Both the position numbers and the translations under genes were made by a program. Below, in pieces: positions 1 through 64,000 of a stretch of 64,000 bases of DNA. A model generated the notes under the pieces. That model worked only from the letters and a program-made list of their open reading frames with translations, was not told the DNA's origin and did not search any database. How positions within the stretch are numbered: the first letter of the stretch is position 1; each line of letters starts with the position of its first letter. The stretch comes from Thermococcus sp. 21S9 (lineage in GTDB: Archaea > Methanobacteriota_B > Thermococci > Thermococcales > Thermococcaceae), in NCBI RefSeq assembly GCF_012027635.1, contig NZ_SNUS01000001.1, positions 1,178,001 through 1,242,000 on the forward strand. The letters run 5' to 3'.

Positions 1-213
1 CTCGATTGCTATGTAGACGATGAACCCCTTCATCTGGACCGCCAGGGCGGTTTCAGTTTCGGTCACCTCGAAGAAGGAGAAGTTGTAGCCCTCCCTCTCT
101 GCCCTCGCTATGAGGAGGCCCTTTATTGAGAGCGTAACCGGCTTTTCTCCAATCTCGAAGATTAAATCCTCCGCGAACTCCCTTCGCGCTATCGAGTAAA
201 GCTCGTCCCTCAT
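1..213 (-). CDS. Conserved hypothetical protein, C-terminus outside the window
   Basis: An uninterrupted minus-strand frame of 71 codons begins with ATG at 213 and runs off the left edge. The visible N-terminus begins [13 protein letters not shown] and continues as a mixed alpha/beta sequence with no motif I recognise, no signal peptide and no membrane segment. A TATA-like CTTTTATCC lies about 25 bases upstream on the same strand (235-243), in the gap to divergent nikR. The codon usage fits the neighbours, so it is probably a real gene; its function is unknown. Confidence 0.55.
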
Positions 214-294
214 GCTCGAACCTACTCCGGTTCGGATAAAAGACTTTTGGAACAGATTTATAACTTCCGTGCCATCATCTCACTTGGTGGTGTT

Positions 295-711
295 ATGAAG
301 GTGGTTCGTTTCGGCGTCTCCGTACCCGAGGAGTTGCTCGAAAAGTTCGACAGGATAATCGAGGAGAAGGGCTACGTCAACAGGAGCGAGGCGATAAGGG
401 ACCTCATGAGGGACTTCATAATCAGGCACGAGTGGGAGACCGGCGATACCGAAGTCGCGGGGACGATAACGATGCTCTACAACCACGACGAGGCGGACGT
501 CGTCAAGGAACTCCTCGACCTGCAACACGAGTACCTTGAAGAAATCGTCTCCAGCATTCACGTCCACATGGACGAGCACAACTGCCTCGAGGTCGTCATC
601 GTCAAGGGAAAGGCGAGCAGGATAAAAGAGATAGCGGACAGGCTACTGAGCCTCAAGGGAGTGAAGCACGGCAAGCTCGTCATGACCGGAACCGGGAAGG
701 AGCTGGTTTAA
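295..711 (+). CDS. nikR: Nickel-responsive transcriptional regulator NikR
   Basis: 138 residues, the usual NikR length. An N-terminal ribbon-helix-helix DNA-binding domain (about 1-45, starting [15 protein letters not shown]) is followed by an ACT-like tetramerisation domain. The high-affinity Ni(II) ligands of the family are present: H78, H89, H91 and C97 ([10 protein letters not shown]). The ATG at 295 is chosen because GGTGGTG lies just upstream and a TATA box (TTTATAA, about 256-262) sits some 35 bases before it; an in-frame upstream extension lacks both. The family represses nickel uptake genes when nickel is replete. No nickel transporter is visible nearby. Its stop codon overlaps the convergent rqcH stop. 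Confidence 0.95.
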
Positions 712-2660
712 CCCACCACCTCCACTATTTCTCCACCTCCCGGAGGCAGAATCGCGTTCAAATCCTCCTCACGAACCTTGTAGCCCCACTTCTCAAGGAT
801 TCCGCGAATCTTCTTGACGAGCTCGCCCTTCTTGAGCCTGCCGGGTCTTATGACGATGTACCTGTTCGTGTGGGCCTTAATCGCGTCAACGGGCGCGCAG
901 ACGACGTAGTCTTCCCCTTCGTAGTTTATCACGCCGACGGCTAACTTCAGCGGAAGCCCGCGAAGCCAGTTCCTCTTCCCGTAGACCATGAAGGCGCCCT
1001 TGCCGAGGTACTCACCGCTGGGAGCTTGCTTCGTCACCTGATTTGGATAGGCCCAGTAGGCGTCCGCTCCATACAGCCCCTGACTCCACGCTCTGCTCAT
1101 CGAAACCGCGAACTGGCAGGCCTCAAAGATGGTCTTCTCTCCAGCCTTTTGCCCGTCCTTGATGACGACGTGGGGAGCGCCGTAAACGTCGGCGTGGCAG
1201 TAGAGGTCGTTCTCGGTCATGTGCCTCTTTATGAGAACCTCGTTCGTTCCTGCATCTTTTCCCGCCAAGACAAGAAAGCCCTCGCTCGAAACGAACCAGC
1301 GGAACTTCTCGAACCACTTCTTCTTTCTCCTCTCGATTTTCTTGACGTTAAGTTCCTTCTTCATCTCCTCCTCGATGAGCTTCTCGACCTCGTCGAGCTT
1401 GCGCTTCGTGTCCTCGTAGGCTTTGAGCGCTCCCTCGTACTTGTGCTTGAACTTCTTGGCCTTCTCGTAGTAGAGCTCGGCGTTCTCGCCTATGCTTTTG
1501 TTGAGGTAGAGCTTGACCTTCTTTCCTTCCAGCTCAATCGTTACGGCTTTCTCCTTCGGGTCAATGGCCTTCACCATGAGCGCAACTCTGTTGCCCTCTT
1601 TTTTGCCCGCCTCTATTCTCCTTTTGAACTCCTCCCAGCCGAGCTTTTCCGTTGCCTTCCTGAACTCGTCCAAAAGCCTCTCTATGAGGGCGTAGTTCGC
1701 GTAGATTAAATCCCCTATCTCCTGGTTCTCGTTCATGGCCCTCTCGAAGCCCTTCAGCATCTCCTCCTGCTTCCTCAGCGTCGCCAGCAACTGTCTCTTC
1801 TTGTTTTCGAGCTTTCTCGTCCTCTCGATTTTGGCCTTCTCGATTGTGAGCTTACCGAAGTACTCGTCGAGGGCCTCGCTGAAGGTGGGGAAGTACTTCT
1901 TTTCAAGCCCCTCGTAGATTTTCAGCTCGATTGGAACGACGTCGTGCATGTTGCCGTCCTTGTAGACGATGTTCGGCCTCGGCTCGTCGTTGAAAGTTCT
2001 CATCATCGCCTCGTAGACCTTCCTCAAATCCTCATCACTCAGCTCTTTCACCGGCGTCGTCTTCTCGAAGCCGGCCCTTATTGAAATCTCCTCCGCGTAC
2101 ATCCCGCCCATGTTGAGCTTCCTCGCTAAGGCCCTGACGAGCTCAAGCTCCTCGTTCTCCCGCACAAGCTCAAGGAAGCGCTCGAAGCTGACCTCCAGCG
2201 GGTTCTCACGGGCTGGTGGGAACTTGTATTCTGCCTTGGGCTTTATCGCCCTGTCCTTGTACTCCTCGTACCTCAAAGCGGCAACAATCCGGTTCTCGGA
2301 ATCAACCAGAACGATGTTGCCCCTCCTGAAGAGCTCGCCGATGAGCGTGTAGTCGCCAACCCTAATCTTTACAATCCTGTCGAACTGATGTTGCTCTATC
2401 GCGTCGATGAACCCTCCGCTCAGGTGCTTTCTGAGAAGCATCGTGAAGCTTGAAGGCTGTTTCGGCGCCTCCTTGACGTAGCTCGTGAGATGGAACCTCT
2501 TTCCTGCCTGGAGGATTAAATCAGCTCTCCCCTCCTTCGTGCGGAGCTTAATCCTTATCTCGTCGCCGTCGTGGTAAACCTTGTCCACGCGAGAGCCAAC
2601 GAGCCACTGGAGTTCCCGCACAACGTAGCGAATATCAACACTACTCATCTCTTCCTTCAT
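708..2660 (-). CDS. rqcH: RqcH/NEMF-family ribosome quality control protein (NFACT)
   Basis: 650 residues with the NFACT layout: NFACT-N (about 1-270), helix-hairpin-helix and charged coiled-coil region (about 270-455), then the NFACT-R/DUF814 domain (about 460-580, ending near [18 protein letters not shown]). The D-R pair needed for tRNA engagement in bacterial RqcH is found here at D94-R95 (QFDRIVKIR). Family members bind obstructed large ribosomal subunits and, in bacteria, direct C-terminal alanine tailing. The start at 2660 follows GGGTGGGAG; a second in-frame ATG lies four codons later. The gene is single and convergent with nikR, the two stop codons sharing bases. Confidence 0.93.
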
Positions 2661-2699
2661 TCTCCCACCCGAAAAGAGTAGAGATGTGGAGTTAAAAGG

Positions 2700-2960
2700 T
2701 TAAACCCTGAGCGCGAGCAGAACGAGAGCTCCAGCAATCGCGAGGGATGCCCTTACCGCGTCGCTTTTCTCCCCCTCGACGGCCTCGCTCAGCAGTCCGA
2801 AGGACAGACCGACGAGTCCTATGTCGTAGAGCACGTACGCGAGCTTGGTGAAGGCGTCCATCGGCGATGCAATCACGTTCAGTATCGCACCAAGCAAAAC
2901 AACCGCCAGGGCACCCGCAATGAACCCGCTCTCCGTTCCTGCTATGTCCATCGCCCCCAT
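2700..2960 (-). CDS. Small hypothetical membrane protein
   Basis: About 86 residues. The ATG at 2960 is preferred because GGTGAT lies at normal spacing; in-frame codons further upstream lack such a site. Two to three hydrophobic segments are visible (about 10-30, 40-58 and 70-85), separated by a short charged stretch (EAVEGEKSDAVR). There is no recognisable domain or signal peptidase site. It stands alone between rqcH (same strand) and the divergent branching enzyme gene. Probably a real inner-membrane protein of unknown role. A competing open frame over the same bases lacks hydrophobic pattern and is rejected. Confidence 0.6.
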   Translation of the reverse strand: MGAMDIAGTESGFIAGALAVVLLGAILNVIASPMDAFTKLAYVLYDIGLVGLSFGLLSEAVEGEKSDAVRASLAIAGALVLLALRV

Positions 2961-3065
2961 GCAATCACCATACACAGTTGGAACCGGAGGATAAAACGTT
3001 TTCCATGCACATTACTGGTCACGGTGACAGGTCTGTTCCGAATAAGGTTAAATACGATGAAGCGT

Positions 3066-3082
3066 AAACACCTCCGGTGATA
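3066..3082 (+). promoter_or_regulatory. Partial Thermococcales glycolytic motif at the branching enzyme promoter
   Basis: AAACAC-N5-GTGATA matches the TATCAC-N5-GTGATA motif bound by Tgr/TrmBL1 at 10 of 12 positions with the correct 5-base spacer. It lies about 25 bases downstream of a TATA-like GGTTAAATACG (3049-3059), near the expected start of transcription. The GGTGAT part also serves as the ribosome binding site, so chance overlap is possible. Confidence 0.35.
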
Positions 3083-3085
3083 CAG

Positions 3086-5191
3086 ATGAGGGGCTACCTG
3101 ACGTTCGTCCTTCACACTCACCTACCCTACGTTAGAAAGCACGGCAAGTGGCCCTTCGGCGAGGAGTGGCTCTACGAGGCGATGAGCGAGAGTTACCTAC
3201 CCCTGCTCATGGAGTTCGAGCGCTTGAGGGGCTCCCTCAACTTCCAGCTCGTCGTGAACATAACGCCCGTCCTGATGGAACAGCTGGCCGACGACTACGT
3301 CAAGGCCGAGTTCGAGAAGTATCTCTTGAGGAAAATCGAAAGAACCCGGGAAGACCTTGAATCTGGCAAATACCCCGAGAAGCCCGTTAAAGAAGTCCTC
3401 CGTCACTTCGAGCGCGTTTACTCCTACTGGAAGGCCATAAACGGCGACGTAATCGGCAAGTTCCGGGAGCTTCAGGAGGAGGGTTACCTTGAAATCATAA
3501 CCTCCCCCGCGACGCACGCCTACCTGCCCCTTCTCCTGAGAGATGAGTCAATACGCTCCCAGATAGCCAACGGAATAGCAACCTACGAGAAGCACTTCGG
3601 AAGGAGACCTCGTGGAATGTGGGTTTCCGAGTGCGCCTACCGGCCTTCCGGCGAGTGGGAGCTCCCGGGCGGAAGAAAGGTCGAGAGGAAGGGGATAGAG
3701 AAGTTCCTCGAGGAGTTTGGAATCAAGTACTTCTTCGTCGAGAGCAACCTCATTGACAACGGACCGGTGAGCGACTCCTATGGCGCCCCGGTTCCTACCG
3801 GTTCTCTCGCGACGCTCAGGCCCTACTGGGTTAAGGGGTCAAACGTTGCGGTCTTCGGCAGGAACCGCGAGACGGGACATCAGGTCTGGAGCGCCCACTA
3901 CGGCTACCCCGGCGACTTCCATTACCGGGAGTTCCACAGGAAGGCCGAGCGGAGCGGTAACCAGTACTGGCGCGTAACAGGTAAAGACGTTGATTTGGGT
4001 GAGAAGGACTTCTACGACCCCGAGAAGGCCCTTGAGCGGGTTGAAGAGCACGCGAGGCACTTCGTTTCCCTCGTCGAGAACCTGCTCGCGAGGTTCGAGG
4101 GGGAAACCGGTGAGAAGGGGATAATCGTTGCCCCCTACGACACCGAGCTCTTCGGCCACTGGTGGTACGAGGGTGTTAAGTGGCTTGGCAGGGTTCTTGA
4201 GCTTCTTGCTGAGAGGGGAATCAAAACGACGACGCTTTCGGCCTTTCTCTCAAAATACTCTGGAGAGAGGCTTGAGGTTGAACTTCCCGAGGGCTCGTGG
4301 GGCGCCAACGCGGACCATTCAACGTGGTGGAACGAGGAAACCGAGTGGACGTGGGAGGAAATCTACCGCGCGGAGGAGCGTATGGTCGCGCTGGCGAGCC
4401 GTTTTTACGGGAAGGATAAGCTCGGCGACAGGGCGATAGAACAGCTCGCGAGGGAGCTTCTAATCCTTGAAGCGAGCGACTGGCAGTTCCTCATAACGAC
4501 GGGCCAGGCGGAGGCCTACGCCGAGAGGCGCGTTCTGCTCCACAGCAGGGACTTCCACAGGCTCGCCAACGAGGTCGTCAAATACTTCAACACCGGCGAG
4601 ATGGACGTTTCACTCCTCGAGGAGCTTGAGGAGCGCGACAACCCCTTCAGGCCGGTGGTAGTTGCTCACTACGCCAGCGACAGCCCTCCAGAACTGGAGG
4701 AGTTCGTTGAGCCACCGAAGGTTCCGCCTGAGGATGAGTCCACCTCAGAAACTCCAGATGAGAATGAAGTTTCTGCCAGGAAACGTGCTGAAGAGACAGG
4801 GAGCGGAAACAGTGCCCGAGAAAATGTCGTTGGAATTTCAGATGCCGGAGAACAGAGGGAAGAACGGGCAGAGAGGTTCTACGCGAGTTCGCTCGCCTTC
4901 ATGAAGAGGAGGAGGCCGAAGGTTCCCCTCTCGAAGAGGATTGACACGAGGCTGACGAAGAGGGTAGAGAAAACTAAAAAGAAGCCCGGGAAGCCAGAAA
5001 CCGAGAAGAAACGCGCGCCGAAGATTAAACGTCTCATAGACGTCAAGGGCATAGGGCCCAAAACCCTCGCGAGGCTTAACAGGGCCGGGATAAAGACGCC
5101 CGAAGATTTACTTCGCGCGGACCTTGAGGAGCTCGCGAGGAAGAGCGGGGTTTCAATAAAAAGGTTGAGAAGGTTCGTGGAGCAACTTTAG
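3086..5191 (+). CDS. GH57 1,4-alpha-glucan branching enzyme with C-terminal HhH tail
   Basis: 701 residues. The N-terminal GH57 barrel carries the family signatures LHTHLPYVR, the nucleophile in MWVSECAYRPSG (E182) and the acid/base in PYDTELFGHWW (D352). The product closely resembles the characterised T. kodakarensis branching enzyme TK1436, including its dispensable C-terminal extension: a low-complexity charged linker (about 545-640) leading to a helix-hairpin-helix pair (about 650-701, VKGIGPKTLARLNRAGI). It forms alpha-1,6 branches in glycogen-like polymers. The start at ATG 3086 follows GGTGAT; an in-frame GTG at 3077 overlaps that site. Transcribed alone. Confidence 0.93.
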   Translation: MRGYLTFVLHTHLPYVRKHGKWPFGEEWLYEAMSESYLPLLMEFERLRGSLNFQLVVNITPVLMEQLADDYVKAEFEKYLLRKIERTREDLESGKYPEKPVKEVLRHFERVYSYWKAINGDVIGKFRELQEEGYLEIITSPATHAYLPLLLRDESIRSQIANGIATYEKHFGRRPRGMWVSECAYRPSGEWELPGGRKVERKGIEKFLEEFGIKYFFVESNLIDNGPVSDSYGAPVPTGSLATLRPYWVKGSNVAVFGRNRETGHQVWSAHYGYPGDFHYREFHRKAERSGNQYWRVTGKDVDLGEKDFYDPEKALERVEEHARHFVSLVENLLARFEGETGEKGIIVAPYDTELFGHWWYEGVKWLGRVLELLAERGIKTTTLSAFLSKYSGERLEVELPEGSWGANADHSTWWNEETEWTWEEIYRAEERMVALASRFYGKDKLGDRAIEQLARELLILEASDWQFLITTGQAEAYAERRVLLHSRDFHRLANEVVKYFNTGEMDVSLLEELEERDNPFRPVVVAHYASDSPPELEEFVEPPKVPPEDESTSETPDENEVSARKRAEETGSGNSARENVVGISDAGEQREERAERFYASSLAFMKRRRPKVPLSKRIDTRLTKRVEKTKKKPGKPETEKKRAPKIKRLIDVKGIGPKTLARLNRAGIKTPEDLLRADLEELARKSGVSIKRLRRFVEQL

Positions 5192-5922
5192 AGGAACGCG
5201 TGCCTGTGCTTGTAGAGGCCAACGATGGCGCTTCCGATGAGGTAGAGCTCGACCGCCGCGAGGAGGACGAGAAATGCCAGGTATGCCTTAACGGTTCCTG
5301 CGCTCCAGTGGGTCTTCTGCATAATCTCTGCTATTTTTTCTGGGCTTGCAAGTGCCTTCAGGCCGTATGAAATGGCGCTCATTCCCGTTACAATCGGAAT
5401 TGGCATCGCCGAATACGCCAGCAGAAGCCCGAGGTGGCCCCTCCTCTGGAGGGATAGCATTGAGAGTATAATCGGGACCGCAAGAATCAGGGCCGTTATG
5501 GCCAGGAACTGGTTGAGGTAGAATCCGCTGAGTATAAAATACGCCGTCATTCCAAAGAGGTATTTCCTGTAAGCCTTTTTGAGCTCCGCCAGCTTTTCCG
5601 GCTTAAAGTCGTACTCCGCGGAGCGTGAGTATAGGAGAATCTTGTCGGCCATCTTCAGGTAGTTCTTCTTGCCCTCCTTTTCTATTGCCTTGTCGGTGCT
5701 CATGAGCTTGAATTCCTTAGCCTTCTTGTAGAAGAACTCCGCGAGTTCAACGTTGTCCTTCTCGGCTTCCTCTGCGAGTTTCTTGAAGTTCTCCACGGCC
5801 TCCCTGATTTTCTCCTTCACTCTGGCCTTCTCCTTCTCCGTGAGAACTGTGAGCCTGTCTATTCTATCGAGGGTGGATTCAAGAACCTCCGCTGTGTCGA
5901 GCAGAATATCCTTGCTCTTCAC
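5188..5922 (-). CDS. Hypothetical four-helix membrane protein with charged N-terminal domain
   Basis: 244 residues. The first 115 residues are highly charged and helical, probably cytoplasmic and coiled-coil forming (EKEKARVKEKIREAVENF). About four membrane helices follow (roughly 122-140, 143-160, 165-190 and 212-236). I do not recognise a named family. The stop overlaps that of the convergent branching enzyme. The start at 5922 follows GGAGGTG in the reverse direction. It lies just downstream of the MetS-like gene on the same strand with a 36-base gap, so it may be cotranscribed with the NSS transporter, though no functional tie is evident. Confidence 0.75.
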   Translation of the reverse strand: MKSKDILLDTAEVLESTLDRIDRLTVLTEKEKARVKEKIREAVENFKKLAEEAEKDNVELAEFFYKKAKEFKLMSTDKAIEKEGKKNYLKMADKILLYSRSAEYDFKPEKLAELKKAYRKYLFGMTAYFILSGFYLNQFLAITALILAVPIILSMLSLQRRGHLGLLLAYSAMPIPIVTGMSAISYGLKALASPEKIAEIMQKTHWSAGTVKAYLAFLVLLAAVELYLIGSAIVGLYKHRHAFL

Positions 5923-5958
5923 GGTTACACCTCCAAAATTTGAAAAGAAAGAAGGGCC

Positions 5959-6066
5959 TTAAGACCCTTGTGCCTTCTCGGCCTGGAGGAGCTTTCCAAT
6001 GCTCCAGTACATCAGTGCAAAAATAACAAACCAGGCAAAGAGCATATAGATTACCCAGCTTCCCAT
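5959..6066 (-). CDS. MetS-like small subunit of the NSS transporter (35 residues)
   Basis: A short frame begins with ATG at 6066, directly after GAGGTGGTGACG, and encodes a single hydrophobic helix (residues 4-24, YMLFAWFVIFALMYWSIG) followed by a short polar tail ending AQGS. It starts 10 bases after the stop of the NSS transporter, and its ribosome site overlaps that stop, a clear sign of translational coupling. NSS transporters of the MetP type are partnered with such one-helix MetS subunits. Assignment rests on size, topology and position rather than on strong sequence identity. It would be missed by length-limited gene finding. Confidence 0.72.
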   Translation of the reverse strand: MGSWVIYMLFAWFVIFALMYWSIGKLLQAEKAQGS

Positions 6067-6076
6067 CGTCACCACC

Positions 6077-7636
6077 TCAGACCTTTATGATAACCTCGTT
6101 CTTCTCGAGCTCCTCGCCGTACTTCTTCTTGATGGAGTAGTAGCTCTCGATGAATCCAAGGGCCCACATGATGATTATTGCAATCCTTGCCGGCCACTCA
6201 AGGGTGGTTCCAATGAGGCTCTTGGCCATTCCGAACAGCGGTATCAGGAGGAGTATTGGTGCGATGTAGAGGATTATTGGCTTGTACCACTCTGGAACCT
6301 TCATCCAGGCTCCCTCGTGGAGCTCCTTCCAGAAGTTGTCGGGCTTGAAGAGGTACACTGCAACGATGATGTCAAACAGAGCCAGCAGGGTCAGCTGGAA
6401 GCTTACCCAGGCGTCGACCTGGTCCATGTAACCGCTGATGTAAATGACGGGCAGTCCTGCGATGAGGTAGATTATGAAGGTGACCCAGGTTCCGACCTTC
6501 CTCTTTATGCCAAGGTCCTCTTCGAGCAGTGCGACGACGTAGTTGTACATGGCTATTGCCGACGTGAATCCTGCGAACCAGAGCAGGAGGAACCAGAGTG
6601 CACCGAAGATTCTTCCTGCGTCACCCATGCTGACGAAGGCGTTTGGCAGGCTCGTATATGAGAATCCAAGTCCGAACTTGTGTCCAATCCAGGAGAGCAC
6701 CTCGGTCTTGCCCTTTGCAAGGACGTCGGGCGGGACAATCTTCGGGGCGTAGGCGGTGGCGAGGGGTATGGCTATTGAACCACCGAGGACAACCTCGGCG
6801 AACTCGTTGAGTGAGACGGTGGCTATACCCGAGAGGGCGACGTCATCCTTGGGGCCAAGGTAGCTGGCGTAGTTCTGGATGATACCCATACCCAGAGAGA
6901 GGGTGAAGAAGATTTGTCCCGTCGCAGCGAGCATGACCGCCGCGAAGTGCTCCTTCAGGTAAGCCCAGTTCGGGCTCCAGATGAACTTGAAGCCGTCTAT
7001 GGTGCTCCAGTTCGGGTCGACCGGCGAACCGAGAACGAATATGTATCCGACCATTATGATGGCGAAGACGTACAGGAGTGGCATCATTATCTTGACCCAT
7101 CTCTCGATACCCTTGCTGACACCCTGGCCGACAGCTATCGCCAGGAGAATCACGGTGATGCCCCAGAAGAACATGACCTCCGTGTGGTTGCTGAGGTACT
7201 GGACGAAGAAGTCACCAGTGTTCTTACCAAAGTACGCTCCGGTTATGCTGAACCAGGAGTAGGCCGCTGACCAGCCGATGAGGTGCAGGTAGTAGCTGTT
7301 CAGGAGCAGGGTCAGCGAGAACGCGAGCATACCGCTTATGACGCCCCACCAGAGGGCGCTTCTCGGCTTGACGCTCTCCCTTGCCATGAGGTAGTAAGTT
7401 GGTCCGAGGGTACCGTGGCCATACTTGCCACCGTAACGACCTGCCACCCACTCAATCCACATCACTGGGATACCGAGGAAGAACAGCGCTATGAAATACG
7501 GCACCATGAAGGCGCCGCCACCGTTCTGGGCGACCTGGGTTGGGAACCTTACGAAGTTACCAAGGCCGACCGCGTTTCCAGCCATGGCCAAAATTAAACC
7601 AATCTTGGTCGCCCATTGGTCCCTCTGCTGCTCCAC
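6077..7636 (-). CDS. Sodium-dependent NSS-family amino acid transporter (MetP-like)
   Basis: 519 residues with about 12 membrane helices. The TM1 signature GNAVGLGNFVRFP, where Na+ and substrate bind in LeuT-fold NSS proteins, is intact at residues 16-28, followed by the QNGGGAFMVPYF segment. The start is GTG at 7636 with GGAGGTGG six bases upstream. The family imports amino acids such as methionine, alanine or aromatic residues by sodium symport; the substrate here cannot be read from sequence. A MetS-like subunit follows. It is divergent from gdhA, so the imported amino acid could feed the peptide/amino acid catabolism in which gdhA takes part (inference). Confidence 0.93.
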   Translation of the reverse strand: MEQQRDQWATKIGLILAMAGNAVGLGNFVRFPTQVAQNGGGAFMVPYFIALFFLGIPVMWIEWVAGRYGGKYGHGTLGPTYYLMARESVKPRSALWWGVISGMLAFSLTLLLNSYYLHLIGWSAAYSWFSITGAYFGKNTGDFFVQYLSNHTEVMFFWGITVILLAIAVGQGVSKGIERWVKIMMPLLYVFAIIMVGYIFVLGSPVDPNWSTIDGFKFIWSPNWAYLKEHFAAVMLAATGQIFFTLSLGMGIIQNYASYLGPKDDVALSGIATVSLNEFAEVVLGGSIAIPLATAYAPKIVPPDVLAKGKTEVLSWIGHKFGLGFSYTSLPNAFVSMGDAGRIFGALWFLLLWFAGFTSAIAMYNYVVALLEEDLGIKRKVGTWVTFIIYLIAGLPVIYISGYMDQVDAWVSFQLTLLALFDIIVAVYLFKPDNFWKELHEGAWMKVPEWYKPIILYIAPILLLIPLFGMAKSLIGTTLEWPARIAIIIMWALGFIESYYSIKKKYGEELEKNEVIIKV

Positions 7637-7942
7637 TTTTAACCACCTCCAATCAAGGCTGTATTATACCAGGGTGAGGTGCCCACATTGGGGGCACTAT
7701 GTATAAGGGTTTTCATTGTTTAAAAAGCTTTTTGAGCCCGTTTTTCGACGAAAGACGATTTACTTTTCCGTAAAATAACTCGAAATCCTTTCATTGTCAT
7801 TTTTTCAGACGTGTCCGCTCAACGGCGGGTTTTAGGGGTCATTATGACAAAAGGTTTTAGAATCGAACTGCCAATGTGACAAAGAAAAGTATGAAATGTT
7901 ATTCACGAAAGGGTTTTTAATGGTGACGCTCAAGACAGACCC
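7637..7942. other. Intergenic promoter region between the NSS transporter and the sRNA/gdhA
   Basis: AT-rich and without a credible gene. It contains the transporter's promoter (CTTATACAT-like TATA near 7699-7707, minus strand) and several related TGACA/TGTCA elements: TTGTCAT near 7795, a palindrome GTCATTATGAC at 7838-7848, and GTGACAAAG near 7877-7885. These may be regulator sites, but no regulator can be named. Confidence 0.4.
7906..7921 (+). promoter_or_regulatory. BRE/TATA promoter of the C/D box sRNA
   Basis: CGAAAG (BRE-like) followed by TTTTTAAT (7914-7921). The distance from the TATA centre to the 5' stem of the sRNA at 7943 is about 25 bases, the normal archaeal spacing to the transcription start. 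Confidence 0.65.
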
Positions 7943-8001
7943 GCCCGATGATTGGAACGAGAGTGAGCTGACGGGATGATGACCGACTTCTCGCTGAGGG
8001 C
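7943..8001 (+). ncRNA. C/D box guide sRNA
   Basis: A textbook archaeal C/D architecture is visible: terminal stem GCCC (7943-7946) pairing with GGGC (7998-8001); box C ATGATTG (7948-7954, slightly degenerate); 13-base guide; box D' CTGA (7968-7971); 4-base spacer; box C' ATGATGA (7976-7982, perfect); 11-base guide CCGACTTCTCG; box D CTGA (7994-7997). A BRE/TATA promoter lies at the right distance and a T-rich run (CTTTTCTT) follows near 8007. Such RNAs guide 2'-O-methylation of rRNA or tRNA through L7Ae, Nop5 and fibrillarin. I did not identify the targets. It lies on the same strand as, and just upstream of, gdhA. Confidence 0.87.
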
Positions 8002-8166
8002 TTTCGAACTTTTCTTCACCGTTGCACCTCAATGTTCACCAATGTTCATAAAATCTTGGATGCACATCCCTCTTTTTGGCTAAAAATTTCGGGAGCGCTT
8101 TTTATTTCTTCGAAAATTTGAGATGCTAACTTTTTGTTGCAAACTAAGCCTTCTCCTGCCTTCTTT

Positions 8167-8183
8167 GCCGAAAGGTTTATATA
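8167..8183 (+). promoter_or_regulatory. gdhA promoter
   Basis: BRE-like GCCGAAAG (8167-8174) precedes a strong TATA box TTTATATA (8176-8183). Transcription is expected near 8207, leaving a 5' leader of about 27 bases that includes the GAGGTGAT ribosome site at 8222-8229. The strength fits the very abundant glutamate dehydrogenase of Thermococcales. Confidence 0.8.
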
Positions 8184-8233
8184 TGCAAATGCCTAAGAGT
8201 ACCTCGCAGATTACCGAAACTGAGGTGATAGAG

Positions 8234-9496
8234 ATGGTCGAGATTGACCCGTTTGAGATGGCCGTTAAGCAGCTCGAAAGGGCTGCCCAGTTTATGGACA
8301 TAAGTGAAGAGGCCCTTGAGTTCCTCAAGAAGCCCATGAGGATTCTGGAAGTTAGCATTCCCCTTGAGATGGACGACGGTTCTGTCAAGGTCTTCACCGG
8401 TTTCCGTGTTCAGTACAACTGGGCTCGCGGTCCGACCAAGGGTGGTATAAGGTGGCACCCGGCTGAGACCCTTAGCACCGTTAAGGCCCTCGCCGCCTGG
8501 ATGACCTGGAAGACCGCCGTCGTTGACCTCCCGTACGGTGGCGGTAAGGGTGGTATCATCGTCAACCCGAAGGAGCTCTCCGACAGGGAGAAGGAGAGGC
8601 TCGCCCGCGGTTACATAAGGGCCATTTACGACATCATCAGCCCCTACACCGACATTCCGGCTCCTGACGTTTACACCAACCCTCAGATTATGGCCTGGAT
8701 GATGGACGAGTACGAGGCCATCAGCAGGAGGAAGGTTCCGAGCTTCGGAATCATCACCGGTAAGCCACCCGGAGTCGGCGGTATCGTCGCGAGGATGGAC
8801 GCTACCGCGAGGGGTGCCAGCTACACCGTCCGCGAGGCCGCGAAGGCCGTCGGCTGGGACGACCTCAAGGGCAAGACCATCGCCATCCAGGGCTACGGTA
8901 ACGCTGGTTACTACATGGCCAAGATAATGAGCGAGGAGTACGGCATGAAGGTCGTCGCCGTCAGCGACAGCAAGGGCGGTATCTACAACCCGGACGGACT
9001 CAACGCCGACGAGGTTCTCAAGTGGAAGAGGGAGCACGGCTCAGTTAAGGACTTCCCAGGAGCCCAGAACATCACCAACGAGGAGCTCCTTGAGCTTGAG
9101 GTCGACGTCCTCGCCCCGAGCGCCATCGAGGGCGTCATCACCAAGGACAACGCCGACAAGATTAAGGCCAAGATTGTCGCCGAGCTCGCCAACGGTCCGA
9201 CCACCCCGGAGGCCGACGAGATACTCTACGAGAAGGGCGTCCTCGTCATACCGGACTTCCTCTGTAACGCCGGTGGTGTCACCGTCAGCTACTTCGAGTG
9301 GGTCCAGAACATAACCGGCGACTACTGGGACGTCGAGACCACCAGGGCCAAGCTCGACAAGAAGATGACCAAGGCCTTCTGGGACGTTTACAACACCCAC
9401 AAGGACAAGAGCATCAACATGAGGGACGCGGCCTACGTCGTCGCCGTCCAGAGGGTCTACGACGCCATGAAGTGGCGCGGATGGGTCAAGAAGTGA
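8234..9496 (+). CDS. gdhA: Glutamate dehydrogenase
   Basis: 420 residues, the same length as Pyrococcus/Thermococcus hexameric GDH, which begins almost identically ([24 protein letters not shown]). The catalytic-lysine segment [16 protein letters not shown], the substrate motif [11 protein letters not shown] and the Rossmann segment [14 protein letters not shown] are present. The enzyme interconverts glutamate and 2-oxoglutarate plus ammonia in the cytoplasm and supplies reducing equivalents during peptide growth. ATG 8234 is chosen because GAGGTGAT precedes it by five bases; in-frame codons further upstream would lie before the promoter. The gene is monocistronic with a strong promoter. Confidence 0.97.
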
Positions 9497-9582
9497 TTTC
9501 TTCTCCCTTCCTTTCCTTCTCAATTCTCCCGCAGGTTCTTGAAAGCAGGTTTGTTGGTTTAAGAAGAAACTAAAAAGGAATG

Positions 9583-10749
9583 TCAGCCCTTCGTCCAGTA
9601 GTCCTTCTCCTCCACCATTGCTCTAATCATCTCGTCCTCGTCCCTGAACATCGTCCGCCTCGACGGGTTCTGCATGCCGTAGAACTCCATGAACGGGCTG
9701 GGCCTCCTCTTGAAGGGGTAGTAGAGGTATATGGCAGCAAGCGTCCTGTATGCCTCTGCCATCTCGCTGACGACTCCCGCTGAAACGCCCTCGGCGTAGT
9801 GGTAGACCGCTATGGCCCTGCTGACATCGACGAGGTTAAAATCACGCTCCACGAGCTGTCTCCTCAGTATCTCCGTTGCCTGCTCTATGTCCCCCCTCTC
9901 GAGCTCATCAACCTCGTTCCCGTCGAGGAGGTGCTTTATCCTGATTTTCTTCACGTTCGGGTTCTTGGCAACCTGGTTGTCGTACTCAGCTACGACCCAC
10001 CAGTCGTCTAAAGCCCCGGGGTCGAGAACGGTAAAGTGCTCGCTCAGCTTGTCGTAGAAGCCTCTAACGCGGTGGTAGTACTCCTCTTCGTGGCCGGTCA
10101 TCGGGTAGCTGAGGTAGACGAGGGGCTTCTCCCTCTCCCTGAACAGCAGGTCGAGGAAGACCTCCGGTGGGTGCCTTATACCGAACTGGAGGACGTAGCG
10201 GACGTTTATTCCCTCCTTCTTGAGCTCGTGAACCAGGGTTTTCACGTGGTTTATGGCGTCTTCACGCCACATGACGAGGGTGGTGAGCTTTATGTTGTCC
10301 GGGTCGTTGCCGAAGCGCTCGAACCACTCCCGGTCGTTGATTATCCTCCTCCTGACCGAGAGCACGTCGTCGAGAACGATGATGACTCTATCAGGTTTGA
10401 GGAGCTTGAGGTTGCTGAGGGTGAAGCCTATAACGCTCCCGCTCCCCCAGCGGAAGAGGCTCGGCGTCGAAACGAGGTGGAAAGCCTTGTCGCTCTCGTC
10501 TATCTCCCGCCTTATTCTCTCGAAGGCCTCGTCGCGAATCTCGTTCATCAGGTCTTGGTGGTTTATCGCGAAGTCAAGGACGTTCTTGCGGGTTATCTTA
10601 ACCCCCCTCTCCTTTCCGACCTCTCGGAGGTATTCGAAGACGTGATAGTAGGCGTAGCTCTCCCCGTTGGCCTTTTCAAGGGCCTCGCTCAGGTATTCAT
10701 CGCGCCCGTTGAGGGGCGGGCCGGTTAGAAGGATTACCTCCTTTGCCAT
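9583..10749 (-). CDS. P-loop kinase-like protein fused to a deoxyribosyltransferase-like domain
   Basis: 388 residues. The N-terminus (VILLTGPPLNGRDEYL) occupies the position of a nucleoside-kinase P-loop, but the usual GK[S/T] is replaced by GRD. The C-terminal half, from about residue 215 (KPLVYLSYPMTGHEEEYYHRVRGFYDKL), resembles the nucleoside 2-deoxyribosyltransferase-like fold, whose first strand typically reads like VYLaGPm. A conserved Thermococcales protein of unknown function; a nucleotide-related role is inferred. ATG 10749 follows GGGTGG; three in-frame codons upstream are less likely. It is divergent from psmB across a 102-base gap. Confidence 0.75.
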   Translation of the reverse strand: MAKEVILLTGPPLNGRDEYLSEALEKANGESYAYYHVFEYLREVGKERGVKITRKNVLDFAINHQDLMNEIRDEAFERIRREIDESDKAFHLVSTPSLFRWGSGSVIGFTLSNLKLLKPDRVIIVLDDVLSVRRRIINDREWFERFGNDPDNIKLTTLVMWREDAINHVKTLVHELKKEGINVRYVLQFGIRHPPEVFLDLLFREREKPLVYLSYPMTGHEEEYYHRVRGFYDKLSEHFTVLDPGALDDWWVVAEYDNQVAKNPNVKKIRIKHLLDGNEVDELERGDIEQATEILRRQLVERDFNLVDVSRAIAVYHYAEGVSAGVVSEMAEAYRTLAAIYLYYPFKRRPSPFMEFYGMQNPSRRTMFRDEDEMIRAMVEEKDYWTKG

Positions 10750-10771
10750 GACAACCACCCAAGGGAGTGGG

Positions 10772-10787
10772 GCGAAACCTTTAAATA
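10772..10787 (+). promoter_or_regulatory. psmB promoter, possibly shared with the divergent gene
   Basis: BRE-like GCGAAACC (10772-10779) and TATA TTTAAATA (10780-10787) point toward psmB, with a start expected near 10810. The box is nearly palindromic and is the only clear AT-rich element in the 102-base gap, so the divergent gene ending at 9583 may initiate from the same site in the other direction. Confidence 0.5.
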
Positions 10788-10851
10788 CTCTTTCTCTAAG
10801 CGGGGTTCAGAGGTTCTTCTATTCTAAAAACCAACTCCAGGGGTGTTGTAG

Positions 10852-11460
10852 TTGACTGAGAACCTAAAGGGAACCACTACCGTCGGCGTAGTTTGCAAGG
10901 ACGGTGTAGTTTTAGCGGCAGACAGAAGGGCATCGCTCGGCAACATGGTGCTTTCTGAGGGAGTCACGAAGGTCTTCCAGATAGACGAGCACCTCGCCCT
11001 GGCAGGAGCGGGGAGCGTTGGGGACATACTGAGCCTCGTCAGACTTCTAAGAGCCGAGGCAAAGCTCTACCGCGCGAGGGTCGGCAGGGAGATGAGCGTC
11101 AGAGCCCTTGCAACTCTTACGTCGAACATCCTTCACGGAAACCGCTTCATGCCCTATTTCGGCTGGTTTCTCATAGCCGGCTACGATGAGAAGCCGGGCC
11201 TCTACTCGATAGACATGGCCGGTGGCGTCACCGAGGACAAGTTCACCGCCGCCGGTTCAGGAATGGAGTTCGCCTTCTCAATCCTTGAGGAGAACTACCG
11301 CGATGACCTCTCACTGGAGGATGGAATAAGGCTCGCCCTTAAGGCGATAAAGGCTTCCACCCGCAGGGACGTTTTCACCGGGGGTGGGGTTACACTCGTG
11401 ACGGTAACGGAGGACGGCTACCGCGAGTGGAGCGAGGAGGAACTCAAAGCGCTGTTCTGA
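10852..11460 (+). CDS. psmB: Proteasome subunit beta
   Basis: 202 residues. A seven-residue propeptide ends in KG before the catalytic threonine (GTTTVGVV; Thr8 becomes residue 1 after autocleavage). The conserved segments [13 protein letters not shown] and [12 protein letters not shown] (active-site serine and aspartate context) are present. The subunit forms the inner rings of the 20S proteasome. The start is TTG at 10852, with GGGTG about seven bases upstream and no ATG available. The gene is followed after 10 bases by fttA, so the two are probably cotranscribed. Thermococcus usually has two beta genes; only one is in this window. Confidence 0.95.
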
Positions 11461-11470
11461 GGTGGTGGCG

Positions 11471-13417
11471 TTGATTCGGAGGGAAACCTACGTTGACGAG
11501 ATACTCAAGGAGATTCGCGAGGTCATAGCCCAGATGGTTCCGCCGAACGCGAGGATAACCGACGTCGAGTTCGAGGGACCGGAGCTCGTCATCTACACCA
11601 AGAACCCCGAGGCGATAATGAAGGACGGCGACCTCATCAGGAACCTCGCGAAGGTTCTGAAGAAGAGGATAAGCGTCCGCCCCGACCCGGACATCCTGAT
11701 TCCGCCCGAGAAGGCCGAGGAGATGATTAAGGAGCTCGTCCCGAAGGAGGCGGAGATAACGAACATAAGCTTCGACCCCTCTGTCGGCGAGGTTCTCATA
11801 GAGGCCAAGAAGCCCGGCCTCGTCATCGGAAAGAACGGCGAGACGCTTCGCCTGATTACCCAGAAGGTTCACTGGGCGCCGAGGGTCGTTAGAACTCCCC
11901 CTCTCCAGAGCCAGACGATTTACTCGATAAGGCAGATTCTCCAGACCGAGAGCAAGGACAGGAGGAAGTTCCTCCGGCAGGTCGGCAGGAACATCTACCG
12001 CAAGTCCGAGTACAAGAGCAGGTGGATTAGGATTACCGGCCTGGGTGGCTTCCGCGAGGTTGGAAGGAGCGCGCTCCTCGTTCAGACCGACGAGAGCTAC
12101 GTCCTCGTTGACTTCGGTGTGAACATAGCCGCTATGAGGGACCCTCTCAAAGCGTTTCCGCACTTCGACGCTCCAGAATTTCGCTACGTCCTCGACGAGG
12201 GCCTTCTCGACGCGATAATCATAACCCACGCCCACCTCGACCACAGTGGAATGCTACCGTATCTCTTCCGCTACAAGCTCTTCGACGGGCCGATTTACAC
12301 AACGCCACCGACGAGGGATTTGATGACCCTCCTTCAGCAGGACTTCATTGAGATTCAGCACATGAACGGCGTCGAGCCCCTGTACAGGCCGAGGGACATA
12401 AAGGAGGTCATAAAGCACACCATAACCCTCGACTATGGAGAAGTCCGCGACATAGCCCCTGACATAAGGCTGACCCTCCACAACGCCGGGCATATACTCG
12501 GTTCGGCGATAGTCCACCTCCACATAGGCAACGGACTCCACAACATAGCGGTAACCGGCGATTTCAAGTTCATTCCGACCAGGCTCTTCGAGCCAGCAGT
12601 GAACCGGTTCCCGCGCCTTGAGACCCTCGTCATGGAGTCCACCTACGGCGGAAGCAACGACTACCAGATGCCGAGGGAAGAGGCGGAGAAGAAGCTCATA
12701 GAGGTCATAAGAGAGACAATCAAGCGCGGTGGAAAAGTCCTGATTCCGGCGATGGCAGTCGGTAGGGCCCAGGAGATAATGATGGTTCTCGAGGAGTACG
12801 CGCGCGTCGGGGGAATAGAGGTTCCGATTTACCTCGACGGAATGATTTGGGAGGCAACGGCAATTCACACAGCCTACCCGGAGTACCTCAGCAAGAGCCT
12901 CCGCGAGCAGATATTCCACGAGGGCTACAACCCGTTCCTCAACCCGATATTCAAGAGCGTCGCCAACTCGCGCGAGAGGCAGGACATCATCGACAGCGGA
13001 GAGCCGGCCATAATCATAGCCACTTCGGGCATGCTCGTCGGCGGACCGAGCGTCGAGTACTTCAAACAGCTCGCCCCCGACCCGAAGAACAGCATCATCT
13101 TCGTCAGCTACCAGGCCGAGGGCACGCTCGGAAGGCAGGTGCAGAGAGGTTTACGCGAGATACCGCTCATCGGCGAGGACGGCAGGACCGAGGTCGTTCA
13201 GGTCAACATGGAGGTCCACACGATAGACGGCTTCTCGGGCCACGCGGACAGGAGGGAGCTCATAAGCTACGTCGCCCGCGTCAGGCCGAGGCCAGAGCGT
13301 ATAATCACCGTCCACGGCGAGGCCCACAAGTGCCTCGACCTCAGCTCCAGCATACACAGGAAGTTCGGTATATCAACGCGCGCGCCCAACAACCTCGACG
13401 CCATAAGGCTCAAGTGA
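11471..13417 (+). CDS. fttA: Transcription termination factor FttA (aCPSF1), KH/beta-CASP ribonuclease
   Basis: 648 residues from TTG 11471. Two N-terminal KH domains (about 1-145, second with GLVIGKNGETLRLI) precede a metallo-beta-lactamase core with the zinc motif ITHAHLDHSG, a beta-CASP insert, and the C-terminal motifs GFSGHADRREL and ITVHGEAHKC. Family members are 5'-3' exo/endonucleases that cleave nascent transcripts at U-rich sites and terminate archaeal transcription. The start is uncertain: GTG codons at 11462 and 11465 are in frame, but GGTGGTG then serves best as the ribosome site for TTG 11471. It lies immediately downstream of psmB. Confidence 0.95.
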   Translation: MIRRETYVDEILKEIREVIAQMVPPNARITDVEFEGPELVIYTKNPEAIMKDGDLIRNLAKVLKKRISVRPDPDILIPPEKAEEMIKELVPKEAEITNISFDPSVGEVLIEAKKPGLVIGKNGETLRLITQKVHWAPRVVRTPPLQSQTIYSIRQILQTESKDRRKFLRQVGRNIYRKSEYKSRWIRITGLGGFREVGRSALLVQTDESYVLVDFGVNIAAMRDPLKAFPHFDAPEFRYVLDEGLLDAIIITHAHLDHSGMLPYLFRYKLFDGPIYTTPPTRDLMTLLQQDFIEIQHMNGVEPLYRPRDIKEVIKHTITLDYGEVRDIAPDIRLTLHNAGHILGSAIVHLHIGNGLHNIAVTGDFKFIPTRLFEPAVNRFPRLETLVMESTYGGSNDYQMPREEAEKKLIEVIRETIKRGGKVLIPAMAVGRAQEIMMVLEEYARVGGIEVPIYLDGMIWEATAIHTAYPEYLSKSLREQIFHEGYNPFLNPIFKSVANSRERQDIIDSGEPAIIIATSGMLVGGPSVEYFKQLAPDPKNSIIFVSYQAEGTLGRQVQRGLREIPLIGEDGRTEVVQVNMEVHTIDGFSGHADRRELISYVARVRPRPERIITVHGEAHKCLDLSSSIHRKFGISTRAPNNLDAIRLK

Positions 13418-13418
13418 T

Positions 13419-13443
13419 GGGCTCGCTGAGCCCTTCCTCTTTT
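13419..13443 (+). terminator. Hairpin with pyrimidine-rich tail after fttA
   Basis: GGGCTC and GAGCCC (13419-13424, 13428-13433) form a 6-bp stem with a 3-base loop, starting right after the fttA stop codon and followed by TTCCTCTTTT. It has the shape of an intrinsic terminator, although archaeal termination mainly needs the T-rich tract. Confidence 0.5.
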
Positions 13444-13491
13444 CGATAACGTTTTAAATCTCTCCCACAAGAGCCCCTTAGGTGGGAGGAC

Positions 13492-13863
13492 GTGAAGATA
13501 GAGTACAAGTTCTCGTTCGCGGTCTACATATGGGGCATTATCACCGGGATAATCAGCGGACTGCTGGCGTACTACAACAGGAGCGCCTGGATAATAGGTT
13601 TCCTGCTCTACTTCCTCGTGGACAAGTTCGTGATGGCGCTGATTAAGGAGCTCCCGCCGGATGTTCCGGACGAGAGGGCTATACTCAGGAAGGCCTTCTG
13701 GGGCTGGCTGTTGTTCTGGCTCTACTTCACGATGCTGACGTACTCGGTGGCCATCAACTTCCAGCCGGTTTGCTACTCCAACCAGAGCCTCCTCTACCAG
13801 GTCGTTCACAACGGAACGGCTGGGATTAAATGCGTGTTTAACGTGACCAACGTGACGGGGTGA
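13492..13863 (+). CDS. Small membrane protein, candidate EMC6-like
   Basis: 123 residues with three apparent membrane helices (about 8-27, 31-50 and 66-88), a charged loop with PPDVPDERAILRKAF between helices two and three, and a C-terminal extracellular tail bearing N-glycosylation sequons (NQS, NGT, NVT). Size, helix count and the acidic cytoplasmic loop resemble the archaeal EMC6-like family linked to membrane protein insertion; this is a weak family call. The start is GTG 13492 with GGGAGG upstream. A TTTTAAATC promoter lies near 13451-13459. Its stop is five bases before rpiA, with the rpiA ribosome site overlapping it. Confidence 0.6.
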   Translation: MKIEYKFSFAVYIWGIITGIISGLLAYYNRSAWIIGFLLYFLVDKFVMALIKELPPDVPDERAILRKAFWGWLLFWLYFTMLTYSVAINFQPVCYSNQSLLYQVVHNGTAGIKCVFNVTNVTG

Positions 13864-13867
13864 TTTC

Positions 13868-14557
13868 ATGAACGTTGAGGAAATGAAGAAGGCCGTCGCC
13901 AAGGAGGCCCTCAACCTCATCGAGGACGAGATGGTCATTGGTCTCGGTACCGGCTCTACGACCGCCTACTTCATCCGCTACCTTGGTAAGCTCATCATGG
14001 ATGGGGAGCTCGAAGAGGTCTACGGCGTTCCCACCTCATACCAAGCGAGGCTTTTGGCCCTTGAAGCCGGCGTTCCGGTTGTGAGCCTCGACGAGGTTGA
14101 CGCGATAGACATAGCGGTTGATGGAGCCGACGAGGTTGACCCGCAGATGAACCTCATCAAGGGGCGTGGCGGGGCCCTCACCATGGAGAAAATCATCGAG
14201 TACAGGGCCGGAATGTTCGTTGTCCTCGTTGACGAGACCAAGCTCGTCGAGTGGCTCGGTCAGAAGATGCCCGTTCCCATCGAGGTGATTCCGGTTGCAT
14301 GGCGCGCAATCGCGGAGGAAATAGAGGTCTTCAACGCCACCGCTGAACTGAGGATGGCCGAGAAGAAGGACGGGCCCGTCGTTACGGACAACGGCAACTT
14401 CATACTCGACGCCAAGTTCCACCGCATAGAGGACCCGCTCGACCTTGAGATAGAGCTCAACAACATCCCCGGCGTCGTCGAGAACGGCATCTTCGCGGAC
14501 ATAGCCGACCTCGTTCTCGTCGGCACGAAGGACGGGGTCAAGAGGATGGAGCGCTGA
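13868..14557 (+). CDS. rpiA: Ribose-5-phosphate isomerase A
   Basis: 229 residues, the normal RpiA length. Signature segments are present: GLGTGSTTAYFI (phosphate binding), DIAVDGADEVDPQMNLIKGRGGALTMEKI (catalytic region with the conserved aspartates and lysine) and VTDNGNFILD. It interconverts ribose 5-phosphate and ribulose 5-phosphate in the cytoplasm, linking the ribulose monophosphate route to nucleotide synthesis in Thermococcales. The ATG at 13868 follows GGGTGAT, which overlaps the upstream stop, so it is probably translated with the membrane protein before it. Confidence 0.96.
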   Translation: MNVEEMKKAVAKEALNLIEDEMVIGLGTGSTTAYFIRYLGKLIMDGELEEVYGVPTSYQARLLALEAGVPVVSLDEVDAIDIAVDGADEVDPQMNLIKGRGGALTMEKIIEYRAGMFVVLVDETKLVEWLGQKMPVPIEVIPVAWRAIAEEIEVFNATAELRMAEKKDGPVVTDNGNFILDAKFHRIEDPLDLEIELNNIPGVVENGIFADIADLVLVGTKDGVKRMER

Positions 14558-14609
14558 AGCAAGGTTTATAAACTCAGCCCTTTTTCACTTCTTCGGGAGT
14601 CCCGCGAGC

Positions 14610-14697
14610 GCGGGGGTTGCCGAGCCTGGTCAAAGGCGGTGGACTCAAGATCCACTCCCGTAGGGGTTCCGGGGTTCGAATCCCCGCCCCCGCACCA
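14610..14697 (+). tRNA. tRNA-Leu (CAA)
   Basis: Acceptor GCGGGGG (14610-14616) pairs with CCCCCGC before discriminator A and an encoded CCA (14695-14697). Anticodon loop CTCAAGA gives CAA. A long variable arm (CTCCCGTAGGGGTTC region) marks it as class II. T loop TTCGAAT. No intron. A TATA box TTTATAAA (14565-14572) lies about 38 bases upstream, beginning eight bases after the rpiA stop. Confidence 0.97.
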
Positions 14698-15257
14698 CAC
14701 AAACTTCGCCTGCGCGAAGTTTGACCAAGGCTCGTGATTCTTCTCCAAGAATGCAATTCTACGGAGTTTGCACTCTTAAGTGGCAGTACTCTCAAGGAAT
14801 TCTCTTCAAAGGAGCTATTTAGAGGAGTTTCTCTAAAAAGCACTCCTCCGGAGCGCGAGAAAAGCAAACCCTCTTGAGAGCTCTCAAAATCCGGAGAATT
14901 CACAACCTACAAAAGCCCTTAAAAGCGCAAACACTCCCAACAGAGCTTCTATAAAAAGAATCACAAACTTTAATGAAACTTTGCAACAGCCTTTGGGAAA
15001 GGCTGGCGAAAGGAGCGCCCTTCTCACCAAAGACCAGAAAAACAGTCGTGCACTAATCAACTGTAACATTAGAACGGGGTTAATCCCTCAAACAAACATT
15101 TTTCAGGCAGTTTCACATTTTTATCGGCGCCCACAGGGCGCCTTCTTGGAGTAAAACACCAAAAGTTAAGCAAGTTCGACAGAAAACCCATCTAGAACTT
15201 GCACTTTTAAAAAGGCACAACACTTTCCGCCAGCGCTTTCGTCAGAAAGGGCTGTAA
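14698..15257 (+). repeat. Copy A of a dispersed non-coding repeat between convergent tRNAs
   Basis: This 560-base stretch fills exactly the space between the CCA ends of tRNA-Leu and convergent tRNA-Thr. It aligns end to end with the reverse complement of 44249-44822. Shared blocks include a terminal hairpin (AAACTTCGC, loop, GCGAAGTTT at 14701-14722), GACCAAGGYTCGTGATTC, AATTCTCTTCAAAGGAG, TTAAAAGCGCAAACACTCC, GGGAAAGGCTGGCGAAA, AGTCGTGCACTAA and a terminal block CGCCAGCGCTTTCGTCAG next to tRNA-Thr. It is AT-richer than the flanking genes. Open frames of 60-110 codons cross it, but they are not conserved between copies and should not be called genes. Function unknown. Confidence 0.88.
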
Positions 15258-15334
15258 TGGAGCCCCGGGCGGGGTTTGAACCCGCGACCTGCCGCTTACC
15301 AAGCGGCCGCTCCACCAGGCTGAGCCACCGGGGC
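15258..15334 (-). tRNA. tRNA-Thr (GGT)
   Basis: Acceptor GCCCCGG (15328-15334) pairs with CCGGGGC before discriminator T and an encoded CCA (15260-15258). Anticodon loop CTTGGTA gives GGT. T loop TTCAAAC. No intron. TATA TTTATAAA lies at about 15364-15371 on the minus strand, 30-37 bases upstream. Its 3' end faces repeat copy A. Confidence 0.97.
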
Positions 15335-15365
15335 GCTGTTGACGTTGATACGATGGAGGGAGCCT

Positions 15366-15965
15366 TTATAAATTTTTCCCTCCAAGCTTCTCGACAAGAC
15401 CCTCGAGGACGTCCTTGAAGGCAGAAGCATCAATCCACTTGATGCCCATCTTCTGCGCCCAGGTTAGTATTCCAACGTCCGCAGAAACTATCGTCGCGTC
15501 CAGCTCCTTGGCGAGAAGGATTAGCTCGAAGTCCTCCTTGCTGTCAACGATTCCCTCTCGAAGGGCCTTGCGGTAGTTCCTCCGGAGCTTCTGGATTATC
15601 TTGTCCACGTTGTCCGTCTCGACGACGCTTTCTCGAACTGCCTTTTCAGCAACCCTAAGCCCCTTGTCAACCCGTCTCCTTATGTCGTCTATGAGCTCGT
15701 AAACGACGAAGGCCGGAATCTTGAGGTCGTGCAGGTTTGGAGGCTTCTTGATGATGTAGAGCTCTATCTCCGGCTTCAGCTCCTCGTCAACGAAGTGCAT
15801 AACCTCGCGATAGATGCCCGGTGGCATGTAGAACTCCACCTTCCCGAAGAGCTTCTCGGCGTAGCCCAGAAATGTCCTCATGGCCTCGGTTGGGTTATCG
15901 CCGAAGTCCTTTCGGATTTCAGGGTTGACGAATATGCTCGTGTCGAGGACGAACCTCAGCGTCAT
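15366..15965 (-). CDS. RNA ligase partner protein (PIN-domain like)
   Basis: 199 residues from ATG 15965, which follows GTGGTGG. The N-terminus LRFVLDTSIFVNPE carries the first PIN-domain aspartate, and the C-terminus has DFELILLAKELDATIVSADVGI with the later acidic cluster and the final aspartate in KWIDAS, so the PIN active site looks complete. It matches the family annotated as RNA ligase partner, found with archaeal ATP-dependent RNA ligases of the Rnl3 type. No RNA ligase gene is visible beside it here. A nuclease or RNA-repair role is inferred from the fold. Confidence 0.83.
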   Translation of the reverse strand: MTLRFVLDTSIFVNPEIRKDFGDNPTEAMRTFLGYAEKLFGKVEFYMPPGIYREVMHFVDEELKPEIELYIIKKPPNLHDLKIPAFVVYELIDDIRRRVDKGLRVAEKAVRESVVETDNVDKIIQKLRRNYRKALREGIVDSKEDFELILLAKELDATIVSADVGILTWAQKMGIKWIDASAFKDVLEGLVEKLGGKNL

Positions 15966-16017
15966 CGGCCACCACAAGGTTATTTAGGGTCGGAGCTTTA
16001 AAAGGTTGGGTGGAAGC

Positions 16018-17226
16018 ATGAAGGTTGGCGTTGCCTTTGGGGTTAGCGAACTCGCGAATCCTAAGTCGTTTGAGAAGAAGGCCTCCGAGTTCATTACAGC
16101 TCTCGCCGGGGACTTCGACGTCGTCGGCGGTTTCATGCTGAGTTCAAAGGCGGACTTTCGGGAGGCCAAGGAGGAGCTCAACTTCAACGAGGTTGACGCC
16201 ATAATCCTCTATCCCTTAACGGGTGGAACTGAGGGATTCCTCAAGGAGTTCTTCGTCTTCAGAAGGCCCACCGTAATCTTCGGCGACCCCTTCAACAACT
16301 CCCTCGCCGCTGGAATTGAAATCAGGGAGTTCCTGCGTGAGCGGCTCGTCCCCTCGACTCTTGTCAAGGACATGAACGAGCTCAAGGCCGCTCTGCTCGC
16401 ATACGAAGACTCCCTCGAAACCCTTGAGCCATTCCTCAGGGCCAGGCTCGGCCTCATCGGCAGAGTTTCTCCCTGGCTCGTCAACGAGAAGTTCGAGCTC
16501 CCCTACACGAGGATTAGCCTCAAGAAGTTCTACGAGTACTACGATAGGGTAAGCGATGAGGACGGCTGGAAGGTCGTTGAGGAAATCTTCGAGCGGGCGA
16601 GCGAGGTGAAGGAACCCGGAAAAGATGCCTTAACAAAGGCTGGAAAGATATACCTTGCAATCAAGAAAATCCTGCACGATTACAGGCTCGACGGCTTTAC
16701 GATAGGCTGTTTCGACCTTATAGGCAAGCTCAACGCGACACCCTGTCTTGCCCTCGCGATGTTCAATGCGGAAGGAATTCCTGCCGGCTGTGAGGGTGAG
16801 CTGAACTCTCTCCTTGGGATGTACATTGTAAGGAAGTACTTCGATAAGCCCGCCTTCATGGGCAACGTCGCGGACTTCGGGGAAAACCACGTGGTAATCG
16901 CCCACTGCACCGCGCCCCTGCTCTGGCGCTACCGGCTGAGGAGCCACTTCGAGAGTGGTATAGGTGTTGGCGTTGACGTCGAGTTCCCCCGGGGAAAGGC
17001 GAGCCTCTTCAAGCTCCGCGGAAGGCGCGCGGTTGTTGCCGGGGTGGAGGTTGCCGGGAACGAGCACCTTGAGAACAGGTGCAGGACACAGGTGAAGCTC
17101 AGGATTGATGACGCCCCTGAGTTCCTCGATGGAACGCTCGGAAACCACCATCTGCTGGCGTATATTGACCCTGAGGAACTGGCAGACTTGCTCAGTGAAT
17201 TGGGCTTTGAGGTCATGCTTTATTGA
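16018..17226 (+). CDS. L-fucose/arabinose isomerase-related protein
   Basis: 402 residues from ATG 16018, preceded by GGGTGG. The N-terminal domain (about 1-160) is Rossmann-like with repeated LIGRVSPWLV and IILYPLTGGTEGFL segments; the C-terminal half carries GFTIGCFDLIGKLNATPCLALAMFNAEGIPAGCEGELNSLLGMY, which corresponds to the metal-binding region of the fucose isomerase superfamily (COG2407; E in CEGEL). Members in Thermococcales are uncharacterised, so isomerase activity and substrate are inference. It is transcribed alone, divergent from the RNA ligase partner gene. Confidence 0.75.
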   Translation: MKVGVAFGVSELANPKSFEKKASEFITALAGDFDVVGGFMLSSKADFREAKEELNFNEVDAIILYPLTGGTEGFLKEFFVFRRPTVIFGDPFNNSLAAGIEIREFLRERLVPSTLVKDMNELKAALLAYEDSLETLEPFLRARLGLIGRVSPWLVNEKFELPYTRISLKKFYEYYDRVSDEDGWKVVEEIFERASEVKEPGKDALTKAGKIYLAIKKILHDYRLDGFTIGCFDLIGKLNATPCLALAMFNAEGIPAGCEGELNSLLGMYIVRKYFDKPAFMGNVADFGENHVVIAHCTAPLLWRYRLRSHFESGIGVGVDVEFPRGKASLFKLRGRRAVVAGVEVAGNEHLENRCRTQVKLRIDDAPEFLDGTLGNHHLLAYIDPEELADLLSELGFEVMLY

Positions 17227-17295
17227 TTTTAATTTTGATTTCTTTACCAAAAGGTTATATTCTCCAAAGACATACCCCGCCTGGAGGTGAGTGTT

Positions 17296-17472
17296 ATGAG
17301 GCCTGCCCAGGCCGCGATTGAGTATCTGTTCATGATAGCTCTCGCGCTGACTATGGTGCTCATTGCCGTCAGACTCCTGCACAGAACGGTTCAAACCGCC
17401 GCGGATAACGTCAATAGAACAAATAAAGAAATAATAGAAATACTCCAAAACATGACAGGAAATCACTCCTGA
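17296..17472 (+). CDS. Pilin-like peptide with class III signal sequence
   Basis: 58 residues. RPAQAAIEYLFMIALALTMV matches the class III (type IV pilin-like) signal: a short basic N-terminus, a Q-x-x-x-E-Y-L core and a hydrophobic helix, expected to be processed by an EppA/prepilin peptidase before the glutamine. The remainder is a short helical tail with an NRT sequon. ATG 17296 follows GGAGGTGA; a TATA-like GTTATATT lies near 17252-17259. It has no globular domain, unlike most pilins. The last ten bases overlap the convergent TRAP permease gene. Confidence 0.72.
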   Translation: MRPAQAAIEYLFMIALALTMVLIAVRLLHRTVQTAADNVNRTNKEIIEILQNMTGNHS

Positions 17473-19742
17473 ACCTTTCCGAGCATTCCCAGCGCGAGCA
17501 GTCCGAGTCCCAGCGCGACGGGTATTGGATGGAGTGAGGCCGCGATGAAGGCCACCACGATTACCGCTATTCTGTAGTACTTCTTGAGGTGTCCTTTGAG
17601 CCAGCCCGTGAAGCCGATTGATAGCAGGTAGAGCACGAGTATCGTGGCGAACAGGTCGTAGAGCACCGTTCCAACCATCGTTGGTGTCCAGTCCTTGACA
17701 GTTATTAGGAACATTTCTGGGTGCGTGAAGTAAATATAGGGCCCTATGTACCCTGCAACTGCGTAGCGAACCGCGTTGAGGGCCGTCTTCCAGAAGTCAC
17801 CGCCGGCAAGTGCCGAACCCGCGTAGCTGGCAAGCGCCACAGGGGGTGTTATGTCAGCGAGTATTCCGAAGTAGAACACGAAGAAGTGTGCCGCGAGGAG
17901 TGCTATGGCAGTTCCGAAGCCCGGAACCGGCTGGTTGTATGGGTAGACGGAGCTCACCGCCTGGTAAATTGCCGGCGCCATGACGAGCGATGTTATGATG
18001 TAGTTTGCCGTTGTCGGGACGCCCATTCCAAGGATTAGGCTGAAAATCATCGTAACTATGAGCAGAAGCCAGAGGTTTCCGCCCGTGAGCTCTGCCAGAC
18101 GGTAACCAAGGGAGTTCGCAAGGCCCGTTATAGTGAGTGAACCCTGTATCAGGCCGGCACTCGCGGCCGCGAGCATAACCGCTGTGCTCGTCTTTCCTGC
18201 CTCAATCATCGACTCGTAGGTCGCCGAGAACATCTCCTTTCCATCGCGCGTCTTCGATATCGCCCCGACGATTAGCGAGAAGATTATTCCGAAGATTCCC
18301 GTAAGGAAGAGAAGGTTCTCCTTGCTCATGCCGATTGCTTGGTTGAAGGCTATGAAGAGCAGAAACAGTGCCGTTATGTAGAACTTCTCGTTAAACTCCA
18401 CCTCTTTCTTCAGCACACCGAGGACGAAGAGGAGGGCCGTTAGGGCGACGAGAAGGGGATAGCCTTTGCCCGCGAACATTATGAATGTTCCGACCAGGAC
18501 TATCGCCACATAGAGCGCTTCATTGCCCTTAATCTCGTCCTTGGAAATCCAAGCGACCCAGATTGCGATGCCCAGTGAGGAGATTGCCGCGATGTGGGCC
18601 GGAATTCCCCAGACCAGAGCGACGGTTATGACCGCTATCGGCAGGAGGATGTAGCTCTTCCTCAGGAAGTAGCGTATCGGCTTGAAGTGCTCCTTCGGCA
18701 TGCCCTTGAGGCCGAGCCTCTTAGTTTCCCGGTCTATGAAGAGGTAAACACCGGAGTAGTAAACGAGGGCAGGAATAACCGCAGCGATGATTATCTTGTT
18801 GTAGGGCACTCCAAGGAACTCCGCCATTATAAATGCCGCCGCACCCATTATCGGGGGCATGAGCTGGCCACCGGTGGATGCCACCGGCTCAACCGCTCCA
18901 GCTATTTCCGGCGGATAGCCGGCCTTTTTCATGAGCGGTATCGTGAAGGTTCCAGTGGTGAGGACGTTGGCGACGCTCGAACCGCTGACGGTTCCCATCA
19001 GGCCACTCGCTATGACGGCAGCTTTGGCCGGGCCTCCGGGGCGGGAGCCGAAGAGGCTTATCATGAACTCGGTTATGTAGTCGCTTATGCCTATCTTGAG
19101 CAGGAAAGCACCGAAGAATATGAAGGCGAAGACGTAAATCGTCATGACGTAGAGCGGTGTCGCGAAGATTCCCTCGCTGGCAAGGTACATATGCTCAGTG
19201 AAGACCATCCAGTTGAAGTTGATGTTGTGTAGGGCGTAGCCGAGGAACACTATGACGACCAGAGGGAGAACCCAGCCTATCACCCTTCTCGTGGCTTCAA
19301 GGACGACGAAGATTGCCAGCAGGGCAAAGAGGATATCCCTTGGGTAGACCGTTGCTGTTTCGGCGTAGCTCGGATACCTGAAGAACAGGTAGAACATCGT
19401 TATTAGGCTCAGGGCTATGAACAGATAGTCGATTGGTCCAACTTTCTTGAACCTCTCAGAGCGCCGGAACGGGTAGAGGAGATAGGCTATGATGAGAATC
19501 ATCGCCAGAACGAAGGCCTCTCCCTGCTGGCTCTGGAGCGTGTAGAGCAGGAAATTGAGCTTTATTCCAACGCGGGAAAGCATGTCGTAGAGGGCTCCGT
19601 TGAAGTTGAAGATGAAGAGAATCTCGTATATTCCGATGAGCACCGCCGATATCGTCACGACCATTTCAAGCTTGGGGGGCAGTTTTCTCGTCCTGCTTAT
19701 TACCTCCTCAAGTTCCTCAACATCCACATGCTTCTCCTCCAA
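17463..19742 (-). CDS. TRAP transporter fused permease (DctQM type, TAXI class)
   Basis: 759 residues from TTG 19742, which follows GGAGGTG. About 4 N-terminal helices of a small DctQ-type unit are fused to the large DctM-type unit, recognisable from FGSRPGGPAKAAVIASGLMGTVSGSSVANVLTTGTFTIPLMKKAGY and ILGMGVPTTANYIITSLVMAP. TRAP systems import organic acids using an ion gradient and a binding protein. The gene is last in an operon with the DUF1850 protein and TAXI binding protein; its start is three bases downstream of the DUF1850 stop. The substrate is unknown. Confidence 0.9.
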   Translation of the reverse strand: MEEKHVDVEELEEVISRTRKLPPKLEMVVTISAVLIGIYEILFIFNFNGALYDMLSRVGIKLNFLLYTLQSQQGEAFVLAMILIIAYLLYPFRRSERFKKVGPIDYLFIALSLITMFYLFFRYPSYAETATVYPRDILFALLAIFVVLEATRRVIGWVLPLVVIVFLGYALHNINFNWMVFTEHMYLASEGIFATPLYVMTIYVFAFIFFGAFLLKIGISDYITEFMISLFGSRPGGPAKAAVIASGLMGTVSGSSVANVLTTGTFTIPLMKKAGYPPEIAGAVEPVASTGGQLMPPIMGAAAFIMAEFLGVPYNKIIIAAVIPALVYYSGVYLFIDRETKRLGLKGMPKEHFKPIRYFLRKSYILLPIAVITVALVWGIPAHIAAISSLGIAIWVAWISKDEIKGNEALYVAIVLVGTFIMFAGKGYPLLVALTALLFVLGVLKKEVEFNEKFYITALFLLFIAFNQAIGMSKENLLFLTGIFGIIFSLIVGAISKTRDGKEMFSATYESMIEAGKTSTAVMLAAASAGLIQGSLTITGLANSLGYRLAELTGGNLWLLLIVTMIFSLILGMGVPTTANYIITSLVMAPAIYQAVSSVYPYNQPVPGFGTAIALLAAHFFVFYFGILADITPPVALASYAGSALAGGDFWKTALNAVRYAVAGYIGPYIYFTHPEMFLITVKDWTPTMVGTVLYDLFATILVLYLLSIGFTGWLKGHLKKYYRIAVIVVAFIAASLHPIPVALGLGLLALGMLGKVQE

Positions 19743-19744
19743 AG

Positions 19745-20191
19745 TTAACACCTCCCTATGGCTGTGAGAATCAGGGGGCACTTCTCAACCCGAAAATGGA
19801 CGAGTCCAGGGGTCGGTGGCCTGATTACGGACTCATTGTTCACGATAATTTGGGGCCGGTTGAAGGGTATGAACCAGTAGTCGAGGCTCTTCCCGAGGGG
19901 CTGGTCGATGACCTTGTAGTAATAGTCGCCCTCCCTGCCCTGGATATCCTCCGGAAGGCCGGCCCCGAAGTCCTTCCAGAGCATCTTCCTGACGAACATC
20001 CCGCTCGAGTTGACCTCGATTACCTCGATTACCTCGCTGTGCTCCACACTGTGGTTGTACTCAATCCTGAGCCAGACCTCACCGAGGTGATAAACGTACG
20101 AGGATGACTTAGTCGTTATCACCAGGGAATTAACAGGAAAAACGGCTGTGGCAAGGAGTATGATGGCAAAAAAGAAAAGGGTCCTTTTCAA
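19745..20191 (-). CDS. DUF1850 domain protein of the TRAP-TAXI operon
   Basis: About 148 residues. The N-terminus (LKRTLFFFAIILLATAVFPVNS) is a secretion signal; the mature part is beta-rich with HSVEHSEVIEVIEV and VRKMLWKDFGAGLPED, typical of DUF1850 proteins that accompany TAXI-type TRAP transporters. Two starts are possible: GTG 20200, overlapping the upstream stop as GTGA, or TTG 20191 after GGGTGA; the second is preferred on ribosome-site spacing. It probably acts outside the membrane with the transporter; its exact role is not established. Confidence 0.8.
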   Translation of the reverse strand: MKRTLFFFAIILLATAVFPVNSLVITTKSSSYVYHLGEVWLRIEYNHSVEHSEVIEVIEVNSSGMFVRKMLWKDFGAGLPEDIQGREGDYYYKVIDQPLGKSLDYWFIPFNRPQIIVNNESVIRPPTPGLVHFRVEKCPLILTAIGRC

Positions 20192-20196
20192 GACCC

Positions 20197-21234
20197 TCAC
20201 CCGCTCGGTGGCTTGATGTTGTCGGGGACGTTGAGGCCTTTCTCCTCGTAGTACTTGTAGGCACCTGGGTGGAGCGGTATGCTCATACCGTCGAGGGCCG
20301 TGTCGAGGCTTATGTACTTGGCCTTCTGGTGGACTGCGCGGAGCTGGTCAACGTTGTCGAAGAGGACCTTCGTCATCTCGTAGACGACGCTCTCTGGAAG
20401 GTCGGCGCTGACGACGAGGATTGCCTTGACGGCCAGCGTTGGGGTGTCCTCGGTCATTCCCTTGTAGGTGTCCTTCGGGAGAACCTGCCTGACGTAGAAG
20501 ATGTAGCCCTCGCTCTTGAGCTTGTTGAGAACGTCATCTGAAATTGGAACGACCCTTACCGGAGTCGTAACGGCTATCTGGGTGATGGCTGGGGTCGGAG
20601 CTCCGGAAACTATGACCGCTGCGTCAATCTGGCCGAGCTTGAGGGCCTGGGCGGCCTGGCTGAAGTCCTGGTTAACCTTCTGAATCTTGTCCCAAACCCC
20701 AGCGGCCTTGAGAATCTGCTCCGCCGCAACGGCGGTTCCACTTCCGGGAGCTCCTATGGCGACCTTCTTGCCGGCGAGGTCCTGGAGGCTCTTTATGTCG
20801 CTGTCAGCCTTAACTACGAACTGGACGGTCTCTGGATAGAGCGCCGCAACACCGCGGAGGTTCTTTATGGGCTTGCCCTCGAACATGTAAAGGCCGTTGT
20901 AGGCGTAGTAAGCTACGTCGTTCTGCATAATTGCTGCCTGGGCGTTGCCGTCTCCGATTGCCTTGGCGTTGGAAACGCTCGCACCGCTCGTGACGGCCTT
21001 GGCCTTTATGCCAGCCTTGTTAAGGAGTTCCGCGTACTTGGAGCCCAGTGGATAGTAAACTCCGCTGGTTCCTCCGGTGTAGATTGTTATCGTGCCACTG
21101 TATGTGGCTGGAGATGTCTCAGAAGTACCGGATTGGGTACCTGTCGTGGTGCTGGTCTGTCCGCCGATACACCCGGCAACAAACATCGAGAGAACCAAAA
21201 CGGCCACAAGGGCCAGTGTTGTTAACCTCTTCAA
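20197..21234 (-). CDS. TAXI-family TRAP transporter substrate-binding lipoprotein
   Basis: 345 residues from TTG 21234, placed after GGAGGTGAG. A lipoprotein signal (LALVAVLVLSMFVAGC) is followed by a threonine/serine-rich linker and a TAXI-type periplasmic-binding fold: ITIYTGGTSGVYYPLGSKYAELL, GNAQAAIMQNDVAYYAYNG and KKVAIGAPGSGTAVAAEQIL. It captures solute for the fused permease two genes downstream. It is first in the operon, with its own promoter and a palindromic element upstream at 21262-21283. Substrate unknown; TAXI proteins have been linked to glutamate-like organic acids in some species. Confidence 0.93.
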   Translation of the reverse strand: MKRLTTLALVAVLVLSMFVAGCIGGQTSTTTGTQSGTSETSPATYSGTITIYTGGTSGVYYPLGSKYAELLNKAGIKAKAVTSGASVSNAKAIGDGNAQAAIMQNDVAYYAYNGLYMFEGKPIKNLRGVAALYPETVQFVVKADSDIKSLQDLAGKKVAIGAPGSGTAVAAEQILKAAGVWDKIQKVNQDFSQAAQALKLGQIDAAVIVSGAPTPAITQIAVTTPVRVVPISDDVLNKLKSEGYIFYVRQVLPKDTYKGMTEDTPTLAVKAILVVSADLPESVVYEMTKVLFDNVDQLRAVHQKAKYISLDTALDGMSIPLHPGAYKYYEEKGLNVPDNIKPPSG

Positions 21235-21261
21235 TCCACTCACCTCCACATCAATGTGCAC

Positions 21262-21283
21262 AATATGGCTATATGGCCATATT
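21262..21283. promoter_or_regulatory. Palindromic operator candidate of the TRAP operon
   Basis: Arms AATATGGC (21262-21269) and GCCATATT (21276-21283) are perfect inverted repeats with a 6-base TATATG spacer. The minus-strand TATA box TATTTAAA lies at 21307-21314, so the palindrome covers about +1 to +25, where a dimeric repressor would block transcription. Confidence 0.55.
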
Positions 21284-21462
21284 AGTCTATTAGTGTACTT
21301 TCTCTTTTTAAATAGTTTGCGTTACAACTTCGAAAAACATGCGAGGAATGTTTTATTTTGATTACTCAATTTTCGGCCAAGTGCCCTATTAATTTGAACA
21401 CTTCTATGGCTATCGCCATAACGTTTTATAACCTCCCCTCCAACCTGGCTCCGGTGGAAGCC

Positions 21463-22281
21463 ATGAAAGTCATCATGACTACGAAAATCGACAGGGCTTC
21501 GATGAACATAATGGAGAAGCTCATCGAGAACTTCGGGTTCAATGAAACCGACATGGTCTTCGACGATAATCCCGTTTACAGGAACGGGGAAACGCTGATA
21601 CTCACAACCAATGACGAGATGATTTACTACGATAACCTTGACAAGGCCATAGAGCGCCAGCTCGGCTTTAGGCCGGAGATAATAGCCTTCGCCTCCAGGC
21701 ATTCAAGCAAGCAGAAGTTGCCTGCCCTAACGACTCACGTGACCGGCAACTGGGGAAAGGCCATGTACGGCGGGAAAGACGAGAGTTTAGCGATAGCACT
21801 GCCGAGTGCCATGAAGCTTGCTCTCCTTAAGATGAACGAGCTGAACGACCTTGGCTGGACCGTCTGCTATGAGGCAACTCACCACGGGCCGAGCGAGCTC
21901 GAGGTTCCGAGCTTCTTCATAGAGATTGGCTCCAGCGAGGAGGAGTGGGCCAACGACAGGGCGGGCGAGATAATAGCTGAGACAATCGTTTACGTCCTCG
22001 AGAACTACGAAAAAGCTAAGTTCAAGGTTGCCCTTGGAATAGGTGGTGGTCACTACGCACCGAAGCAGACGAAGCGCGCCCTCGAAACGGATATCGCCTT
22101 CGGCCACATAGCCCCGAAGTACGCCCATCCCCTCTCCAGGGAGATGTTCCTGAAGGCCATCGAGAGAACCGCCGAGAAAGTTGAGGCGATATACGTTGAC
22201 TGGAAGGGAAGCAAGGGTGAGACGAGGCAACTCGCGAGGTCGCTGGCGGAGGAGCTCGGCCTTGAGTTCATCAGGGACTGA
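21463..22281 (+). CDS. dtdA: Archaeal D-aminoacyl-tRNA deacylase (DTD2)
   Basis: 272 residues from ATG 21463, after GGTGGAAG and about 30 bases downstream of TATA TTTTATAA (21424-21431). Family features visible are the N-terminal [35 protein letters not shown], the zinc-linked [25 protein letters not shown] and [12 protein letters not shown]. The enzyme releases D-amino acids mischarged onto tRNA and, in archaea and plants, protects against aldehyde-modified aminoacyl-tRNAs. It is transcribed alone, divergent from the TRAP operon. Confidence 0.92.
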
Positions 22282-22337
22282 GCCGAAACCTTTAAAGAGA
22301 CTACGGGCCAGTTAAGTTCAGTTTCGGGTTAGCTAAG

Positions 22338-22345
22338 TTTATATA
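22338..22345 (+). promoter_or_regulatory. ftsZ promoter (TATA box)
   Basis: TTTATATA lies 52 bases before the ftsZ ATG, giving a start near 22369 and a leader of about 28 bases that contains GGAGGGTGA. It probably drives ftsZ-secE-spt5 and perhaps uL11. Confidence 0.75.
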
Positions 22346-22396
22346 CCACTCCCATACAAACTCCAAAGGGTGTCAAACTCTTCGGAGGGTGAAAAG

Positions 22397-23518
22397 ATGC
22401 TGAAGCTGATTGAGGACGCCATTGAGAGAACCTCGGCGGCCCAACCCAAGGCCGTTCCGGAGGTTCAGCCCCAGTCGGACATAGATGAGGAGCTTAAGAA
22501 GCTCCTTGAGCAGATTCAGGCCAAGATATACGTTGTCGGTGTCGGCGGTGCCGGTTGTAACACCGTTAACAGGATGATGCAGGTTGGAATCGAGGGCGCT
22601 AAGATAATCGCAATCAACACCGATGCGCAGGACCTTCTCAAGATTAGGGCCCACAAGAAGATACTCATCGGAAAAGAGCTTACCAGGGGCCTTGGTGCAG
22701 GCAACAACCCCAAGATGGGTGAGGAAGCCGCAAAGGAGAGCGAGAGGGAAATCAGAGAGGCTCTCGAAGGCGCAGACATGGTCTTCATCACCTGCGGTCT
22801 CGGTGGAGGAACCGGAACCGGTGCCGCGCCGGTCGTAGCGGAGATAGCCAAGAAGATGGGTGCGCTCACAGTTGCAGTGGTTACCCTTCCATTCACCGTT
22901 GAGGGCATAAGGCGCATAAAGAACGCTGAGTATGGTCTTGAAAGGCTCAGGAAGAACACCGACACCGTTATCGTGATTCCGAATGACAAGCTCATGGAGG
23001 TTGCCCCGAACCTGCCGATTCACATGGCCTTCAAGGTCGCAGACGAGATACTCGTCCAGGCCGTCAAGGGCATCACCGAGCTCATCACCAAGCCCGGTCT
23101 CGTTAACCTCGACTTCAACGATGTAAGGGCCGTCATGAAGGACGGCGGTGTTGCTATGATAGGTATCGGCGAGAGCGACAGCGAGAAGCGCGCCCTGGAA
23201 GCTGCACAGCAGGCACTCAACAGCCCGCTCCTTGACGTTGACATCAGCGGTGCCAAGGGCGCTCTGATAAGCATCAGCGGAAGCGACGTCAAGCTCGAGG
23301 AGGCCCAGCAGATTATTGAGCTCGTCACCAGCAAGCTCGACCCCGAGGCGCAAGTCATCTGGGGTATCCAGCTCGACGAGGAGCTCGGCAAGATGATTAG
23401 AATCCTCCTCGTTGTCACCGGCGTTAGCTCGCCGTACGCCGTTGCCGAAGAAGAGGAGAAGTCCTACTTCGGCGAAGAAGAGAAGAGAACCATCAAGCTC
23501 GACCTCGACGAGCTTTGA
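22397..23518 (+). CDS. ftsZ: Cell division protein FtsZ
   Basis: 373 residues from ATG 22397 (GGAGGGTGA seven bases upstream). A roughly 40-residue N-terminal extension precedes the tubulin-fold GTPase: [14 protein letters not shown], the tubulin signature [14 protein letters not shown] and the T7-loop [15 protein letters not shown]. The C-terminus ends in an acidic tail ([16 protein letters not shown]). It polymerises into the division ring; many Euryarchaeota have two paralogues. It heads a cluster with secE and spt5, a common archaeal arrangement. Confidence 0.96.
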
Positions 23519-23548
23519 ATCCTTTAAACTTTTAGAGGGGTGAAGGAA

Positions 23549-23734
23549 GTGGCGAGCACCATCGAGAAGATTAGAACGTTCCTCTCAGAGTCCAAGAGGG
23601 TACTCCTCGTTACGAGAAAGCCGGGAATGAAGGAGTTCAAGCTGGCCGTCAAAATTACCGGCCTTGGAATGATTATCATAGGCCTCATTGGAATGCTCAT
23701 CAGGATGGTCGGTTACTTCATCACCGGCTCGTGA
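23549..23734 (+). CDS. secE: Protein translocase subunit SecE/Sec61 gamma
   Basis: 61 residues from GTG 23549, which has GGGGTGA at normal spacing; an in-frame GTG at 23540 overlaps that site. One amphipathic N-terminal helix ([15 protein letters not shown]) and one C-terminal membrane helix ([25 protein letters not shown]) match archaeal SecE. It clamps SecY in the protein-conducting channel. It lies between ftsZ and spt5, ten bases before spt5, as in many archaea. Confidence 0.92.
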
Positions 23735-23744
23735 GGGTTGCACC

Positions 23745-24203
23745 ATGAGCGAGGGAAAGATATTCACCGTCAGCGTTACCGTAGGTCAGGAAACAACGAC
23801 CGCGAACCTCGTTTACAGCAAGGCCAAGACATATGACATCCCAATCCAGGCCATCCTTGCACCAAGCAAGGTCAAGGGATACATATTCGTAGAGGCCCCA
23901 AACAAGAGCGCCGTTGATGAAGCCATAAGGGGAATCCGCCACGCGAAGCGCGTTCTCCCCGGCGAGATTCCCTTCCACGAGATAGAGCACTTCCTCGAGG
24001 AGAAGCCAGCGGTTAGTGGCTTCGAGCCCGGCGACATCGTCGAACTCATAGCCGGCCCGTTCAAGGGCGAGAAGGCCAAGGTCGTCAGGGTTGACGAGAG
24101 CAAGGACGAAATCGTTGTGGAGCTCATTGGCTCAATCGTCCCGATACCGGTCACGGTGAGGGGCGAATACGTTAGACTTATAAGCAAACGCCAGAAGGAG
24201 TGA
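23745..24203 (+). CDS. spt5: Transcription elongation factor Spt5 (NusG)
   Basis: 152 residues from ATG 23745. An NGN domain (about 1-90, [19 protein letters not shown] and [18 protein letters not shown]) is followed by one KOW domain (about 95-145, [30 protein letters not shown]). With Spt4 it binds the RNA polymerase clamp and raises processivity. It sits directly upstream of the ribosomal stalk genes. Confidence 0.95.
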
Positions 24204-24237
24204 CAGGCCCGAGACAAAAGTAAAGGTGGTGAGATGA

Positions 24238-24729
24238 ATGCCACAGGTTGTCGAAGTCCTCGTTGAAGGTGGAAAGGCCACACCCGGACCCCCGCTCGGT
24301 CCGGCCATCGGTCCCCTTGGACTGAACGTTAAGCAGGTCGTTGACGAGATAAACAAGGCCACCAAGGAATTCGAGGGAATGCAGGTCCCCGTCAAGATTA
24401 TCGTTGAGGACCCCAAGAAGAAGACCTTCAGGATTGAGGTCGGTATCCCCCCGACCAGCCAGCTCATCAAGAAAGAGCTCGGCATTCCGAAGGGCTCGAG
24501 CGAGCCAGTCCACAACCCGGTCGGAAACCTCACCATGGAGCAGGTCGTCAAGATAGCCAAGATGAAGATTGACCAGATGCTCGCCCCGACCATCAAGGCA
24601 GCGGCGAAGGAAGTCATCGGAACGGCTCTCAGCATGGGCGTTACAGTTGAAGGCAAGGACCCGAGGGAAGTTCAGAGGGAGATTGACGAAGGACTCTACG
24701 ACGAGATTTTTGAGAAAGCCGAGGAGTGA
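24238..24729 (+). CDS. rpl11: Large ribosomal subunit protein uL11
   Basis: 163 residues from ATG 24238 with GGTGGTGAG upstream; an out-of-frame ATG four bases earlier is ignored. The N-terminal domain has [27 protein letters not shown], the hallmark of uL11; the C-terminal RNA-binding domain follows from about residue 70 and has a typical archaeal tail. It forms the base of the GTPase-associated stalk with P0. Located 34 bases after spt5. Confidence 0.97.
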
Positions 24730-24737
24730 GGGAAAAC

Positions 24738-24745
24738 TTTAAAAA
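24738..24745 (+). promoter_or_regulatory. Candidate internal promoter before uL1
   Basis: TTTAAAAA lies nine bases after the uL11 stop and about 70 bases before the uL1 ATG, preceded by GGGAAAAC as a possible BRE. It suggests that the uL1-P0-P1 genes can be transcribed separately; the leader would be about 40 bases, where uL1 autoregulation could act (known in some archaea, not shown here). Confidence 0.5.
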
Positions 24746-24808
24746 TCCCTCCTTTTACGCATCTTTGACTTTTTCGGCTCAAATCGAAAACGAAAGGGAG
24801 GGCTGTAA

Positions 24809-25459
24809 ATGGCCTTCGACAGGCAGAAACTCGTGGAAGCGGTGAAGGAGGCGAAGGCCCGGGCTAAGCCGCGCAACTTCACACAGACCGTCGAGATAGC
24901 AGTCAACCTCAAGGATATCGACCTCCGCAAGCCGGAGAACAGGTTCAAGCTTGAGGTTGTACTGCCCCACGGTCGTGGGAAGGAGCCAAAAATCGCGGTC
25001 ATCGCTGATGGTGCCGTGGCTGAGGCGGCTAAAAAGCTCGGGCTTGATGTGATTAGTGGAGAACAGCTTGAGGAGATAGCAAAGAGCCCGAGGGAAGCGA
25101 GGAAGCTGGCGAAGCGCTACGACTTCTTCATTGCCGCGGCTCCGCTGATGCCCAAGATAGGTAAGTACCTCGGTAGGTACCTCGGTCCAAGGAACAAGAT
25201 GCCCCAGGTCGTTCCACCGACCATGACCAACCTCGAGCCCATAGTCAACAGGCTCAAGAGAACCGTCAGAATACAGCTCAAGAACAACCCGGTTGTCCAC
25301 GCCCCGATAGGCACCGAGGACATGGACGACGAGAAGCTCGCTGAGAATGCCGAGGCAGTTCTCAACGCCATCATCAACAAGCTCGAGCGTGGAGAGAACC
25401 AGGTGAAGTCAGTGTACGTGAAGACCACAATGGGCCCGGCCGTTAAGGTTGAGAGGTGA
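24809..25459 (+). CDS. rpl1: Large ribosomal subunit protein uL1
   Basis: 216 residues from ATG 24809 (GGGAGGG upstream). Archaeal uL1 features include [43 protein letters not shown] and [17 protein letters not shown]. It forms the L1 stalk near the E site and in several archaea represses its own mRNA. It overlaps the P0 region by position, with the P0 ATG five bases after its stop. Confidence 0.97.
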
Positions 25460-25464
25460 GGGAG

Positions 25465-26487
25465 ATGGCCCACGTAGCCGAGTGGAAGAAGAAGGAAGTT
25501 GAGGAACTCACCAAGATTATCAAGAGCCACCCAGTGATTGCCCTCGTTGACGTGGCCGGTGTCCCCGCTTATCCGCTCAGCAAGATGCGTGACAAGCTTC
25601 GCGGGAAGGCCCTTCTCAGGGTCAGCAGGAACACCCTCATTGAGCTGGCCATAAAGAGGGCCGCCCAGGAACTCAACAAGCCTGACCTGGAGAAGCTCGC
25701 CGACTACATCGAGGGAGGAGCGGCGATACTCGCCACCGAGATGAATCCCTTCAAGCTCTACAAGCTCCTCGAGGAGAGCAAGACTCCGGCCCCTGCCAAG
25801 CCCGGAGCAGTCGTTCCCAAGGACGTCGTTATTCCAGCCGGACCGACCTCGATTCCACCGGGCCCGCTCGTCGGTGAGATGCAGGCCCTTGGAATCCCCG
25901 CGAGGATTGAGAAGGGTAAGGTTAGCATTCAGAAGGACTACACCGTTCTCAAGGCGGGTGAGGTTATAACCGAACAGCTCGCGAGAATCCTCAACGCCCT
26001 TGGTATCGAGCCCCTTGAGGTCGGTCTCAACCTGCTCGCCGCTTACGAGGACGGCATCGTTTACACCCCGGACGTCCTCGCGATAGACGAGCAGGAGTAC
26101 ATCAACATGCTCCAGCAGGCGTACATGCACGCCTTCAACCTGTCAGTTAACACCGCCTATCCGACCAAGGAGACCATCGAGGCTATCATCCAGAAGGCCT
26201 ACCTCGGAGCCAAGAACGTTGCAGTTGAGGCCGGCTACATCACGCCTGAGACCGTCGAGGACATCTTTGGCAGGGCTCTCCGTGCCGTCCTGCTCATAGC
26301 GCAGAACCTGCCCGAGGAGTTGCTCGACGAGAAGACCAAAGAGCTTTTAAACGCTCAGGCCCAAGTGGCCGTTGCCGCGGCTCCTCAGCCAACAGAGGAG
26401 AAGGTTGAGGAGGCCGAGGAGGAAGAGGAAGAAGAGGAGGCATCCGAGGAGGATGCGCTCGCCGGACTGGGCGCCCTCTTCGGCTGA
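25465..26487 (+). CDS. rplP0: Ribosomal stalk protein P0 (uL10)
   Basis: 340 residues from ATG 25465 after GAGGTGA. The N-terminal uL10 domain ([33 protein letters not shown]) is followed by the archaeal/eukaryal insertion domain and a helical spine that binds P1 dimers. The C-terminus is an acidic run ending [13 protein letters not shown], the same factor-binding tail as in the next gene. It anchors the stalk that recruits elongation factors. Confidence 0.97.
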
Positions 26488-26546
26488 ATTACTTTCCCTC
26501 GCACACGTGTGAATAAAGGAATGAAGATGATTGGAGGTGTGAAAAA

Positions 26547-26867
26547 ATGGAGTACGTGTATGCCGCTCTGCTGCTCCACGCCGCTGGTAAGGAGATAAAC
26601 GAGGAGAACCTCAAGAAGGTGCTCGAGGCCGCCGGAGTTACTCCGGATGAGGCCAGGATAAAGGCCCTCGTCGCCGCTCTCGAGGGCGTCAACATCGACG
26701 AGGTCATCGAGAAGGCCGCCATGCCGGTCGCCGCTCCGGTCGCGGTTGCCGCCGCTCCGGCTCCCGCTGAGGGCGGTGCCGAGCAGGCCCAGGAAGAGGA
26801 AGAGGAGGAAGAGGAGGAGGTCAGCGAGGAGGACGCCCTCGCCGGCCTCGGCGCCCTCTTCGGCTGA
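26547..26867 (+). CDS. rpl12: Ribosomal stalk protein P1 (aL12)
   Basis: 106 residues from ATG 26547 with GGAGGTG upstream. An N-terminal dimerisation domain ([31 protein letters not shown]) is joined by an alanine/proline-rich hinge to a long glutamate run and the conserved tail [14 protein letters not shown] shared with P0. Several dimers bind P0 and contact aEF1A and aEF2. It is the last gene of the stalk cluster and is followed by a strong hairpin. Confidence 0.97.
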
Positions 26868-26883
26868 ATTCCTCTTCCCTTTT

Positions 26884-26907
26884 GTCCGCCTTCGGGCGGG
26901 CTTTTTC
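26884..26907 (+). terminator. Hairpin plus T-run after the stalk operon
   Basis: CCGCC-TTCG-GGCGG (26886-26899) forms a 5-bp stem with a stable tetraloop, extended by flanking pairs, followed by CTTTTTC. It lies 17 bases after the rpl12 stop and just before a convergent gene, as expected for a terminator. Confidence 0.65.
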
Positions 26908-26917
26908 AAAACTTTTC

Positions 26918-27346
26918 TCAACGCTTTTTGAAGACAACAACCAGTTTCCACGTCCTCCTGTACCGCTCGGGGTTGAGCTTTCTCCTCAGCAGTTCCATGA
27001 GGACCACGTAAGCTACAAAGAAGACGATGGAAACGGTGACCTTTTCGACGATGTCCCTGAGGCCGTTGAGTGCGTTTATCCAGGCTATACCGAAGGTTCC
27101 AAGCATCAGGAATTCCAGGGTCTCGTACAGGGCAACGTTTCTCGGAAGGCTCTCGAACTTCCGGAGCGCCACCCCAACGATTAGGGTGATAAGGCCAACG
27201 AGCCCCAAAATCGCCGTCAGGGTATCTATCGCTTTGGCACCGTATCTTTCCACTAACTCATGATACAGTGGGAGTGCCGGTGCCAGTGCGAAAAAGCCCG
27301 CGATGGCGACCCCACTTACGAGGAGCACTTTTGTGCTTCTTCTCAT
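26918..27346 (-). CDS. Hypothetical four-helix membrane protein
   Basis: 142 residues with four hydrophobic helices (about 7-27, 41-61, 74-94 and 101-118) and a basic C-terminus (RRKLNPERYRRTWKLVVVFKKR). No motif or family is recognised. The ATG at 27346 has no strong ribosome site but no better in-frame start exists. It lies alone between the stalk operon and tRNA-Arg. Confidence 0.7.
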   Translation of the reverse strand: MRRSTKVLLVSGVAIAGFFALAPALPLYHELVERYGAKAIDTLTAILGLVGLITLIVGVALRKFESLPRNVALYETLEFLMLGTFGIAWINALNGLRDIVEKVTVSIVFFVAYVVLMELLRRKLNPERYRRTWKLVVVFKKR

Positions 27347-27437
27347 CCTTTTCCCCGGATTAACATTGGCCGAGGTAACCTAAAAGGTTTTCGCGAACCG
27401 CAAGGTTTATGTTTAACCCATCGGAACCATCACGGGT

Positions 27438-27515
27438 GGGCCGGTGGCTTAGCCTGGATAGAGCGTCGGCCTTCGGAGCCGAAGGTCGCGGGTTCGAATC
27501 CCGCCCGGCCCGCCA
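27438..27515 (+). tRNA. tRNA-Arg (TCG)
   Basis: Acceptor GGGCCGG (27438-27444) pairs with CCGGCCC; discriminator G; CCA encoded at 27513-27515. Anticodon loop CTTCGGA gives TCG. T loop TTCGAAT. No intron. A TATA-like TTTATGTTTAA lies near 27405-27415. Its 3' end faces repeat copy C. Confidence 0.97.
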
Positions 27516-28101
27516 TCGAAACTTTTGCTTGGCAAAAGTTTCATCAAAAGTTTGTGATTCCCTTTTGAGGAACAGTTTTTAAGTGGATTTCTTTTTGAGT
27601 TGCTCTTTTTTGAGAGTGAATTCATTTAAAAGCACCTTTTAAAGGGGTTTAAGCCTTTTTGCGCTCCTTTGGAGCGCGGTTTTAGTAGAACCCGCGTGGA
27701 AGACCTTAATCCAATGAATTCAAACTTTTCAATGGAGGGCTTGATTTTGAAATCCCCTTACAGAGGGGGCTTTAACGAGGAATCACGAGCTTTTGGTGAA
27801 GCTTTTTTCAAAAGCTTCAGCGCTGGCGGAGAAACTTTTCTGGGGAAAAGTTTCATCAAAGTTAGCATGCTTTTTAAAAGAGTTCATTCTTTAGGGGTTT
27901 GCTTCAAAACTCTCCTGTTTTAAGCGTGTTTTACTCCATTAGCGCCCTTTGGGCGCCCTTTTAAGTTGAATACCTTCTCCAGGGGATATTGTAAGTTTAA
28001 CCCCAAATCTATTGACTGTTTAATAATGCATGCGACTTTTCTTTTTGCCCTTTTGGACAGTTAAACCATTTTGGTCAAGCTTTGCGCAAGCAAAGCTTGC
28101 T
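27516..28101 (+). repeat. Copy C of the tRNA-flanking repeat, rearranged
   Basis: A 586-base gene-free stretch between tRNA-Arg and a C/D-like sRNA. It carries blocks in the same order as copy A: a terminal hairpin AAACTTTTGC/GGCAAAAGTTT (27520-27541) running into CAAAAGTTTGTGATTC, then GCGCTCCTTTGGAGCGCGG with AACCCGCGTG, GAATCACGAGCTTTTGGTGAA, GCGCTGGCGGAGAAAC and GCCCTTTGGGCGCC. Unlike copies A and B it ends with a second, inverted hairpin module (GGTCAAGCTTTGC...GCAAAGCTTG, 28074-28099). It is strongly AT-rich. No coding potential is shared with the other copies. Confidence 0.7.
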
Positions 28102-28162
28102 GGCCTCAGGAGTGGTGGCCCTCCGCACCCCTCGGTGCCGGGCCAACCGCTCATCATCGGCC
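28102..28162 (-). ncRNA. C/D box-like sRNA
   Basis: Read on the minus strand: stem GGCC (28162-28159), box C ATGATGA (28157-28151), about 15 bases, a D'-like CCGA, 3 bases, a C'-like GTGCGGA, 12-base guide GGGCCACCACTC, box D CTGA (28109-28106) and stem GGCC (28105-28102). The terminal boxes are perfect; the internal pair is degenerate and can instead form a GC-rich hairpin. A minus-strand TATA-like ATTTAAGG (28183-28190) is about 25 bases upstream. Its 3' end abuts repeat copy C. The guide targets were not identified. Confidence 0.65.
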
Positions 28163-28207
28163 GGATTATTTTTATACCACCGCCTTAAATCCCCAGCGGT
28201 GGTTGGT

Positions 28208-28687
28208 ATGATGCTCCCCGATTGGAAGATAAGAAAGGAGATTTTAATCGAGCCATTCTCTGAGGAATCCCTGCAACCTGCTGGCTACGACCTCCGTGTT
28301 GGTGATGAGGCTTACCTCAACGGTGAAATCCTGAACGTTAAAGAGCTCGGAACCTTCGTAATCCCCCCTAAAACATACGCTCTCGTTTTGACTCTTGAGA
28401 GAATCAAGCTTCCTGATGACGTCATGGGGGACATGAAACTCAGGAGCAGTCTCGCGAGGGAAGGGTTGATAGGCTCCTTTGCTTGGGTTGACCCGGGCTG
28501 GGACGGAAAGCTGACCCTTGGCATCTACAACGCCTCAGACGAGCCTGTTGAGCTATCATACGGAGAGCGGTTTGTTCAGATAGCCTTCGTTCGCCTTGAA
28601 GGGCCTGCGAGGAATCCATATCGTGGAAGGTATCAGGGAAGTGCCGGAATTGCCCTCTCAAAGCGCAGGACCAAGAAACTTGGATGA
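28208..28687 (+). CDS. dUTPase of the dCTP deaminase family
   Basis: 159 residues from ATG 28208 (GGTGGTTGGT upstream; TATA TTTTTATA at 28169-28176). The fold motifs of the DCD/dUTPase superfamily are clear: PAGYDLRVG, KLRSSLAREGLIGSFAWVDPGW and GERFVQIAF. Such genes are usually labelled dCTP deaminase, but the catalytic glutamate found after the conserved T-L in true deaminases is glycine here (KLTLGIYN). The product closely resembles, from memory, P. furiosus P45, a characterised dUTPase, so dUTP hydrolysis is the better call; it would keep uracil out of DNA. Confidence 0.85.
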   Translation: MMLPDWKIRKEILIEPFSEESLQPAGYDLRVGDEAYLNGEILNVKELGTFVIPPKTYALVLTLERIKLPDDVMGDMKLRSSLAREGLIGSFAWVDPGWDGKLTLGIYNASDEPVELSYGERFVQIAFVRLEGPARNPYRGRYQGSAGIALSKRRTKKLG

Positions 28688-28898
28688 ATTGAATCCATTT
28701 GTCTGGAAGTGTCGAAAGGTATAATTTCCGGGCTATCATCTGGATTTAGGGGCCGTATCTGGGTGGTGTCTTTTTATTCCCTTTTAACAATTGTCGTAAA
28801 TCCTATGGTGCTCAGCACCCGGTAGAGTTTCCCCGTGACAAAACGACATCGATACTTAGGTGTACACCCGATTTAGGGGCCCCAGAGGCCGTTTTTAC
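28688..28898. other. Intergenic region with a short direct repeat
   Basis: About 210 bases with no gene. GATTTAGGGGCC occurs twice (28743-28754 and 28870-28881). A TATA-like GGTATAATTT is seen near 28718 and a T-rich tract (CTTTTTATTCCCTTTTAA) at 28770-28788, which could terminate dUTPase transcription or bound a small RNA; evidence is too weak to call one. Confidence 0.35.
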
Positions 28899-28913
28899 CG
28901 AAAGCTTTATATA
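28899..28913 (+). promoter_or_regulatory. Histone gene promoter
   Basis: BRE-like CGAAAGC (28899-28905; the first base begins at the end of the preceding tract) followed by TTTATATA (28906-28913). Start expected near 28937, giving a leader of about 27 bases with GGAGGTG. A strong promoter, as expected for an abundant chromatin protein. Confidence 0.78.
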
Positions 28914-28963
28914 CCTCGAATTGCTTAAAAAATACCGAAAAAGCTTTTACGGAGGTGTTGTGA

Positions 28964-29167
28964 ATGGCCGAGCTTCCAATTGCCCCGATTGACAGGCTTA
29001 TTAGGAAGGCCGGTGCTGAGAGGGTCAGCGAGGAGGCCGCCAAGGTTCTCGCCGAGTACCTCGAGGAGTACGCCATCGAGCTCGCCAAGAAGGCCAACGA
29101 GTTCGCCAGGCACGCCGGCAGGAAGACCGTCAAGGCCGAGGACATCAAGCTCGCCATCAAGGCCTGA
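28964..29167 (+). CDS. Archaeal histone
   Basis: 67 residues, a single histone fold without tails: [44 protein letters not shown] and a third helix with [13 protein letters not shown]. The loop RHAGRKTVK supplies the DNA-contacting R/K residues. Dimers stack into hypernucleosomes that compact DNA. The start ATG 28964 follows GGAGGTGTTGTGA. Position matches hpkA of T. kodakarensis (from memory). Transcribed alone. Confidence 0.97.
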
Positions 29168-29235
29168 TGGCCTTTTTGGCTTTTCCATCCCTTTCTGACC
29201 GTTAGCGTTTTAAGCCTCTTCTCGCGCTTTCAACC

Positions 29236-30510
29236 ATGCCTGAAATAGCCGTTCGAATGACCAGGCGCAACCACAACGCCTTCGTCCACCTCCTTGGAGC
29301 CCTTGAGAGTCAGGGCTTCGATTTGGGCGAGCTTCTCATAACGAAGGACTTCAACGAGATTCTCAAAGCCCGGCCAAAGGTTGTTCTCTACTCCTTCTTC
29401 ACGGAGGAAATCTGGGGCAACCTTCCGAGAGAAGTCCGGATTTTGAAGGAGAACGGCGCGCTTCTCGTGGCGGGAGGCTATCATGCGATAGCGATGCCCA
29501 AACACACGCTCAACGTCCTCGGCTTTGACATCGCAGTCATCGGGGAGGGCGAGGAAGTGATATACCAGCTTCTAACGACCCTGAAAAGAACAAACTACAG
29601 AATAACCCCCGAACTCGCCAAGGTAAGGGGTCTCGCCTTCTATCTAAACGGCGAGTTCACCTTTACCGGCTTCGCGAAGGTCGAGGACTTCTGGCGCTTT
29701 CCGCCGTATCCAGAGAGCGTTCGTCTGATTTCTCCGATAGAGATAAGCAGGGGCTGTCCCTTCCGGTGTTACTACTGTCAAACCCCCTACATCAAGGGCT
29801 TCCGCATGAGGCACAGGCCCATAGACCAGATTGTGAAGTACTCGAGGAGAATGAAAGACATGCGCTACATAACACCGAACGCCTTTGCCTACGGAAGTCC
29901 GGGTGCGATACTGAAACTCAACAAGCTTGAGGCCCTTCTCAAGGCCCTCCAGCCCCTCAGGAAAGAGGGCAGGAGGCTATTCTACGGGACGTTTCCGAGC
30001 GAGGTTCGGCCGGAGTTTGTCCTTCCTGAGACGCTCGAGTTGCTCATTGACTACGCCGACAACAGGAGGCTTGCCATTGGGGCCCAGAGTGGAGACGATG
30101 CGATGCTAAAGGCCATGCACAGACTCCACAGAGTCGAACACGTTCAGCGAGCCGTTGAGTACATGCTCGAGTACGGCTTTGAGCCTGTGGTTGACTTCAT
30201 CGTTGGCCTGCCCAACGAGAGCGAGGAGAGCCAGAGGAGGAGCATCGAGCTGATGAAGTGGATTATGAGGAAGGGCGGAAAGGTTAGGGCACACTACTTC
30301 ATGCCCCTTCCCGGAACCCCTTGGGCGCGGTGCAAACCGAGTCCGCTGAGCGAGGAGATGAAGAAGTTCCTCGGCAGGATGGCGGCAAGGGGTAAAATCG
30401 AGGGCTCGTGGGGCGTCCAGATAGAGCTCTCAAGAAAATTACAGAGGCTCATCGAGGAGTTCTACGAAGAGCCGATGAGCTATTATGGTAGTATAAACCC
30501 GGTCTGCTGA
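29236..30510 (+). CDS. B12-binding/radical SAM protein (MJ_1487 family)
   Basis: 424 residues. An N-terminal cobalamin-binding-like Rossmann domain (about 1-135; VLYSFFTEEIW, ALLVAGGYHAIAMPKH, IAVIGEGEEVI) precedes a radical SAM barrel with the 4Fe-4S motif in SRGCPFRCYYCQTPYIKGFRMRH (CxxxCxxC). A C-terminal stretch ends EEPMSYYGSINPVC. The architecture matches the TIGR04013 group of unknown substrate. No clear ribosome site precedes ATG 29236; the upstream CTTTCAACC and TATA-like GTTTTAAGC (29206-29214) suggest a very short leader. Confidence 0.85.
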   Translation: MPEIAVRMTRRNHNAFVHLLGALESQGFDLGELLITKDFNEILKARPKVVLYSFFTEEIWGNLPREVRILKENGALLVAGGYHAIAMPKHTLNVLGFDIAVIGEGEEVIYQLLTTLKRTNYRITPELAKVRGLAFYLNGEFTFTGFAKVEDFWRFPPYPESVRLISPIEISRGCPFRCYYCQTPYIKGFRMRHRPIDQIVKYSRRMKDMRYITPNAFAYGSPGAILKLNKLEALLKALQPLRKEGRRLFYGTFPSEVRPEFVLPETLELLIDYADNRRLAIGAQSGDDAMLKAMHRLHRVEHVQRAVEYMLEYGFEPVVDFIVGLPNESEESQRRSIELMKWIMRKGGKVRAHYFMPLPGTPWARCKPSPLSEEMKKFLGRMAARGKIEGSWGVQIELSRKLQRLIEEFYEEPMSYYGSINPVC

Positions 30511-30545
30511 CGAAAGGGTTTTGTAACCTAACGCCGATTCTCTGT

Positions 30546-30887
30546 ATGATGGGCATGAGAAACGTGGGTCCTGCCTTGGCCGTTGTGGTGTCTGCCATCT
30601 TCATCTATGCAATTACCGGTGACCTCACGTTGTCCGGAATAATCCTGTTAATGGCGGGGTTTCTTTACGTGATTTCCATCAAACCAGCACTGGGTGGTCC
30701 ACTCCTGTACGGTCTCATCGGGTTCTTGGCGGGCTTTGTACTGGCAATCGTCCTCGGCGTAACTGTATTCAGGGACTCCAAGATTGGAAGCGACGCGCTG
30801 ATTTCGTTGCTCGTAATCGGTCCGGTGATTGCGATTTTACTCGGCAGGAAAAGCAACTACCACCTCTGGTTCTTGCTGAGTCCCTGA
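30546..30887 (+). CDS. Hypothetical small membrane protein
   Basis: 113 residues with four hydrophobic helices (about 6-22, 27-45, 52-72 and 82-100) and short loops; no family recognised. No ribosome binding site precedes ATG 30546, and a possible TATA (GGTTTTGTAA, 30517-30526) lies only about 25 bases upstream, so the mRNA may be leaderless. It stands between the radical SAM gene and the Toprim-dnaG pair with small gaps on both sides. Confidence 0.6.
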   Translation: MMGMRNVGPALAVVVSAIFIYAITGDLTLSGIILLMAGFLYVISIKPALGGPLLYGLIGFLAGFVLAIVLGVTVFRDSKIGSDALISLLVIGPVIAILLGRKSNYHLWFLLSP

Positions 30888-30932
30888 CCCAAAAGCTTTT
30901 AACTTCACGGAGTATTGGAGAGCGAGGGCGTT

Positions 30933-31334
30933 ATGTACGCCGAAAACTATAAAAGATTCCTGGAGCTTATAGACGAACTGCGAGAGTTTGAAGGCGCCCT
31001 CATCGTTGAGGGCATGCGAGACGAGGTGGCTCTGAGGAATCTGGGGGTCAGAGCGGAGATAATCAGGCTCTCCCGCCTGCCTCTACCAGAGGTCGCGCTC
31101 ATCGCCTCATCCTACGGCGAAGTCAAGATACTCACGGACTTTGACAGAAAGGGGGAGGAGCTGGCCAAAAAGCTCCTTCGCTACCTGGCCGGCTACCCCT
31201 GCAGGGTGGACGCAGAAACCCGGAAGGAGCTCAAGAAGCTGGTCAAAAAGGACATCAAGGGCATTGAAGACCTCTACGGCCTCTATTTGAAGGTAATCTC
31301 CGTTTCTGACCCCCGGCTGGAGGGGATTCGATGA
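30933..31334 (+). CDS. Small Toprim-domain protein
   Basis: 133 residues from ATG 30933. It is a nearly minimal Toprim domain: the catalytic glutamate in ALIVEGMRDEVALRNLG and the DxD motif in VKILTDFDRKGEELAKKL are both present. Such small Toprim proteins resemble RNase M5/DnaG catalytic cores; archaeal versions are linked with DnaG and the exosome but their reaction is unproven. Its stop overlaps, as ATGA, an in-frame upstream start of dnaG, which indicates translational coupling. A TATA-like CTTTTAAC lies at 30895-30902. Confidence 0.8.
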   Translation: MYAENYKRFLELIDELREFEGALIVEGMRDEVALRNLGVRAEIIRLSRLPLPEVALIASSYGEVKILTDFDRKGEELAKKLLRYLAGYPCRVDAETRKELKKLVKKDIKGIEDLYGLYLKVISVSDPRLEGIR

Positions 31335-31402
31335 AGAGAAAGAAGACGATACTCCAGCAGGTTTTGGCTGAAAAACGAAAAAAGGCTAAAGAGGGTGGTT
31401 TC

Positions 31403-32713
31403 ATGTCAGGAAAGGACGAGTTCGGAACGACCAAATACGTCATCTACGCCGAGTTTGAGGCTAACGGCATCGTTGAAAGGCCCGACGTTGTTGGTGCTAT
31501 TTTCGGACAGACTGAAGGTCTTCTCGGAGACGACCTCGACCTGAGGGAGCTCCAGAAGACCGGAAGGATTGGCAGGATTCGCGTCGAGGTTCACAACAAG
31601 GCCGGCAAGACCTACGGAACCATAACCGTTCCGTCGAGCCTTGACAGGGTCGAGACGGCTATCCTCGCCGCGGCACTTGAAACCATCGACCGCGTTGGTC
31701 CGGCCGAGGCCAAGATAAGGGTCCTCCGCATAGAGGACGTCAGGGCAACCAAGAGGAAGTACATCATCGAGAGGGCCAAGGAGATACTCGAAACCCTTAT
31801 GGAGCAGGAGATTCCCGAGACCCAGGAGCTCACCGAGGAGGTAAAGAAGGCGGTCAGGGCTAAGGAGCTCATCGAGTACGGGCCGGAGAAGCTTCCAGCA
31901 GGGCCTCACGTTCCGTTCTCCGACTCAATCATCGTCGTTGAAGGAAGGGCCGACGTCCTCAACCTGCTCAAGCACGGCATAAAGAACGCGATAGCGGTAG
32001 AGGGAACCTCGATTCCTGAAACCATAATCAAGCTCAGCAAGGAGAGAATAGTTACCGCCTTCACCGACGGCGACCGCGGTGGAGAGCTCATCCTCAAGGA
32101 GCTCCTCCAGGTTGCCGATGTGGACTACGTAGCCCGCGCCCCGGAGGGCAAGGAAGTCGAGGAACTCACCAAGAAGGAGATAGTGAAGTCCCTCAGGAGC
32201 AAGGTTCCGGCCGAGCAGGTCATCAACGAGATGTTCAACAAGGGCAAGAGCTTCTACGAGCTAATAAGGGAGAGGCAGGAGAAGCCCGAGCCCAGGAAGG
32301 TCGAGCCAAGGGAGCCGAGGGTAGTCCCCGCCAAGGTCGAGGAGAAAAAGCCGGAGAAGGTTGAGAAAGTCGAGAGGCCTGAGCCCAAGGAGGAGAAGAT
32401 AGTCAAGCCCATCGAGAAGGCCCGCGTTCCCGAGCTTGAGGAGTTCGGCGAGTTCATCGAGCGCGTTAAGAAGGACGGAATAGCACTCCTCCTCGACGAG
32501 AACAAGAACGTCATAGCCGAAATACCGGTTAGGGAGCTCACCAACCAGCTCAAGGAGCGCAAGGACGTTTACGCGGTCGTCTTCAACGGCGTCATCACCC
32601 AGAGGCTCATCGACACCGTCAGCGAAACCGGCGTTCGCTACCTAATCGGCGCGAGGAAGTACAACGTCGTGAGAAGGCCCGTTCAGCTCAAGATAATAAC
32701 CTTCGCCGAGTGA
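31403..32713 (+). CDS. dnaG: Archaeal DnaG-type primase / exosome-associated protein
   Basis: 436 residues from ATG 31403 (GAGGGTGG upstream), beginning TTKYVIYAEFEANGIVERPDVVGAIFGQTEGLLG. A central Toprim domain has SIIVVEGRADVLNLLKHGI and FTDGDRGGE, followed by a charged proline/lysine-rich linker (about 305-360) and a C-terminal domain. Archaeal DnaG shows primase activity in vitro and is a core exosome partner. An in-frame ATG at 31331, with GGAGGGG upstream and overlapping the Toprim stop, would add a basic 24-residue extension (KRKKTILQQVLAEKRKKAKEG); both starts look usable. Confidence 0.92.
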   Translation: MSGKDEFGTTKYVIYAEFEANGIVERPDVVGAIFGQTEGLLGDDLDLRELQKTGRIGRIRVEVHNKAGKTYGTITVPSSLDRVETAILAAALETIDRVGPAEAKIRVLRIEDVRATKRKYIIERAKEILETLMEQEIPETQELTEEVKKAVRAKELIEYGPEKLPAGPHVPFSDSIIVVEGRADVLNLLKHGIKNAIAVEGTSIPETIIKLSKERIVTAFTDGDRGGELILKELLQVADVDYVARAPEGKEVEELTKKEIVKSLRSKVPAEQVINEMFNKGKSFYELIRERQEKPEPRKVEPREPRVVPAKVEEKKPEKVEKVERPEPKEEKIVKPIEKARVPELEEFGEFIERVKKDGIALLLDENKNVIAEIPVRELTNQLKERKDVYAVVFNGVITQRLIDTVSETGVRYLIGARKYNVVRRPVQLKIITFAE

Positions 32714-33436
32714 TTAGCGGAGGATTACTCCTTTTCTTCCCCTTTCTATGGACATTCCCTTCTCCTTTGGAGTGTACACCAGGGGACTTTTTCTCACGTA
32801 CAGTCTCTCTCCCATGCCCTCCCTGGAAACGACTTCAACGACGTAGTGGGCGTAAAGTGAGAACCACGACAAGAACTTTTCAGAGGTTCTGTCCCTGTTG
32901 AGAACCCACAGGTTTATCGATTCCCTTCCGTCCACTTCGCTTAGGGCCATAAACCTCTGGAATATCCTCAGCGTGTTTCTCTCCCCGAGGAAGAAGGCAA
33001 AACCGTCAAGGGTGAAATCCACGCGGACAACCCGCCGATTTCCCATCGTTTCCTCTTCAATTTTTTTGAAGAGCATTGAGTACTTCGGGACGAAAGTGTC
33101 TGCCGATATGTTCTCGGCGGAATAAACGAAGTCCTCCCCGTACTTTATCCCGTGGAGTGAGCCAAAAACATCTATGACCGCGAGGTTTCCACTCTCACCA
33201 AGGGACCTCAGGTTGACCCCTGACGGAACGAGCTCGATTTCCAGCGTAGAAAGTGGCAGAACCGTGTTCGTGACGACGCCGAAGTCCCCCATCTCCAGCC
33301 GGTTTCTCATAATCTCGAAGGCTATGGTCCAGCCCGTCGAGTAAGTGTTGTGGATTATAAGGAGGTTCCCGTTTGGAATCAGGCCTCCCCCGATTGCACG
33401 GTCAAGTTTCCTGATTCCAGTGCTTAGTAGCTCCAT
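32714..33436 (-). CDS. KaiC/RecA-superfamily protein with degenerate Walker A
   Basis: 240 residues from ATG 33436 after GGTGGGGGT. The start MELLSTGIRKLDRAIGGGLIPNGNLLIIHNTYSTGWTIAFE follows KaiC-type ATPases closely, but the P-loop that should read GxxGxGK[T/S] is HNTYSTGWT, with no lysine. A Walker B-like LAVIDVFG is present. It may bind nucleotide weakly or serve as a regulatory or structural partner, as GvpD/KaiC-like pseudo-ATPases do (inference). It is convergent with dnaG, the stops adjacent. Confidence 0.72.
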   Translation of the reverse strand: MELLSTGIRKLDRAIGGGLIPNGNLLIIHNTYSTGWTIAFEIMRNRLEMGDFGVVTNTVLPLSTLEIELVPSGVNLRSLGESGNLAVIDVFGSLHGIKYGEDFVYSAENISADTFVPKYSMLFKKIEEETMGNRRVVRVDFTLDGFAFFLGERNTLRIFQRFMALSEVDGRESINLWVLNRDRTSEKFLSWFSLYAHYVVEVVSREGMGERLYVRKSPLVYTPKEKGMSIERGRKGVILR

Positions 33437-33553
33437 TCTTACCCCCACCGTGATACTCGTAAATTAAATTTTAACGTTTAGGTTTATCTCTCTTTTGTAT
33501 TTTTGGACTAACCTTTATAACCGCTTTCCCCATTCCCCCACAGGTGGTTAAAG

Positions 33554-35269
33554 ATGGTGGAGGAGCTAATCTGGAAGTACGCGCTCATCAACGCCTACAC
33601 CCACAAGGGAAAGGCTAACCCCAAGGCAGTAATCGGAAAGGTTCTCGGCGAGAACCCCGAGCTGAGGCCGAGGGCGAAGGAGATAATCCCTCTCGTGAAC
33701 GAGATAGTCGAGAAGGTAAACGCCCTCTCCCTTGAGGAGCAGGAAGCGAAGCTGAGGGAGATTTACCCCGAGTTTTTCGAGGAGAAGAAGACCAAGAAGG
33801 AGGAGAAAAAGGGTCTTCCCCCGCTTCCCAAGGCGGAGAAGGGGAAGGTCGTTACCCGCTTCGCACCCAACCCCGACGGTGCCTTCCATCTCGGAAACGC
33901 GAGGGCAGCTATTCTGAGCCACGAGTACGCGAGGATGTACGACGGCAAGTTCATACTCCGCTTCGATGACACAGACCCCAAGGTCAAGAGGCCGGAGCCG
34001 ATTTTCTACGAGTGGATTAAAGAAGACTTGGAGTGGCTCGGCTTCAAGATTGACGAGATACACATAGCGAGCGACAGGCTCGAGATATACTACGACTACG
34101 CCGAGAAGCTGATAAAGATGGGCAAGGCATACGTCTGCACCTGCCCGCCGGAGAAGTTCCGCGAACTGAGAGACAAGGGAATCGCCTGCCCCCACAGGGA
34201 CGAGCCGGTCGAGGTTCAGCTCGAACGCTGGAGGAAGATGCTGAACGGCGAGTACAGGGAGGGCGAAGCTGTCGTCAGAATAAAGACCGACCTCAATCAC
34301 CCGAATCCCGCCGTTAGGGACTGGCCCGCTTTGAGAATAATAGACAACCCCAACCACCCGAGGACCGGCAACAAGTACCGTGTCTGGCCCCTCTACAACT
34401 TCGCCTCGGCTATAGACGACCACGAGCTCGGCGTTACGCATATCTTCCGCGGGCAGGAGCACGCCGAGAACGAGACGAGGCAGAGGTACGTTTACGAGTA
34501 CCTCGGCTGGGAGTACCCTGTTACCGTTCACCACGGCAGGCTGAGCATCGAGGGTGTTATCCTCAGCAAGTCCAAGACGAGGAAGGGTATCGAGGAAGGT
34601 AAATACCTCGGCTGGGACGACCCGAGGCTCGGAACTATTAGGGCCCTGAGGAGGCGTGGAATACGGCCCGAGGCGATAAGGGAGCTAATCATTGAAGTCG
34701 GCCTGAAGAGGAGCGATACCACAGTTAGCTGGGACAACCTCGCGGCGATAAACAGGCGCATAATCGAGCCGATAGCGAACCGCTACTTCTTCGTCGCCGA
34801 CCCGGTTCCGATGTACATAGAGGGAGCCAAGGAGTTCGTGGCCGAGATTCCGCTCCATCCCGACCACCCGGAGAGGGGCGTTAGGAGACTCAAATTCGTC
34901 CCCGGAAAGCCGGTCTACGTTTCCAAGGACGACATGGAGCTCTTCAAGCCAGGCAACTTCGTTCGCCTTAAGGACCTGTTTAACGTCGAAATCCTTGAGG
35001 TGAGCGAGGAGGGCATTAAGGCGAGGTTCCACAGTGTGGACTACGAGATAGCGAGAAAGAACAGGTGGAGAATGGTTCACTGGGTAACCGAGGGCAAGCC
35101 CTGCGAGGTCTGGGTTCCCGAAGGAGAAGAGCTAATCATCAGGGAAGGACTCCTTGAAAGCGACGCCGACGTTAAGGTCGATGACGTGGTTCAGTTCGAG
35201 CGCTTTGGCTTCGTGAGAATAGACGAGGTAAAAGATGGAAAGGTTCGGGCGATTTTCGCCCACAAGTGA
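33554..35269 (+). CDS. gltX: Glutamyl-tRNA synthetase
   Basis: 571 residues from ATG 33554 (GGTGG upstream; TATA TTTATAA at 33514-33520). An archaeal/eukaryal-type N-terminal region (about 1-95) precedes the class I core with the HIGH-like signature PNPDGAFHLGN (106-116) and the KMSKS-like segment VILSKSKTR; a beta-barrel anticodon-binding domain follows (about 400-571). It charges tRNA-Glu and, in archaea, is non-discriminating only where GatCAB is used; this archaeal form is the discriminating type. Transcribed alone. Confidence 0.96.
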   Translation: MVEELIWKYALINAYTHKGKANPKAVIGKVLGENPELRPRAKEIIPLVNEIVEKVNALSLEEQEAKLREIYPEFFEEKKTKKEEKKGLPPLPKAEKGKVVTRFAPNPDGAFHLGNARAAILSHEYARMYDGKFILRFDDTDPKVKRPEPIFYEWIKEDLEWLGFKIDEIHIASDRLEIYYDYAEKLIKMGKAYVCTCPPEKFRELRDKGIACPHRDEPVEVQLERWRKMLNGEYREGEAVVRIKTDLNHPNPAVRDWPALRIIDNPNHPRTGNKYRVWPLYNFASAIDDHELGVTHIFRGQEHAENETRQRYVYEYLGWEYPVTVHHGRLSIEGVILSKSKTRKGIEEGKYLGWDDPRLGTIRALRRRGIRPEAIRELIIEVGLKRSDTTVSWDNLAAINRRIIEPIANRYFFVADPVPMYIEGAKEFVAEIPLHPDHPERGVRRLKFVPGKPVYVSKDDMELFKPGNFVRLKDLFNVEILEVSEEGIKARFHSVDYEIARKNRWRMVHWVTEGKPCEVWVPEGEELIIREGLLESDADVKVDDVVQFERFGFVRIDEVKDGKVRAIFAHK

Positions 35270-35270
35270 T

Positions 35271-36575
35271 TCACTCTTTCTTTTCAAATATTCCGTTTCC
35301 GAAGAGTCCAAACGCCACTATTATCACTGCCACCAGTGCGCCAATCCAGTTGACGCCACCGTCTTTGACGGTGGTGTAAAGTGAGTACAATCCCATCGGC
35401 ACGAGCGCCAGGAAGAGCACTGCCCCTGCGATTTTGTGTGACGGCTCAGGTGAGAGTCCCGTTACCCTCTCAACGGCGCTGGAAATCACTGGCAGGTACT
35501 CGAAGAGTGCCGTGAAGAATATTGCCGTCGAGACTCCAAGCAGTAGGGCCTGGGCAAGGCTTGGCACGGAATCGGGGATGCCTATGAACAGTGCCATCGC
35601 GAGCAGGTATGCCGCGGCCCTGTTCCTGCCCACCCTCATGTTGAACTCTATTATCTGCAGACCAACCTCTGAGACGGGGAGTATGCTCGTGACGCCCGCA
35701 AAGAATATCGACAGCGCTATCAGCGCCAGCAGTCCTTTGTAGTCAGCAAGGATGGTGGGTAACTGTCCCATCAGGTAGATGGCACCCTCTTCTCCACCGT
35801 ACACGTACTTGAGAAGGTCGGCAGGGGTTGAGGGAGCTATGGCGTAAATCATGGTTATCGTGGCGAGAATTCCTATTATTGTCTGTATTATGATACCAGT
35901 GCTGATGATGAGCTTGGCGTTGAAGCGCTCGTTCATGAAACTGCCGAGCATCAGGTAGAAGGCAAATCCAAGACCTACCGCGTAGAGTGCCCTCTCGATT
36001 GCCGCCATTACGAGGTTTATAGTTATCGGGTGTCTGCTTACTATCATGTGCTTTGCCATACCGAGGAAAGCCGCGGTTGGGGGTATCTTTGAGACGAACG
36101 CTATAGTCGTTACGACGACCGAAATAACGAGAACCATAGAACCGCCGGCCATTATTGTGAAGGTCTTCTCCTTGGCCCTCGTGAGGACTATGAACACTAT
36201 TGCTATCATTAGAACCTTTGCTATCAGCCTTCCGGTCGTTCCAGTTCCGACGATGGGCGACAAGAGAACAAGCATCGTGTTGGCGGTGTAGTAGGACAGG
36301 AATATGACCACCATAACGAGTATCGATAGCATTATCGCAGGCTTTCGCAGGACCTTGTTGTATAGCTCGACGAAGTAGTAGCCCGACTTGATGACTTTCT
36401 CTGCCTCCATTATCGCCACGTACGTGAACACTGCCAGGAAAACGAGGTGCACTGCCAGTCCCGTCAGTCCGTATTTCATCCAGAACTGCGGGAACAGTCC
36501 AATCGTTCCTATGCCCGTGGCGAATCCGGCAACCAGGAACATCAGGTAGAGGGTCCATTTCCTTATTTCATCCAT
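35271..36575 (-). CDS. Divergent NSS-like membrane transporter
   Basis: 434 residues from ATG 36575 after GGTGG. About 11-12 helices. The first helix reads FATGIGTIGLFPQFWMKYG, at the place of the NSS signature GLGNxxRFP, so a LeuT-type fold with an altered TM1 is likely. The remaining sequence (SILPVSEVGLQIIEFNMRVGRNRAAAYLLAMALFIGIPDS) resembles the TM8-TM9 region of NSS proteins. Substrate and ion use cannot be inferred. No small partner gene is seen, since it converges directly on gltX. Confidence 0.78.
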   Translation of the reverse strand: MDEIRKWTLYLMFLVAGFATGIGTIGLFPQFWMKYGLTGLAVHLVFLAVFTYVAIMEAEKVIKSGYYFVELYNKVLRKPAIMLSILVMVVIFLSYYTANTMLVLLSPIVGTGTTGRLIAKVLMIAIVFIVLTRAKEKTFTIMAGGSMVLVISVVVTTIAFVSKIPPTAAFLGMAKHMIVSRHPITINLVMAAIERALYAVGLGFAFYLMLGSFMNERFNAKLIISTGIIIQTIIGILATITMIYAIAPSTPADLLKYVYGGEEGAIYLMGQLPTILADYKGLLALIALSIFFAGVTSILPVSEVGLQIIEFNMRVGRNRAAAYLLAMALFIGIPDSVPSLAQALLLGVSTAIFFTALFEYLPVISSAVERVTGLSPEPSHKIAGAVLFLALVPMGLYSLYTTVKDGGVNWIGALVAVIIVAFGLFGNGIFEKKE

Positions 36576-36703
36576 GCTAACCACCCTATAGAGTTGTCCT
36601 TTTGAGTAAACATTTGAAAATTAAAAGTTTTACCGTGCACACGTCCTTAAAAATTTAGAAATTTGAAATTTTTGTTCGAATTTACAACCTGCGTTTAAAC
36701 ACT

Positions 36704-39202
36704 TCAGTCCAATCCAATCCACTTAACGAGACCGAGCAGGAACTTGTGGGGAAGCTTCTCATGGTGCGGGTAAACCCTCAGGGCGTAGTGCCAGCAGGGG
36801 TCGCCGAGGTGCCTCAGCGCGCTTCCGCGGTAGGTGTAGAGCCACTTTCCACCCTCGAGCTCCTTTGGGTGCCTGAGCTCAACGATGTGGGGCTTCTCTA
36901 TGTGGTATCCCTCGGCCCTGACCCCGTAGTAGAGCTCGACGCGGACGTCCTCCGGGTTCAGTCCGTCGAGGTCCACAGTTACCTCGAGGCCGGAGCGGTC
37001 GTCGAAAACCCTCACCTCACGGAAGCCAACCTTTGACCACGACTCGGTTACGCGGTCCTTCCACCCGGCTATCTCCCTCGCGCCCCGGTAGTTTTCCCTC
37101 GTGAGCCATATGTGGTTGCTCATGGCCTTGGAGTAGAACTTGTCCATGTACTCCTTGACCATTCTGTGCGTACTGAACCGCGGGGCGATGCTCTTTATGC
37201 TCTCCTTCATCATGTAAATCCACTTCGGCCTGTTGCCGTAGTAGGTTGGGATTATCTCCCTCTCAAGGAGGTCGTAGAGGGCCTGGACGTCCTTCACGTC
37301 GTCGGCCTCGCTCTCGGGCTCTGTGCTCTCCTCGCCTATCACCCAACCGTTCTTTCCGTTGTAGCCCTCGACCCACCAGCCATCGAAGATGCTCGCGTTC
37401 AAAACCCCGTTCAGCCCGGCCTTCATTCCGCTCGTCCCGCTGGCTTCCAGGGGCCGTCTCGGCGTGTTCAGCCAGACGTCGACACCTGCAACCATGAGCC
37501 TCGCGCTCCCCATGTCGTAGTTCTCCATGACGAATATCTTGCCCCTGAACTCGGGCATCCTGCTTACCTCGTAAATCCTCCTCAGGAACTCCTTTCCTCC
37601 CGGGTCGTTGGGGTGGGCCTTTCCGCCGAAGACGATATAGACTGGCCTCGTCGGGTCGTTCAGGAGCTTTCTGAGCCTGTCGAGGTCAGTCAGAAGAAGA
37701 ACCGCGCGCTTGTAGGTCGCGAAGCGCCTTGCGAAGCCGATTATAAAGGCGTTCTCGTCTATAGATGGAATCGGGTCGTCTATTCCTAAGCGTTTGTTCC
37801 GCTCTATGGCCTTCCGCCTGAGGAGCTCGATGAACTGCCTCTTGGCCTCGAGGTGGGCCTCCCAGAGCTCTTCATCGGGAATTCTCTCGACGGCGTACCA
37901 GATTCCCTCAAGATTCGTGTGCTCGCGCCAGACCTTGCCGATGTAGCGGTCGAAGAGCTTCCTCATCTCGTTGTGAACCCACGTCATGGTGTGGACGCCG
38001 TTGGTTATGGCCTCTATTGGTATCTCGTCGAGCGGAACGCCGGGCCAGAGACCCTGCCACATCCTCCTGCTCACTTCCGCGTGCAACTTGCTGACGCCGT
38101 TCACGTAGCTTGACGTCCTAATCGCGAGCAGGGTCATGTTGAGGTGGTCGCCCTCCCGTCCGAGGTCGAGGAGCTCCTCCCTTCCCTCAAGGAACCTGGC
38201 GAGCCTTTTCCGAACTTCCTCAACCGGGAACCTGTCGTGGCCAGCCGGAACCGGCGTGTGGGTCGTGAACACCGTTGTTCCCCTTACGATGCTCAGGGCC
38301 TCGGTGAACGTGAGGCCCTCCTCCATGAGCCACGCAATCCTCTGGAGGTTCGCGAAGGCCGGGTGCCCCTCGTTGAGGTGGACGACGCCTGGCTCTATTC
38401 CCAAAGCCCTTAGCAATCTCATTCCGCCGATGCCGAGGAGGATTTCCTGCTTTATCCTCTTGTCCATCTCGGCGTTGTAGAGGTAGTCGCAAATTGTCCT
38501 GTCATCAGGGCTGTTCTCGGGGACGTCCGTGTCGAGGAGGTAAATTCTCACCCTGCCGACCTGAACCTCGAAGGCCCTTGCGTAGACAGTCCTGTCCTCT
38601 ATCGGCACCTCTATCAGGAGCCTTTCACCGTTCCTGTCGAGGACGGGCTTTATCGGCATTTCCTCGGGTCTGTACTCCGGGAAAACCTCAATCTGGTTGC
38701 CGTTCTCGTCTATCTCCTGCCTGAAATAGCCGTGCTTGTAGAGCAGGCCGACGGCTATGAATGGCAAGCCAAGGTCGCTCGCGGTCTTGACGTGGTCGCC
38801 AGCCAAGATACCGAGCCCACCCGAATAAATCGGCAGGCTCTTGCTTATGCCGTACTCCATGCAGAGATACACAATCGGCTTGTCCCACTTGGGGTAGTTG
38901 GTCGAGAACCAGGTTGAGTCCGGGTTCATGTAGTCCTCGAACTGCTCCATGACGAGCTCGTAGAGGTTCATGAAATCGTCATCGCGGAGGAGCTCGCGGA
39001 ACCTGCTCTCCGGAGTGTCAAGGAGTAGCTTCACCGGGTTCTTGTATTCGGCCCAGTGCTCGGGGTCTATCTTCTCCCAGAGCTTCGTCGCCCTCCTGTT
39101 CCAGCTCCACCAGTAATTGTAGGCCAAATCAGCGAGTCCCCTGAGCGGACTCGGGAGTCTCTCACGAATCGTCTCGTAAGTGCACTCGTCAACTTTAGCC
39201 AT
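36704..39202 (-). CDS. malP: Alpha-glucan (maltodextrin/glycogen) phosphorylase
   Basis: 832 residues from ATG 39202 after GGTGG. GT35 features: YCxEYGI-type VYLCMEYGISKSLPIYSGGLGILAGDH near the N-terminus, VHLNEGHPAF, and the PLP-lysine segment EASGTSGMKAGLNGVLNASIFDGWW. It releases glucose 1-phosphate from alpha-1,4-glucans and corresponds to T. kodakarensis TK1406 (from memory). Together with the branching enzyme at 3.1 kb it covers glycogen turnover. A motif resembling the Tgr site overlaps its predicted transcription start. Confidence 0.95.
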   Translation of the reverse strand: MAKVDECTYETIRERLPSPLRGLADLAYNYWWSWNRRATKLWEKIDPEHWAEYKNPVKLLLDTPESRFRELLRDDDFMNLYELVMEQFEDYMNPDSTWFSTNYPKWDKPIVYLCMEYGISKSLPIYSGGLGILAGDHVKTASDLGLPFIAVGLLYKHGYFRQEIDENGNQIEVFPEYRPEEMPIKPVLDRNGERLLIEVPIEDRTVYARAFEVQVGRVRIYLLDTDVPENSPDDRTICDYLYNAEMDKRIKQEILLGIGGMRLLRALGIEPGVVHLNEGHPAFANLQRIAWLMEEGLTFTEALSIVRGTTVFTTHTPVPAGHDRFPVEEVRKRLARFLEGREELLDLGREGDHLNMTLLAIRTSSYVNGVSKLHAEVSRRMWQGLWPGVPLDEIPIEAITNGVHTMTWVHNEMRKLFDRYIGKVWREHTNLEGIWYAVERIPDEELWEAHLEAKRQFIELLRRKAIERNKRLGIDDPIPSIDENAFIIGFARRFATYKRAVLLLTDLDRLRKLLNDPTRPVYIVFGGKAHPNDPGGKEFLRRIYEVSRMPEFRGKIFVMENYDMGSARLMVAGVDVWLNTPRRPLEASGTSGMKAGLNGVLNASIFDGWWVEGYNGKNGWVIGEESTEPESEADDVKDVQALYDLLEREIIPTYYGNRPKWIYMMKESIKSIAPRFSTHRMVKEYMDKFYSKAMSNHIWLTRENYRGAREIAGWKDRVTESWSKVGFREVRVFDDRSGLEVTVDLDGLNPEDVRVELYYGVRAEGYHIEKPHIVELRHPKELEGGKWLYTYRGSALRHLGDPCWHYALRVYPHHEKLPHKFLLGLVKWIGLD

Positions 39203-39205
39203 AGA

Positions 39206-39222
39206 AACCACCGATGGTGATA
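39206..39222 (-). promoter_or_regulatory. Partial Thermococcales glycolytic motif at malP
   Basis: On the minus strand TATCAC-N5-GTGGTT: the first half-site is perfect and the second matches 4 of 6 positions, with the correct spacer. The minus TATA (TTTTTAAG, 39237-39244) puts the start of transcription inside the motif. In this family a site downstream of TATA means repression by Tgr/TrmBL1 when sugars are absent. Confidence 0.42.
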
Positions 39223-39292
39223 CTTCTCATCGCAACCTTAAAAACCCTGTCGCTCGACGTTCAGCGGGTTCAACGAAAGGAGAAAAAAGAAG

Positions 39293-41170
39293 TCACGCGC
39301 CCTCAAGCGCGAACGGACTTATGTAGTCGCCGTACTTCTCTCTGACCTCAAGGAGTCTCTTCCTCTCCTCCTCAAGAACCCGGAAGAGCTCCTCGGGGAC
39401 TTCCTTAACCTTCTCGCGGTAGATTTTCTCGATGCGCTCAATCTTCGCGAGAAGTTCCGGAACCCTTATCGTGAACTGCTTCTCGTAGGCTTCCCTGCTG
39501 TAGTCCTTGTTGAGGACTTCCTTGAAGAGCCTTGCCAGGTCCTCGTACTTTGGAATGTAGCCTATCGGCGTCTCGATTGCATCGACGTCCCCGTGCACGC
39601 GGAGCTCCATCCACTTGAGCCAGACGGCTTTGTCGAGCTTGTGGTTGAGCCAGTTGCCGTTCTCGTCGCGGAGGAAGTAGTTGACGGCGAATATCTTCGG
39701 CGTTTTCCTCAGCTTCTCGCCGAACCTCAGGTAGTTCTCGATGTACTCGCCGAGCGGGACGCTCATGAAGTCGAGTATGGCCATCGGGTTAAAGGCTCTA
39801 ACACCTTCTTTTCCGAGCGTCGCCGCCGTCGTCTCGCTCTCAAGTGATGCCCCCATCGTTACCACTCCGTGCTTCCAGTCGAAGGCCTCCCTCACCGGGG
39901 GCCAGGTGTCCTTATCTCTGCCACCGAAAATCATTCCGCCGACCTCGACGCCACATGGGTGGTGGAGCGCCTCGAGGTCAACGTTCGGGAAGTGCTCGAG
40001 CGAAACTGTGAAGCGCGCGTTCTTGTGGCTCGGCGGTATCTCGTTTCCTTCCGCGTCCTTCTTGCCCTTCCACCACTTTCCGCTGTGGTTCTCGCCTTCT
40101 TCAGGAATCTCAACGCCCATCTCGTTCCAGTAGGGCTTTCCGTCCTTGACGAGGACGTTCGAGAAGATTATCTCGACCGGCGAGTGGAGGACCTTCCAGA
40201 TTATCGGGTCGTCCTCCGGGTTGACGCCCTGGATTATGCCGAAGACACCTTTCTCGACGTTGGCACCGCGCGCTACACCGTTGACCGGGAGGATGAACGT
40301 TAGGTCGTCTCCAACGATGTTCTCCCAGGGAATCATGGCAGTTGAGGTCTTACCGCACATGCTTGGATATGCACCGGTGAAGTAGGTCTTCCTGCCGTTA
40401 GGGCCGTTTACGCGCATCAGGAACATGTGCTCGCTGAGCCAGCCCTCTTTAACCGCTTTCTGAATGGTGAGCCTGAAGGCGAGCTTCTTCAGGCCGATGG
40501 TGTTTCCTCCGTACTGGGTGTTGACCGAGTAAACGGTATCGTCCATCAAATCGATGTAAATCCTCCTCTTGTCCAGATTCTTGCTCGTCTTCCTCTCGTC
40601 AAGTTCTCCCGCCGAGTGGACGAAGCGGAAGAACTTCGCGTTCCTTCCAAGGCGCTTGAACTCCTCGTAGCCCTTCCTGTAGAGTATGAACTCGGAGTGG
40701 GCGACGTAGGCCGAGTCGGTGAGCTGAACTGCCGGAATGGTGAATATCGAGTTCTTTGGACCGAGAACGAAGAAGCAGATGAACAGCTCTTTTCCGCGCA
40801 TGACGCCCTTCATGAGCTTCCTTATCTCCTTCAGGCCCTCGTCGCGGTCCTTGGTGTTGAGGAAGGGAATCTCCTTTCCTCCTGGAACGAGGAGCTTGGT
40901 GTTGGCCTTGTCCCTGGCCTGGTCGTAGTAGTTGTCGTAGTGGACGGTGTGGTTCGGCGTTTCGAGCATCTTCTCCTCGCCGTAGTAGAGGGCCTTCCAG
41001 CGGACGTACTGCTCGTCCTCTTCGCTGTCGGTGCAAACGAAAACCTTGCTCGGCTCGAGCCACTCAATCCACTCCGCCAAAAAAGCGTGAAGCTCGGGGT
41101 TGTCTATCGCCTTAACCTTCTCGAACTGTTCCTCGGGGAGGAGTTCCCTAAGCTTTTCAAGGGCGTCCAT
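39293..41170 (-). CDS. pckG: Phosphoenolpyruvate carboxykinase (GTP)
   Basis: 625 residues from ATG 41170, preceded by GGAGGCG; an in-frame ATG at 41185 lacks a ribosome site. The kinase-1a P-loop of GTP-type PEPCK (TGAYPSMCGKTSTAMIP), the metal-binding IVGDDLTFI and the C-terminal FAVNYFLRDENGNWLNHKLDKAVWLKWMELR are present. It converts oxaloacetate and GTP to PEP and CO2 at the entry to gluconeogenesis; it corresponds to TK1405 by memory. Its TATA (TTTAAATAGG on the minus strand, 41204-41213) has no glycolytic motif upstream. Confidence 0.96.
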   Translation of the reverse strand: MDALEKLRELLPEEQFEKVKAIDNPELHAFLAEWIEWLEPSKVFVCTDSEEDEQYVRWKALYYGEEKMLETPNHTVHYDNYYDQARDKANTKLLVPGGKEIPFLNTKDRDEGLKEIRKLMKGVMRGKELFICFFVLGPKNSIFTIPAVQLTDSAYVAHSEFILYRKGYEEFKRLGRNAKFFRFVHSAGELDERKTSKNLDKRRIYIDLMDDTVYSVNTQYGGNTIGLKKLAFRLTIQKAVKEGWLSEHMFLMRVNGPNGRKTYFTGAYPSMCGKTSTAMIPWENIVGDDLTFILPVNGVARGANVEKGVFGIIQGVNPEDDPIIWKVLHSPVEIIFSNVLVKDGKPYWNEMGVEIPEEGENHSGKWWKGKKDAEGNEIPPSHKNARFTVSLEHFPNVDLEALHHPCGVEVGGMIFGGRDKDTWPPVREAFDWKHGVVTMGASLESETTAATLGKEGVRAFNPMAILDFMSVPLGEYIENYLRFGEKLRKTPKIFAVNYFLRDENGNWLNHKLDKAVWLKWMELRVHGDVDAIETPIGYIPKYEDLARLFKEVLNKDYSREAYEKQFTIRVPELLAKIERIEKIYREKVKEVPEELFRVLEEERKRLLEVREKYGDYISPFALEGA

Positions 41171-41373
41171 TTTTGTCGCCTCCATCGGATGTGTGCGTCT
41201 TACCTATTTAAAGTTCCTTCGTCGTTGTGACCATCAACTGGGCGATTAAACGGCCATCGTCTGATGTAACGTCGAATTTTTTGGGTAGAGTTGTCAACTA
41301 CTGAACCGAGTAATGGTCATCGATGGGCCCATGCACGCATTCATGTGAATAAACGACGACGGGCGCAAAGTAT

Positions 41374-41390
41374 TTTAACTGGGAGTGATA
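41374..41390 (+). promoter_or_regulatory. Weak glycolytic-motif match at the sugar nucleotidyltransferase promoter
   Basis: TTTAAC-N5-GTGATA matches the motif at 10 of 12 positions. The left half overlaps the presumed TATA box (ATTTTAAC, 41372-41379), so the match may owe something to TATA composition. Confidence 0.28.
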
Positions 41391-41412
41391 CAATAGAGCG
41401 GTGCGGTGCAAG

Positions 41413-42498
41413 ATGAAGGCAGTGATTTTGGCCGGAGGCAAGGGAACGAGGCTTCTCCCGCTGACGGTTTACAGGCCAAAGCCAATGATACCCTTCTTCA
41501 ACAGGCCCCTTATGGAGTACGCCCTTCAGAGCCTCATTAAGGCCGGGGTCGACGAGGTTTACGTTCTCGTCGGCTACCTTAAGGAGCGTATAATTGACTA
41601 CTTCGGTGACGGAAGCGAGTGGGGAATAGAGATTCACTACTCCAACAAGGACAACATAAAGCTGGGAACCGCCGGCGCCACCAAGAAGGTCGTCAAGCAC
41701 ATGGACGATACGTTCTTCGTTGTCTCGAGCGACGTTCTCACCAACCTTGACCTGCGGGCGCTCTACGAGTACCACAGAAAGAAGAAGGCCCTCGCCACGA
41801 TAGCGCTTTCCGAGGTCGACGACCCGACGCAGTATGGCATAGCGATAATAGACGAGGACGGCAGGATTCAGCAATTCAAGGAGAAGCCAAGGCCCGAGGA
41901 GGTCTTCAGCAACCTCGTCAACGCTGGCATCTACGTCTTTGAGCCCGAAGCGTTTGACCACGTCCCCAAGAACAAGAACTTCGACTTCTCCAAGGACCTC
42001 TTTCCGAGGATGCTCGAAAACGACCTTCCGCTCTACGGGTTCCCCTTCAAGGAGTACTGGAACGACGTGGGAAGGCCGTCGAGCTACCTTCAGGCGACGG
42101 AAGACGTGTTCCTCGGACGGCTCATTCTGCCTCAGGTGAAGACCGAAAGCCTTAAAGGTAACCTTGAGCACGGGGGAGCGCTTTACACGGGCAGGCGTTG
42201 CGTTCTGCGGAAGCCGGAAATCAGGGGCTTCGCCGTTATAGGCGACGATGTGGAGATAGGCAGAAACGTTAAAATTGAACGTTCGGTAATATTTTCAGGT
42301 GTGACCATCGAGGACGGGGCCGAGATTAAGGAGGCCATCATAGGGGAAAACGTTCACATAGGTAAGGGCGTCGTCATCCAGCCCGGTAGTGTCATCGGCG
42401 ACAACACGCTCATCGAGGACTTCAGCAAGATAGGTTCGAACGTGAAGATTTGGGTTGAGTCAAGGATTGGCCGGGAGAGTATAATACTCCCAGATTGA
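41413..42498 (+). CDS. NDP-sugar pyrophosphorylase with left-handed beta-helix domain
   Basis: 361 residues from ATG 41413 (GGTGCGGTG upstream). The nucleotidyltransferase domain (about 1-235) starts KAVILAGGKGTRLLPLTVYRPKPMIPFFNRPLMEY, with the activating lysine and catalytic aspartate region (VVSSDVLTNLDL). The C-terminal domain (about 250-361) has hexapeptide-like repeats (GDDVEIGRNVKIERSVIFSGVTIEDGAEI). It makes an NDP-sugar from NTP and a sugar 1-phosphate, probably GDP-mannose or a glucose nucleotide. The next gene follows after two bases or less. Confidence 0.9.
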   Translation: MKAVILAGGKGTRLLPLTVYRPKPMIPFFNRPLMEYALQSLIKAGVDEVYVLVGYLKERIIDYFGDGSEWGIEIHYSNKDNIKLGTAGATKKVVKHMDDTFFVVSSDVLTNLDLRALYEYHRKKKALATIALSEVDDPTQYGIAIIDEDGRIQQFKEKPRPEEVFSNLVNAGIYVFEPEAFDHVPKNKNFDFSKDLFPRMLENDLPLYGFPFKEYWNDVGRPSSYLQATEDVFLGRLILPQVKTESLKGNLEHGGALYTGRRCVLRKPEIRGFAVIGDDVEIGRNVKIERSVIFSGVTIEDGAEIKEAIIGENVHIGKGVVIQPGSVIGDNTLIEDFSKIGSNVKIWVESRIGRESIILPD

Positions 42499-42508
42499 GG
42501 TGGTGGAA

Positions 42509-43219
42509 GTGGAAGTGTATTATTCGCAGAGGTTTAATCCCGAGGAGCTTGCCCTCCTTGGAAGGGCCATAGGAACAGTTTCCCACGGAACGATAATAGT
42601 GGGCAGGGACGGAAGGGCCATCTCGCGCTACGGAAAGAGGGCTATGGTCGTTGGCATAGTCAGCACCGGTTCAACGATAATGGACGTCCGCCTGATTCCG
42701 CTCATAGCCCTCAAGGACTTCGCCCACAAGAAGGGTCTCCCGCTCGCTTACGTCTACTACTACGGGGGCGTTAGGGTTTACGTCAGCGGAATCGACGTCG
42801 ACGAGATAAACGCCATCCTCGAGAGCAGGAGCTTCATCGAGGCCCAGCCCAACGACATTGGTGCGACGGTCTACTACCCCAACGCCCTTGACGACTTCAT
42901 GCACGACGTCTTCAAGCACTACAACTTCAAGCTTGAGGGAAAAGCCCTCGTTGATGCAATGAACACCCCTGCGGTGCTCTTCTTCCCGAGGATGAACGAG
43001 CACTTCGGCTTTGAGGTCGAGCTCATGAACGACATGATGACCAGCTACCTGCCACCGAAGCCCAAGGAGGTCTTCCTTCACAAGTTGAACAAGGGCGACT
43101 ACGACTTTGGAATGCGCTTCAGGCCAGATGGTGTCGTCGAGTTCTACAAAGGGGACGAGCAGAAGGAGTTCGTGAGCATGTGGTCACTCTTTGACTACAT
43201 GAAGAGGCTCTCGGTATAA
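42509..43219 (+). CDS. Phosphohexomutase-like protein, short form
   Basis: 236 residues from GTG 42509 (GAGGTGGTG upstream). It resembles only part of the alpha-D-phosphohexomutase family: FNPEELALLGRAIGTVSHGTIIVGRDGRAISRYGKRAMVVGIVSTGSTIMDVRLIP corresponds to domain 1 (GRDxR, then the region normally carrying the T-A-S-H-N phosphoserine loop). The expected serine loop TASHNP is not visible, and domains 3 and 4 are missing. It is coupled to the nucleotidyltransferase, so a regulatory or partner role in sugar nucleotide synthesis is possible; catalysis on its own is doubtful. Confidence 0.68.
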   Translation: MEVYYSQRFNPEELALLGRAIGTVSHGTIIVGRDGRAISRYGKRAMVVGIVSTGSTIMDVRLIPLIALKDFAHKKGLPLAYVYYYGGVRVYVSGIDVDEINAILESRSFIEAQPNDIGATVYYPNALDDFMHDVFKHYNFKLEGKALVDAMNTPAVLFFPRMNEHFGFEVELMNDMMTSYLPPKPKEVFLHKLNKGDYDFGMRFRPDGVVEFYKGDEQKEFVSMWSLFDYMKRLSV

Positions 43220-43282
43220 CGGCAGTTTTATAAGCCCCTCGCCGAGGGGTTTACACGTTCTTCCATTTTGGGGGTGACGGGC

Positions 43283-43903
43283 TTGGGGATATTCATTGTG
43301 CTTGAGGGCATAGACGGCGCTGGAAAGTCAACCCAGGCAAAGTTGCTCAAGCTGTGGTTTGAGGAAAAAGGCTACGAGGTCGTTCTCACCAAGGAACCGA
43401 CGGACACTCCCTTCGGAAAGCTTATCAGAAAACTCGTTTTGACGGGTGGAAGGGAGGGCATCATTGACGGGGCTAAAATAAGCCACGAGGCCGAGGCTTT
43501 ACTCTTCGCGGCGGACAGGGCCGAGCATGTTGACAAGCTCATAAAACCCGCGCTCGAATCCGGAAAGGTTGTGATTTCAGACCGCTACTTCTACTCCTCC
43601 CTTGCATACCAGTGGGCGAGGGGACTCGACCTTGAGTGGCTGATAGACCTCAACCGCTTTGCAATAAGACCCGACCTTGTTCTGCTCCTCGACCTACCCG
43701 TTAAGGAGAGCATGAAACGCATAAAGACGAGGAGCATAAAAAGCGAGTTCGATAAGATAGTTGAACTCCAGAAGAAGGTTCGTGAGAACTATCTGAAGCT
43801 TGCGGAGCGCTTTCCCGAGATTAAAATCGTTAACGCGCTGGAGGACGTTGAAGGCGTTCACGGGCAGATTGTTGCCCTTGTTGAGGCTCTGCTCGAGAAA
43901 TGA
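43283..43903 (+). CDS. tmk: Thymidylate kinase
   Basis: 206 residues from TTG 43283, with GGGGGTGA five bases upstream; earlier in-frame GTG/TTG codons overlap that site. The P-loop [21 protein letters not shown], the DRY-like motif [15 protein letters not shown] and the lid region ([19 protein letters not shown]) are intact. It phosphorylates dTMP to dTDP. Located between the phosphomutase-like gene and the tRNA-Thr(TGT) gene on the other strand, whose 3' end is 12 bases away. Confidence 0.95.
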
Positions 43904-43914
43904 AATTGACATTT

Positions 43915-43991
43915 TGGAGCCCCGGGCGGGATTTGAACCCGCGACCGGCGGATTACAAGTCCGCCGCCCCGCCAGGCTAGGCTACCGGGGC
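43915..43991 (-). tRNA. tRNA-Thr (TGT)
   Basis: Acceptor GCCCCGG (43985-43991) pairs with CCGGGGC; discriminator T; CCA encoded at 43917-43915. Anticodon loop CTTGTAA gives TGT. T loop TTCAAAT. It shares acceptor and T arm with tRNA-Thr(GGT) at 15258. A TATA TTTATAAC lies at about 44022-44029 on the minus strand, divergent from the tRNA-Asn promoter. The repeat module is absent from its 3' flank. Confidence 0.97.
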
Positions 43992-44089
43992 AGACTCGCT
44001 TTAGGGGACTCCCTTGGGAGTTATAAACCTTTTCCCCTCCCCAACCGCAAAATTTATAAACGTCCCCTGTATCCCCTACATTGGGTCGA

Positions 44090-44165
44090 GCCGCCGTAGC
44101 TTAGTCGGTAGAGCGCCGGACTGTTAATCCGGCGGTCCCCGGTTCGAATCCGGGCGGCGGCGCCA
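44090..44165 (+). tRNA. tRNA-Asn (GTT)
   Basis: Acceptor GCCGCCG pairs with CGGCGGC; discriminator G; CCA encoded at 44163-44165. Anticodon loop CTGTTAA gives GTT. T loop TTCGAAT. TATA TTTATAAA at 44052-44059, 31 bases upstream. The next tRNA begins five bases later, so both are cotranscribed. Confidence 0.97.
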
Positions 44166-44170
44166 TCAGT

Positions 44171-44248
44171 GGGCCCGTAGCTCAGCCTGGTCAGAGCGCG
44201 CGGCTCATAACCGCGTGGTCGGGGGTTCAAAGCCCCCCGGGCCCACCA
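44171..44248 (+). tRNA. tRNA with CAT anticodon (elongator Met or Ile2)
   Basis: Acceptor GGGCCCG pairs with CGGGCCC; discriminator A; CCA encoded at 44246-44248. Anticodon loop CTCATAA gives CAT. It lacks the initiator pattern. The GGGCCCG acceptor is common in archaeal tRNA-Ile, so an agmatidine-modified Ile2 tRNA is as likely as elongator Met; sequence alone does not settle it. Its 3' end faces repeat copy B. Confidence 0.93.
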
Positions 44249-44822
44249 TTACAGCCCTTTCTGACGAAAGCGCTGGCGGAATGTAGTGTGCTGATTCTTA
44301 AGGTGTCCATTTGAGAGTTGGTTTCTCTTTCATGTGCTCTTGGGGGAAGAGTTTCTCTCTAAGAAGGCGCCCGAAGGGTGCTGATAGGAAGCTGAAACTC
44401 TCTCAGGGGTTTGTTGTAGTGTTAAACCCTCTGGGGATTTGCTCTTTGGTTAGTGCACGACTGACTTCTTGCTCGTTGGTGGAAAAATAGCTTTTCGCCA
44501 GCCTTTCCCAATGGCTGTTGGCAAAGTTTCATCAAAGTTTGTGATTCTTCCATCAAGGGTTTCTTTTGGAGTGTTTGCGCTTTTAATGGACTCTTATAGA
44601 ATGCGAATTCTTAGATTTTGGAAGCTTTCTCACGCGGGTTCCATTTACCCGCGCTCCAAAGGAGCGCTTCTTGGAGGAACTCCTTCCAAATGGCTCCTTT
44701 GAAGAGAATTCTTCTGATAACACTGTCTTTTAAGAGTATAAACGCAAACTTCTTAGAAATCTCATTTTTTTGGGGAAGAATCACGAACCTTGGTCAAACT
44801 TCGCGCAGGCGAAGTTTGTAAC
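44249..44822 (-). repeat. Copy B of the tRNA-flanking repeat, inverted relative to copy A
   Basis: These 574 bases lie exactly between the CCA ends of the CAT tRNA and convergent tRNA-Pro. The reverse complement aligns along its whole length with copy A. Its right end carries the same hairpin (AAACTTCGC/GCGAAGTTT, 44797-44818) with GACCAAGGTTCGTGATTC; its left end (TTACAGCCCTTTCTGACG, then AAAGCGCTGGCGGAA) is identical over about 33 bases to the trailer of tRNA-Thr(GGT). The middle is diverged, with indels, and its open frames do not match those of copy A. Confidence 0.88.
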
Positions 44823-44900
44823 TGGTGGGGCCGCCGGGATTTGAACCCGGGTCACGGGCTCCCAAAGCCCGCAGGATGGGCCAAGCTACCCTACGGCCCC
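44823..44900 (-). tRNA. tRNA-Pro (TGG)
   Basis: Acceptor GGGGCCG (44894-44900) pairs with CGGCCCC; discriminator A; CCA encoded at 44825-44823. Anticodon loop TTTGGGA gives TGG. T loop TTCAAAT. No intron. A TATA-like CTTAATAAGG is at about 44924-44933 on the minus strand. Its 3' end faces repeat copy B. Confidence 0.97.
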
Positions 44901-45197
44901 TCGCGGTAGGTGCATCACGAAATCCCTTATTAAGTTTTTCGCCGGAGCGTGTGAGGTGTTTAACAGAACAGGTTTTCCAAAAGTTGTAGCTTGCATAATT
45001 ACATCCCGCGCGAGACTCGCTGGAAAGAAGTGGGGACTCTCCCGGCCTGTAAAAGCCCGCTGAGGTTTGGTGGAAGTTGAAAAGGATTTTAGATTATTTT
45101 TGGGTTTTCTCGTTACCCGCGGAGGTTTGAGTAAGGAGAACCTCCAGTTGCTTTCGAGCAGGTCAACCTCAAACTAACATCAGAGGGTTGGGAGCCT
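44901..45197. other. Gene-free region upstream of tRNA-Pro
   Basis: It holds the tRNA-Pro promoter near 44924-44933. The remainder shows no convincing gene. GTTTGAG and CTCAAAC form a 7-bp inverted repeat around 45126-45175, inside which GGAGGTT/AACCTCC pair near 45121-45147; a small structured RNA is possible but not supported further. Confidence 0.35.
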
Positions 45198-45491
45198 TTA
45201 GCTCGTCGTGAAGACGGTCCAGCTCTGGTAGTCAGCCTCGATGAGAACCTCAAGGACGTCCTCCTCTCCGTAGCGTATCTCCCTTACAGTTATCTCCTTC
45301 TTCACGCGCCCCTTCACTACGGCCTTGTGGACCTCTTTTGGGAGCTCTTCCGTGACTGGGATTATTCCGTCCTTCACGTATATCCCGGCTAGCTTGCCTC
45401 TCTGAAGCAGAAAGCCCCTCACTGGGACCACGTATTCATCAAACCCCACATCATATCCGGTGTTTTCAACACGTCCGACCCCAACTGTCAT
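45198..45491 (-). CDS. Hypothetical protein, 97 residues
   Basis: ATG 45491 follows GGGTGATTCGT. A beta-rich small protein (VGVGRVENTGYDVGFDEYVVPVRGFLLQRGKLAGIYVKDGIIPVTEELPKEVHKAVVKGRVKKEITVREIRYGEEDVLEVLIEADY, described here in pieces) without membrane helices or cysteines. No family recognised. A minus-strand TATA-like TTTTTAAAG (about 45537-45545) supports transcription. It stands alone, downstream of nothing, upstream of the tRNA-Pro region. Confidence 0.6.
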   Translation of the reverse strand: MTVGVGRVENTGYDVGFDEYVVPVRGFLLQRGKLAGIYVKDGIIPVTEELPKEVHKAVVKGRVKKEITVREIRYGEEDVLEVLIEADYQSWTVFTTS

Positions 45492-45580
45492 ACGAATCAC
45501 CCATGTGTAAGTTTTCTATTACATATTTCCTCTTTAACTTTAAAAACCTTTCTGGGCAAAAATGGGTAGAAAAGGGCAGT

Positions 45581-47089
45581 TCAGTAGTCCACTTCGCCCT
45601 TCTCCTTCAGCTCAAGGTACATCCTCCAGCTGAGAACTGGCTTCTTGGCAGCCAAGACATCATCAACGCGCCTCACGGCGGTATTGTGGGGAGCGCTCTT
45701 GACGGCCTCGGGGTTGGTGTAGGCCTCCTCGCTTATCCTCTTCAGCGCCTCGACGTACGCATCAATCTCCTCCCTGCTGACCGTCTCGGTCGGCTCAATC
45801 ATCAGGGCCTCGTGCACAATCAGCGGGAAGTAAACCGTTGGCGCGTGCAGTCCGAAGTCGAGCAACCTCTTCGCCACGTCCATCGCGGTAACGCCGGTTT
45901 CCTTCTTCATAGGCTCTGCTGAAAAGACGGTCTCGTGCTTTCTAAGCTTTTTGCCGGGTAACTCGTAGCCTCTCGTTCCCAGAAGCTTCCTCGTCAGGTA
46001 GTTGGCGTTGAGAACAGCTATCTCGCTCGCGTTCTTCAGCCCGTCCCTGCCCATGACCTTGAGGTAAACCAGGGCCCTCACCATCACCGCGAAGTTGCCG
46101 TAGAGCTCCTTCACCTTTCCTATGCTCTTGGGCACGTTGTAGTCGAGGTAGTAGCGGTCGTTCTCCTCGTCGTAGCCCACCAGCGGAACGGGCAGGTAGT
46201 CCTTGAGGAAGTCCTTAACTCCAACCGGTCCGCTTCCCGGCCCGCCTCCGCCGTGCGGTGTTGAGAACGTCTTGTGCAGGTTGAGGTGAACGACGTCAAA
46301 GCCCATGTCTCCAGGTCTGACCTTTCCGAGGACTGCGTTGAGGTTTGCCCCGTCGTAGTAGAGAAGTCCACCGGCCTTGTGGACTATCTTCGCTATCTCG
46401 AGTATCTCGTCCTCGAAGATGCCGAGGGTGTTGGGGTTGGTGAGCATTAATCCCGCTGTCCTTTCACCCACGGCGTTCTCAAGGGCCTCTAAGTCCATCG
46501 TCCCCTCTTCCGTCGAGGGAATCTCGATGACCTTGAAGCCGGCCATCGCCGCGCTGGCTGGGTTCGTTCCGTGGGCGGAATCGGCAACCAGCATCTCGTC
46601 CCTCTGCGGCTCGCCGTTGTCGAGGTGGTAAGCCCTTATTATGGAAACCCCGGTGAATTCGCCGTTTGCTCCAGCTGCCGGCTGAAGGGTGAAGCGGTCC
46701 ATTCCGGTTATCTCTTTCAACCACTGCTCCAGCTCCCACATTATCCTAAGCGCGCCCTGGACGGTTCTCTCGTCCTGGTAGGGGTGGACGTAGGCGACTC
46801 CGGGGTGACCGGCAATCTCCTCGTTTATCTTGGGGTTGTACTTCATGGTACACGAGCCGAGCGGATAGATTCCGGAATCGACGCCGTAGTTCATCTCGCT
46901 TAAGCGAGTGTAGTGCTTCACTACCCCCGGCTCGCTCAGCTCCGGGAGGTTGAGGGTGCTCTTCCTTTTGAGCTTCTCTGGGATTTCGACATCAACATCC
47001 TCAATCGGCTTCGGCAACGTATAGCCGACCCGCCCCTCGCGGGAGAGCTCAAAGATGAGGGGTTCGTCCCACTTAGCCTGGCGGAACAT
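45581..47089 (-). CDS. gcvPB: Glycine dehydrogenase (decarboxylating) subunit 2
   Basis: 502 residues from ATG 47089, which directly follows the gcvPA stop (TGA-ATG) with GGAGGTGG upstream. The PLP-lysine motif [21 protein letters not shown] and the glycine-rich [14 protein letters not shown] are present. With gcvPA it forms the two-subunit P-protein that decarboxylates glycine and passes the aminomethyl group to the H protein. H, T and L protein genes are not in the window. Confidence 0.96.
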
Positions 47090-48436
47090 TCAGGCCACCT
47101 CCTTGAGGGCCTCGATAAGGGCATCAACCCATTCCTTCCTCGTCGTCTCGGTTGCAGAGAAGAGCGCGGTCTCGCCAAGCTCCGGGAAGTGCTTACCGAT
47201 GTAGTAGCCACCGTGGATTCCCCTCGTGAGAAGGGCCTCGTGTATCTCGCTGTATGGCTTTTCGAAGCGAGCGGGAACGTCCTTGAAGTAGAGGCCCTCA
47301 AAGGGAATCTCGACAACCTCGCTCAGCCTCTTCTTTAAGTGGGCGGTGTTCTTGAGTATGACCTCGCCGAGCTCAGCCAGGCCCTTCGGCCCGAGGCTGG
47401 CCAGATGTATGGCGGAAGCAACGGCAACGAGTGCCTCGTTGGAGCAGATGTTCGACGTAGCTTTAGCGCGCCTGATGTGCTGTTCCCTCGTCTGGAGCGT
47501 CATGACGAAGGCCCTCTTTCCTTCGGCATCTTTCGTCATTCCGATTATCCTGCCCGGCATCTGGCGGATGAGTTTCTTGTCGTCCCTCACCGCGAAAACC
47601 CCTGCCCTCGGCCCGCCGAAGTTTATGGGGTTGCCGAGGTACGAAGCCTCGCCGACCGCTATGTCCGCCCCAAGCTCGCCCGGTGCTTCAAAGATTCCGA
47701 GCATCGTGGGGTCGGCCCCAACGACGAAGTAGGCTCCTGCTTCCTTGGCTATCTCGCCTATCTCCCTCACGTTCTCCTCAACGAGACCGAAGAAGTTGGT
47801 CATCTCGACGTAAACTCCGGCGGAGTCATTAACGGCTTCCTTTAGCTTCTCGATGTCGAGCCTACCGCTCTCGTCCCAGGGAACCTCGACTATCTCAAGG
47901 TTCGCACCGCGCGTGTAGGTCTCGATGACGGCCCTCTTCTCCGGGCTTATCGCCTTCGGAATCACGAAGCGCCTCCTCTTGCCCCTGTGGAGTCTGACTG
48001 TCATCAAAGCGGCCTCAGCTATCGCCGTCCCCCAGTCGTACATCGAGGAGTTGACGACCGGCAGGCCGTAGAGCTCGGCCATCATGCTCTGGTACTCGAA
48101 GAGCGCCTGAAGCATTCCCTGGCTTATCTCGGGCTGGTAGGGGGTGTAGGCGGTTAGAAACTCGCTTCTCTCGATGAGGTACTTAACGTGAGCCGGGACG
48201 TAGTGGAAGTAGGTTCCAGCTCCGAGGAAGCTCGGCATCTCGAGAACGGTTTTGTTCTTCGAGAGAACCTCGTTGAGCTCAATGAAGACCTCGTACTCGC
48301 TCTTTCCCTCCGGGAGGTTGAACTCCTTGACCATTCCCTCGGGAACATCGGAGAAGAGCTCGTCAATCGAGTTGAAGCCGATTTCCTTCAGCATTTCATC
48401 CCTCTGGGCGAGGTTGGGAAGGTAGTGCTTTCCCAT
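47090..48436 (-). CDS. gcvPA: Glycine dehydrogenase (decarboxylating) subunit 1
   Basis: 448 residues from ATG 48436 after GAGGTGATTGCC. The N-terminus ([25 protein letters not shown]) and the segments [39 protein letters not shown] and [23 protein letters not shown] are typical of the archaeal/Gram-positive split P-protein alpha subunit, which lacks the PLP lysine. It is the first gene of the gcvPA-gcvPB operon. Confidence 0.96.
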
Positions 48437-48528
48437 GGCAATCACCTCGAAAGGTTAAGACGGTCGTTTAAAAGTTGGCCGGGTGGAATATATGCTTTGT
48501 GCTGTATGGGAAGGGAAAAAAGAAGAAG

Positions 48529-49827
48529 TCAGCCGGTAACGCCGACGTCCTGGAAGAACCGCTCCATGAGCCCGGCGACGAGTCTAATATCGTACTGCAT
48601 GGTCTCGTAGACCGCCCACTGGACCTTGGTGTAGGTCCTGCCGTCGAGGGTCTTGAAGTTGCTCGGTGAGTTGGGGTCAAAGTCGGCGTGGACTATTATG
48701 TTCCTCATCGACCAGCCGTCAACGGTGCTGTCGAGCCAGTCGCTCTTGTCAACGTGGGTGTATATGTAGACGGTATCGCCCGGAACGGTGACTTCCGTAG
48801 GACCGATGAGGTTCGGGTCCTGGGAGTACTTGGCTATGAGGTTGTGGTCCTTGTCGTAGATTTCCACGTAGCCGAGGGTCTTGAAGTAGGAGTTCTGCAT
48901 GTCTATGTCGTAGAACACGAGAGTTATCGAGCTTGCACCGAGGAACTGAAGCTTGAGGACGCTCCAGTCGCCTTTCTTGAGCTCCTTAGTCCAGAAGTAG
49001 GGTCCGAGGTGCCCGAGCGGTCCCCAGAGGTTGATGTCCTTTCCGGTGGCGTAGGCCATGTAGCGCCAGGAGTTGTGGGCGGCAAGGTCAACGTAGGCCC
49101 AGGCGACGCCGTTGGCGAGGCTCATGTGCCCGTTCTCGTGGGGCCCGCGGTAGATGTCCTCGCCCTGAATGAACTTCTCCTTCTCCTGGGGAATCTGCCA
49201 CCACTTAATCGGGGTCAGGTTGAGCGGAACCCTACCGTTGAGTATGTCGTCAGCGACTATCGGCGAGACGTTGTTCTCAACAAAGTCGTGAGCATCTTCG
49301 GCGTACTTGAACTCCTCGAGGACCTCGAAGAGGTGGGGCGTGTTGTGGGCGATAATCATCGAGGCGTCCTCAAGGATGTGAACGGTCCTGCCAAGGTATA
49401 GCATGGCCCCGGTGTAATTGCCCTCTTTCCAGAGCTGGACTGCCTTCTCGTAGAGCTCCTGGGCTTTATCCGCTGCCGAGACGTCGTGGCCGGTTGCAAT
49501 GTCCGTGACGAAGAGGCCCGCATGGTCCATCGGGTCTATGAAGTGGTACTGGCTCTCGAGGGTGTAGGTCTTTCCGCCGACGGTAACGCTTCCACCGCGC
49601 CAGTCCTCGTCGTAGGCGCCGTACAGAAGCTGGTTCTGGTACTTCATTAGAATCTCACCGAGCTGGGGGTCGTCGTTGTAGACCGCCTTTATTGCCATGT
49701 AGGTCAGCCTCTGGTGGACGTTCATTTTATCGTCGAGGCTCGGTCCGTTGGTGGGCCAAGCCGAGGCGTAGGTGCTGAACACCATCAGGGAGACGATGGC
49801 AAACACCACGATTAGAGCCTTTCTCAT
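48529..49827 (-). CDS. Secreted zinc-dependent phospholipase C-like protein
   Basis: 432 residues from ATG 49827 (GGAGGG upstream). A signal peptide ends ASA just before W24, so the mature protein starts with Trp as in bacterial zinc PLC, where the N-terminal Trp binds zinc. H38, the YHFIDPMDHAG and GRTVHILEDASMIIAHNTPHLFE segments supply further His/Asp/Glu ligands of the PLC/P1-nuclease fold. The C-terminal part (about 270-400, LKLQFLGASSITLVFYDIDM) is a beta-sandwich, possibly lipid- or surface-binding. Substrate is inferred from family. Transcribed alone. Confidence 0.85.
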   Translation of the reverse strand: MRKALIVVFAIVSLMVFSTYASAWPTNGPSLDDKMNVHQRLTYMAIKAVYNDDPQLGEILMKYQNQLLYGAYDEDWRGGSVTVGGKTYTLESQYHFIDPMDHAGLFVTDIATGHDVSAADKAQELYEKAVQLWKEGNYTGAMLYLGRTVHILEDASMIIAHNTPHLFEVLEEFKYAEDAHDFVENNVSPIVADDILNGRVPLNLTPIKWWQIPQEKEKFIQGEDIYRGPHENGHMSLANGVAWAYVDLAAHNSWRYMAYATGKDINLWGPLGHLGPYFWTKELKKGDWSVLKLQFLGASSITLVFYDIDMQNSYFKTLGYVEIYDKDHNLIAKYSQDPNLIGPTEVTVPGDTVYIYTHVDKSDWLDSTVDGWSMRNIIVHADFDPNSPSNFKTLDGRTYTKVQWAVYETMQYDIRLVAGLMERFFQDVGVTG

Positions 49828-50001
49828 GGTTCAACCCTCCTGATGGGATTGTGGATGGGGAAACCAATGATAAAAATTTTTCGAGTGACAATAGTTATAT
49901 GAAGGGATTATAAACTTACACACGTTAACTGGGGCATCGCAAAACGTTCCTCGAGGATAAACTTTAAATGGTTCTAAAATCCCCGATAAGGGGGAGCAAA
50001 G

Positions 50002-50685
50002 GTGATAATCGGCTTCGACTTCGACGGAACGCTCGTGGACAGCTACTCCTGCATAGAGGAGGCCTTCAAGAGGGCACTTGAGAAGCGCTATCGCTGGCTC
50101 CCTGGAAAGTCCCTGTGGGCGAAACTGCTCACCAAAATCGAGCTCCAGTTCGAGAGGCCGAGCCTTGGTGGCCACAAGAAGACCCACAAACCGCCGTTCT
50201 TCCTGAGGACTAAGTTCTTCGAGACGTGGTTCATCGAGAGGGCGAAGCTGAGCAGACCCATAGACGATGCCCCCGAGCTACTTAAAAAGCTCAAGGAAGA
50301 GGGTCACACGGTTATCTCATTCTCGGCCGAGGATTTCATAGACGGTATGAAGGTCAAACGGCTGAAGATGGCCGGCATCTATAACCTCTTTGATGATGTA
50401 ATCGTCTTTGGCAGAACCATGACGCTCGACGAGGCCTTTCAGCTCGTCCGCGAGAAGTATGGGAACGAGACCTTCATCTGGGTGGACGACAAGCCCTGGC
50501 GCTTCATCGGGCGTGGGGATGAGAACACGGAGTTCGTGTGGTATTACTTCCCGTTCACGGCCAAGTTCGTTGAGGGTAACCGGGAGAAGTTGGCCCTAAT
50601 TCCGCACCTTCACGTCATAAGGGACCTGTGGAGCCTGTTCGATGTGATTGAGAACGTCAAGAAGAGAAAACTTACAGAAGGATAA
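50002..50685 (+). CDS. HAD-superfamily hydrolase
   Basis: 227 residues from GTG 50002 (GGGGGAG upstream; TATA CTTTAAATG at 49961-49969). Motif I IGFDFDGTLVDSYS has both aspartates; VISFSAED supplies motif II and TFIWVDDKPW the acidic motif IV. A small cap lies at about 20-90. A phosphatase is expected; the substrate is unknown. It is divergent from the phospholipase C gene, a spacing compatible with but not proving a joint function. Confidence 0.82.
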   Translation: MIIGFDFDGTLVDSYSCIEEAFKRALEKRYRWLPGKSLWAKLLTKIELQFERPSLGGHKKTHKPPFFLRTKFFETWFIERAKLSRPIDDAPELLKKLKEEGHTVISFSAEDFIDGMKVKRLKMAGIYNLFDDVIVFGRTMTLDEAFQLVREKYGNETFIWVDDKPWRFIGRGDENTEFVWYYFPFTAKFVEGNREKLALIPHLHVIRDLWSLFDVIENVKKRKLTEG

Positions 50686-50727
50686 ACTATTTTTAGGATG
50701 TTTTCCAACTACCTTTGGAGGATGCCC

Positions 50728-51303
50728 ATGAAGAGTCCCTTCAAGAGCAGGGTAGTGATACTGTCGCTGGTGGCTTTCGCTGTAATCCTTGCTCTCTCAG
50801 TGGGTCCGTGGTGGAAAAACCTCATGGGGGACATAACTCCCACACCGCCCAACGTTAGCGCGATATACCTTGGTTCAGTGCCCCCCGGGGGTAAGTGGCA
50901 GTTTACCGTTGAAGACCGCCTGCTCGACGAGTGTGCCGTGGCATACGTGTACAACTTTACACCCACCGGCGTCCTGACGGTGTACGAGATAGACGCGGGG
51001 ACTCTGAAGGCCCTGGGTTTCACCACGAACTATACCGAGTGCGAGGGCAGTCTCGGCTACGGTTACCTGGCAGTTAACTTCACGCAGAAGCTCGATACCC
51101 TCTCAATAGTGGTGTGGACAAGTAAGAGCTCCTCGAGTGGAAACGAGGTTTACTTCGTCGAGCTCGGTAGCTGGAAGTTCGTAAACGGCTCGTACATAGG
51201 CTACATCGCCCCACCCGTGAACAAGAACTACATGCTTCTTGACCTCGAAGCGGTTAGAAAAATGGTGAACCAGACCGGAATTCACTACATCAATCGCCGC
51301 TGA
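50728..51303 (+). CDS. Hypothetical membrane-anchored extracytoplasmic protein
   Basis: 191 residues from ATG 50728, six bases after GGAGG; an ATG two codons earlier overlaps. One N-terminal membrane anchor (VVILSLVAFAVILALSVGPWW) is followed by a beta-rich outer domain with sequons (NFT, NYT, NGS) and several cysteines. No family recognised. Its last 14 bases overlap the convergent gene ending at 51290. Confidence 0.65.
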   Translation: MKSPFKSRVVILSLVAFAVILALSVGPWWKNLMGDITPTPPNVSAIYLGSVPPGGKWQFTVEDRLLDECAVAYVYNFTPTGVLTVYEIDAGTLKALGFTTNYTECEGSLGYGYLAVNFTQKLDTLSIVVWTSKSSSSGNEVYFVELGSWKFVNGSYIGYIAPPVNKNYMLLDLEAVRKMVNQTGIHYINRR

Positions 51304-51568
51304 GGTATTCCAGGGTGTCCTCCACGAACTCGTCCCAGTCCTCGTCGCTTACCTCTTCGATTTTGAGACCGAATTCCTGTCCAAGATTCCATCTGACCGC
51401 TATTTTTCCGTTATCCGTTTCCGCGATGACGAGCCCAAATGGAACGTCCCCCATCCAGTGATGCTTTGAAAACTCCACTGTGAAACCTCTCTTCTTGAGT
51501 TCTTCAAGGATTAATTCGTAGGTCTTTGCGGGCCCGTGCGGACTCCTCGCAAACCCAATATAGGCCAT
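51290..51568 (-). CDS. Hypothetical protein, 92 residues
   Basis: ATG 51568 begins MAYIGFARSPHGPAKTYELIL. A compact alpha/beta protein with a central VPFGLVIAETDNGKIAVRWN strand pair and an acidic C-terminus (DEDWDEFVEDTLEYLSGD). No signal, no membrane helix, no known domain. It overlaps the end of the preceding gene by 14 bases and is divergent from the metallophosphoesterase gene. Confidence 0.65.
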   Translation of the reverse strand: MAYIGFARSPHGPAKTYELILEELKKRGFTVEFSKHHWMGDVPFGLVIAETDNGKIAVRWNLGQEFGLKIEEVSDEDWDEFVEDTLEYLSGD

Positions 51569-51659
51569 TTTTACTCACCATTGTTACCTTGATGGGCGGA
51601 CTTAAAACCTTTTCGGTTCTCCTAACAAAGTTTAAAAGCATTTAAACGAACCTACAACC

Positions 51660-52337
51660 ATGGAACCAAAGCCCCTTCCGGAGAAGGCACTGCTCATGGG
51701 AAGAAATCTCATCATAGCCGACCTGCACCTCGGCTACGAGATAGCGATGGCCAGGGAGGGGTTCTACCTCCCAAGGGTTTTTCACGAGGTCGTCGGAGAT
51801 TTAAAGGAACTGATAAAGCGCGAGGGGCCGAAGAGGCTAATCATAAACGGCGACCTGAAGCACTCCTTCATTCCGGAGTGGCGTGAGAGGGCGGAGCTCA
51901 AGGCATTCTTTGAGGAGATTGTCCCGCTCGTCGATGAGGTTGTCCTCGTCAGGGGAAACCACGACGTTGGGACGCTGTGGCTTAGAGAGCTCGGTGTTGA
52001 GGTCGTTGACGAGCTTGATCTCGGCAAGTGGAAGCTTGTTCACGGACACAAGGTCGTCGAGGGCGAGCGCTTCATAATCGGCCACGAGCACCCAGCGATA
52101 AGGCTGAGGGACGAGGTCGGTGCCATCGTCAAGGTTCCGGCCTTCCTCCTCGGCGAGAAACTCATCGTCCTGCCCGCGTTCAGCCCCTGGGCCTACGGCA
52201 ACGACGTCCTCAGGGAAATCGTCTCGCCATTTCTGCGTTTCTATACGGAGGATTTTACGGTCCTGGTGCCCCTTGATAATGAACTCCTCAACTTCGGCAG
52301 ACTGTCCCGGCTTCGGGAGGTTCTCTCACGGTTATAA
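51660..52337 (+). CDS. Metallophosphoesterase (COG1407 type)
   Basis: 225 residues from ATG 51660. Metal-binding motifs are complete: ADLHLGYE (DxH), NGDLKH (GDxxH), RGNHD (GNHD), HGH and GHEHP. Archaeal members of this group act on cyclic nucleotides, phosphodiesters or DNA ends; the substrate here is unknown. No ribosome site is visible, and a TATA-like CATTTAAAC (51638-51646) lies less than 25 bases upstream, so translation of a leaderless mRNA is likely. Confidence 0.87.
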   Translation: MEPKPLPEKALLMGRNLIIADLHLGYEIAMAREGFYLPRVFHEVVGDLKELIKREGPKRLIINGDLKHSFIPEWRERAELKAFFEEIVPLVDEVVLVRGNHDVGTLWLRELGVEVVDELDLGKWKLVHGHKVVEGERFIIGHEHPAIRLRDEVGAIVKVPAFLLGEKLIVLPAFSPWAYGNDVLREIVSPFLRFYTEDFTVLVPLDNELLNFGRLSRLREVLSRL

Positions 52338-52382
52338 CGAAAGATTTAAACCCTCCCTGGATTACCCTCATGGGTGATAGCG

Positions 52383-53087
52383 ATGGACGTGCTGACAACA
52401 CTCTTGTTCTTCGCCTACGCTCCGGCACTCGCGATACTCTGGTACTTCTATCACAAGGATAAATACGAGCCAGAACCGAAGCGCTACGTTATAATGACTT
52501 TCCTGCTCGGCGCAACGCTCTCGGTTGGCATCGCCTACATACTTGAGAGTATCCTCACCGTCGGCGGACTCATACAGCCAATCCTTCCAACGACGGCCTT
52601 CTACGTTGCCCTCGTTGCCGGTCTCGTCGAGGAGCCGGCCAAAGCCCTCGCGGTCAGGTTCCCCTACAAGGCTGGCCAGATGGACGGCATAATGGACGGC
52701 CTCGTCTACGGAGTCGCCGCGGGTCTCGGCTTCGCCGCCACCGAAAACTTCCTCTACGGCCTCGGCTGGGGCGTCGCAGTAACGCTGACGAGGGCATTCC
52801 TGACGCCCTTTGCTCACGGCACCTGGACGGCCATAATCGGTGTTGGTTACGGCCTAAAAGCTGAGGGGAAGGTTGATTCCCTCGCCCAGTTCTACGCCCT
52901 TGCAATACTCCTGCACTTCACCTGGGACTACTTCGCCTTCCTGAGTGTGACTGTTCCGGCCTACAACATAATGCTGATATTCCTCCTCCTCGTGAACCTC
53001 TCAATCCTCCGCTATTTCCTCCTCCTGGGGGAGGAAGAAGACAGGCAGAGGTTCTGGTATTACCTCGTCAGGAGGGGATGGCGGTGA
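52383..53087 (+). CDS. PrsW-family intramembrane protease
   Basis: 234 residues from ATG 52383 (GGGTGAT upstream). About seven membrane helices carry the family motifs LVEEPAKAL (EExxK), FAATEN and the helix pair LTRAFLTPFAHGTWTA and LLHFTWDYFAF, which together form the proposed glutamic-protease site. Bacterial PrsW cleaves an anti-sigma factor; archaeal substrates are unknown. A small gene overlaps its stop as GTGA. Confidence 0.85.
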   Translation: MDVLTTLLFFAYAPALAILWYFYHKDKYEPEPKRYVIMTFLLGATLSVGIAYILESILTVGGLIQPILPTTAFYVALVAGLVEEPAKALAVRFPYKAGQMDGIMDGLVYGVAAGLGFAATENFLYGLGWGVAVTLTRAFLTPFAHGTWTAIIGVGYGLKAEGKVDSLAQFYALAILLHFTWDYFAFLSVTVPAYNIMLIFLLLVNLSILRYFLLLGEEEDRQRFWYYLVRRGWR

Positions 53088-53293
53088 AGAACGACGAAAA
53101 GCTTGAAAGGGCTCTCTTTGAAGCCCGCCCCTACGTGGAGTACTGGGACAGGCTGGAGAACCTTGTTAGGAGACTCTGGGAGGAGGCGACCGATGAGGAG
53201 AACTTCCTCCAGCTTCTGAACGAGGAACTCCAGCGGGCGGAAGAGCCCTTCAAAACGGATTTGAAGATTTTCCTCCAGAAGTTCAGAGGGTAA
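53084..53293 (+). CDS. Small charged hypothetical protein coupled to the PrsW gene
   Basis: 69 residues from GTG 53084, overlapping the PrsW stop as GTGA with GGAGG eight bases upstream; an ATG at 53078 is possible but too close to that site. The sequence is alpha-helical and acidic/basic (EKLERALFEARPYVEYWDRLENLVRRLWEEA), without membrane helices. Coupling suggests a soluble partner or regulator of the protease (inference). Confidence 0.65.
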   Translation: MKNDEKLERALFEARPYVEYWDRLENLVRRLWEEATDEENFLQLLNEELQRAEEPFKTDLKIFLQKFRG

Positions 53294-53296
53294 CTG

Positions 53297-53646
53297 ATGA
53301 GACGCGTTCTCTGGCAGTTTTTGTTGTTTTTCTCCCTACGCTTCTTCCATCTCTTTTGTACTGTCCCAGCCCCTTTCACAACTTGACGCACTTCTGGGGG
53401 TTCTTGAAGCACTCACCAGCTACAGTCCCGATTCCATCTACTGGACTGCAAACAAATCGATTTATGCCTGTATGAGCTTTACTTTTCTCAGAGATTTGGC
53501 CTTCAACCGTGTATGAGGCTTGCTCTTGGTGTGGATTCCAAAGGGAGACCTCTTGAGGTGGTTTTGAGGAGAGAACTTGCACTTCCGCTGGGGGAAGTGA
53601 GGGCCTGTTGACGGGCAACTTTACGGTTCTCGGGGAGTGGAGTTAA
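53297..53646 (+). pseudogene. Decayed secreted-protein gene
   Basis: ATG 53297 opens a signal-like MRRVLWQFLLFFSLRFFHLF that stops early; further fragments follow in different frames: LDALLGVLEALTSYSPDSIYW (from 53382), RLALGVDSKGRPLEVVLRREL (from 53516) and TGNFTVLGEWS ending at TAA 53644-53646. The last resembles EGNFTLLGEWRQ, the C-terminus of the intact gene at 57817-58521, and the middle piece resembles its VTLIVTADGKPIGG region. At least two frameshifts are needed. The fragments are short, so the call is tentative. Confidence 0.45.
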
Positions 53647-53795
53647 CCTCCTTCTCTCTCAAGAACGATATTCCCTGGTTGTAACCACTTACAATGAGGG
53701 TGTTTTATCCAGTATGATTTTCAATTTTTCCTCAATCAAAAAGTATTTAAACTCGATTCTCCTTTCCCCTATGAAAACGAGTGGAGGTAGTAGTG

Positions 53796-54587
53796 ATGAG
53801 GAAGGTTGCGCTCTCTCTGTTCCTCGTTGCGATTGTTGTCCTCGCCGCTGGATGCGTTGGTAAGAGCACCGGCCTAACCGAAGAGAAGGTCATCAATGCC
53901 ATAAAGAACATAAAAACGGCCCACTATGATGAGAACTTCACGATGGCCATGGACTTCACGATACCTGACGACAATACCACCGTCAACATGACCATGCACT
54001 TCAGGATAAACGCCATGATGGACCGCGTGAATAAAAAGGCCCTTGGCAACTACACCGGTTGGGTTTACTATAGTGGTCTTAACATGACGTTCAACTGGCC
54101 ACTTTACATCGAAGGCAACGGCACATACCTCAAGGTTGACGGCAAGTGGTACAACGCGACCGACCGCCAGGAAACCGGCTCCGGTTCTTACAACCTCGAC
54201 GCGATACGGGCAATCCTCAACTCGACCAACGTGAGCATAATGCCCGTTGATGGCGGTTACCAGTTCAAGCTCAACGTTACCTTCGAGCAGTTCGCCAACG
54301 CCACGGGGAGAACCTATGCCTTGGACAGACTCTTCGAGATAAACGGCACCGTCGAGACTCACGAGGGATGGGTTCTCGTGAAGCTCAAGAAGGATGGCAC
54401 TCCATACTACATCGAGACTTACTTTGACCTCACCCTCAATATCCCCCATCCACTCACCAACGACACGATTCCAGTCCACGTGATAGTTCACGACAGCGAG
54501 GCCCTTAACAAGATTAACGAGCCCGTGGTAATAGAAAAGCCGAAAGGGGTGGAAAACGCCCCACGTTTTGAGGGACTCTGGAGCTAA
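53796..54587 (+). CDS. Lipoprotein of unknown function
   Basis: 263 residues from ATG 53796 (GGAGGTAG upstream; TATA-like GTATTTAAAC near 53743-53752). A lipoprotein signal (LSLFLVAIVVLAAGC) anchors a beta-rich extracytoplasmic domain with many sequons (NFT, NTT, NMT, NYT, NGT, NAT, NST, NVS, NVT, NDT). The layout of antiparallel strands with YLKVDGKWYNAT recalls LolA/LppX-type lipid-carrier folds; this is speculative. Its stop overlaps the DUF1667 stop on the other strand. Confidence 0.78.
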   Translation: MRKVALSLFLVAIVVLAAGCVGKSTGLTEEKVINAIKNIKTAHYDENFTMAMDFTIPDDNTTVNMTMHFRINAMMDRVNKKALGNYTGWVYYSGLNMTFNWPLYIEGNGTYLKVDGKWYNATDRQETGSGSYNLDAIRAILNSTNVSIMPVDGGYQFKLNVTFEQFANATGRTYALDRLFEINGTVETHEGWVLVKLKKDGTPYYIETYFDLTLNIPHPLTNDTIPVHVIVHDSEALNKINEPVVIEKPKGVENAPRFEGLWS

Positions 54588-54928
54588 GCTCCCCTCGTTG
54601 CCACTATTTTTATTCCCTCCCACTCCGCAACCGTTTCTCCGACCTTCACCGGGGCTTTGAGCTTCAGCTTTGAGAGGAACTTCATTAGCTCGGGTATCTT
54701 CTCCTTAGGCACCGGCTCGGCCGTCTTGACGCTCACCGTGGGCAGGGCCCCTCCTTCAACCGGCACGACGCTCATCACGACCCTCTTCGGATTGGTGACC
54801 TCCTGAATAGCCCACTCCTTCCCGCGCGGGCAGGTGCAACCGCGAACTTCCTTGACCTTTCCGTCCTCCATCTCGACCTCGATTGAACAGCCGAGGGGGC
54901 AGACGATGCATGTGAAGCGGTAAATCAT
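54584..54928 (-). CDS. DUF1667 protein, third gene of the glycerol-3-phosphate oxidation operon
   Basis: 114 residues. N-terminal cysteines CIVCPLGC and CTCPRG form a likely metal or Fe-S site; a small alpha/beta domain follows. DUF1667 proteins are nearly always encoded with GlpA/GlpB-like flavoproteins, as here. The start at 54928 overlaps the upstream stop as ATGA. It probably completes an electron-transfer complex for glycerol 3-phosphate oxidation, replacing the role of bacterial GlpC (inference). Confidence 0.85.
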   Translation of the reverse strand: MIYRFTCIVCPLGCSIEVEMEDGKVKEVRGCTCPRGKEWAIQEVTNPKRVVMSVVPVEGGALPTVSVKTAEPVPKEKIPELMKFLSKLKLKAPVKVGETVAEWEGIKIVATRGA

Positions 54929-56181
54929 GCCTTCACCACCTCCACGGTGAGCTTCTTGGCCTTTCTGATTTCCTCCGCTCTGAGCTTTATCCTCAGCATC
55001 TCGGCCGGCTTGACAACCGGGAGCTTCATTCTCTTGCCTATCTCCGGAATTCTGAGCTCGACGTCCTCCATCGGCTTAGATACGCGCAGGTAGAGGTAGA
55101 CGTCTCTATCTCCACTGAGGTAGTGAGGGACCAGCAGACGGACGTTTTCACCCTTCTCTACCTTAACCCACTTCCTGCTCTCGATTCCCCCGTTCTCGAT
55201 GAACTCTTTGGCTCCCTCCGCCGCCAGTTCGCCCTGCTCCGCGACGTAGTCAACGAGGTCGTTTATCAGGAGCGAGTTCCCGGCGACGAATATTCCCGGG
55301 ACGCTGGTTTCCAGTCTGTCGTTCACGACCGGTCCGCCCGTTGCCGGGTCAATCTCAACGCCTATGGCTTTCAATTTTTTAACGCTCGGGACGAGGCCGG
55401 CCGATATTATCAGGGTGTCGGCCTCAATCCAGAACTCGCTTCCGGGGATTTCGTTGAGGTTCTCATCAACCCTGACAACCTTTACCCGCTCAACGCGACC
55501 CTTTCCGCGGACTTCCACGACTTTGTGACTGAGGTAGAGGGGTATGTTGAAGTCCCTGAGAATCATCACGTTTCTCGCAAGTCCTCCCGGATAGGGCATC
55601 AGCTCGACAACGGCCTTGACCTTCGCGCCTTCAAGGGCGAACCGGCGCGCCATTATCAAGCCAACGTCGCCGGAACCCACGATGACTATCTCCTTGCCGG
55701 GCATTATCCCGTAGATGTCCATCAGCGTCTGGGCCTCCCCTGCTGTGTAGATTCCCGAAACCCTGTCGCCGACGATTCCAATCTCGAAGGCGTGCCTCTC
55801 GCGAGCGCCGGCGGCGTAGATTACTGCCTTCGCCCAGGCCTGATAAGCCCCGCTCGGCGAGGTGAAGATTACGACCTTCTCGAGGTCGGAGTAGTTTTTA
55901 ATCTCGAGAACCCTCGTGGCGGTTTTATACTCCACGCCAAGCTCAACCAGCCTCTTCGCGAGGCGCGAGGCAAACTCAGGCCCGGTCAGCTCTTCTTTGT
56001 AATAGTGCAGGCCGAAGCCGGGGTGAATGCACTGGGGAAGTATTCCTCCAAGGTAGTCGTTCTCGTCGAGGAGCAAAACCTTTAGACCCAGCTCCTTGGC
56101 CCTAATCGCGGCCGCCATTCCGGCCGGACCGCCACCGATGACAACGACGTCGTAGCTCAGCATCGGAATCCTCGGGAACAT
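54925..56181 (-). CDS. NAD(P)/FAD-dependent oxidoreductase, GlpB-like partner
   Basis: 418 residues from ATG 56181. FAD-binding GxGxxG in YDVVVIGGGPAGMAAAIRAKELGLKVLLLDE, a second Rossmann motif IVIVGSGDVGLIMARRFALEGAKV for NAD(P)H, and the C-terminal FAD segment VPGIFVAGNSLLINDLVDYVAEQGELAAEGA. The start shares one base with the GlpA-like stop (TGATG), so the two are coupled. With its neighbours it likely passes electrons from glycerol 3-phosphate to a cofactor. Confidence 0.88.
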   Translation of the reverse strand: MFPRIPMLSYDVVVIGGGPAGMAAAIRAKELGLKVLLLDENDYLGGILPQCIHPGFGLHYYKEELTGPEFASRLAKRLVELGVEYKTATRVLEIKNYSDLEKVVIFTSPSGAYQAWAKAVIYAAGARERHAFEIGIVGDRVSGIYTAGEAQTLMDIYGIMPGKEIVIVGSGDVGLIMARRFALEGAKVKAVVELMPYPGGLARNVMILRDFNIPLYLSHKVVEVRGKGRVERVKVVRVDENLNEIPGSEFWIEADTLIISAGLVPSVKKLKAIGVEIDPATGGPVVNDRLETSVPGIFVAGNSLLINDLVDYVAEQGELAAEGAKEFIENGGIESRKWVKVEKGENVRLLVPHYLSGDRDVYLYLRVSKPMEDVELRIPEIGKRMKLPVVKPAEMLRIKLRAEEIRKAKKLTVEVVKA

Positions 56182-57668
56182 CAGGCATCCCCCCTGAGGA
56201 GAACCTTGACGTCTCCTATTCCAATCTCGCTTCCCTTACCCTTCAGCGTAACCTCCCACGGCTCCACTCCGTATTCCTTCGCCAAAAGCTGGACTATCTT
56301 CGGCCTGCAGAAGCTTCCCTGACAGGTTCCCGTTGTGGCTTTGGTCCTGAACTTGACGGAATCAACGCTCGGCGTTTTAACGCCTATGAACTTCATCCTC
56401 TCAATCGCCTCCAGAATGTCGCCCTCGCTGACGGAGTTACACCGACACACTATTTTTCCGTAGGCGGGGTTCTTCTTCACGGCCTCGTTCACCTGCTCGG
56501 GCGTCATCATGAAGAAGTGGCTGATTTCCTTCCGGTAGGGGTTCCACTTCTCCTTTTCCTTCAGCTCGATTCCAAGGTCGCGCTCGATTATTTCAGCAAC
56601 CTCGTAGGCTATCGCAGGGGCGCTCGTCAGGCCTGGTGAGCGTATTCCAGCGACGTTGATGAAGCCCCAGACCTCTTCCTCGGCTTTGATTATGAAGTCC
56701 CCTCCCGTCGGCTCGGGCCTCAGACCGGCAAAGGTTCTGATTACCTTGCTCCTCGGGGGCAGTTGTGGCCAGAGCTTCTTGGCCCCTTCCCAGACCTGCT
56801 CAAGGCCTTCCTTGGTCGTGGCGAGGTTCTCCTTCTCCTCGGGCGGTAAATCCTGGGCGTTCGGCCCTATCATCAGATGGCCGGAAATCTCGGTGGTCAC
56901 GACTATTCCCTTGCTTATCGGCGTCGGCGTCGGGAAGAGGACGCGCTTCGGCCCGGGAACGTCATCGTCAAAAATCCAGTACTCACCCTTCCTCGGGTGG
57001 ATTTCGAAGTAGTCTATACCTGCCATTCTCGCTATTTTGTCCGCGTAAAGACCCGCTGCATTGATAACGATGTCCGCCTCGATGAAGCCGTTGTTCGTCT
57101 CTACACCCTTAACCTCGCCGTTCTCGACCTTTATGCCCGTAACTTCCGTCTCAAGGTGCGTCTTCACGCCGTTCGCAACGGCGTTCTCGGTTATCGCGAT
57201 AACGGCCGGAATCGGTCCAATCTGGCCCACTATTGGAACCCATAACGCTCCAATCGCTTCCCTCGTGAGGTTGGGCTCAAGGTGGAAGAGTTCGTCCCTA
57301 TCGACGATTCTCATTTCAGGAACGCCGTTTTTCCTCCCGCGCTCCAAAAGCCTCTCAAGCTCGTCAAAGTCCTCATCCTTCGTCGCGACTATCAATGCCC
57401 CGTTCCAGACGTGCGGAATCTCAAGCTCCTTGACCCACTGGTGCCAGAGCCTGTTTCCCCTTATGCACAGCTTGGCTCTCGTCGGATACTTCTCGGGGTC
57501 GTCGTCGTAGCCACCGTGAATTAACGCTGTGTTGGCCTTGCTCACTCCCCAGCCGACGTCTGGAGCTTTTTCTATCAGGTGGACTTCGAGGTTCTCGTAC
57601 CTGCTGAGAACCCTCGCTATGCTCGCCCCGCTAATTCCTGCCCCTATTATAGCGACTTTCGTCTTCAT
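56181..57668 (-). CDS. FAD-dependent glycerol-3-phosphate dehydrogenase, GlpA-like
   Basis: 495 residues from ATG 57668 after GAGGTGA. The N-terminal DAO domain has KTKVAIIGAGISGASIARVLSRY and NTALIHGGYDDDPEKYPTRAKLC, as in GlpA/GlpD and L-2-hydroxyglutarate oxidases. A C-terminal BFD-like [2Fe-2S] domain (about 410-470) carries CRCNS and GTCQGSFC. It oxidises glycerol 3-phosphate to dihydroxyacetone phosphate in the catabolic route from glycerol kinase. First gene of a three-gene operon. Confidence 0.9.
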   Translation of the reverse strand: MKTKVAIIGAGISGASIARVLSRYENLEVHLIEKAPDVGWGVSKANTALIHGGYDDDPEKYPTRAKLCIRGNRLWHQWVKELEIPHVWNGALIVATKDEDFDELERLLERGRKNGVPEMRIVDRDELFHLEPNLTREAIGALWVPIVGQIGPIPAVIAITENAVANGVKTHLETEVTGIKVENGEVKGVETNNGFIEADIVINAAGLYADKIARMAGIDYFEIHPRKGEYWIFDDDVPGPKRVLFPTPTPISKGIVVTTEISGHLMIGPNAQDLPPEEKENLATTKEGLEQVWEGAKKLWPQLPPRSKVIRTFAGLRPEPTGGDFIIKAEEEVWGFINVAGIRSPGLTSAPAIAYEVAEIIERDLGIELKEKEKWNPYRKEISHFFMMTPEQVNEAVKKNPAYGKIVCRCNSVSEGDILEAIERMKFIGVKTPSVDSVKFRTKATTGTCQGSFCRPKIVQLLAKEYGVEPWEVTLKGKGSEIGIGDVKVLLRGDA

Positions 57669-57816
57669 AACCTTCACCTCGATTTAACTTGAGAAAGGGT
57701 TTTGGATGTTTTAAAGCTTTCCTTAACCTTTAGTTTGGCGAAAAGGCGAGGAAAGAACTCTTAAGCGCATTAGAAAAAAGGACAGGGGAGGACAGGGTTC
57801 GAATGGGCGAAGATGT

Positions 57817-58521
57817 TCATTGTCTCCATTCACCGAGGAGCGTAAAGTTTCCCTCTTTGAACCAGTTAGCGCCCACAACGTTGGAGGGGCCGTGACTCCT
57901 CCCCACTAAGTGCCCTCCGATTGGTTTTCCATCGGCGGTTACAATTAGTGTAACGTTCCACATTCTAATTACCCTCACGAGGTACGGATTCTCAATTGTC
58001 CCAGCGTTTGATTCCTCCTCATATTTTAGGGATATGTGGAACGCATAGTGATTTCCTATTCTTTTGACATCTGTGACATTTCCGTTTTCTAAAATCCACC
58101 AAAGGAAGTTCATGATATTGAGTTCTGGGGAATATGTGTGAGTAATTATTGACCAATCAAGGTCATTCGAAGTAGAGTTTACCACATAAGGAAAGCTTCT
58201 CCCGTCCGTTGTGTTAATCCAGTAAAGGGCGGAGCCGTTTGAGTAGTTTATGCAGGCCTTTAAACTCTCAGCGGGAACGCTGAGGACTGAAAGCGACGTT
58301 CCCTTCATTGACCAGCAGAAGGATTCATAAGAGCCCAGTTTGACCAGTACTTGAGTGATTGACGGTGCCTTCTCCCCGACTGTTTGTGTAATGTTTTCCT
58401 CAGTGGATATTGTTTGGGATAAGGTGGAGGTGTTGTATTTCCCGTTAGTATCCCCCTTCAGGGCGTAGCCGAGAATTAAGAGAACTGCAAGCACCCAGAT
58501 AACGACGAGTTTCTTCCTCAT
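57817..58521 (-). CDS. Hypothetical membrane-anchored extracytoplasmic protein
   Basis: 234 residues. An N-terminal signal-anchor (KKLVVIWVLAVLLILGYAL) leads to an outer beta-rich domain with sequons and the segments SPELNIMNFLWWILENGNVT, MWNVTLIVTADGKPIGG and EGNFTLLGEWRQ. Codon use is poorer in GC than the flanking glycerol genes, hinting at a later arrival. A decayed relative is likely at 53297-53646. It sits between the GlpA-like operon and glpK; a role in glycerol use is not shown. Confidence 0.7.
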   Translation of the reverse strand: MRKKLVVIWVLAVLLILGYALKGDTNGKYNTSTLSQTISTEENITQTVGEKAPSITQVLVKLGSYESFCWSMKGTSLSVLSVPAESLKACINYSNGSALYWINTTDGRSFPYVVNSTSNDLDWSIITHTYSPELNIMNFLWWILENGNVTDVKRIGNHYAFHISLKYEEESNAGTIENPYLVRVIRMWNVTLIVTADGKPIGGHLVGRSHGPSNVVGANWFKEGNFTLLGEWRQ

Positions 58522-58584
58522 GATTTCCCCCCTAATTGTCCTTCTTATGAGTAAAAATGTAATGGGGAATTGAAGAATAGTAAA

Positions 58585-60066
58585 TTATCCTCCGACAACC
58601 TTCGCCCAGCCCATGGCCCTCTTCACCGCCTCCTTCCAGCCGTGGTAGAGCTTTCTCCGCGTTTCCTCATCCATTCCCGGCTCGAACACCTTCTCCGCCT
58701 TCCAGAGGCTCTCTATCTCCTCAAGGCTCTCCCAGTAATCGACGGCCAGTCCAGCCAGATACGCCGCGCCGAGCGCGGTGGTTTCCTTGACTACGGGCCT
58801 GACGACGCGCCTGTTCAGTATGTCTGCCTGGAACTGCATCAGGAAGTCGTTCGCCGTTGCTCCACTGTCAACGCGGAGCTCCTTTATCCCGACGAGCTTC
58901 TCCATCTCCTCTATGACGTCGCGCGTCAGGTAAGCTATCGCCTCCAGAGTTGCCCTCGCGAGGTGTTCCCTGCCGGTTCCGCGCGTTATGCCGATTATCA
59001 GCCCCCTCGCGAACTGGTCCCAGTACGGTGCTCCAAGGCCGACGAAAGCCGGGACAAAATAAACTCCTTCGTTGCTCTCGAGCTTCCTCGCGAGTTCTTC
59101 CGTTTCGGAGGCGTGTTTGATAATCTTTATCCCGTCGCGGAGCCACTGAACCGCTGCCCCGGTTATGAAAACGCTTCCCTCGAGGGCATAGCTGACCTTT
59201 CCGTTGAGTCCCCAGGCTATCGTCGTGAGCAGGTTGTTGGAGTAGCGGACTGTTTTTCCCGTGTTGGCAAGGATAAAGCTTCCCGTTCCGTAGGTAGCCT
59301 TTACCATTCCCGTCTCGAACCCTGCCTGTCCGAACAGCGCCGCCTGCTGGTCACCAGCGTCACCGCTCACCGGAATCTCTGCCCCAAGGAGTTCTTTCTT
59401 GGTGTAGCCGTAGACCTCGCTCGACTCCTTCACTTCCGGCAGAACCTCCTCCGGAATCCCGAAGATTTCGAGCAACTCGTCGTCCCAGTCAAGCCTCTTT
59501 ATGTTGAAGAGCATCGTCCTTGAGGCGTTGGAGTAATCGGTTACGTGCTCTCCGGTGAGGCGGTAGATTAGGAACGTATCGACGGTTCCGAAGAGAACTT
59601 CGCCCTTCTCCGCCTTCTCCCTTAAGCCTGGAACGTTGTCGAGGAGCCACTTGAGCTTGCTCGCGGAGAAATAAGCATCGGGAACGAGGCCGGTCTTCTG
59701 CTTTATCACGTCCCCGTATTCGCGCTTTATCTCCTCCACCATCTCGGCCGTTCTCCTGCACTGCCAGACTATCGCGTTGTAGAGCGGTTTTCCGTCGCGG
59801 TCAAAGACTATAGTAGTTTCTCTCTGGTTCGTAACGCCTATCGCCGCTATCTGGTCCGGTTCTATTTTTGCCCTCTCAAGGGCTGTCTTTATGGCCCTGA
59901 ACTGCGCGTCCCAGATTTCCTCCGGGTTGTGCTCCACCCAGCCGGGCTTTGGGTAGTGCTGGGGGAACTCGTACTGACCGAGGCCGATGATGTTGCTCTC
60001 CCTGTCGAAGATTATCGCTCTCGCGGAAGTGGTTCCCTCGTCGAGCGATAGTACGAACCTCTCCAT
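58585..60066 (-). CDS. glpK: Glycerol kinase
   Basis: 493 residues from ATG 60066. Nucleotide-fold phosphate loops [17 protein letters not shown] and [13 protein letters not shown], the catalytic region [16 protein letters not shown] and C-terminal [18 protein letters not shown] are intact. It phosphorylates glycerol to glycerol 3-phosphate for the GlpA-like enzyme or for lipid synthesis. It corresponds to TK1396 (from memory). No glycerol facilitator gene is seen in the window. Confidence 0.97.
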
Positions 60067-60100
60067 ACCACCACCAGAATTAAAAATGTTTTAAGGGGTA

Positions 60101-61447
60101 TTAACGGTTTCGCTCGTTCCCTGTAATGCCGGTGAGGATGCAACCGAGGCCAAGAAAAACACCGACGAATGCTAGCTTTGAGGAGAGGTCATGGTAGGCC
60201 TCCGGTGAGGCAGTATATGGAAGATAAACCAAGATTACCAGCTGAGCCCGGTCGTACATGGCCGTTCTTAGGTTTTTAATGGCCTGCTGGTTTTCTCGAA
60301 TGACTTCCCTCAGCACTTCCCTGCTTTCCGGGGATACCTCGTTTAGGTATTCCTCGATTATCTTGTCTTCAAGCTCGTATTTCCTTATGAACTCTTCATA
60401 AAAATGGCTTTCATTGTCGACTAAGAGATAGCCAACTTCTCCGGAAGCGTTTTTAAAAGCCCCCAGCTCCCGAAGAGGCAGTGTTCCGTCGAGCCTGAGG
60501 GTTTTGGGCCCGTCCCGTCTGACCCGGACGCTAACGTTGAACTCTTTGAGGAGCTCCGCGAGTTTTCTCGCCTTTTCGGGGTCGTCGAGTGTAACATGGA
60601 GAAAGACCAAGTTGCTCGAATCTTTTAGGGTTGCGTTGCTCTGGTTGAGCGCTTCGATTATTGAAATGGCCCTCCCTGAATTCCACTGAACCCACGAATC
60701 GTAGACATAGGTGCCAACGAAAATTATCGAGAGGGCAATGAGGACACCGAAGACGAGCTTTTTGTCCCTGCTCCTGCTTAAAATAACCCCAACAAGGGCT
60801 AAAACTCCCGCACCGGCCCAGAGGAGGACCATGAACGGAACGTTGCTCTCGGGCTTTGGATAGTTTATATTGACGGTGGCGAGGGTGATGTTGCAGGGTT
60901 TGCCCTTGCTCCGCAGGCCGAGGGCATACTCCAGGGTAATGGTTAGGTCAACGGTTTTGTTGTGGATAACTGCCCTTTCTTCCGGGTCTTGAATAACGCT
61001 CTCAAGCTCCTTAAAGGCCTGAAGTTCCCTCCTGAGTTTCTCCTGCTCCTCCCTGCTGAAGGCGACTCTCGTTTCCTTGTAGTCTGTGATAATGCAATTT
61101 CGGGGAAGCCGTTTCTCAAATCCGGTCTCGTTGGTGAGTAGAACATTGAACGAGCCCCCATCCCCGGCGTACAGGGCGATGTTATTGTGAGGTAGACTTT
61201 CGAAGAACGACAGCGTTCCGTTGAGCTCATCATTGGTGTAGGCCCTGCACTCGACTGTCATCAAGGCCCGGGGGGTGCAGTTCCAGAGACTCGTGGTGTT
61301 GAACGAGCGGAGGACTTCGTTGAATTCACCGTTGGTGGGGATGAAACGGTCGCCTGGACCTGGGTATCTCTCCGGTGGGATGGCTGTCGCGAGCACTATG
61401 AACAAAAGGGCAACGATGCAGATGAAGATGGTTTTATCGTGTTTCAT
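60101..61447 (-). CDS. Hypothetical membrane protein, second of a tandem paralogous pair
   Basis: 448 residues from ATG 61447 (GGGGAGGCG upstream), overlapping the preceding gene by 14 bases. An N-terminal helix (IFICIVALLFIVLATAI), an outer domain of about 190 residues, two central helices (about 207-225 and 230-250), a second soluble region and a C-terminal helix (LAFVGVFLGLGCILTGITG). The layout and the C-terminal LAFVGVFLGLG segment match the upstream gene, so the two are duplicates. No family is recognised. Confidence 0.7.
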   Translation of the reverse strand: MKHDKTIFICIVALLFIVLATAIPPERYPGPGDRFIPTNGEFNEVLRSFNTTSLWNCTPRALMTVECRAYTNDELNGTLSFFESLPHNNIALYAGDGGSFNVLLTNETGFEKRLPRNCIITDYKETRVAFSREEQEKLRRELQAFKELESVIQDPEERAVIHNKTVDLTITLEYALGLRSKGKPCNITLATVNINYPKPESNVPFMVLLWAGAGVLALVGVILSRSRDKKLVFGVLIALSIIFVGTYVYDSWVQWNSGRAISIIEALNQSNATLKDSSNLVFLHVTLDDPEKARKLAELLKEFNVSVRVRRDGPKTLRLDGTLPLRELGAFKNASGEVGYLLVDNESHFYEEFIRKYELEDKIIEEYLNEVSPESREVLREVIRENQQAIKNLRTAMYDRAQLVILVYLPYTASPEAYHDLSSKLAFVGVFLGLGCILTGITGNERNR

Positions 61448-62687
61448 TGCCCCGGCGCCTCCCCAGCGCGAGTCCCACAAACACGGCAACGAGGGCGAAT
61501 TTGGCAAGGAAATCGGAGTAGCCTCCGTAGTCTGGAATTATCGCCTCGGGGCTGGTGGCAAAAACGGCTATGCATAAGTTCTTCTGGTCTCTATCCTGGT
61601 GAAGTGTCTCTTTTAGGTCGGCCATATAATCCTCGACGGCTTTCCTCTCGTCGGGGGTTAGGTACGGCAGATATTTTTCAAGCGTCGTTAGTGTCTCGTT
61701 TATCTCCCGTGTCCCGTGTCTCTCCTCCAGGAGGGCATTGAGGGATTCAGAGTCAATCACTGAGGTCTCCCAGCCCCTCTCTTTAAACGCATCAATGATT
61801 CTCTTGTAGTTGTTCATATTCACCTTAACGTGGATTCTCAGGACCGTGTCCTCCCACCTGACAGAGCCAATCGTCGCGTTGTTCTCCTTTACTGTTTTGA
61901 GGAACCAGTTGACATCTTCGCGGGAGCTGAAATCTCCTTGAGCACCTCCTATCTCGGTGCACCATCCGCCGGTGGAGTTTAGGGCCAGTAGCTCGTTAAA
62001 CGCCTCCGCCGTTCCGGAGATTTTTCTCTCCATCTGTAGATAATCCCTGAGAAAAAGGGCGCTCAGGAGAAGGGTAATTAAGAAGACCGCAAGGAGAGCT
62101 TTGCTTCTCCTGTGGCTCACTATAATCCCTGCAACGCTCACGATAAGAATCCCAAGCCAAATGGCTACGAACGGTAGCTTCACGGGTTCCATCATCCCTG
62201 TGAAAAAGACCGTAACCTTAACCCACGTCACGTTGACAGGGGTTTCCGGAGAACCCGCAAAGTCAAAGAACGGCTCAAGCTTTTCGTAGTCTGGCGTGCC
62301 TGCGGTTAAGTTCTTAAGCCTCTCCGACGCCCTGTAAAGCTTGTCATCGTAACTGAGTGAGTCCCGTCCGAGGACGTAGCACCCCGAGGGTATCTCCTCA
62401 AAAAATCTGCTCCAGTTCCTCACGAGAACCGTTGTTTTGAACATCCCAGGTTTGGAGACGCCGTAGTCGTGTGGATAGCTCAGTGTCCAGTTCACTACGT
62501 AGCTGTAGTAGGAACTCGTGTCCGCGGTGCACTCAACGTAGCCAACCCACCTCGGTGGTCCATCATAAGTTTCAATGGTGCCCTTAAAGAAGCCCGCGTA
62601 AGGTGGGGAGTACGTGTAAGAGGGAATCGTGAGGGAAACCGTGAGAAGCGCTGTGATTACAAGGAGTAGCCAATCGGCCTTTCTCAC
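61434..62687 (-). CDS. Hypothetical membrane protein, first of a tandem paralogous pair
   Basis: 417 residues from GTG 62687, placed after GGTGGGG. Same topology as the next gene: an N-terminal helix (WLLLVITALLTVSLTIPS), outer domain with RNWSRFFEEIPSGCYVLGRDSL, two central helices (VAIWLGILIVSVAGIIVS and ALLAVFLITLLLSALFL), a soluble region with YLPYLTPDERKAVEDYMADLKETL and a C-terminal helix (LAKFALVAVFVGLALG). Unknown function. Part of a two-gene operon. Confidence 0.7.
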   Translation of the reverse strand: MRKADWLLLVITALLTVSLTIPSYTYSPPYAGFFKGTIETYDGPPRWVGYVECTADTSSYYSYVVNWTLSYPHDYGVSKPGMFKTTVLVRNWSRFFEEIPSGCYVLGRDSLSYDDKLYRASERLKNLTAGTPDYEKLEPFFDFAGSPETPVNVTWVKVTVFFTGMMEPVKLPFVAIWLGILIVSVAGIIVSHRRSKALLAVFLITLLLSALFLRDYLQMERKISGTAEAFNELLALNSTGGWCTEIGGAQGDFSSREDVNWFLKTVKENNATIGSVRWEDTVLRIHVKVNMNNYKRIIDAFKERGWETSVIDSESLNALLEERHGTREINETLTTLEKYLPYLTPDERKAVEDYMADLKETLHQDRDQKNLCIAVFATSPEAIIPDYGGYSDFLAKFALVAVFVGLALGRRRGNETR

Positions 62688-62728
62688 GTACCCCACCAGG
62701 AGAAGTAAAATAAAAAACCTTAAAAAGT

Positions 62729-63475
62729 TTACCTGAGTCCAGCGTCCTGGAGGTAGGAGAGCATCCTCTCGACGTCGTTCGCTATCACGACCTCGAAGAG
62801 CCCCTTGAGCTTCAGCAGGTTGTCGTCCTTGTAGAACAGCTCGTCGTTTTCTGTCCAGAGGACGACCTTGAGCCCGAGGGAGCGGGCCCAGCCGATGGCC
62901 TGAACCGTTTTCTCGAAGCCAAGCAGGGGTATCGCTTCCATCGGGATGTTAATTGACCAGAGGTTAAGCTCCTCCTTGAGCTTGGGTATGAGTGCGACGG
63001 CTTCCTCCCTGTTGATTAAAAGTCCCATTCTCGTGTCCTTATCGTATTTTCTGTACTCTTTCAGGGCCTCGACATCAAAGGACGAGATAAGAACCCTATC
63101 GGGATTGTTCCCCTTGACGATTTTAGCCACTTCTTCAACGGCGTCCCTGTCCTTGAGCTCGACGTTGATAAGCGCATTCTCAGGGAGGGCCTCGAACACT
63201 TCCTCAAGGGTGGGTATCCTTTCGCCCATGCCTATGTCTGCCTTCTTCAGCTCCTCAAGGGTCATGTCCTTCTGCCTTCCGCTCATGTCGCTCGTCCTGT
63301 CGATGGTCTCGTCGTGTATAACGACGACCTTTCCATCCTTGGTCAGCCATACGTCGAGTTCGACGCCATCTGCTCCGGCTTCAACTGCCTTCTTAAAGGC
63401 CAGTATGCTGTTCTCTGGGAACTTTCCCATGCAACCCCTATGGCCGAGAACTATAACTCCGTCCTTTTCCCACAT
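62729..63475 (-). CDS. Glycerophosphodiester phosphodiesterase
   Basis: 248 residues from ATG 63475 after GAGGCGA. The GDPD barrel has the catalytic [52 protein letters not shown] region in successive strands (H-R, E-L-D, H-D) and a later NVELKD. It hydrolyses glycerophosphodiesters to glycerol phosphate plus an alcohol. The upstream gene, also GDPD-like, overlaps its start by about 38 bases. It fits the nearby glycerol genes functionally. Confidence 0.92.
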
Positions 63476-64000
63476 GGCAGGTCGCCTCAACTTTGATGCT
63501 CCCGAAGGATATAAACCTTTTCAGCCTCGCAGGGTCGTCCGAGATTACAGCGTCCACCAGAGACGTGAGTTTTGGCACAAATGACAGCTCGTTCATTCTG
63601 TAATTCCACAGCCACGTTCGAACTCTTTTCCTGCGGTAAAACCTCAGGAGGGAAATTAACCCGTTAAACCCGATGTAACCGGCGAGGTCAAGGGGGACGT
63701 GGATTGAATAGACTCCCTCTGGTGGTTTCAGGCTCATCACCGCGTTTCTGGCGCAGGTTATCGAGAACCCCACACGGCAGTTCGGGCATTCCTTGACAAT
63801 GGTTCTTACCCATTCCGGGTCGTCCGCGGAAATCACGGCGCGCTCAAGGTATCCTGTACGCTCAAGAACACCGATTATTGACTCGAGTGTCTCCATCTCC
63901 TTGATGTCCACGTTCAGAACTCCGGGAGAGAGCTTCAGAACGCGGTTGAACGTTGGAACGAGCCGTCCAAGCGGATGGAGTTTTACCAGCTCCCCGTAGG
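63438..64000 (-). CDS. GDPD-like protein, N-terminus outside the window
   Basis: The minus-strand frame is open to the right edge (187 visible codons). Its visible part includes a GDPD-type strand [20 protein letters not shown], then [18 protein letters not shown] and a C-terminal [20 protein letters not shown], matching the later strands of the GDPD barrel. An internal GTG/ATG near 63911 is not the start, because coding sequence continues upstream of it. The catalytic N-terminal half is not visible, so activity cannot be judged. It overlaps the next GDPD gene. Confidence 0.75.

Follow-up and report, generated by a model that had tools for sequence, protein, structure and literature searches.

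The window analyzed here is a 64,000-nt stretch of the Thermococcus sp. 21S9 genome, on whose minus strand an NSS transporter gene, a 35-codon open reading frame (ORF), and the gene for a 244-aa membrane protein follow one another (Table 1). The minus-strand frame from 6066 to 5959 translates to MGSWVIYMLFAWFVIFALMYWSIGKLLQAEKAQGS, followed by the stop codon, and its ATG lies 10 nt past the NSS stop codon on the same strand. A first-pass annotation, made from the window's sequence, had proposed that this frame encodes a MetS-like partner of the transporter, that it is preceded by a perfect ribosome site, and that it overlaps the end of the NSS gene. The GAGGTG ribosome site is present as described and is found at most 20 nt upstream of the small ORF in all 76 loci examined that carry an NSS of the window's type (hereafter type A). 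The overlap was a misreading: the two coding sequences are separate, and it is the ribosome site that overlaps the NSS stop codon.

Table 1. Features of the locus, listed in the direction of the minus strand; positions are those of the window.
Feature	Position	Strand	Basis
NSS transporter, putative large subunit, 519 aa, assigned to the LeuT clade	6077..7636	(-)	PF00209 E 2e-39; LeuT best PDB relative
Ribosome-binding site GAGGTG	6073..6078	(-)	sequence; on NSS stop codon TGA (6079-6077)
35-aa single-helix protein, candidate MetS-like small subunit	5959..6066, including stop codon	(-)	translation, conservation, pN/pS, profile link, helix face
Hairpin across the small ORF stop, then oligo-T tract; probable transcription terminator	5942..5969	(-)	terminator-like site and T-tract conservation
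244-aa membrane protein, function not assigned	5188..5922	(-)	conserved Thermococcaceae neighbor; AF2 pLDDT 88.5

Among the 50 window genes of at least 150 aa, only the NSS gene is followed, within 60 nt of its end, by an ATG-initiated frame of 28–45 aa when hydrophobicity and a ribosome site are both demanded. The maximal 19-residue hydropathy of the small protein is 2.1. Pooled over 22 ungapped Thermococcus sequences, pN/pS of the small ORF is 0.33, whereas four other frames give 1.04, 1.16, 1.17, and 1.00 and one antisense frame gives 0.51; the substitution pattern of non-coding DNA, for which a check had been suggested, was not seen. The 5959–6066 frame is a real protein-coding gene under purifying selection. 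That it is a chance open frame is a reading favored by its short length, but its conservation, pN/pS, and ribosome site contradict this, and we regard it as refuted.

The small ORF was matched by tblastn in 83 of 94 Thermococcaceae genomes. It was found in four further genomes (G021, G051, G074, and G080) by reading downstream of the orthologous NSS, and in the other genomes without a tblastn match this NSS is either absent from the available sequence or cut by a contig end. The small ORF is thus carried by all Thermococcaceae genomes in which both the orthologous NSS and the DNA behind it are readable, and the conservation that the first-pass annotation had put up for checking holds for this NSS throughout the family. 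In every examined locus containing the NSS end, the ORF lies directly behind the NSS on the same strand; for seven loci, this placement rests on tblastn.

Two type-A loci have a damaged transporter gene. In one (L091 489–2993, genome G076), the NSS is broken by a stop-rich sequence of ~0.9–1 kb, probably an inserted element, and the downstream small ORF is intact. In the other (L087 1417–2978, genome G077), the NSS lies in two pieces in different frames, reflecting a frameshift or a sequencing error.

Conservation along the type-A proteins has a period of exactly 100 degrees per residue (p 0.0002), which indicates that one helix face is constrained, as expected for packing on another membrane protein. 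The conserved face comprises A11, W12, I15, M19, and L26 in the window's numbering, with M8 and W21–I23 less strict. Applied to the MetS set, which is more diverse, this periodicity test gave no significant result (p 0.26). Lysine and arginine occur almost only in the C-terminal part of type-A proteins (mean 2.85, compared to 0.25 in the N-terminal part), suggesting an N-out, C-in topology by the positive-inside rule.

Downstream, a terminator-like site spans 5969–5952 with the tail CTTTCTTTTC. The region contains 4 such sites against 3.0 in shuffled sequences, which makes the hairpin weak evidence by itself, and RNA folding of the hairpin scored no better than shuffles. A T-rich (oligo-T) tract follows the small ORF in all 63 distinct type-A loci, compared to 5% at random positions. 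A hairpin and then a T run are also visible behind several of the small ORFs from Bacillota described below. The tract agrees with archaeal termination; transcription probably stops behind the small ORF, which marks the NSS and the small ORF as a putative bicistronic unit.

The 244-aa gene lies behind the small ORF in all Thermococcaceae loci with readable downstream DNA. Its product has a helical N-terminal half, a C-terminal membrane part, and a C-terminus, HRHAFL, that is invariant in seven aligned sequences. It matched no Pfam or NCBIfam family, and its AF2 model found no convincing match in the PDB. This constant neighbor would suit a reading in which the small frame is a leader or coupling peptide for translating the 244-aa gene and has no function as a protein. 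We consider that very improbable: the oligo-T tract separates the two genes in each of the 63 distinct loci, Bacillota relatives carry the small ORF with no 244-aa gene behind it, and conservation acts at the level of residues on one helix face. The 244-aa gene probably lies outside the proposed two-subunit unit.

Among proteins of solved structure, LeuT of Aquifex aeolicus (PDB 2A65; ~40% identity, E ~1e-85) is the closest to the window's NSS, and helix 1 hardly differs between the two in the region of the Na+ site. In a maximum-likelihood tree, LeuT, itself a long branch, is sister to the Thermococcales type-A transporters and a set of Bacillota NSS proteins (the Bacillota bridge) with 100/100 support. 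By sequence and tree position, the window's NSS belongs to the LeuT clade. The bridge transporters are 42–50% identical to the window's NSS, and 11 of 11, including that of Acetoanaerobium noterae (locus L093), have a 33–35-aa ORF directly downstream, for example MSGSALFFMVLAWVVILGGCFFTLSNLIKHQAK. With LeuT sister to these two groups, all sampled LeuT-clade relatives with a readable neighborhood have a small partner ORF. Searches for further LeuT-clade bacteria returned no match when viral contigs were scanned with the window's NSS and with a LeuT fragment, and 397 relatives of a Bacillota genome gave no match at E 1e-45.

In the system to which the small protein had been likened, MetPS of Corynebacterium glutamicum, the small subunit MetS is reportedly required for transport by MetP. 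MetPS is a methionine/alanine importer (Trotschel et al. 2008, doi 10.1021/bi801206t). Like MetS, the window's protein is a single-helix small protein beside an NSS gene; it has 35 aa (~30–40 expected), one helix, and a positive C-terminal end, and it agrees with the NF033493 family in size, gene position, and charge pattern. MetPS has been described as a two-subunit NSS system (PMC3219685), and PF16951 and NF033494 are the models named for its small subunit.

The HMM search with PF16951 suggested by the first-pass annotation gave no match to the window's protein, nor did any other Pfam or NCBIfam family, the MetS model NF033493 included. The best Thermococcales type-A members score 13.8 and 14.7 bits against NF033493, for which the cut-off is 25 bits. 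By the family's own thresholds, then, the small ORF is not a MetS-family member. Four of the eight Bacillota bridge ORFs scanned, the neighbors of the window's branch, do exceed the NF033493 cut-off (28.7–35.9 bits); against PF16951 (MaAIMP_sms), the best bridge member reaches 19.3 bits, under the Pfam gathering threshold of 26.2.

The bridge can be followed in both directions. An HMM built from the Bacillota set recovers the Thermococcales members at a median of 19.6 bits (best decoy 11.7); in the opposite direction, the Bacillota members are recovered at a median of 27.3 bits (best decoy 7.8). A classical MetS HMM does not separate the Thermococcales members (median 3.1, best 11.5 bits) from shuffled decoys (best 10.5 bits). 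As this single-profile search fails, homology to MetS rests on the Bacillota bridge and on profile–profile scores of a short helix. Each of these scores exceeds the best of 150 column shuffles: 54.9 against 28.7 for Thermococcales with Bacillota, 32.8 against 29.4 for Bacillota with MetS, which is the thinnest margin of the three, and 31.0 against 22.0 for Thermococcales with MetS (hhalign probability 93.8%). All three pairings aligned over the full length with gaps of at most a single column. All sampled MetS proteins have a GG pair in the helix (G18 G19), which is present in most bridge members and absent from Thermococcales type A.

These comparisons support common descent of the small ORF with the MetS family. 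The proposal of a MetS-like partner thus stands as to gene order, the bridge ORFs that pass NF033493, and profile similarity beyond shuffles; it does not stand as membership in PF16951 or NF033493. The window's protein can be aligned with MetS over its whole length by profile comparison but, unlike MetS, lies below all MetS model cut-offs, lacks the GG motif, and has its NSS partner in the LeuT clade. Alternatively, a single-helix NSS partner might have arisen independently of MetS, its likeness being that of any short hydrophobic helix. The scores barely above decoys with the MetS HMM and the lack of a curated-model match for the window's protein fit such an origin. We nevertheless consider it unlikely in view of the three full-length, nearly gap-free profile matches and the bridge ORFs that pass NF033493, whose transporters are closer to the window's NSS than any others sampled.

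A census with PF00209, together with reading of the extra NSS loci, identified further NSS types in the Thermococcaceae. Type B is ~430 aa long, ends after the eleventh helix (by inspection), and has its own small ORF, MDAVYIIALFVVLIVYGPLIWALYKLSKASTP; type C is ~495 aa long and is likewise followed by its own, MEGSVIASMIIVLGFYWGLTLYFVKLALQKEKEKAQAS. Against the MetS HMM, the type B and type C small proteins score medians of 14.3 (best decoy 10.8) and 18.2 (best decoy 13.7), respectively. Types E and F, with one locus each, also have a small ORF, and these are not established as MetS relatives. Type G (L191 and L192) has no small ORF downstream, and the next gene appears unrelated to transport; NSS proteins therefore do not need a small ORF in general.

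The transporters that end after the eleventh helix, type B (L159, L161, L163–L165, and L173–L181) and type F (L190), are each accompanied by a one-helix ORF, and this small helix could take the place of helix 12. Type D, an NSS with an NF033493-positive small ORF, was found in two fragmented Thermococcaceae MAGs (L101 and L102; genomes G063 and G083). Its loci group with other archaea in the tree, perhaps through contamination or transfer.

We propose, with a probability of roughly 0.8, that the small ORF encodes the small subunit of a two-part LeuT-clade NSS amino-acid symporter, a helix packed on the transporter and needed for its assembly, stability, or turnover. The NSS and the small ORF would be made from one bicistronic transcript, and translation of the small ORF would start from the ribosome site that overlaps the NSS stop. 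The small protein would cross the membrane once, N-terminus out and lysine-rich C-terminus in, and the conserved face (A11, W12, I15, M19, and L26) would pack against the transporter. The helix would then be needed for NSS assembly, stability, or turnover, as MetS reportedly is for MetP. The analysis shows that the frame is coding and conserved, its gene order, its common ancestry with MetS-family proteins, the conserved helix face, and the charge bias; physical binding, topology, and the need for transport are what we infer.

Small single-helix proteins often regulate transporters, and the small ORF could encode a MetS-related NSS-binding protein that acts as a regulator or assembly helper and tunes stability, rate, or localization with no obligate role as a subunit, so that the NSS would transport in its absence. 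Such a role would accord with the existence of one Thermococcaceae NSS type that has no partner, and with the uptake that LeuT, studied as a single protein, shows in reconstituted vesicles (PMC10945697). The strict one-to-one pairing behind the NSS in every sampled clade member goes beyond what many regulators show, and we regard a purely regulatory role as a serious possibility, though one with well under even odds. By analogy to MetPS, the likeliest role of the small protein is that of a subunit on which assembly or turnover depends.

The first-pass annotation had suggested that an archaeal case would show that the two-part NSS design spans domains. This was already implied: NF033493 matches above its cut-off in Methanocaldococcus jannaschii and Methanosarcina acetivorans as well as in 12 further archaeal genomes, all outside the Thermococcaceae, and since it already matches methanogens, a domain-spanning two-part design is not new. 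Neither an archaeal MetS nor a LeuT partner was found in the open literature searched. Three things are new: a small-subunit branch that had gone unrecognized, the link of this branch to the LeuT clade, and a type-by-type pairing within one family.

Neurotransmitter transporters have LeuT as their structural model. LeuT has been studied as a single protein; the window's NSS has a small ORF directly downstream. We suggest, tentatively and at less than even odds, that transporters across the entire LeuT clade, LeuT of Aquifex among them, natively have two subunits and that the LeuT structures and kinetics were obtained without a partner helix. If so, the structures and kinetics that underpin the NSS/SLC6 field lacked that helix, and a second subunit, for which no one has looked, may be natural to the textbook-model transporters of the LeuT type. 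The pairing raises a simple question: does LeuT in the laboratory miss a subunit? Within the Thermococcaceae, current family models miss this small-subunit branch, and distinct NSS types in the one family keep a small partner of their own, including types that end after helix 11.

Follow-up and report, generated by a model that had tools for sequence, protein, structure and literature searches.

What fills the gaps between facing stable-RNA genes in the chromosome of Thermococcus sp. 21S9, and how did it come to lie there? The question is raised by a window of 64,000 nucleotides (contig NZ_SNUS01000001.1, positions 1,178,001 to 1,242,000), in which arrays A (14698-15257), B (44249-44822) and C (27516-28101) each run from one RNA gene to another. 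The original prediction described three copies of a dispersed non-coding repeat confined between convergent RNA genes, and offered a tRNA-targeting element, a shared terminator or a site of gene conversion as explanations. Its coordinates are exact, as are the contacts with the RNA genes. Array A and the reverse complement of array B align from end to end (73.5% identity, E = 2.6e-85). Array C, presented as a third, rearranged copy between tRNA-Arg and a C/D-like sRNA (identified here as sR47), indeed has pieces in common with A and B and is made of related but different units. The features concerned are listed by position.

14610..14697, plus strand: tRNA-Leu(CAA) (ARAGORN); its CCA anchors array A on the left
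14700..14983, no strand assigned: alpha unit of array A; terminal hairpin at 14700-14723
14987..15254, minus strand: beta unit of array A, in opposite orientation to the alpha unit
15258..15334, minus strand: tRNA-Thr(GGT) (ARAGORN); its CCA anchors array A on the right
27438..27515, plus strand: tRNA-Arg(TCG) (ARAGORN); left anchor of array C
27518..27818, plus strand: alpha unit of array C, from hairpin GAAACTTTTGC..GCAAAAGTTTC to hairpin GAAGCTTTTTTCAAAAGCTTC
27819..27830, plus strand: beta-hairpin remnant AGCGCTGGCGGA of array C; the tRNA-proximal arm is gone
27831..28101, plus strand: gamma unit of array C, with a GCATGC...GCATGC body and a far hairpin at 28076-28099
28104..28161, minus strand: C/D box sRNA sR47 (Rfam RF01131); its 3' end anchors array C on the right
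43915..43991, minus strand: tRNA-Thr(TGT), an internal control without a repeat
44171..44248, plus strand: tRNA-Met(CAT) (ARAGORN); anchor of array B
44249..44518, plus strand: beta unit of array B, with TTACAGCCCTTTCTGACGAAAGCGCTGGCGG immediately 3' of the CCA
44521..44818, minus strand: alpha unit of array B, with GTTA and then CAAACTTCGCCTGCGCGAAGTTTG immediately 3' of the tRNA-Pro CCA
44823..44900, minus strand: tRNA-Pro(TGG) (ARAGORN); anchor of array B

All three arrays consist of palindromic units. Each unit, a non-coding palindrome of about 285-300 bp, combines a terminal hairpin with a subterminal inverted repeat, and its body contains a central GC hairpin. Four main body types are distinguished by their inverted repeats: GTGATTC..GAATCAC, GTAGCTC..GAGCTAC, GCATGC..GCATGC and GTGC..GTGCAC. 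Two hairpin types, alpha (C/GAAACTT...AAGTTTG/C) and beta (CAGCCCTTTCTGACGAAAGCGCTGGCGG), occur on the RNA side, and they are partly independent of body type. A smaller, GC-rich delta type starts with CGAAAGACAAGGGGG 3-4 nt past the CCA. In array A, the alpha unit carries the inverted repeat GTGATTC (14734-14740)...GAATCAC and ends on its inner side in AAACTTTAATGAAACTTTG; the beta unit has an inner hairpin at 14987-15005 and an outer hairpin at 15231-15254 (CAGCGCTTTCGTCAGAAAGGGCTG) that adjoins tRNA-Thr. Units at tRNA-Leu(gag) and tRNA-Leu(tag) elsewhere in this genome match the alpha unit of array C at 86-87% identity. This modularity extends to the joints between units, which are hairpins, often lacking one arm, as at AAGCTTC|AGCGCTGGCGG in array C. 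Terminal inverted repeats of about 40 nt (GTGATTC..GAATCAC) and end hairpins are present in 27 of 27 alpha units. A further GC-rich repeat type, beginning CGAAAGACAAGGGGGCTCCGCCCCC, occurs directly past the CCA and mixed into arrays; it was seen at tRNA-Gln-ttg of T. nautili (L172), at tRNA-Arg-ccg (L229) and tRNA-His (L233) of genome G012, and at a tRNA-Thr (L270).

The absence of conserved coding, also claimed at the outset, is confirmed: comparison of the arrays and copies gave no common reading frame, and the differences between A and B include many indels. Decayed coding genes were rejected on these grounds. The inverted repeats show strong conservation. In neither alpha subfamily are compensatory changes more numerous than in shuffled-partner controls, so that selection on an RNA fold is not demonstrated and a structured RNA family was rejected; no Rfam family reaches its gathering threshold inside the repeats.

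The position rule is best seen in the whole genome (1.92 Mb), where counts are based on BLAST with arrays A and C as queries and on tRNA-centred sequence. Array A yields 28 matches at 17 sites, and array C together with a tRNA census adds C itself, tRNA-Asp and tRNA-Glu(ttc), for at least 20 repeat sites. At 19 of these 20, a tRNA CCA lies 0-6 nt before the repeat end. One of the 19 is anchored by an intron-containing tRNA, called Ser by ARAGORN with introns, whose arm reads CAT and suggests Met. The 20th site (L042) adjoins an unnamed GC-rich RNA-like sequence rather than a tRNA. At most sites other than A-C a single tRNA is contacted, and on the opposite side lies a protein gene, which may face either way. 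Filling of a gap between convergent RNA genes thus holds for A, B and C and fails as a rule: facing tRNAs are not needed, and one stable-RNA 3' end suffices. Sizes of the repeat regions cluster at about 290, 580-660 and 850-890 bp, with some near 490, which indicates mostly one, two or three units per array.

Two observations on other RNAs can be added. The GC-rich sequence GGGGTTGCGATGACGTCGGGACCCCCAGGGGGGCGACAGC..GCCCCCC at L042 (about 2067-2150, minus strand) recurs at L239 and L101, is conserved in three species and is directly followed by a repeat end at all three loci; it has no Rfam match and is probably an undescribed small RNA. In the window, the C/D RNA sR58 (7944-7999) has no repeat at its 3' end, so the rule is not valid for all guide RNAs.

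The same arrangement is found in other genomes. All tRNAs of the sister genome (G034), of T. nautili (G036) and of G012 were taken in; BLAST counts were preferred, since a regular expression for repeat ends gave some false positives. By BLAST, 17-21 of the 39-40 cluster-terminal tRNAs in each of the four genomes are followed by a repeat-type first unit. Among best-match loci from about 28 other species, combined with an exact 27-mer scan, a tRNA 3' end adjoins the repeat in 33 of 38 (31 of 40 segments by script, the remainder by eye). The exact 27-mer follows a CCA in eight of nine metagenome-assembled contigs. Copies in the other genomes examined therefore sit almost always at stable-RNA 3' ends; the suspicion that the original trio was no coincidence is borne out, and a search for copies lying mostly away from tRNA 3' ends revealed no such distribution. 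Across the family, matches to array C are frequent in the genus, become few and weak in three further genera and are missing from two. Arrays A, B and C are members of a repeat family found throughout Thermococcus, with one to three or more units per array.

Copies apart from annotated tRNAs were inspected in G034, T. nautili and G012. Two of them lie behind intron-bearing tRNA-Trp, one at the end of the H/ACA RNA Pab160 and another at the GC-rich RNA-like sequence described above. At L241 (about 494) a beta-like end directly follows the TAG of a protein frame, which makes this locus the plainest departure from the stable-RNA rule. L245 has no visible RNA anchor.

Occupancy changes quickly. 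Orthologous tRNAs of sister species differ in state, being followed by an alpha unit, a beta unit or none, and flanks are 90-98% identical even where the units at the tRNA differ or are reversed. Locus A measures 785 bp in G034 versus 560 bp in 21S9, and its end types are swapped in G034, where the beta end is next to Leu and the alpha end next to Thr; the sequence outside both tRNAs is 97-98% identical. Four loci (Leu-gag, Val-gac, Arg-tcg and Arg-cct) keep the flank at 88-95% identity, in many cases together with a distal unit, and differ in the tRNA-proximal unit. For the last three, comparison of 21S9 with T. nautili gives 90-95% identity over the distal part and flank, and the tRNA-side part has been replaced. 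At Leu-gag of 21S9, a 299-bp alpha unit separates the CCA from the orthologous beta unit, and the hairpin of the latter is missing its proximal arm; in G034 and T. nautili that beta unit is directly at the CCA. The case looks like an insertion. Downstream of tRNAs never found with a repeat (for example Leu-cag, Thr-cgt, Pro-ggg), sister-species sequence is conserved close to the CCA, and the flank of the control tRNA-Thr(TGT) is kept at 92% from at most 11 nt past the CCA. Many of the repeat-free tRNA 3' flanks are thus occupied.

Insertion of this kind is what would be expected of non-autonomous, MITE-like elements moved by an enzyme that recognises hairpin ends and stable-RNA 3' ends, with arrays arising from repeated insertion at the CCA. 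The discrete, hairpin-ended units, the unit-sized arrays, the new unit at Leu-gag ahead of an older, truncated one, the changing state of one tRNA from species to species and the copies at non-tRNA RNAs all speak for such movement. Against it, no target-site duplication was seen at the junctions viewed, among which no pair of sites cleanly matched an empty state with a filled one and retained the flanks on both sides. No ORF-bearing relative with matching ends, and hence no coding parent, was found in the 21S9 genome, plasmids or phages, and viral contigs held no exact end; a phage, plasmid or virus source of the repeats was rejected for want of any match. Y1 transposase (PF01797) occurs in nine of 41 genomes of the genus and is absent from 21S9, G034, T. 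nautili and G012, and was rejected as the mover. Targeted transposition is considered rather unlikely; the suggestion of a tRNA-targeting element is still plausible, although the search revealed no transposase, target-site duplication or parent.

The junctions point in another direction. The most recent copies are near-identical, lie between isoacceptor tRNAs and end in hairpin arms. The first 297 nt or so past the CCA are identical at Leu-caa and Leu-gag of G034, after which the two diverge within the arm of the next unit (GGGCAAAGTTTCATCAAA). In 21S9, Leu-gag and Leu-tag share 98% identity over the stretch between the first hairpin loop and AGCGCTGGCGGAAG. A Gly/Gly pair of T. nautili (96%) and a Val/Val pair of G012 (89%) are similar cases. 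Within each Leu pair the same broken hairpin joint is present, as expected if an existing joint was copied, and these identical junctions count against independent insertions. The spacer between the CCA and a GAAACT end also follows the tRNA: it is 0 nt in five of five tRNA-Leu and 2-3 nt in 17 other tRNAs (Fisher p of about 4e-5). The spacers and the shared joints together favour homology-anchored exchange.

It can be proposed, with slightly better than even confidence, that this is a tRNA-anchored, hairpin-jointed repeat family that changes mainly by recombination and feeds chromosome inversions. The steps would be as follows. (i) Arrays would change mainly by homology-anchored exchange, whether gene conversion, crossover or template switching. 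(ii) One junction would fall in the conserved tRNA 3' half or terminal hairpin. (iii) The other would fall in a hairpin arm common to all units. (iv) Cassettes would in this way move from tRNA to tRNA and stay confined to tRNA 3' flanks. (v) The arrays would finally provide inverted homology by which recombinases flip chromosome segments. Against this reading, the preference for isoacceptors is limited to the most recent copies. When all pairs are taken together, the similarity of units barely tracks that of the tRNA 3' parts (Mantel r 0.04-0.17, p 0.03-0.29), which implies many transfers between unlike tRNAs, requiring short homology or another mechanism; copying by tRNA homology alone was rejected for this reason. 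The copies at Pab160, at the unnamed RNA-like sequence and at the L241 stop codon are not explained by tRNA homology. The insertion-like Leu-gag case and the unanchored site L245 also count against it.

A further proposal is an RNA-guided step that would place cassettes at the mature 3' ends of stable RNAs. An abundant mature RNA would pair with its own gene, its 3'-OH would prime DNA synthesis, and synthesis would switch template into a hairpin cassette, so that insertion would start just past the CCA or past the end of a guide RNA. The proposal is highly unlikely to be correct; if true, it would constitute an undescribed route of DNA insertion set by RNA ends.

A role at RNA 3' ends has also to be weighed. 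Archaeal polymerase stops at T-rich tracts. Behind repeat-bearing tRNAs the RNA-coding strand is T-rich 40-130 nt past the CCA (at 40-100 nt, T is 0.38-0.43 versus A at 0.19-0.25), and T4 runs number 2.7 versus 1.3 A4 runs per 150 nt. The repeats thus carry the T-rich downstream tract on the coding strand that characterizes archaeal terminators, and the units could end transcription. In a selected 3'-flank module, the hairpin and the T-rich strand would do this or protect stable-RNA 3' ends and would insulate these RNAs from convergent genes, and species would swap equivalent modules. Occupation of about half of the terminal tRNAs in every genome examined closely, and the lack of T bias at repeat-free tRNAs, agree with selection. 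The other half of the tRNAs do without a repeat, occupancy of a given tRNA varies between sister species, the fold lacks covariation above the controls, and the T bias is not independent evidence because the sequences share ancestry. A selected module is considered unlikely, and the shared-terminator idea is left with circumstantial support from the T-rich strand. Both targeted transposition and a selected module are live, and either could hold alongside the recombination reading.

tRNA genes are integration sites in Thermococcus, and the repeats might be decayed genes, or what is left of plasmids or viruses that integrate at tRNAs. Two loci are relevant. At L243 (T. nautili, 1016000-1018200), a repeat lies beyond a tRNA-His 3' fragment next to an integrase-like ORF, 25 kb from the intact tRNA-His at 1042400; at L240 (G034, 1384600-1387000), a tRNA-Arg 3' fragment is followed by an array, also beside an integrase-like ORF, and the intact tRNA-Arg(tct) is 17 kb away. 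L243 is, from its arrangement, an integrated element that would have moved the palindromic array away from its tRNA-His. At both loci the repeats are outside the tRNA fragment and represent the flank present before integration; the units themselves lack both a conserved frame and a plasmid or phage match. The chance that the family consists of such remnants is close to negligible. A related observation concerns the left anchor of array A. In T. nautili, tRNA-Leu-caa is at 10012 and the gene just upstream of it at 1966400-1967086 (L116), a separation of about 19 kb across the record start of a genome of 1,976,356 bp (strain 30-1; PMC3968343), which fits integration of the 18-kb pTN3 in that tRNA. 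By its position there, and from PMC3968343, tRNA-Leu(CAA) at 14610..14697 is probably orthologous to the pTN3 attachment-site tRNA-Leu.

The recombination reading gains from repeats at published inversion sites. According to the relevant passages of Cossu 2017 (PMC5495485), Thermococcus chromosomes are scrambled by inversions, several with ends at tRNA genes. A laboratory inversion of T. nautili is placed there between two tRNA-Gly genes that have a perfectly conserved 176-bp segment once one sequenced base is corrected, and sequencing of the in vitro reaction mapped the crossover to the 3' half of the tRNA and the adjoining downstream sequence. The Gly-ccc and Gly-tcc loci of T. nautili have 176 common positions (77-252) with one mismatch, made up of 41 bp of tRNA and 135 bp of repeat; the published segment is thus the tRNA 3' half plus the present repeat. 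BD01_1557/1976 are inferred to be these loci from gene order and the 176-bp match. The same passages report an inversion of T. onnurineus relative to T. sp. 4557 at tRNA-Leu/tRNA-Thr, the pair that flanks array A, and a plasmid integrase that was tested and could not recombine tRNA-Leu with tRNA-Thr. They name tRNA genes and conserved sequence immediately after them and, within that text, describe no repeat family. Repeat ends lie directly past tRNA-Leu and tRNA-Pro in both genomes, and in T. sp. 4557 also past tRNA-Thr; the Leu and Pro arrays of the latter have about 140 bp in common at 78% identity. The two genomes compared at the Leu-Thr junctions were presumably T. onnurineus and T. sp. 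4557. As judged by sequence, the arrays are good candidates for the missing Leu/Thr homology. Of the three explanations first offered, gene conversion fits best, given the isoacceptor copies and an inversion block that is mostly repeat.

A repeat family at tRNA 3' ends would thus offer the missing homology for inversions and predict where genomes break. Stable-RNA 3' ends emerge as favoured places for repeats to reside when an archaeal genome is compact. The family may also supply interchangeable transcription ends. As first surmised, no described element with this rule was found in the literature searched, which included few subscription journals; an older description is possible. The nearest relatives in form are MITEs, which are likewise short, non-coding, dispersed, bounded by terminal inverted repeats and devoid of their own transposase. 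The present family differs in its near-restriction to stable-RNA 3' ends, in exchange tracts that end in hairpin arms, and in having no parent found and no target-site duplication seen. The REP/BIME sequences of bacteria, with their RAYT (Y1) enzymes, also combine hairpins with modular arrays of inverted units; here the units are about 300 bp long and placed at tRNA ends, in four closely examined carriers devoid of Y1. Archaeal casposons and tyrosine-integrase elements use tRNA genes as target sites. They are gene-bearing, unlike the present non-coding units of about 300 bp, which have no integrase gene and leave no tRNA fragment of their own. In Dictyostelium, the TRE3 retrotransposon inserts downstream of tRNA genes. 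TRE5-A integrates near them, described in PMC5391098 as a safe place in a gene-dense genome. Those are coding retrotransposons that insert at a distance, whereas the Thermococcus units are joined 0-6 nt past the tRNA.
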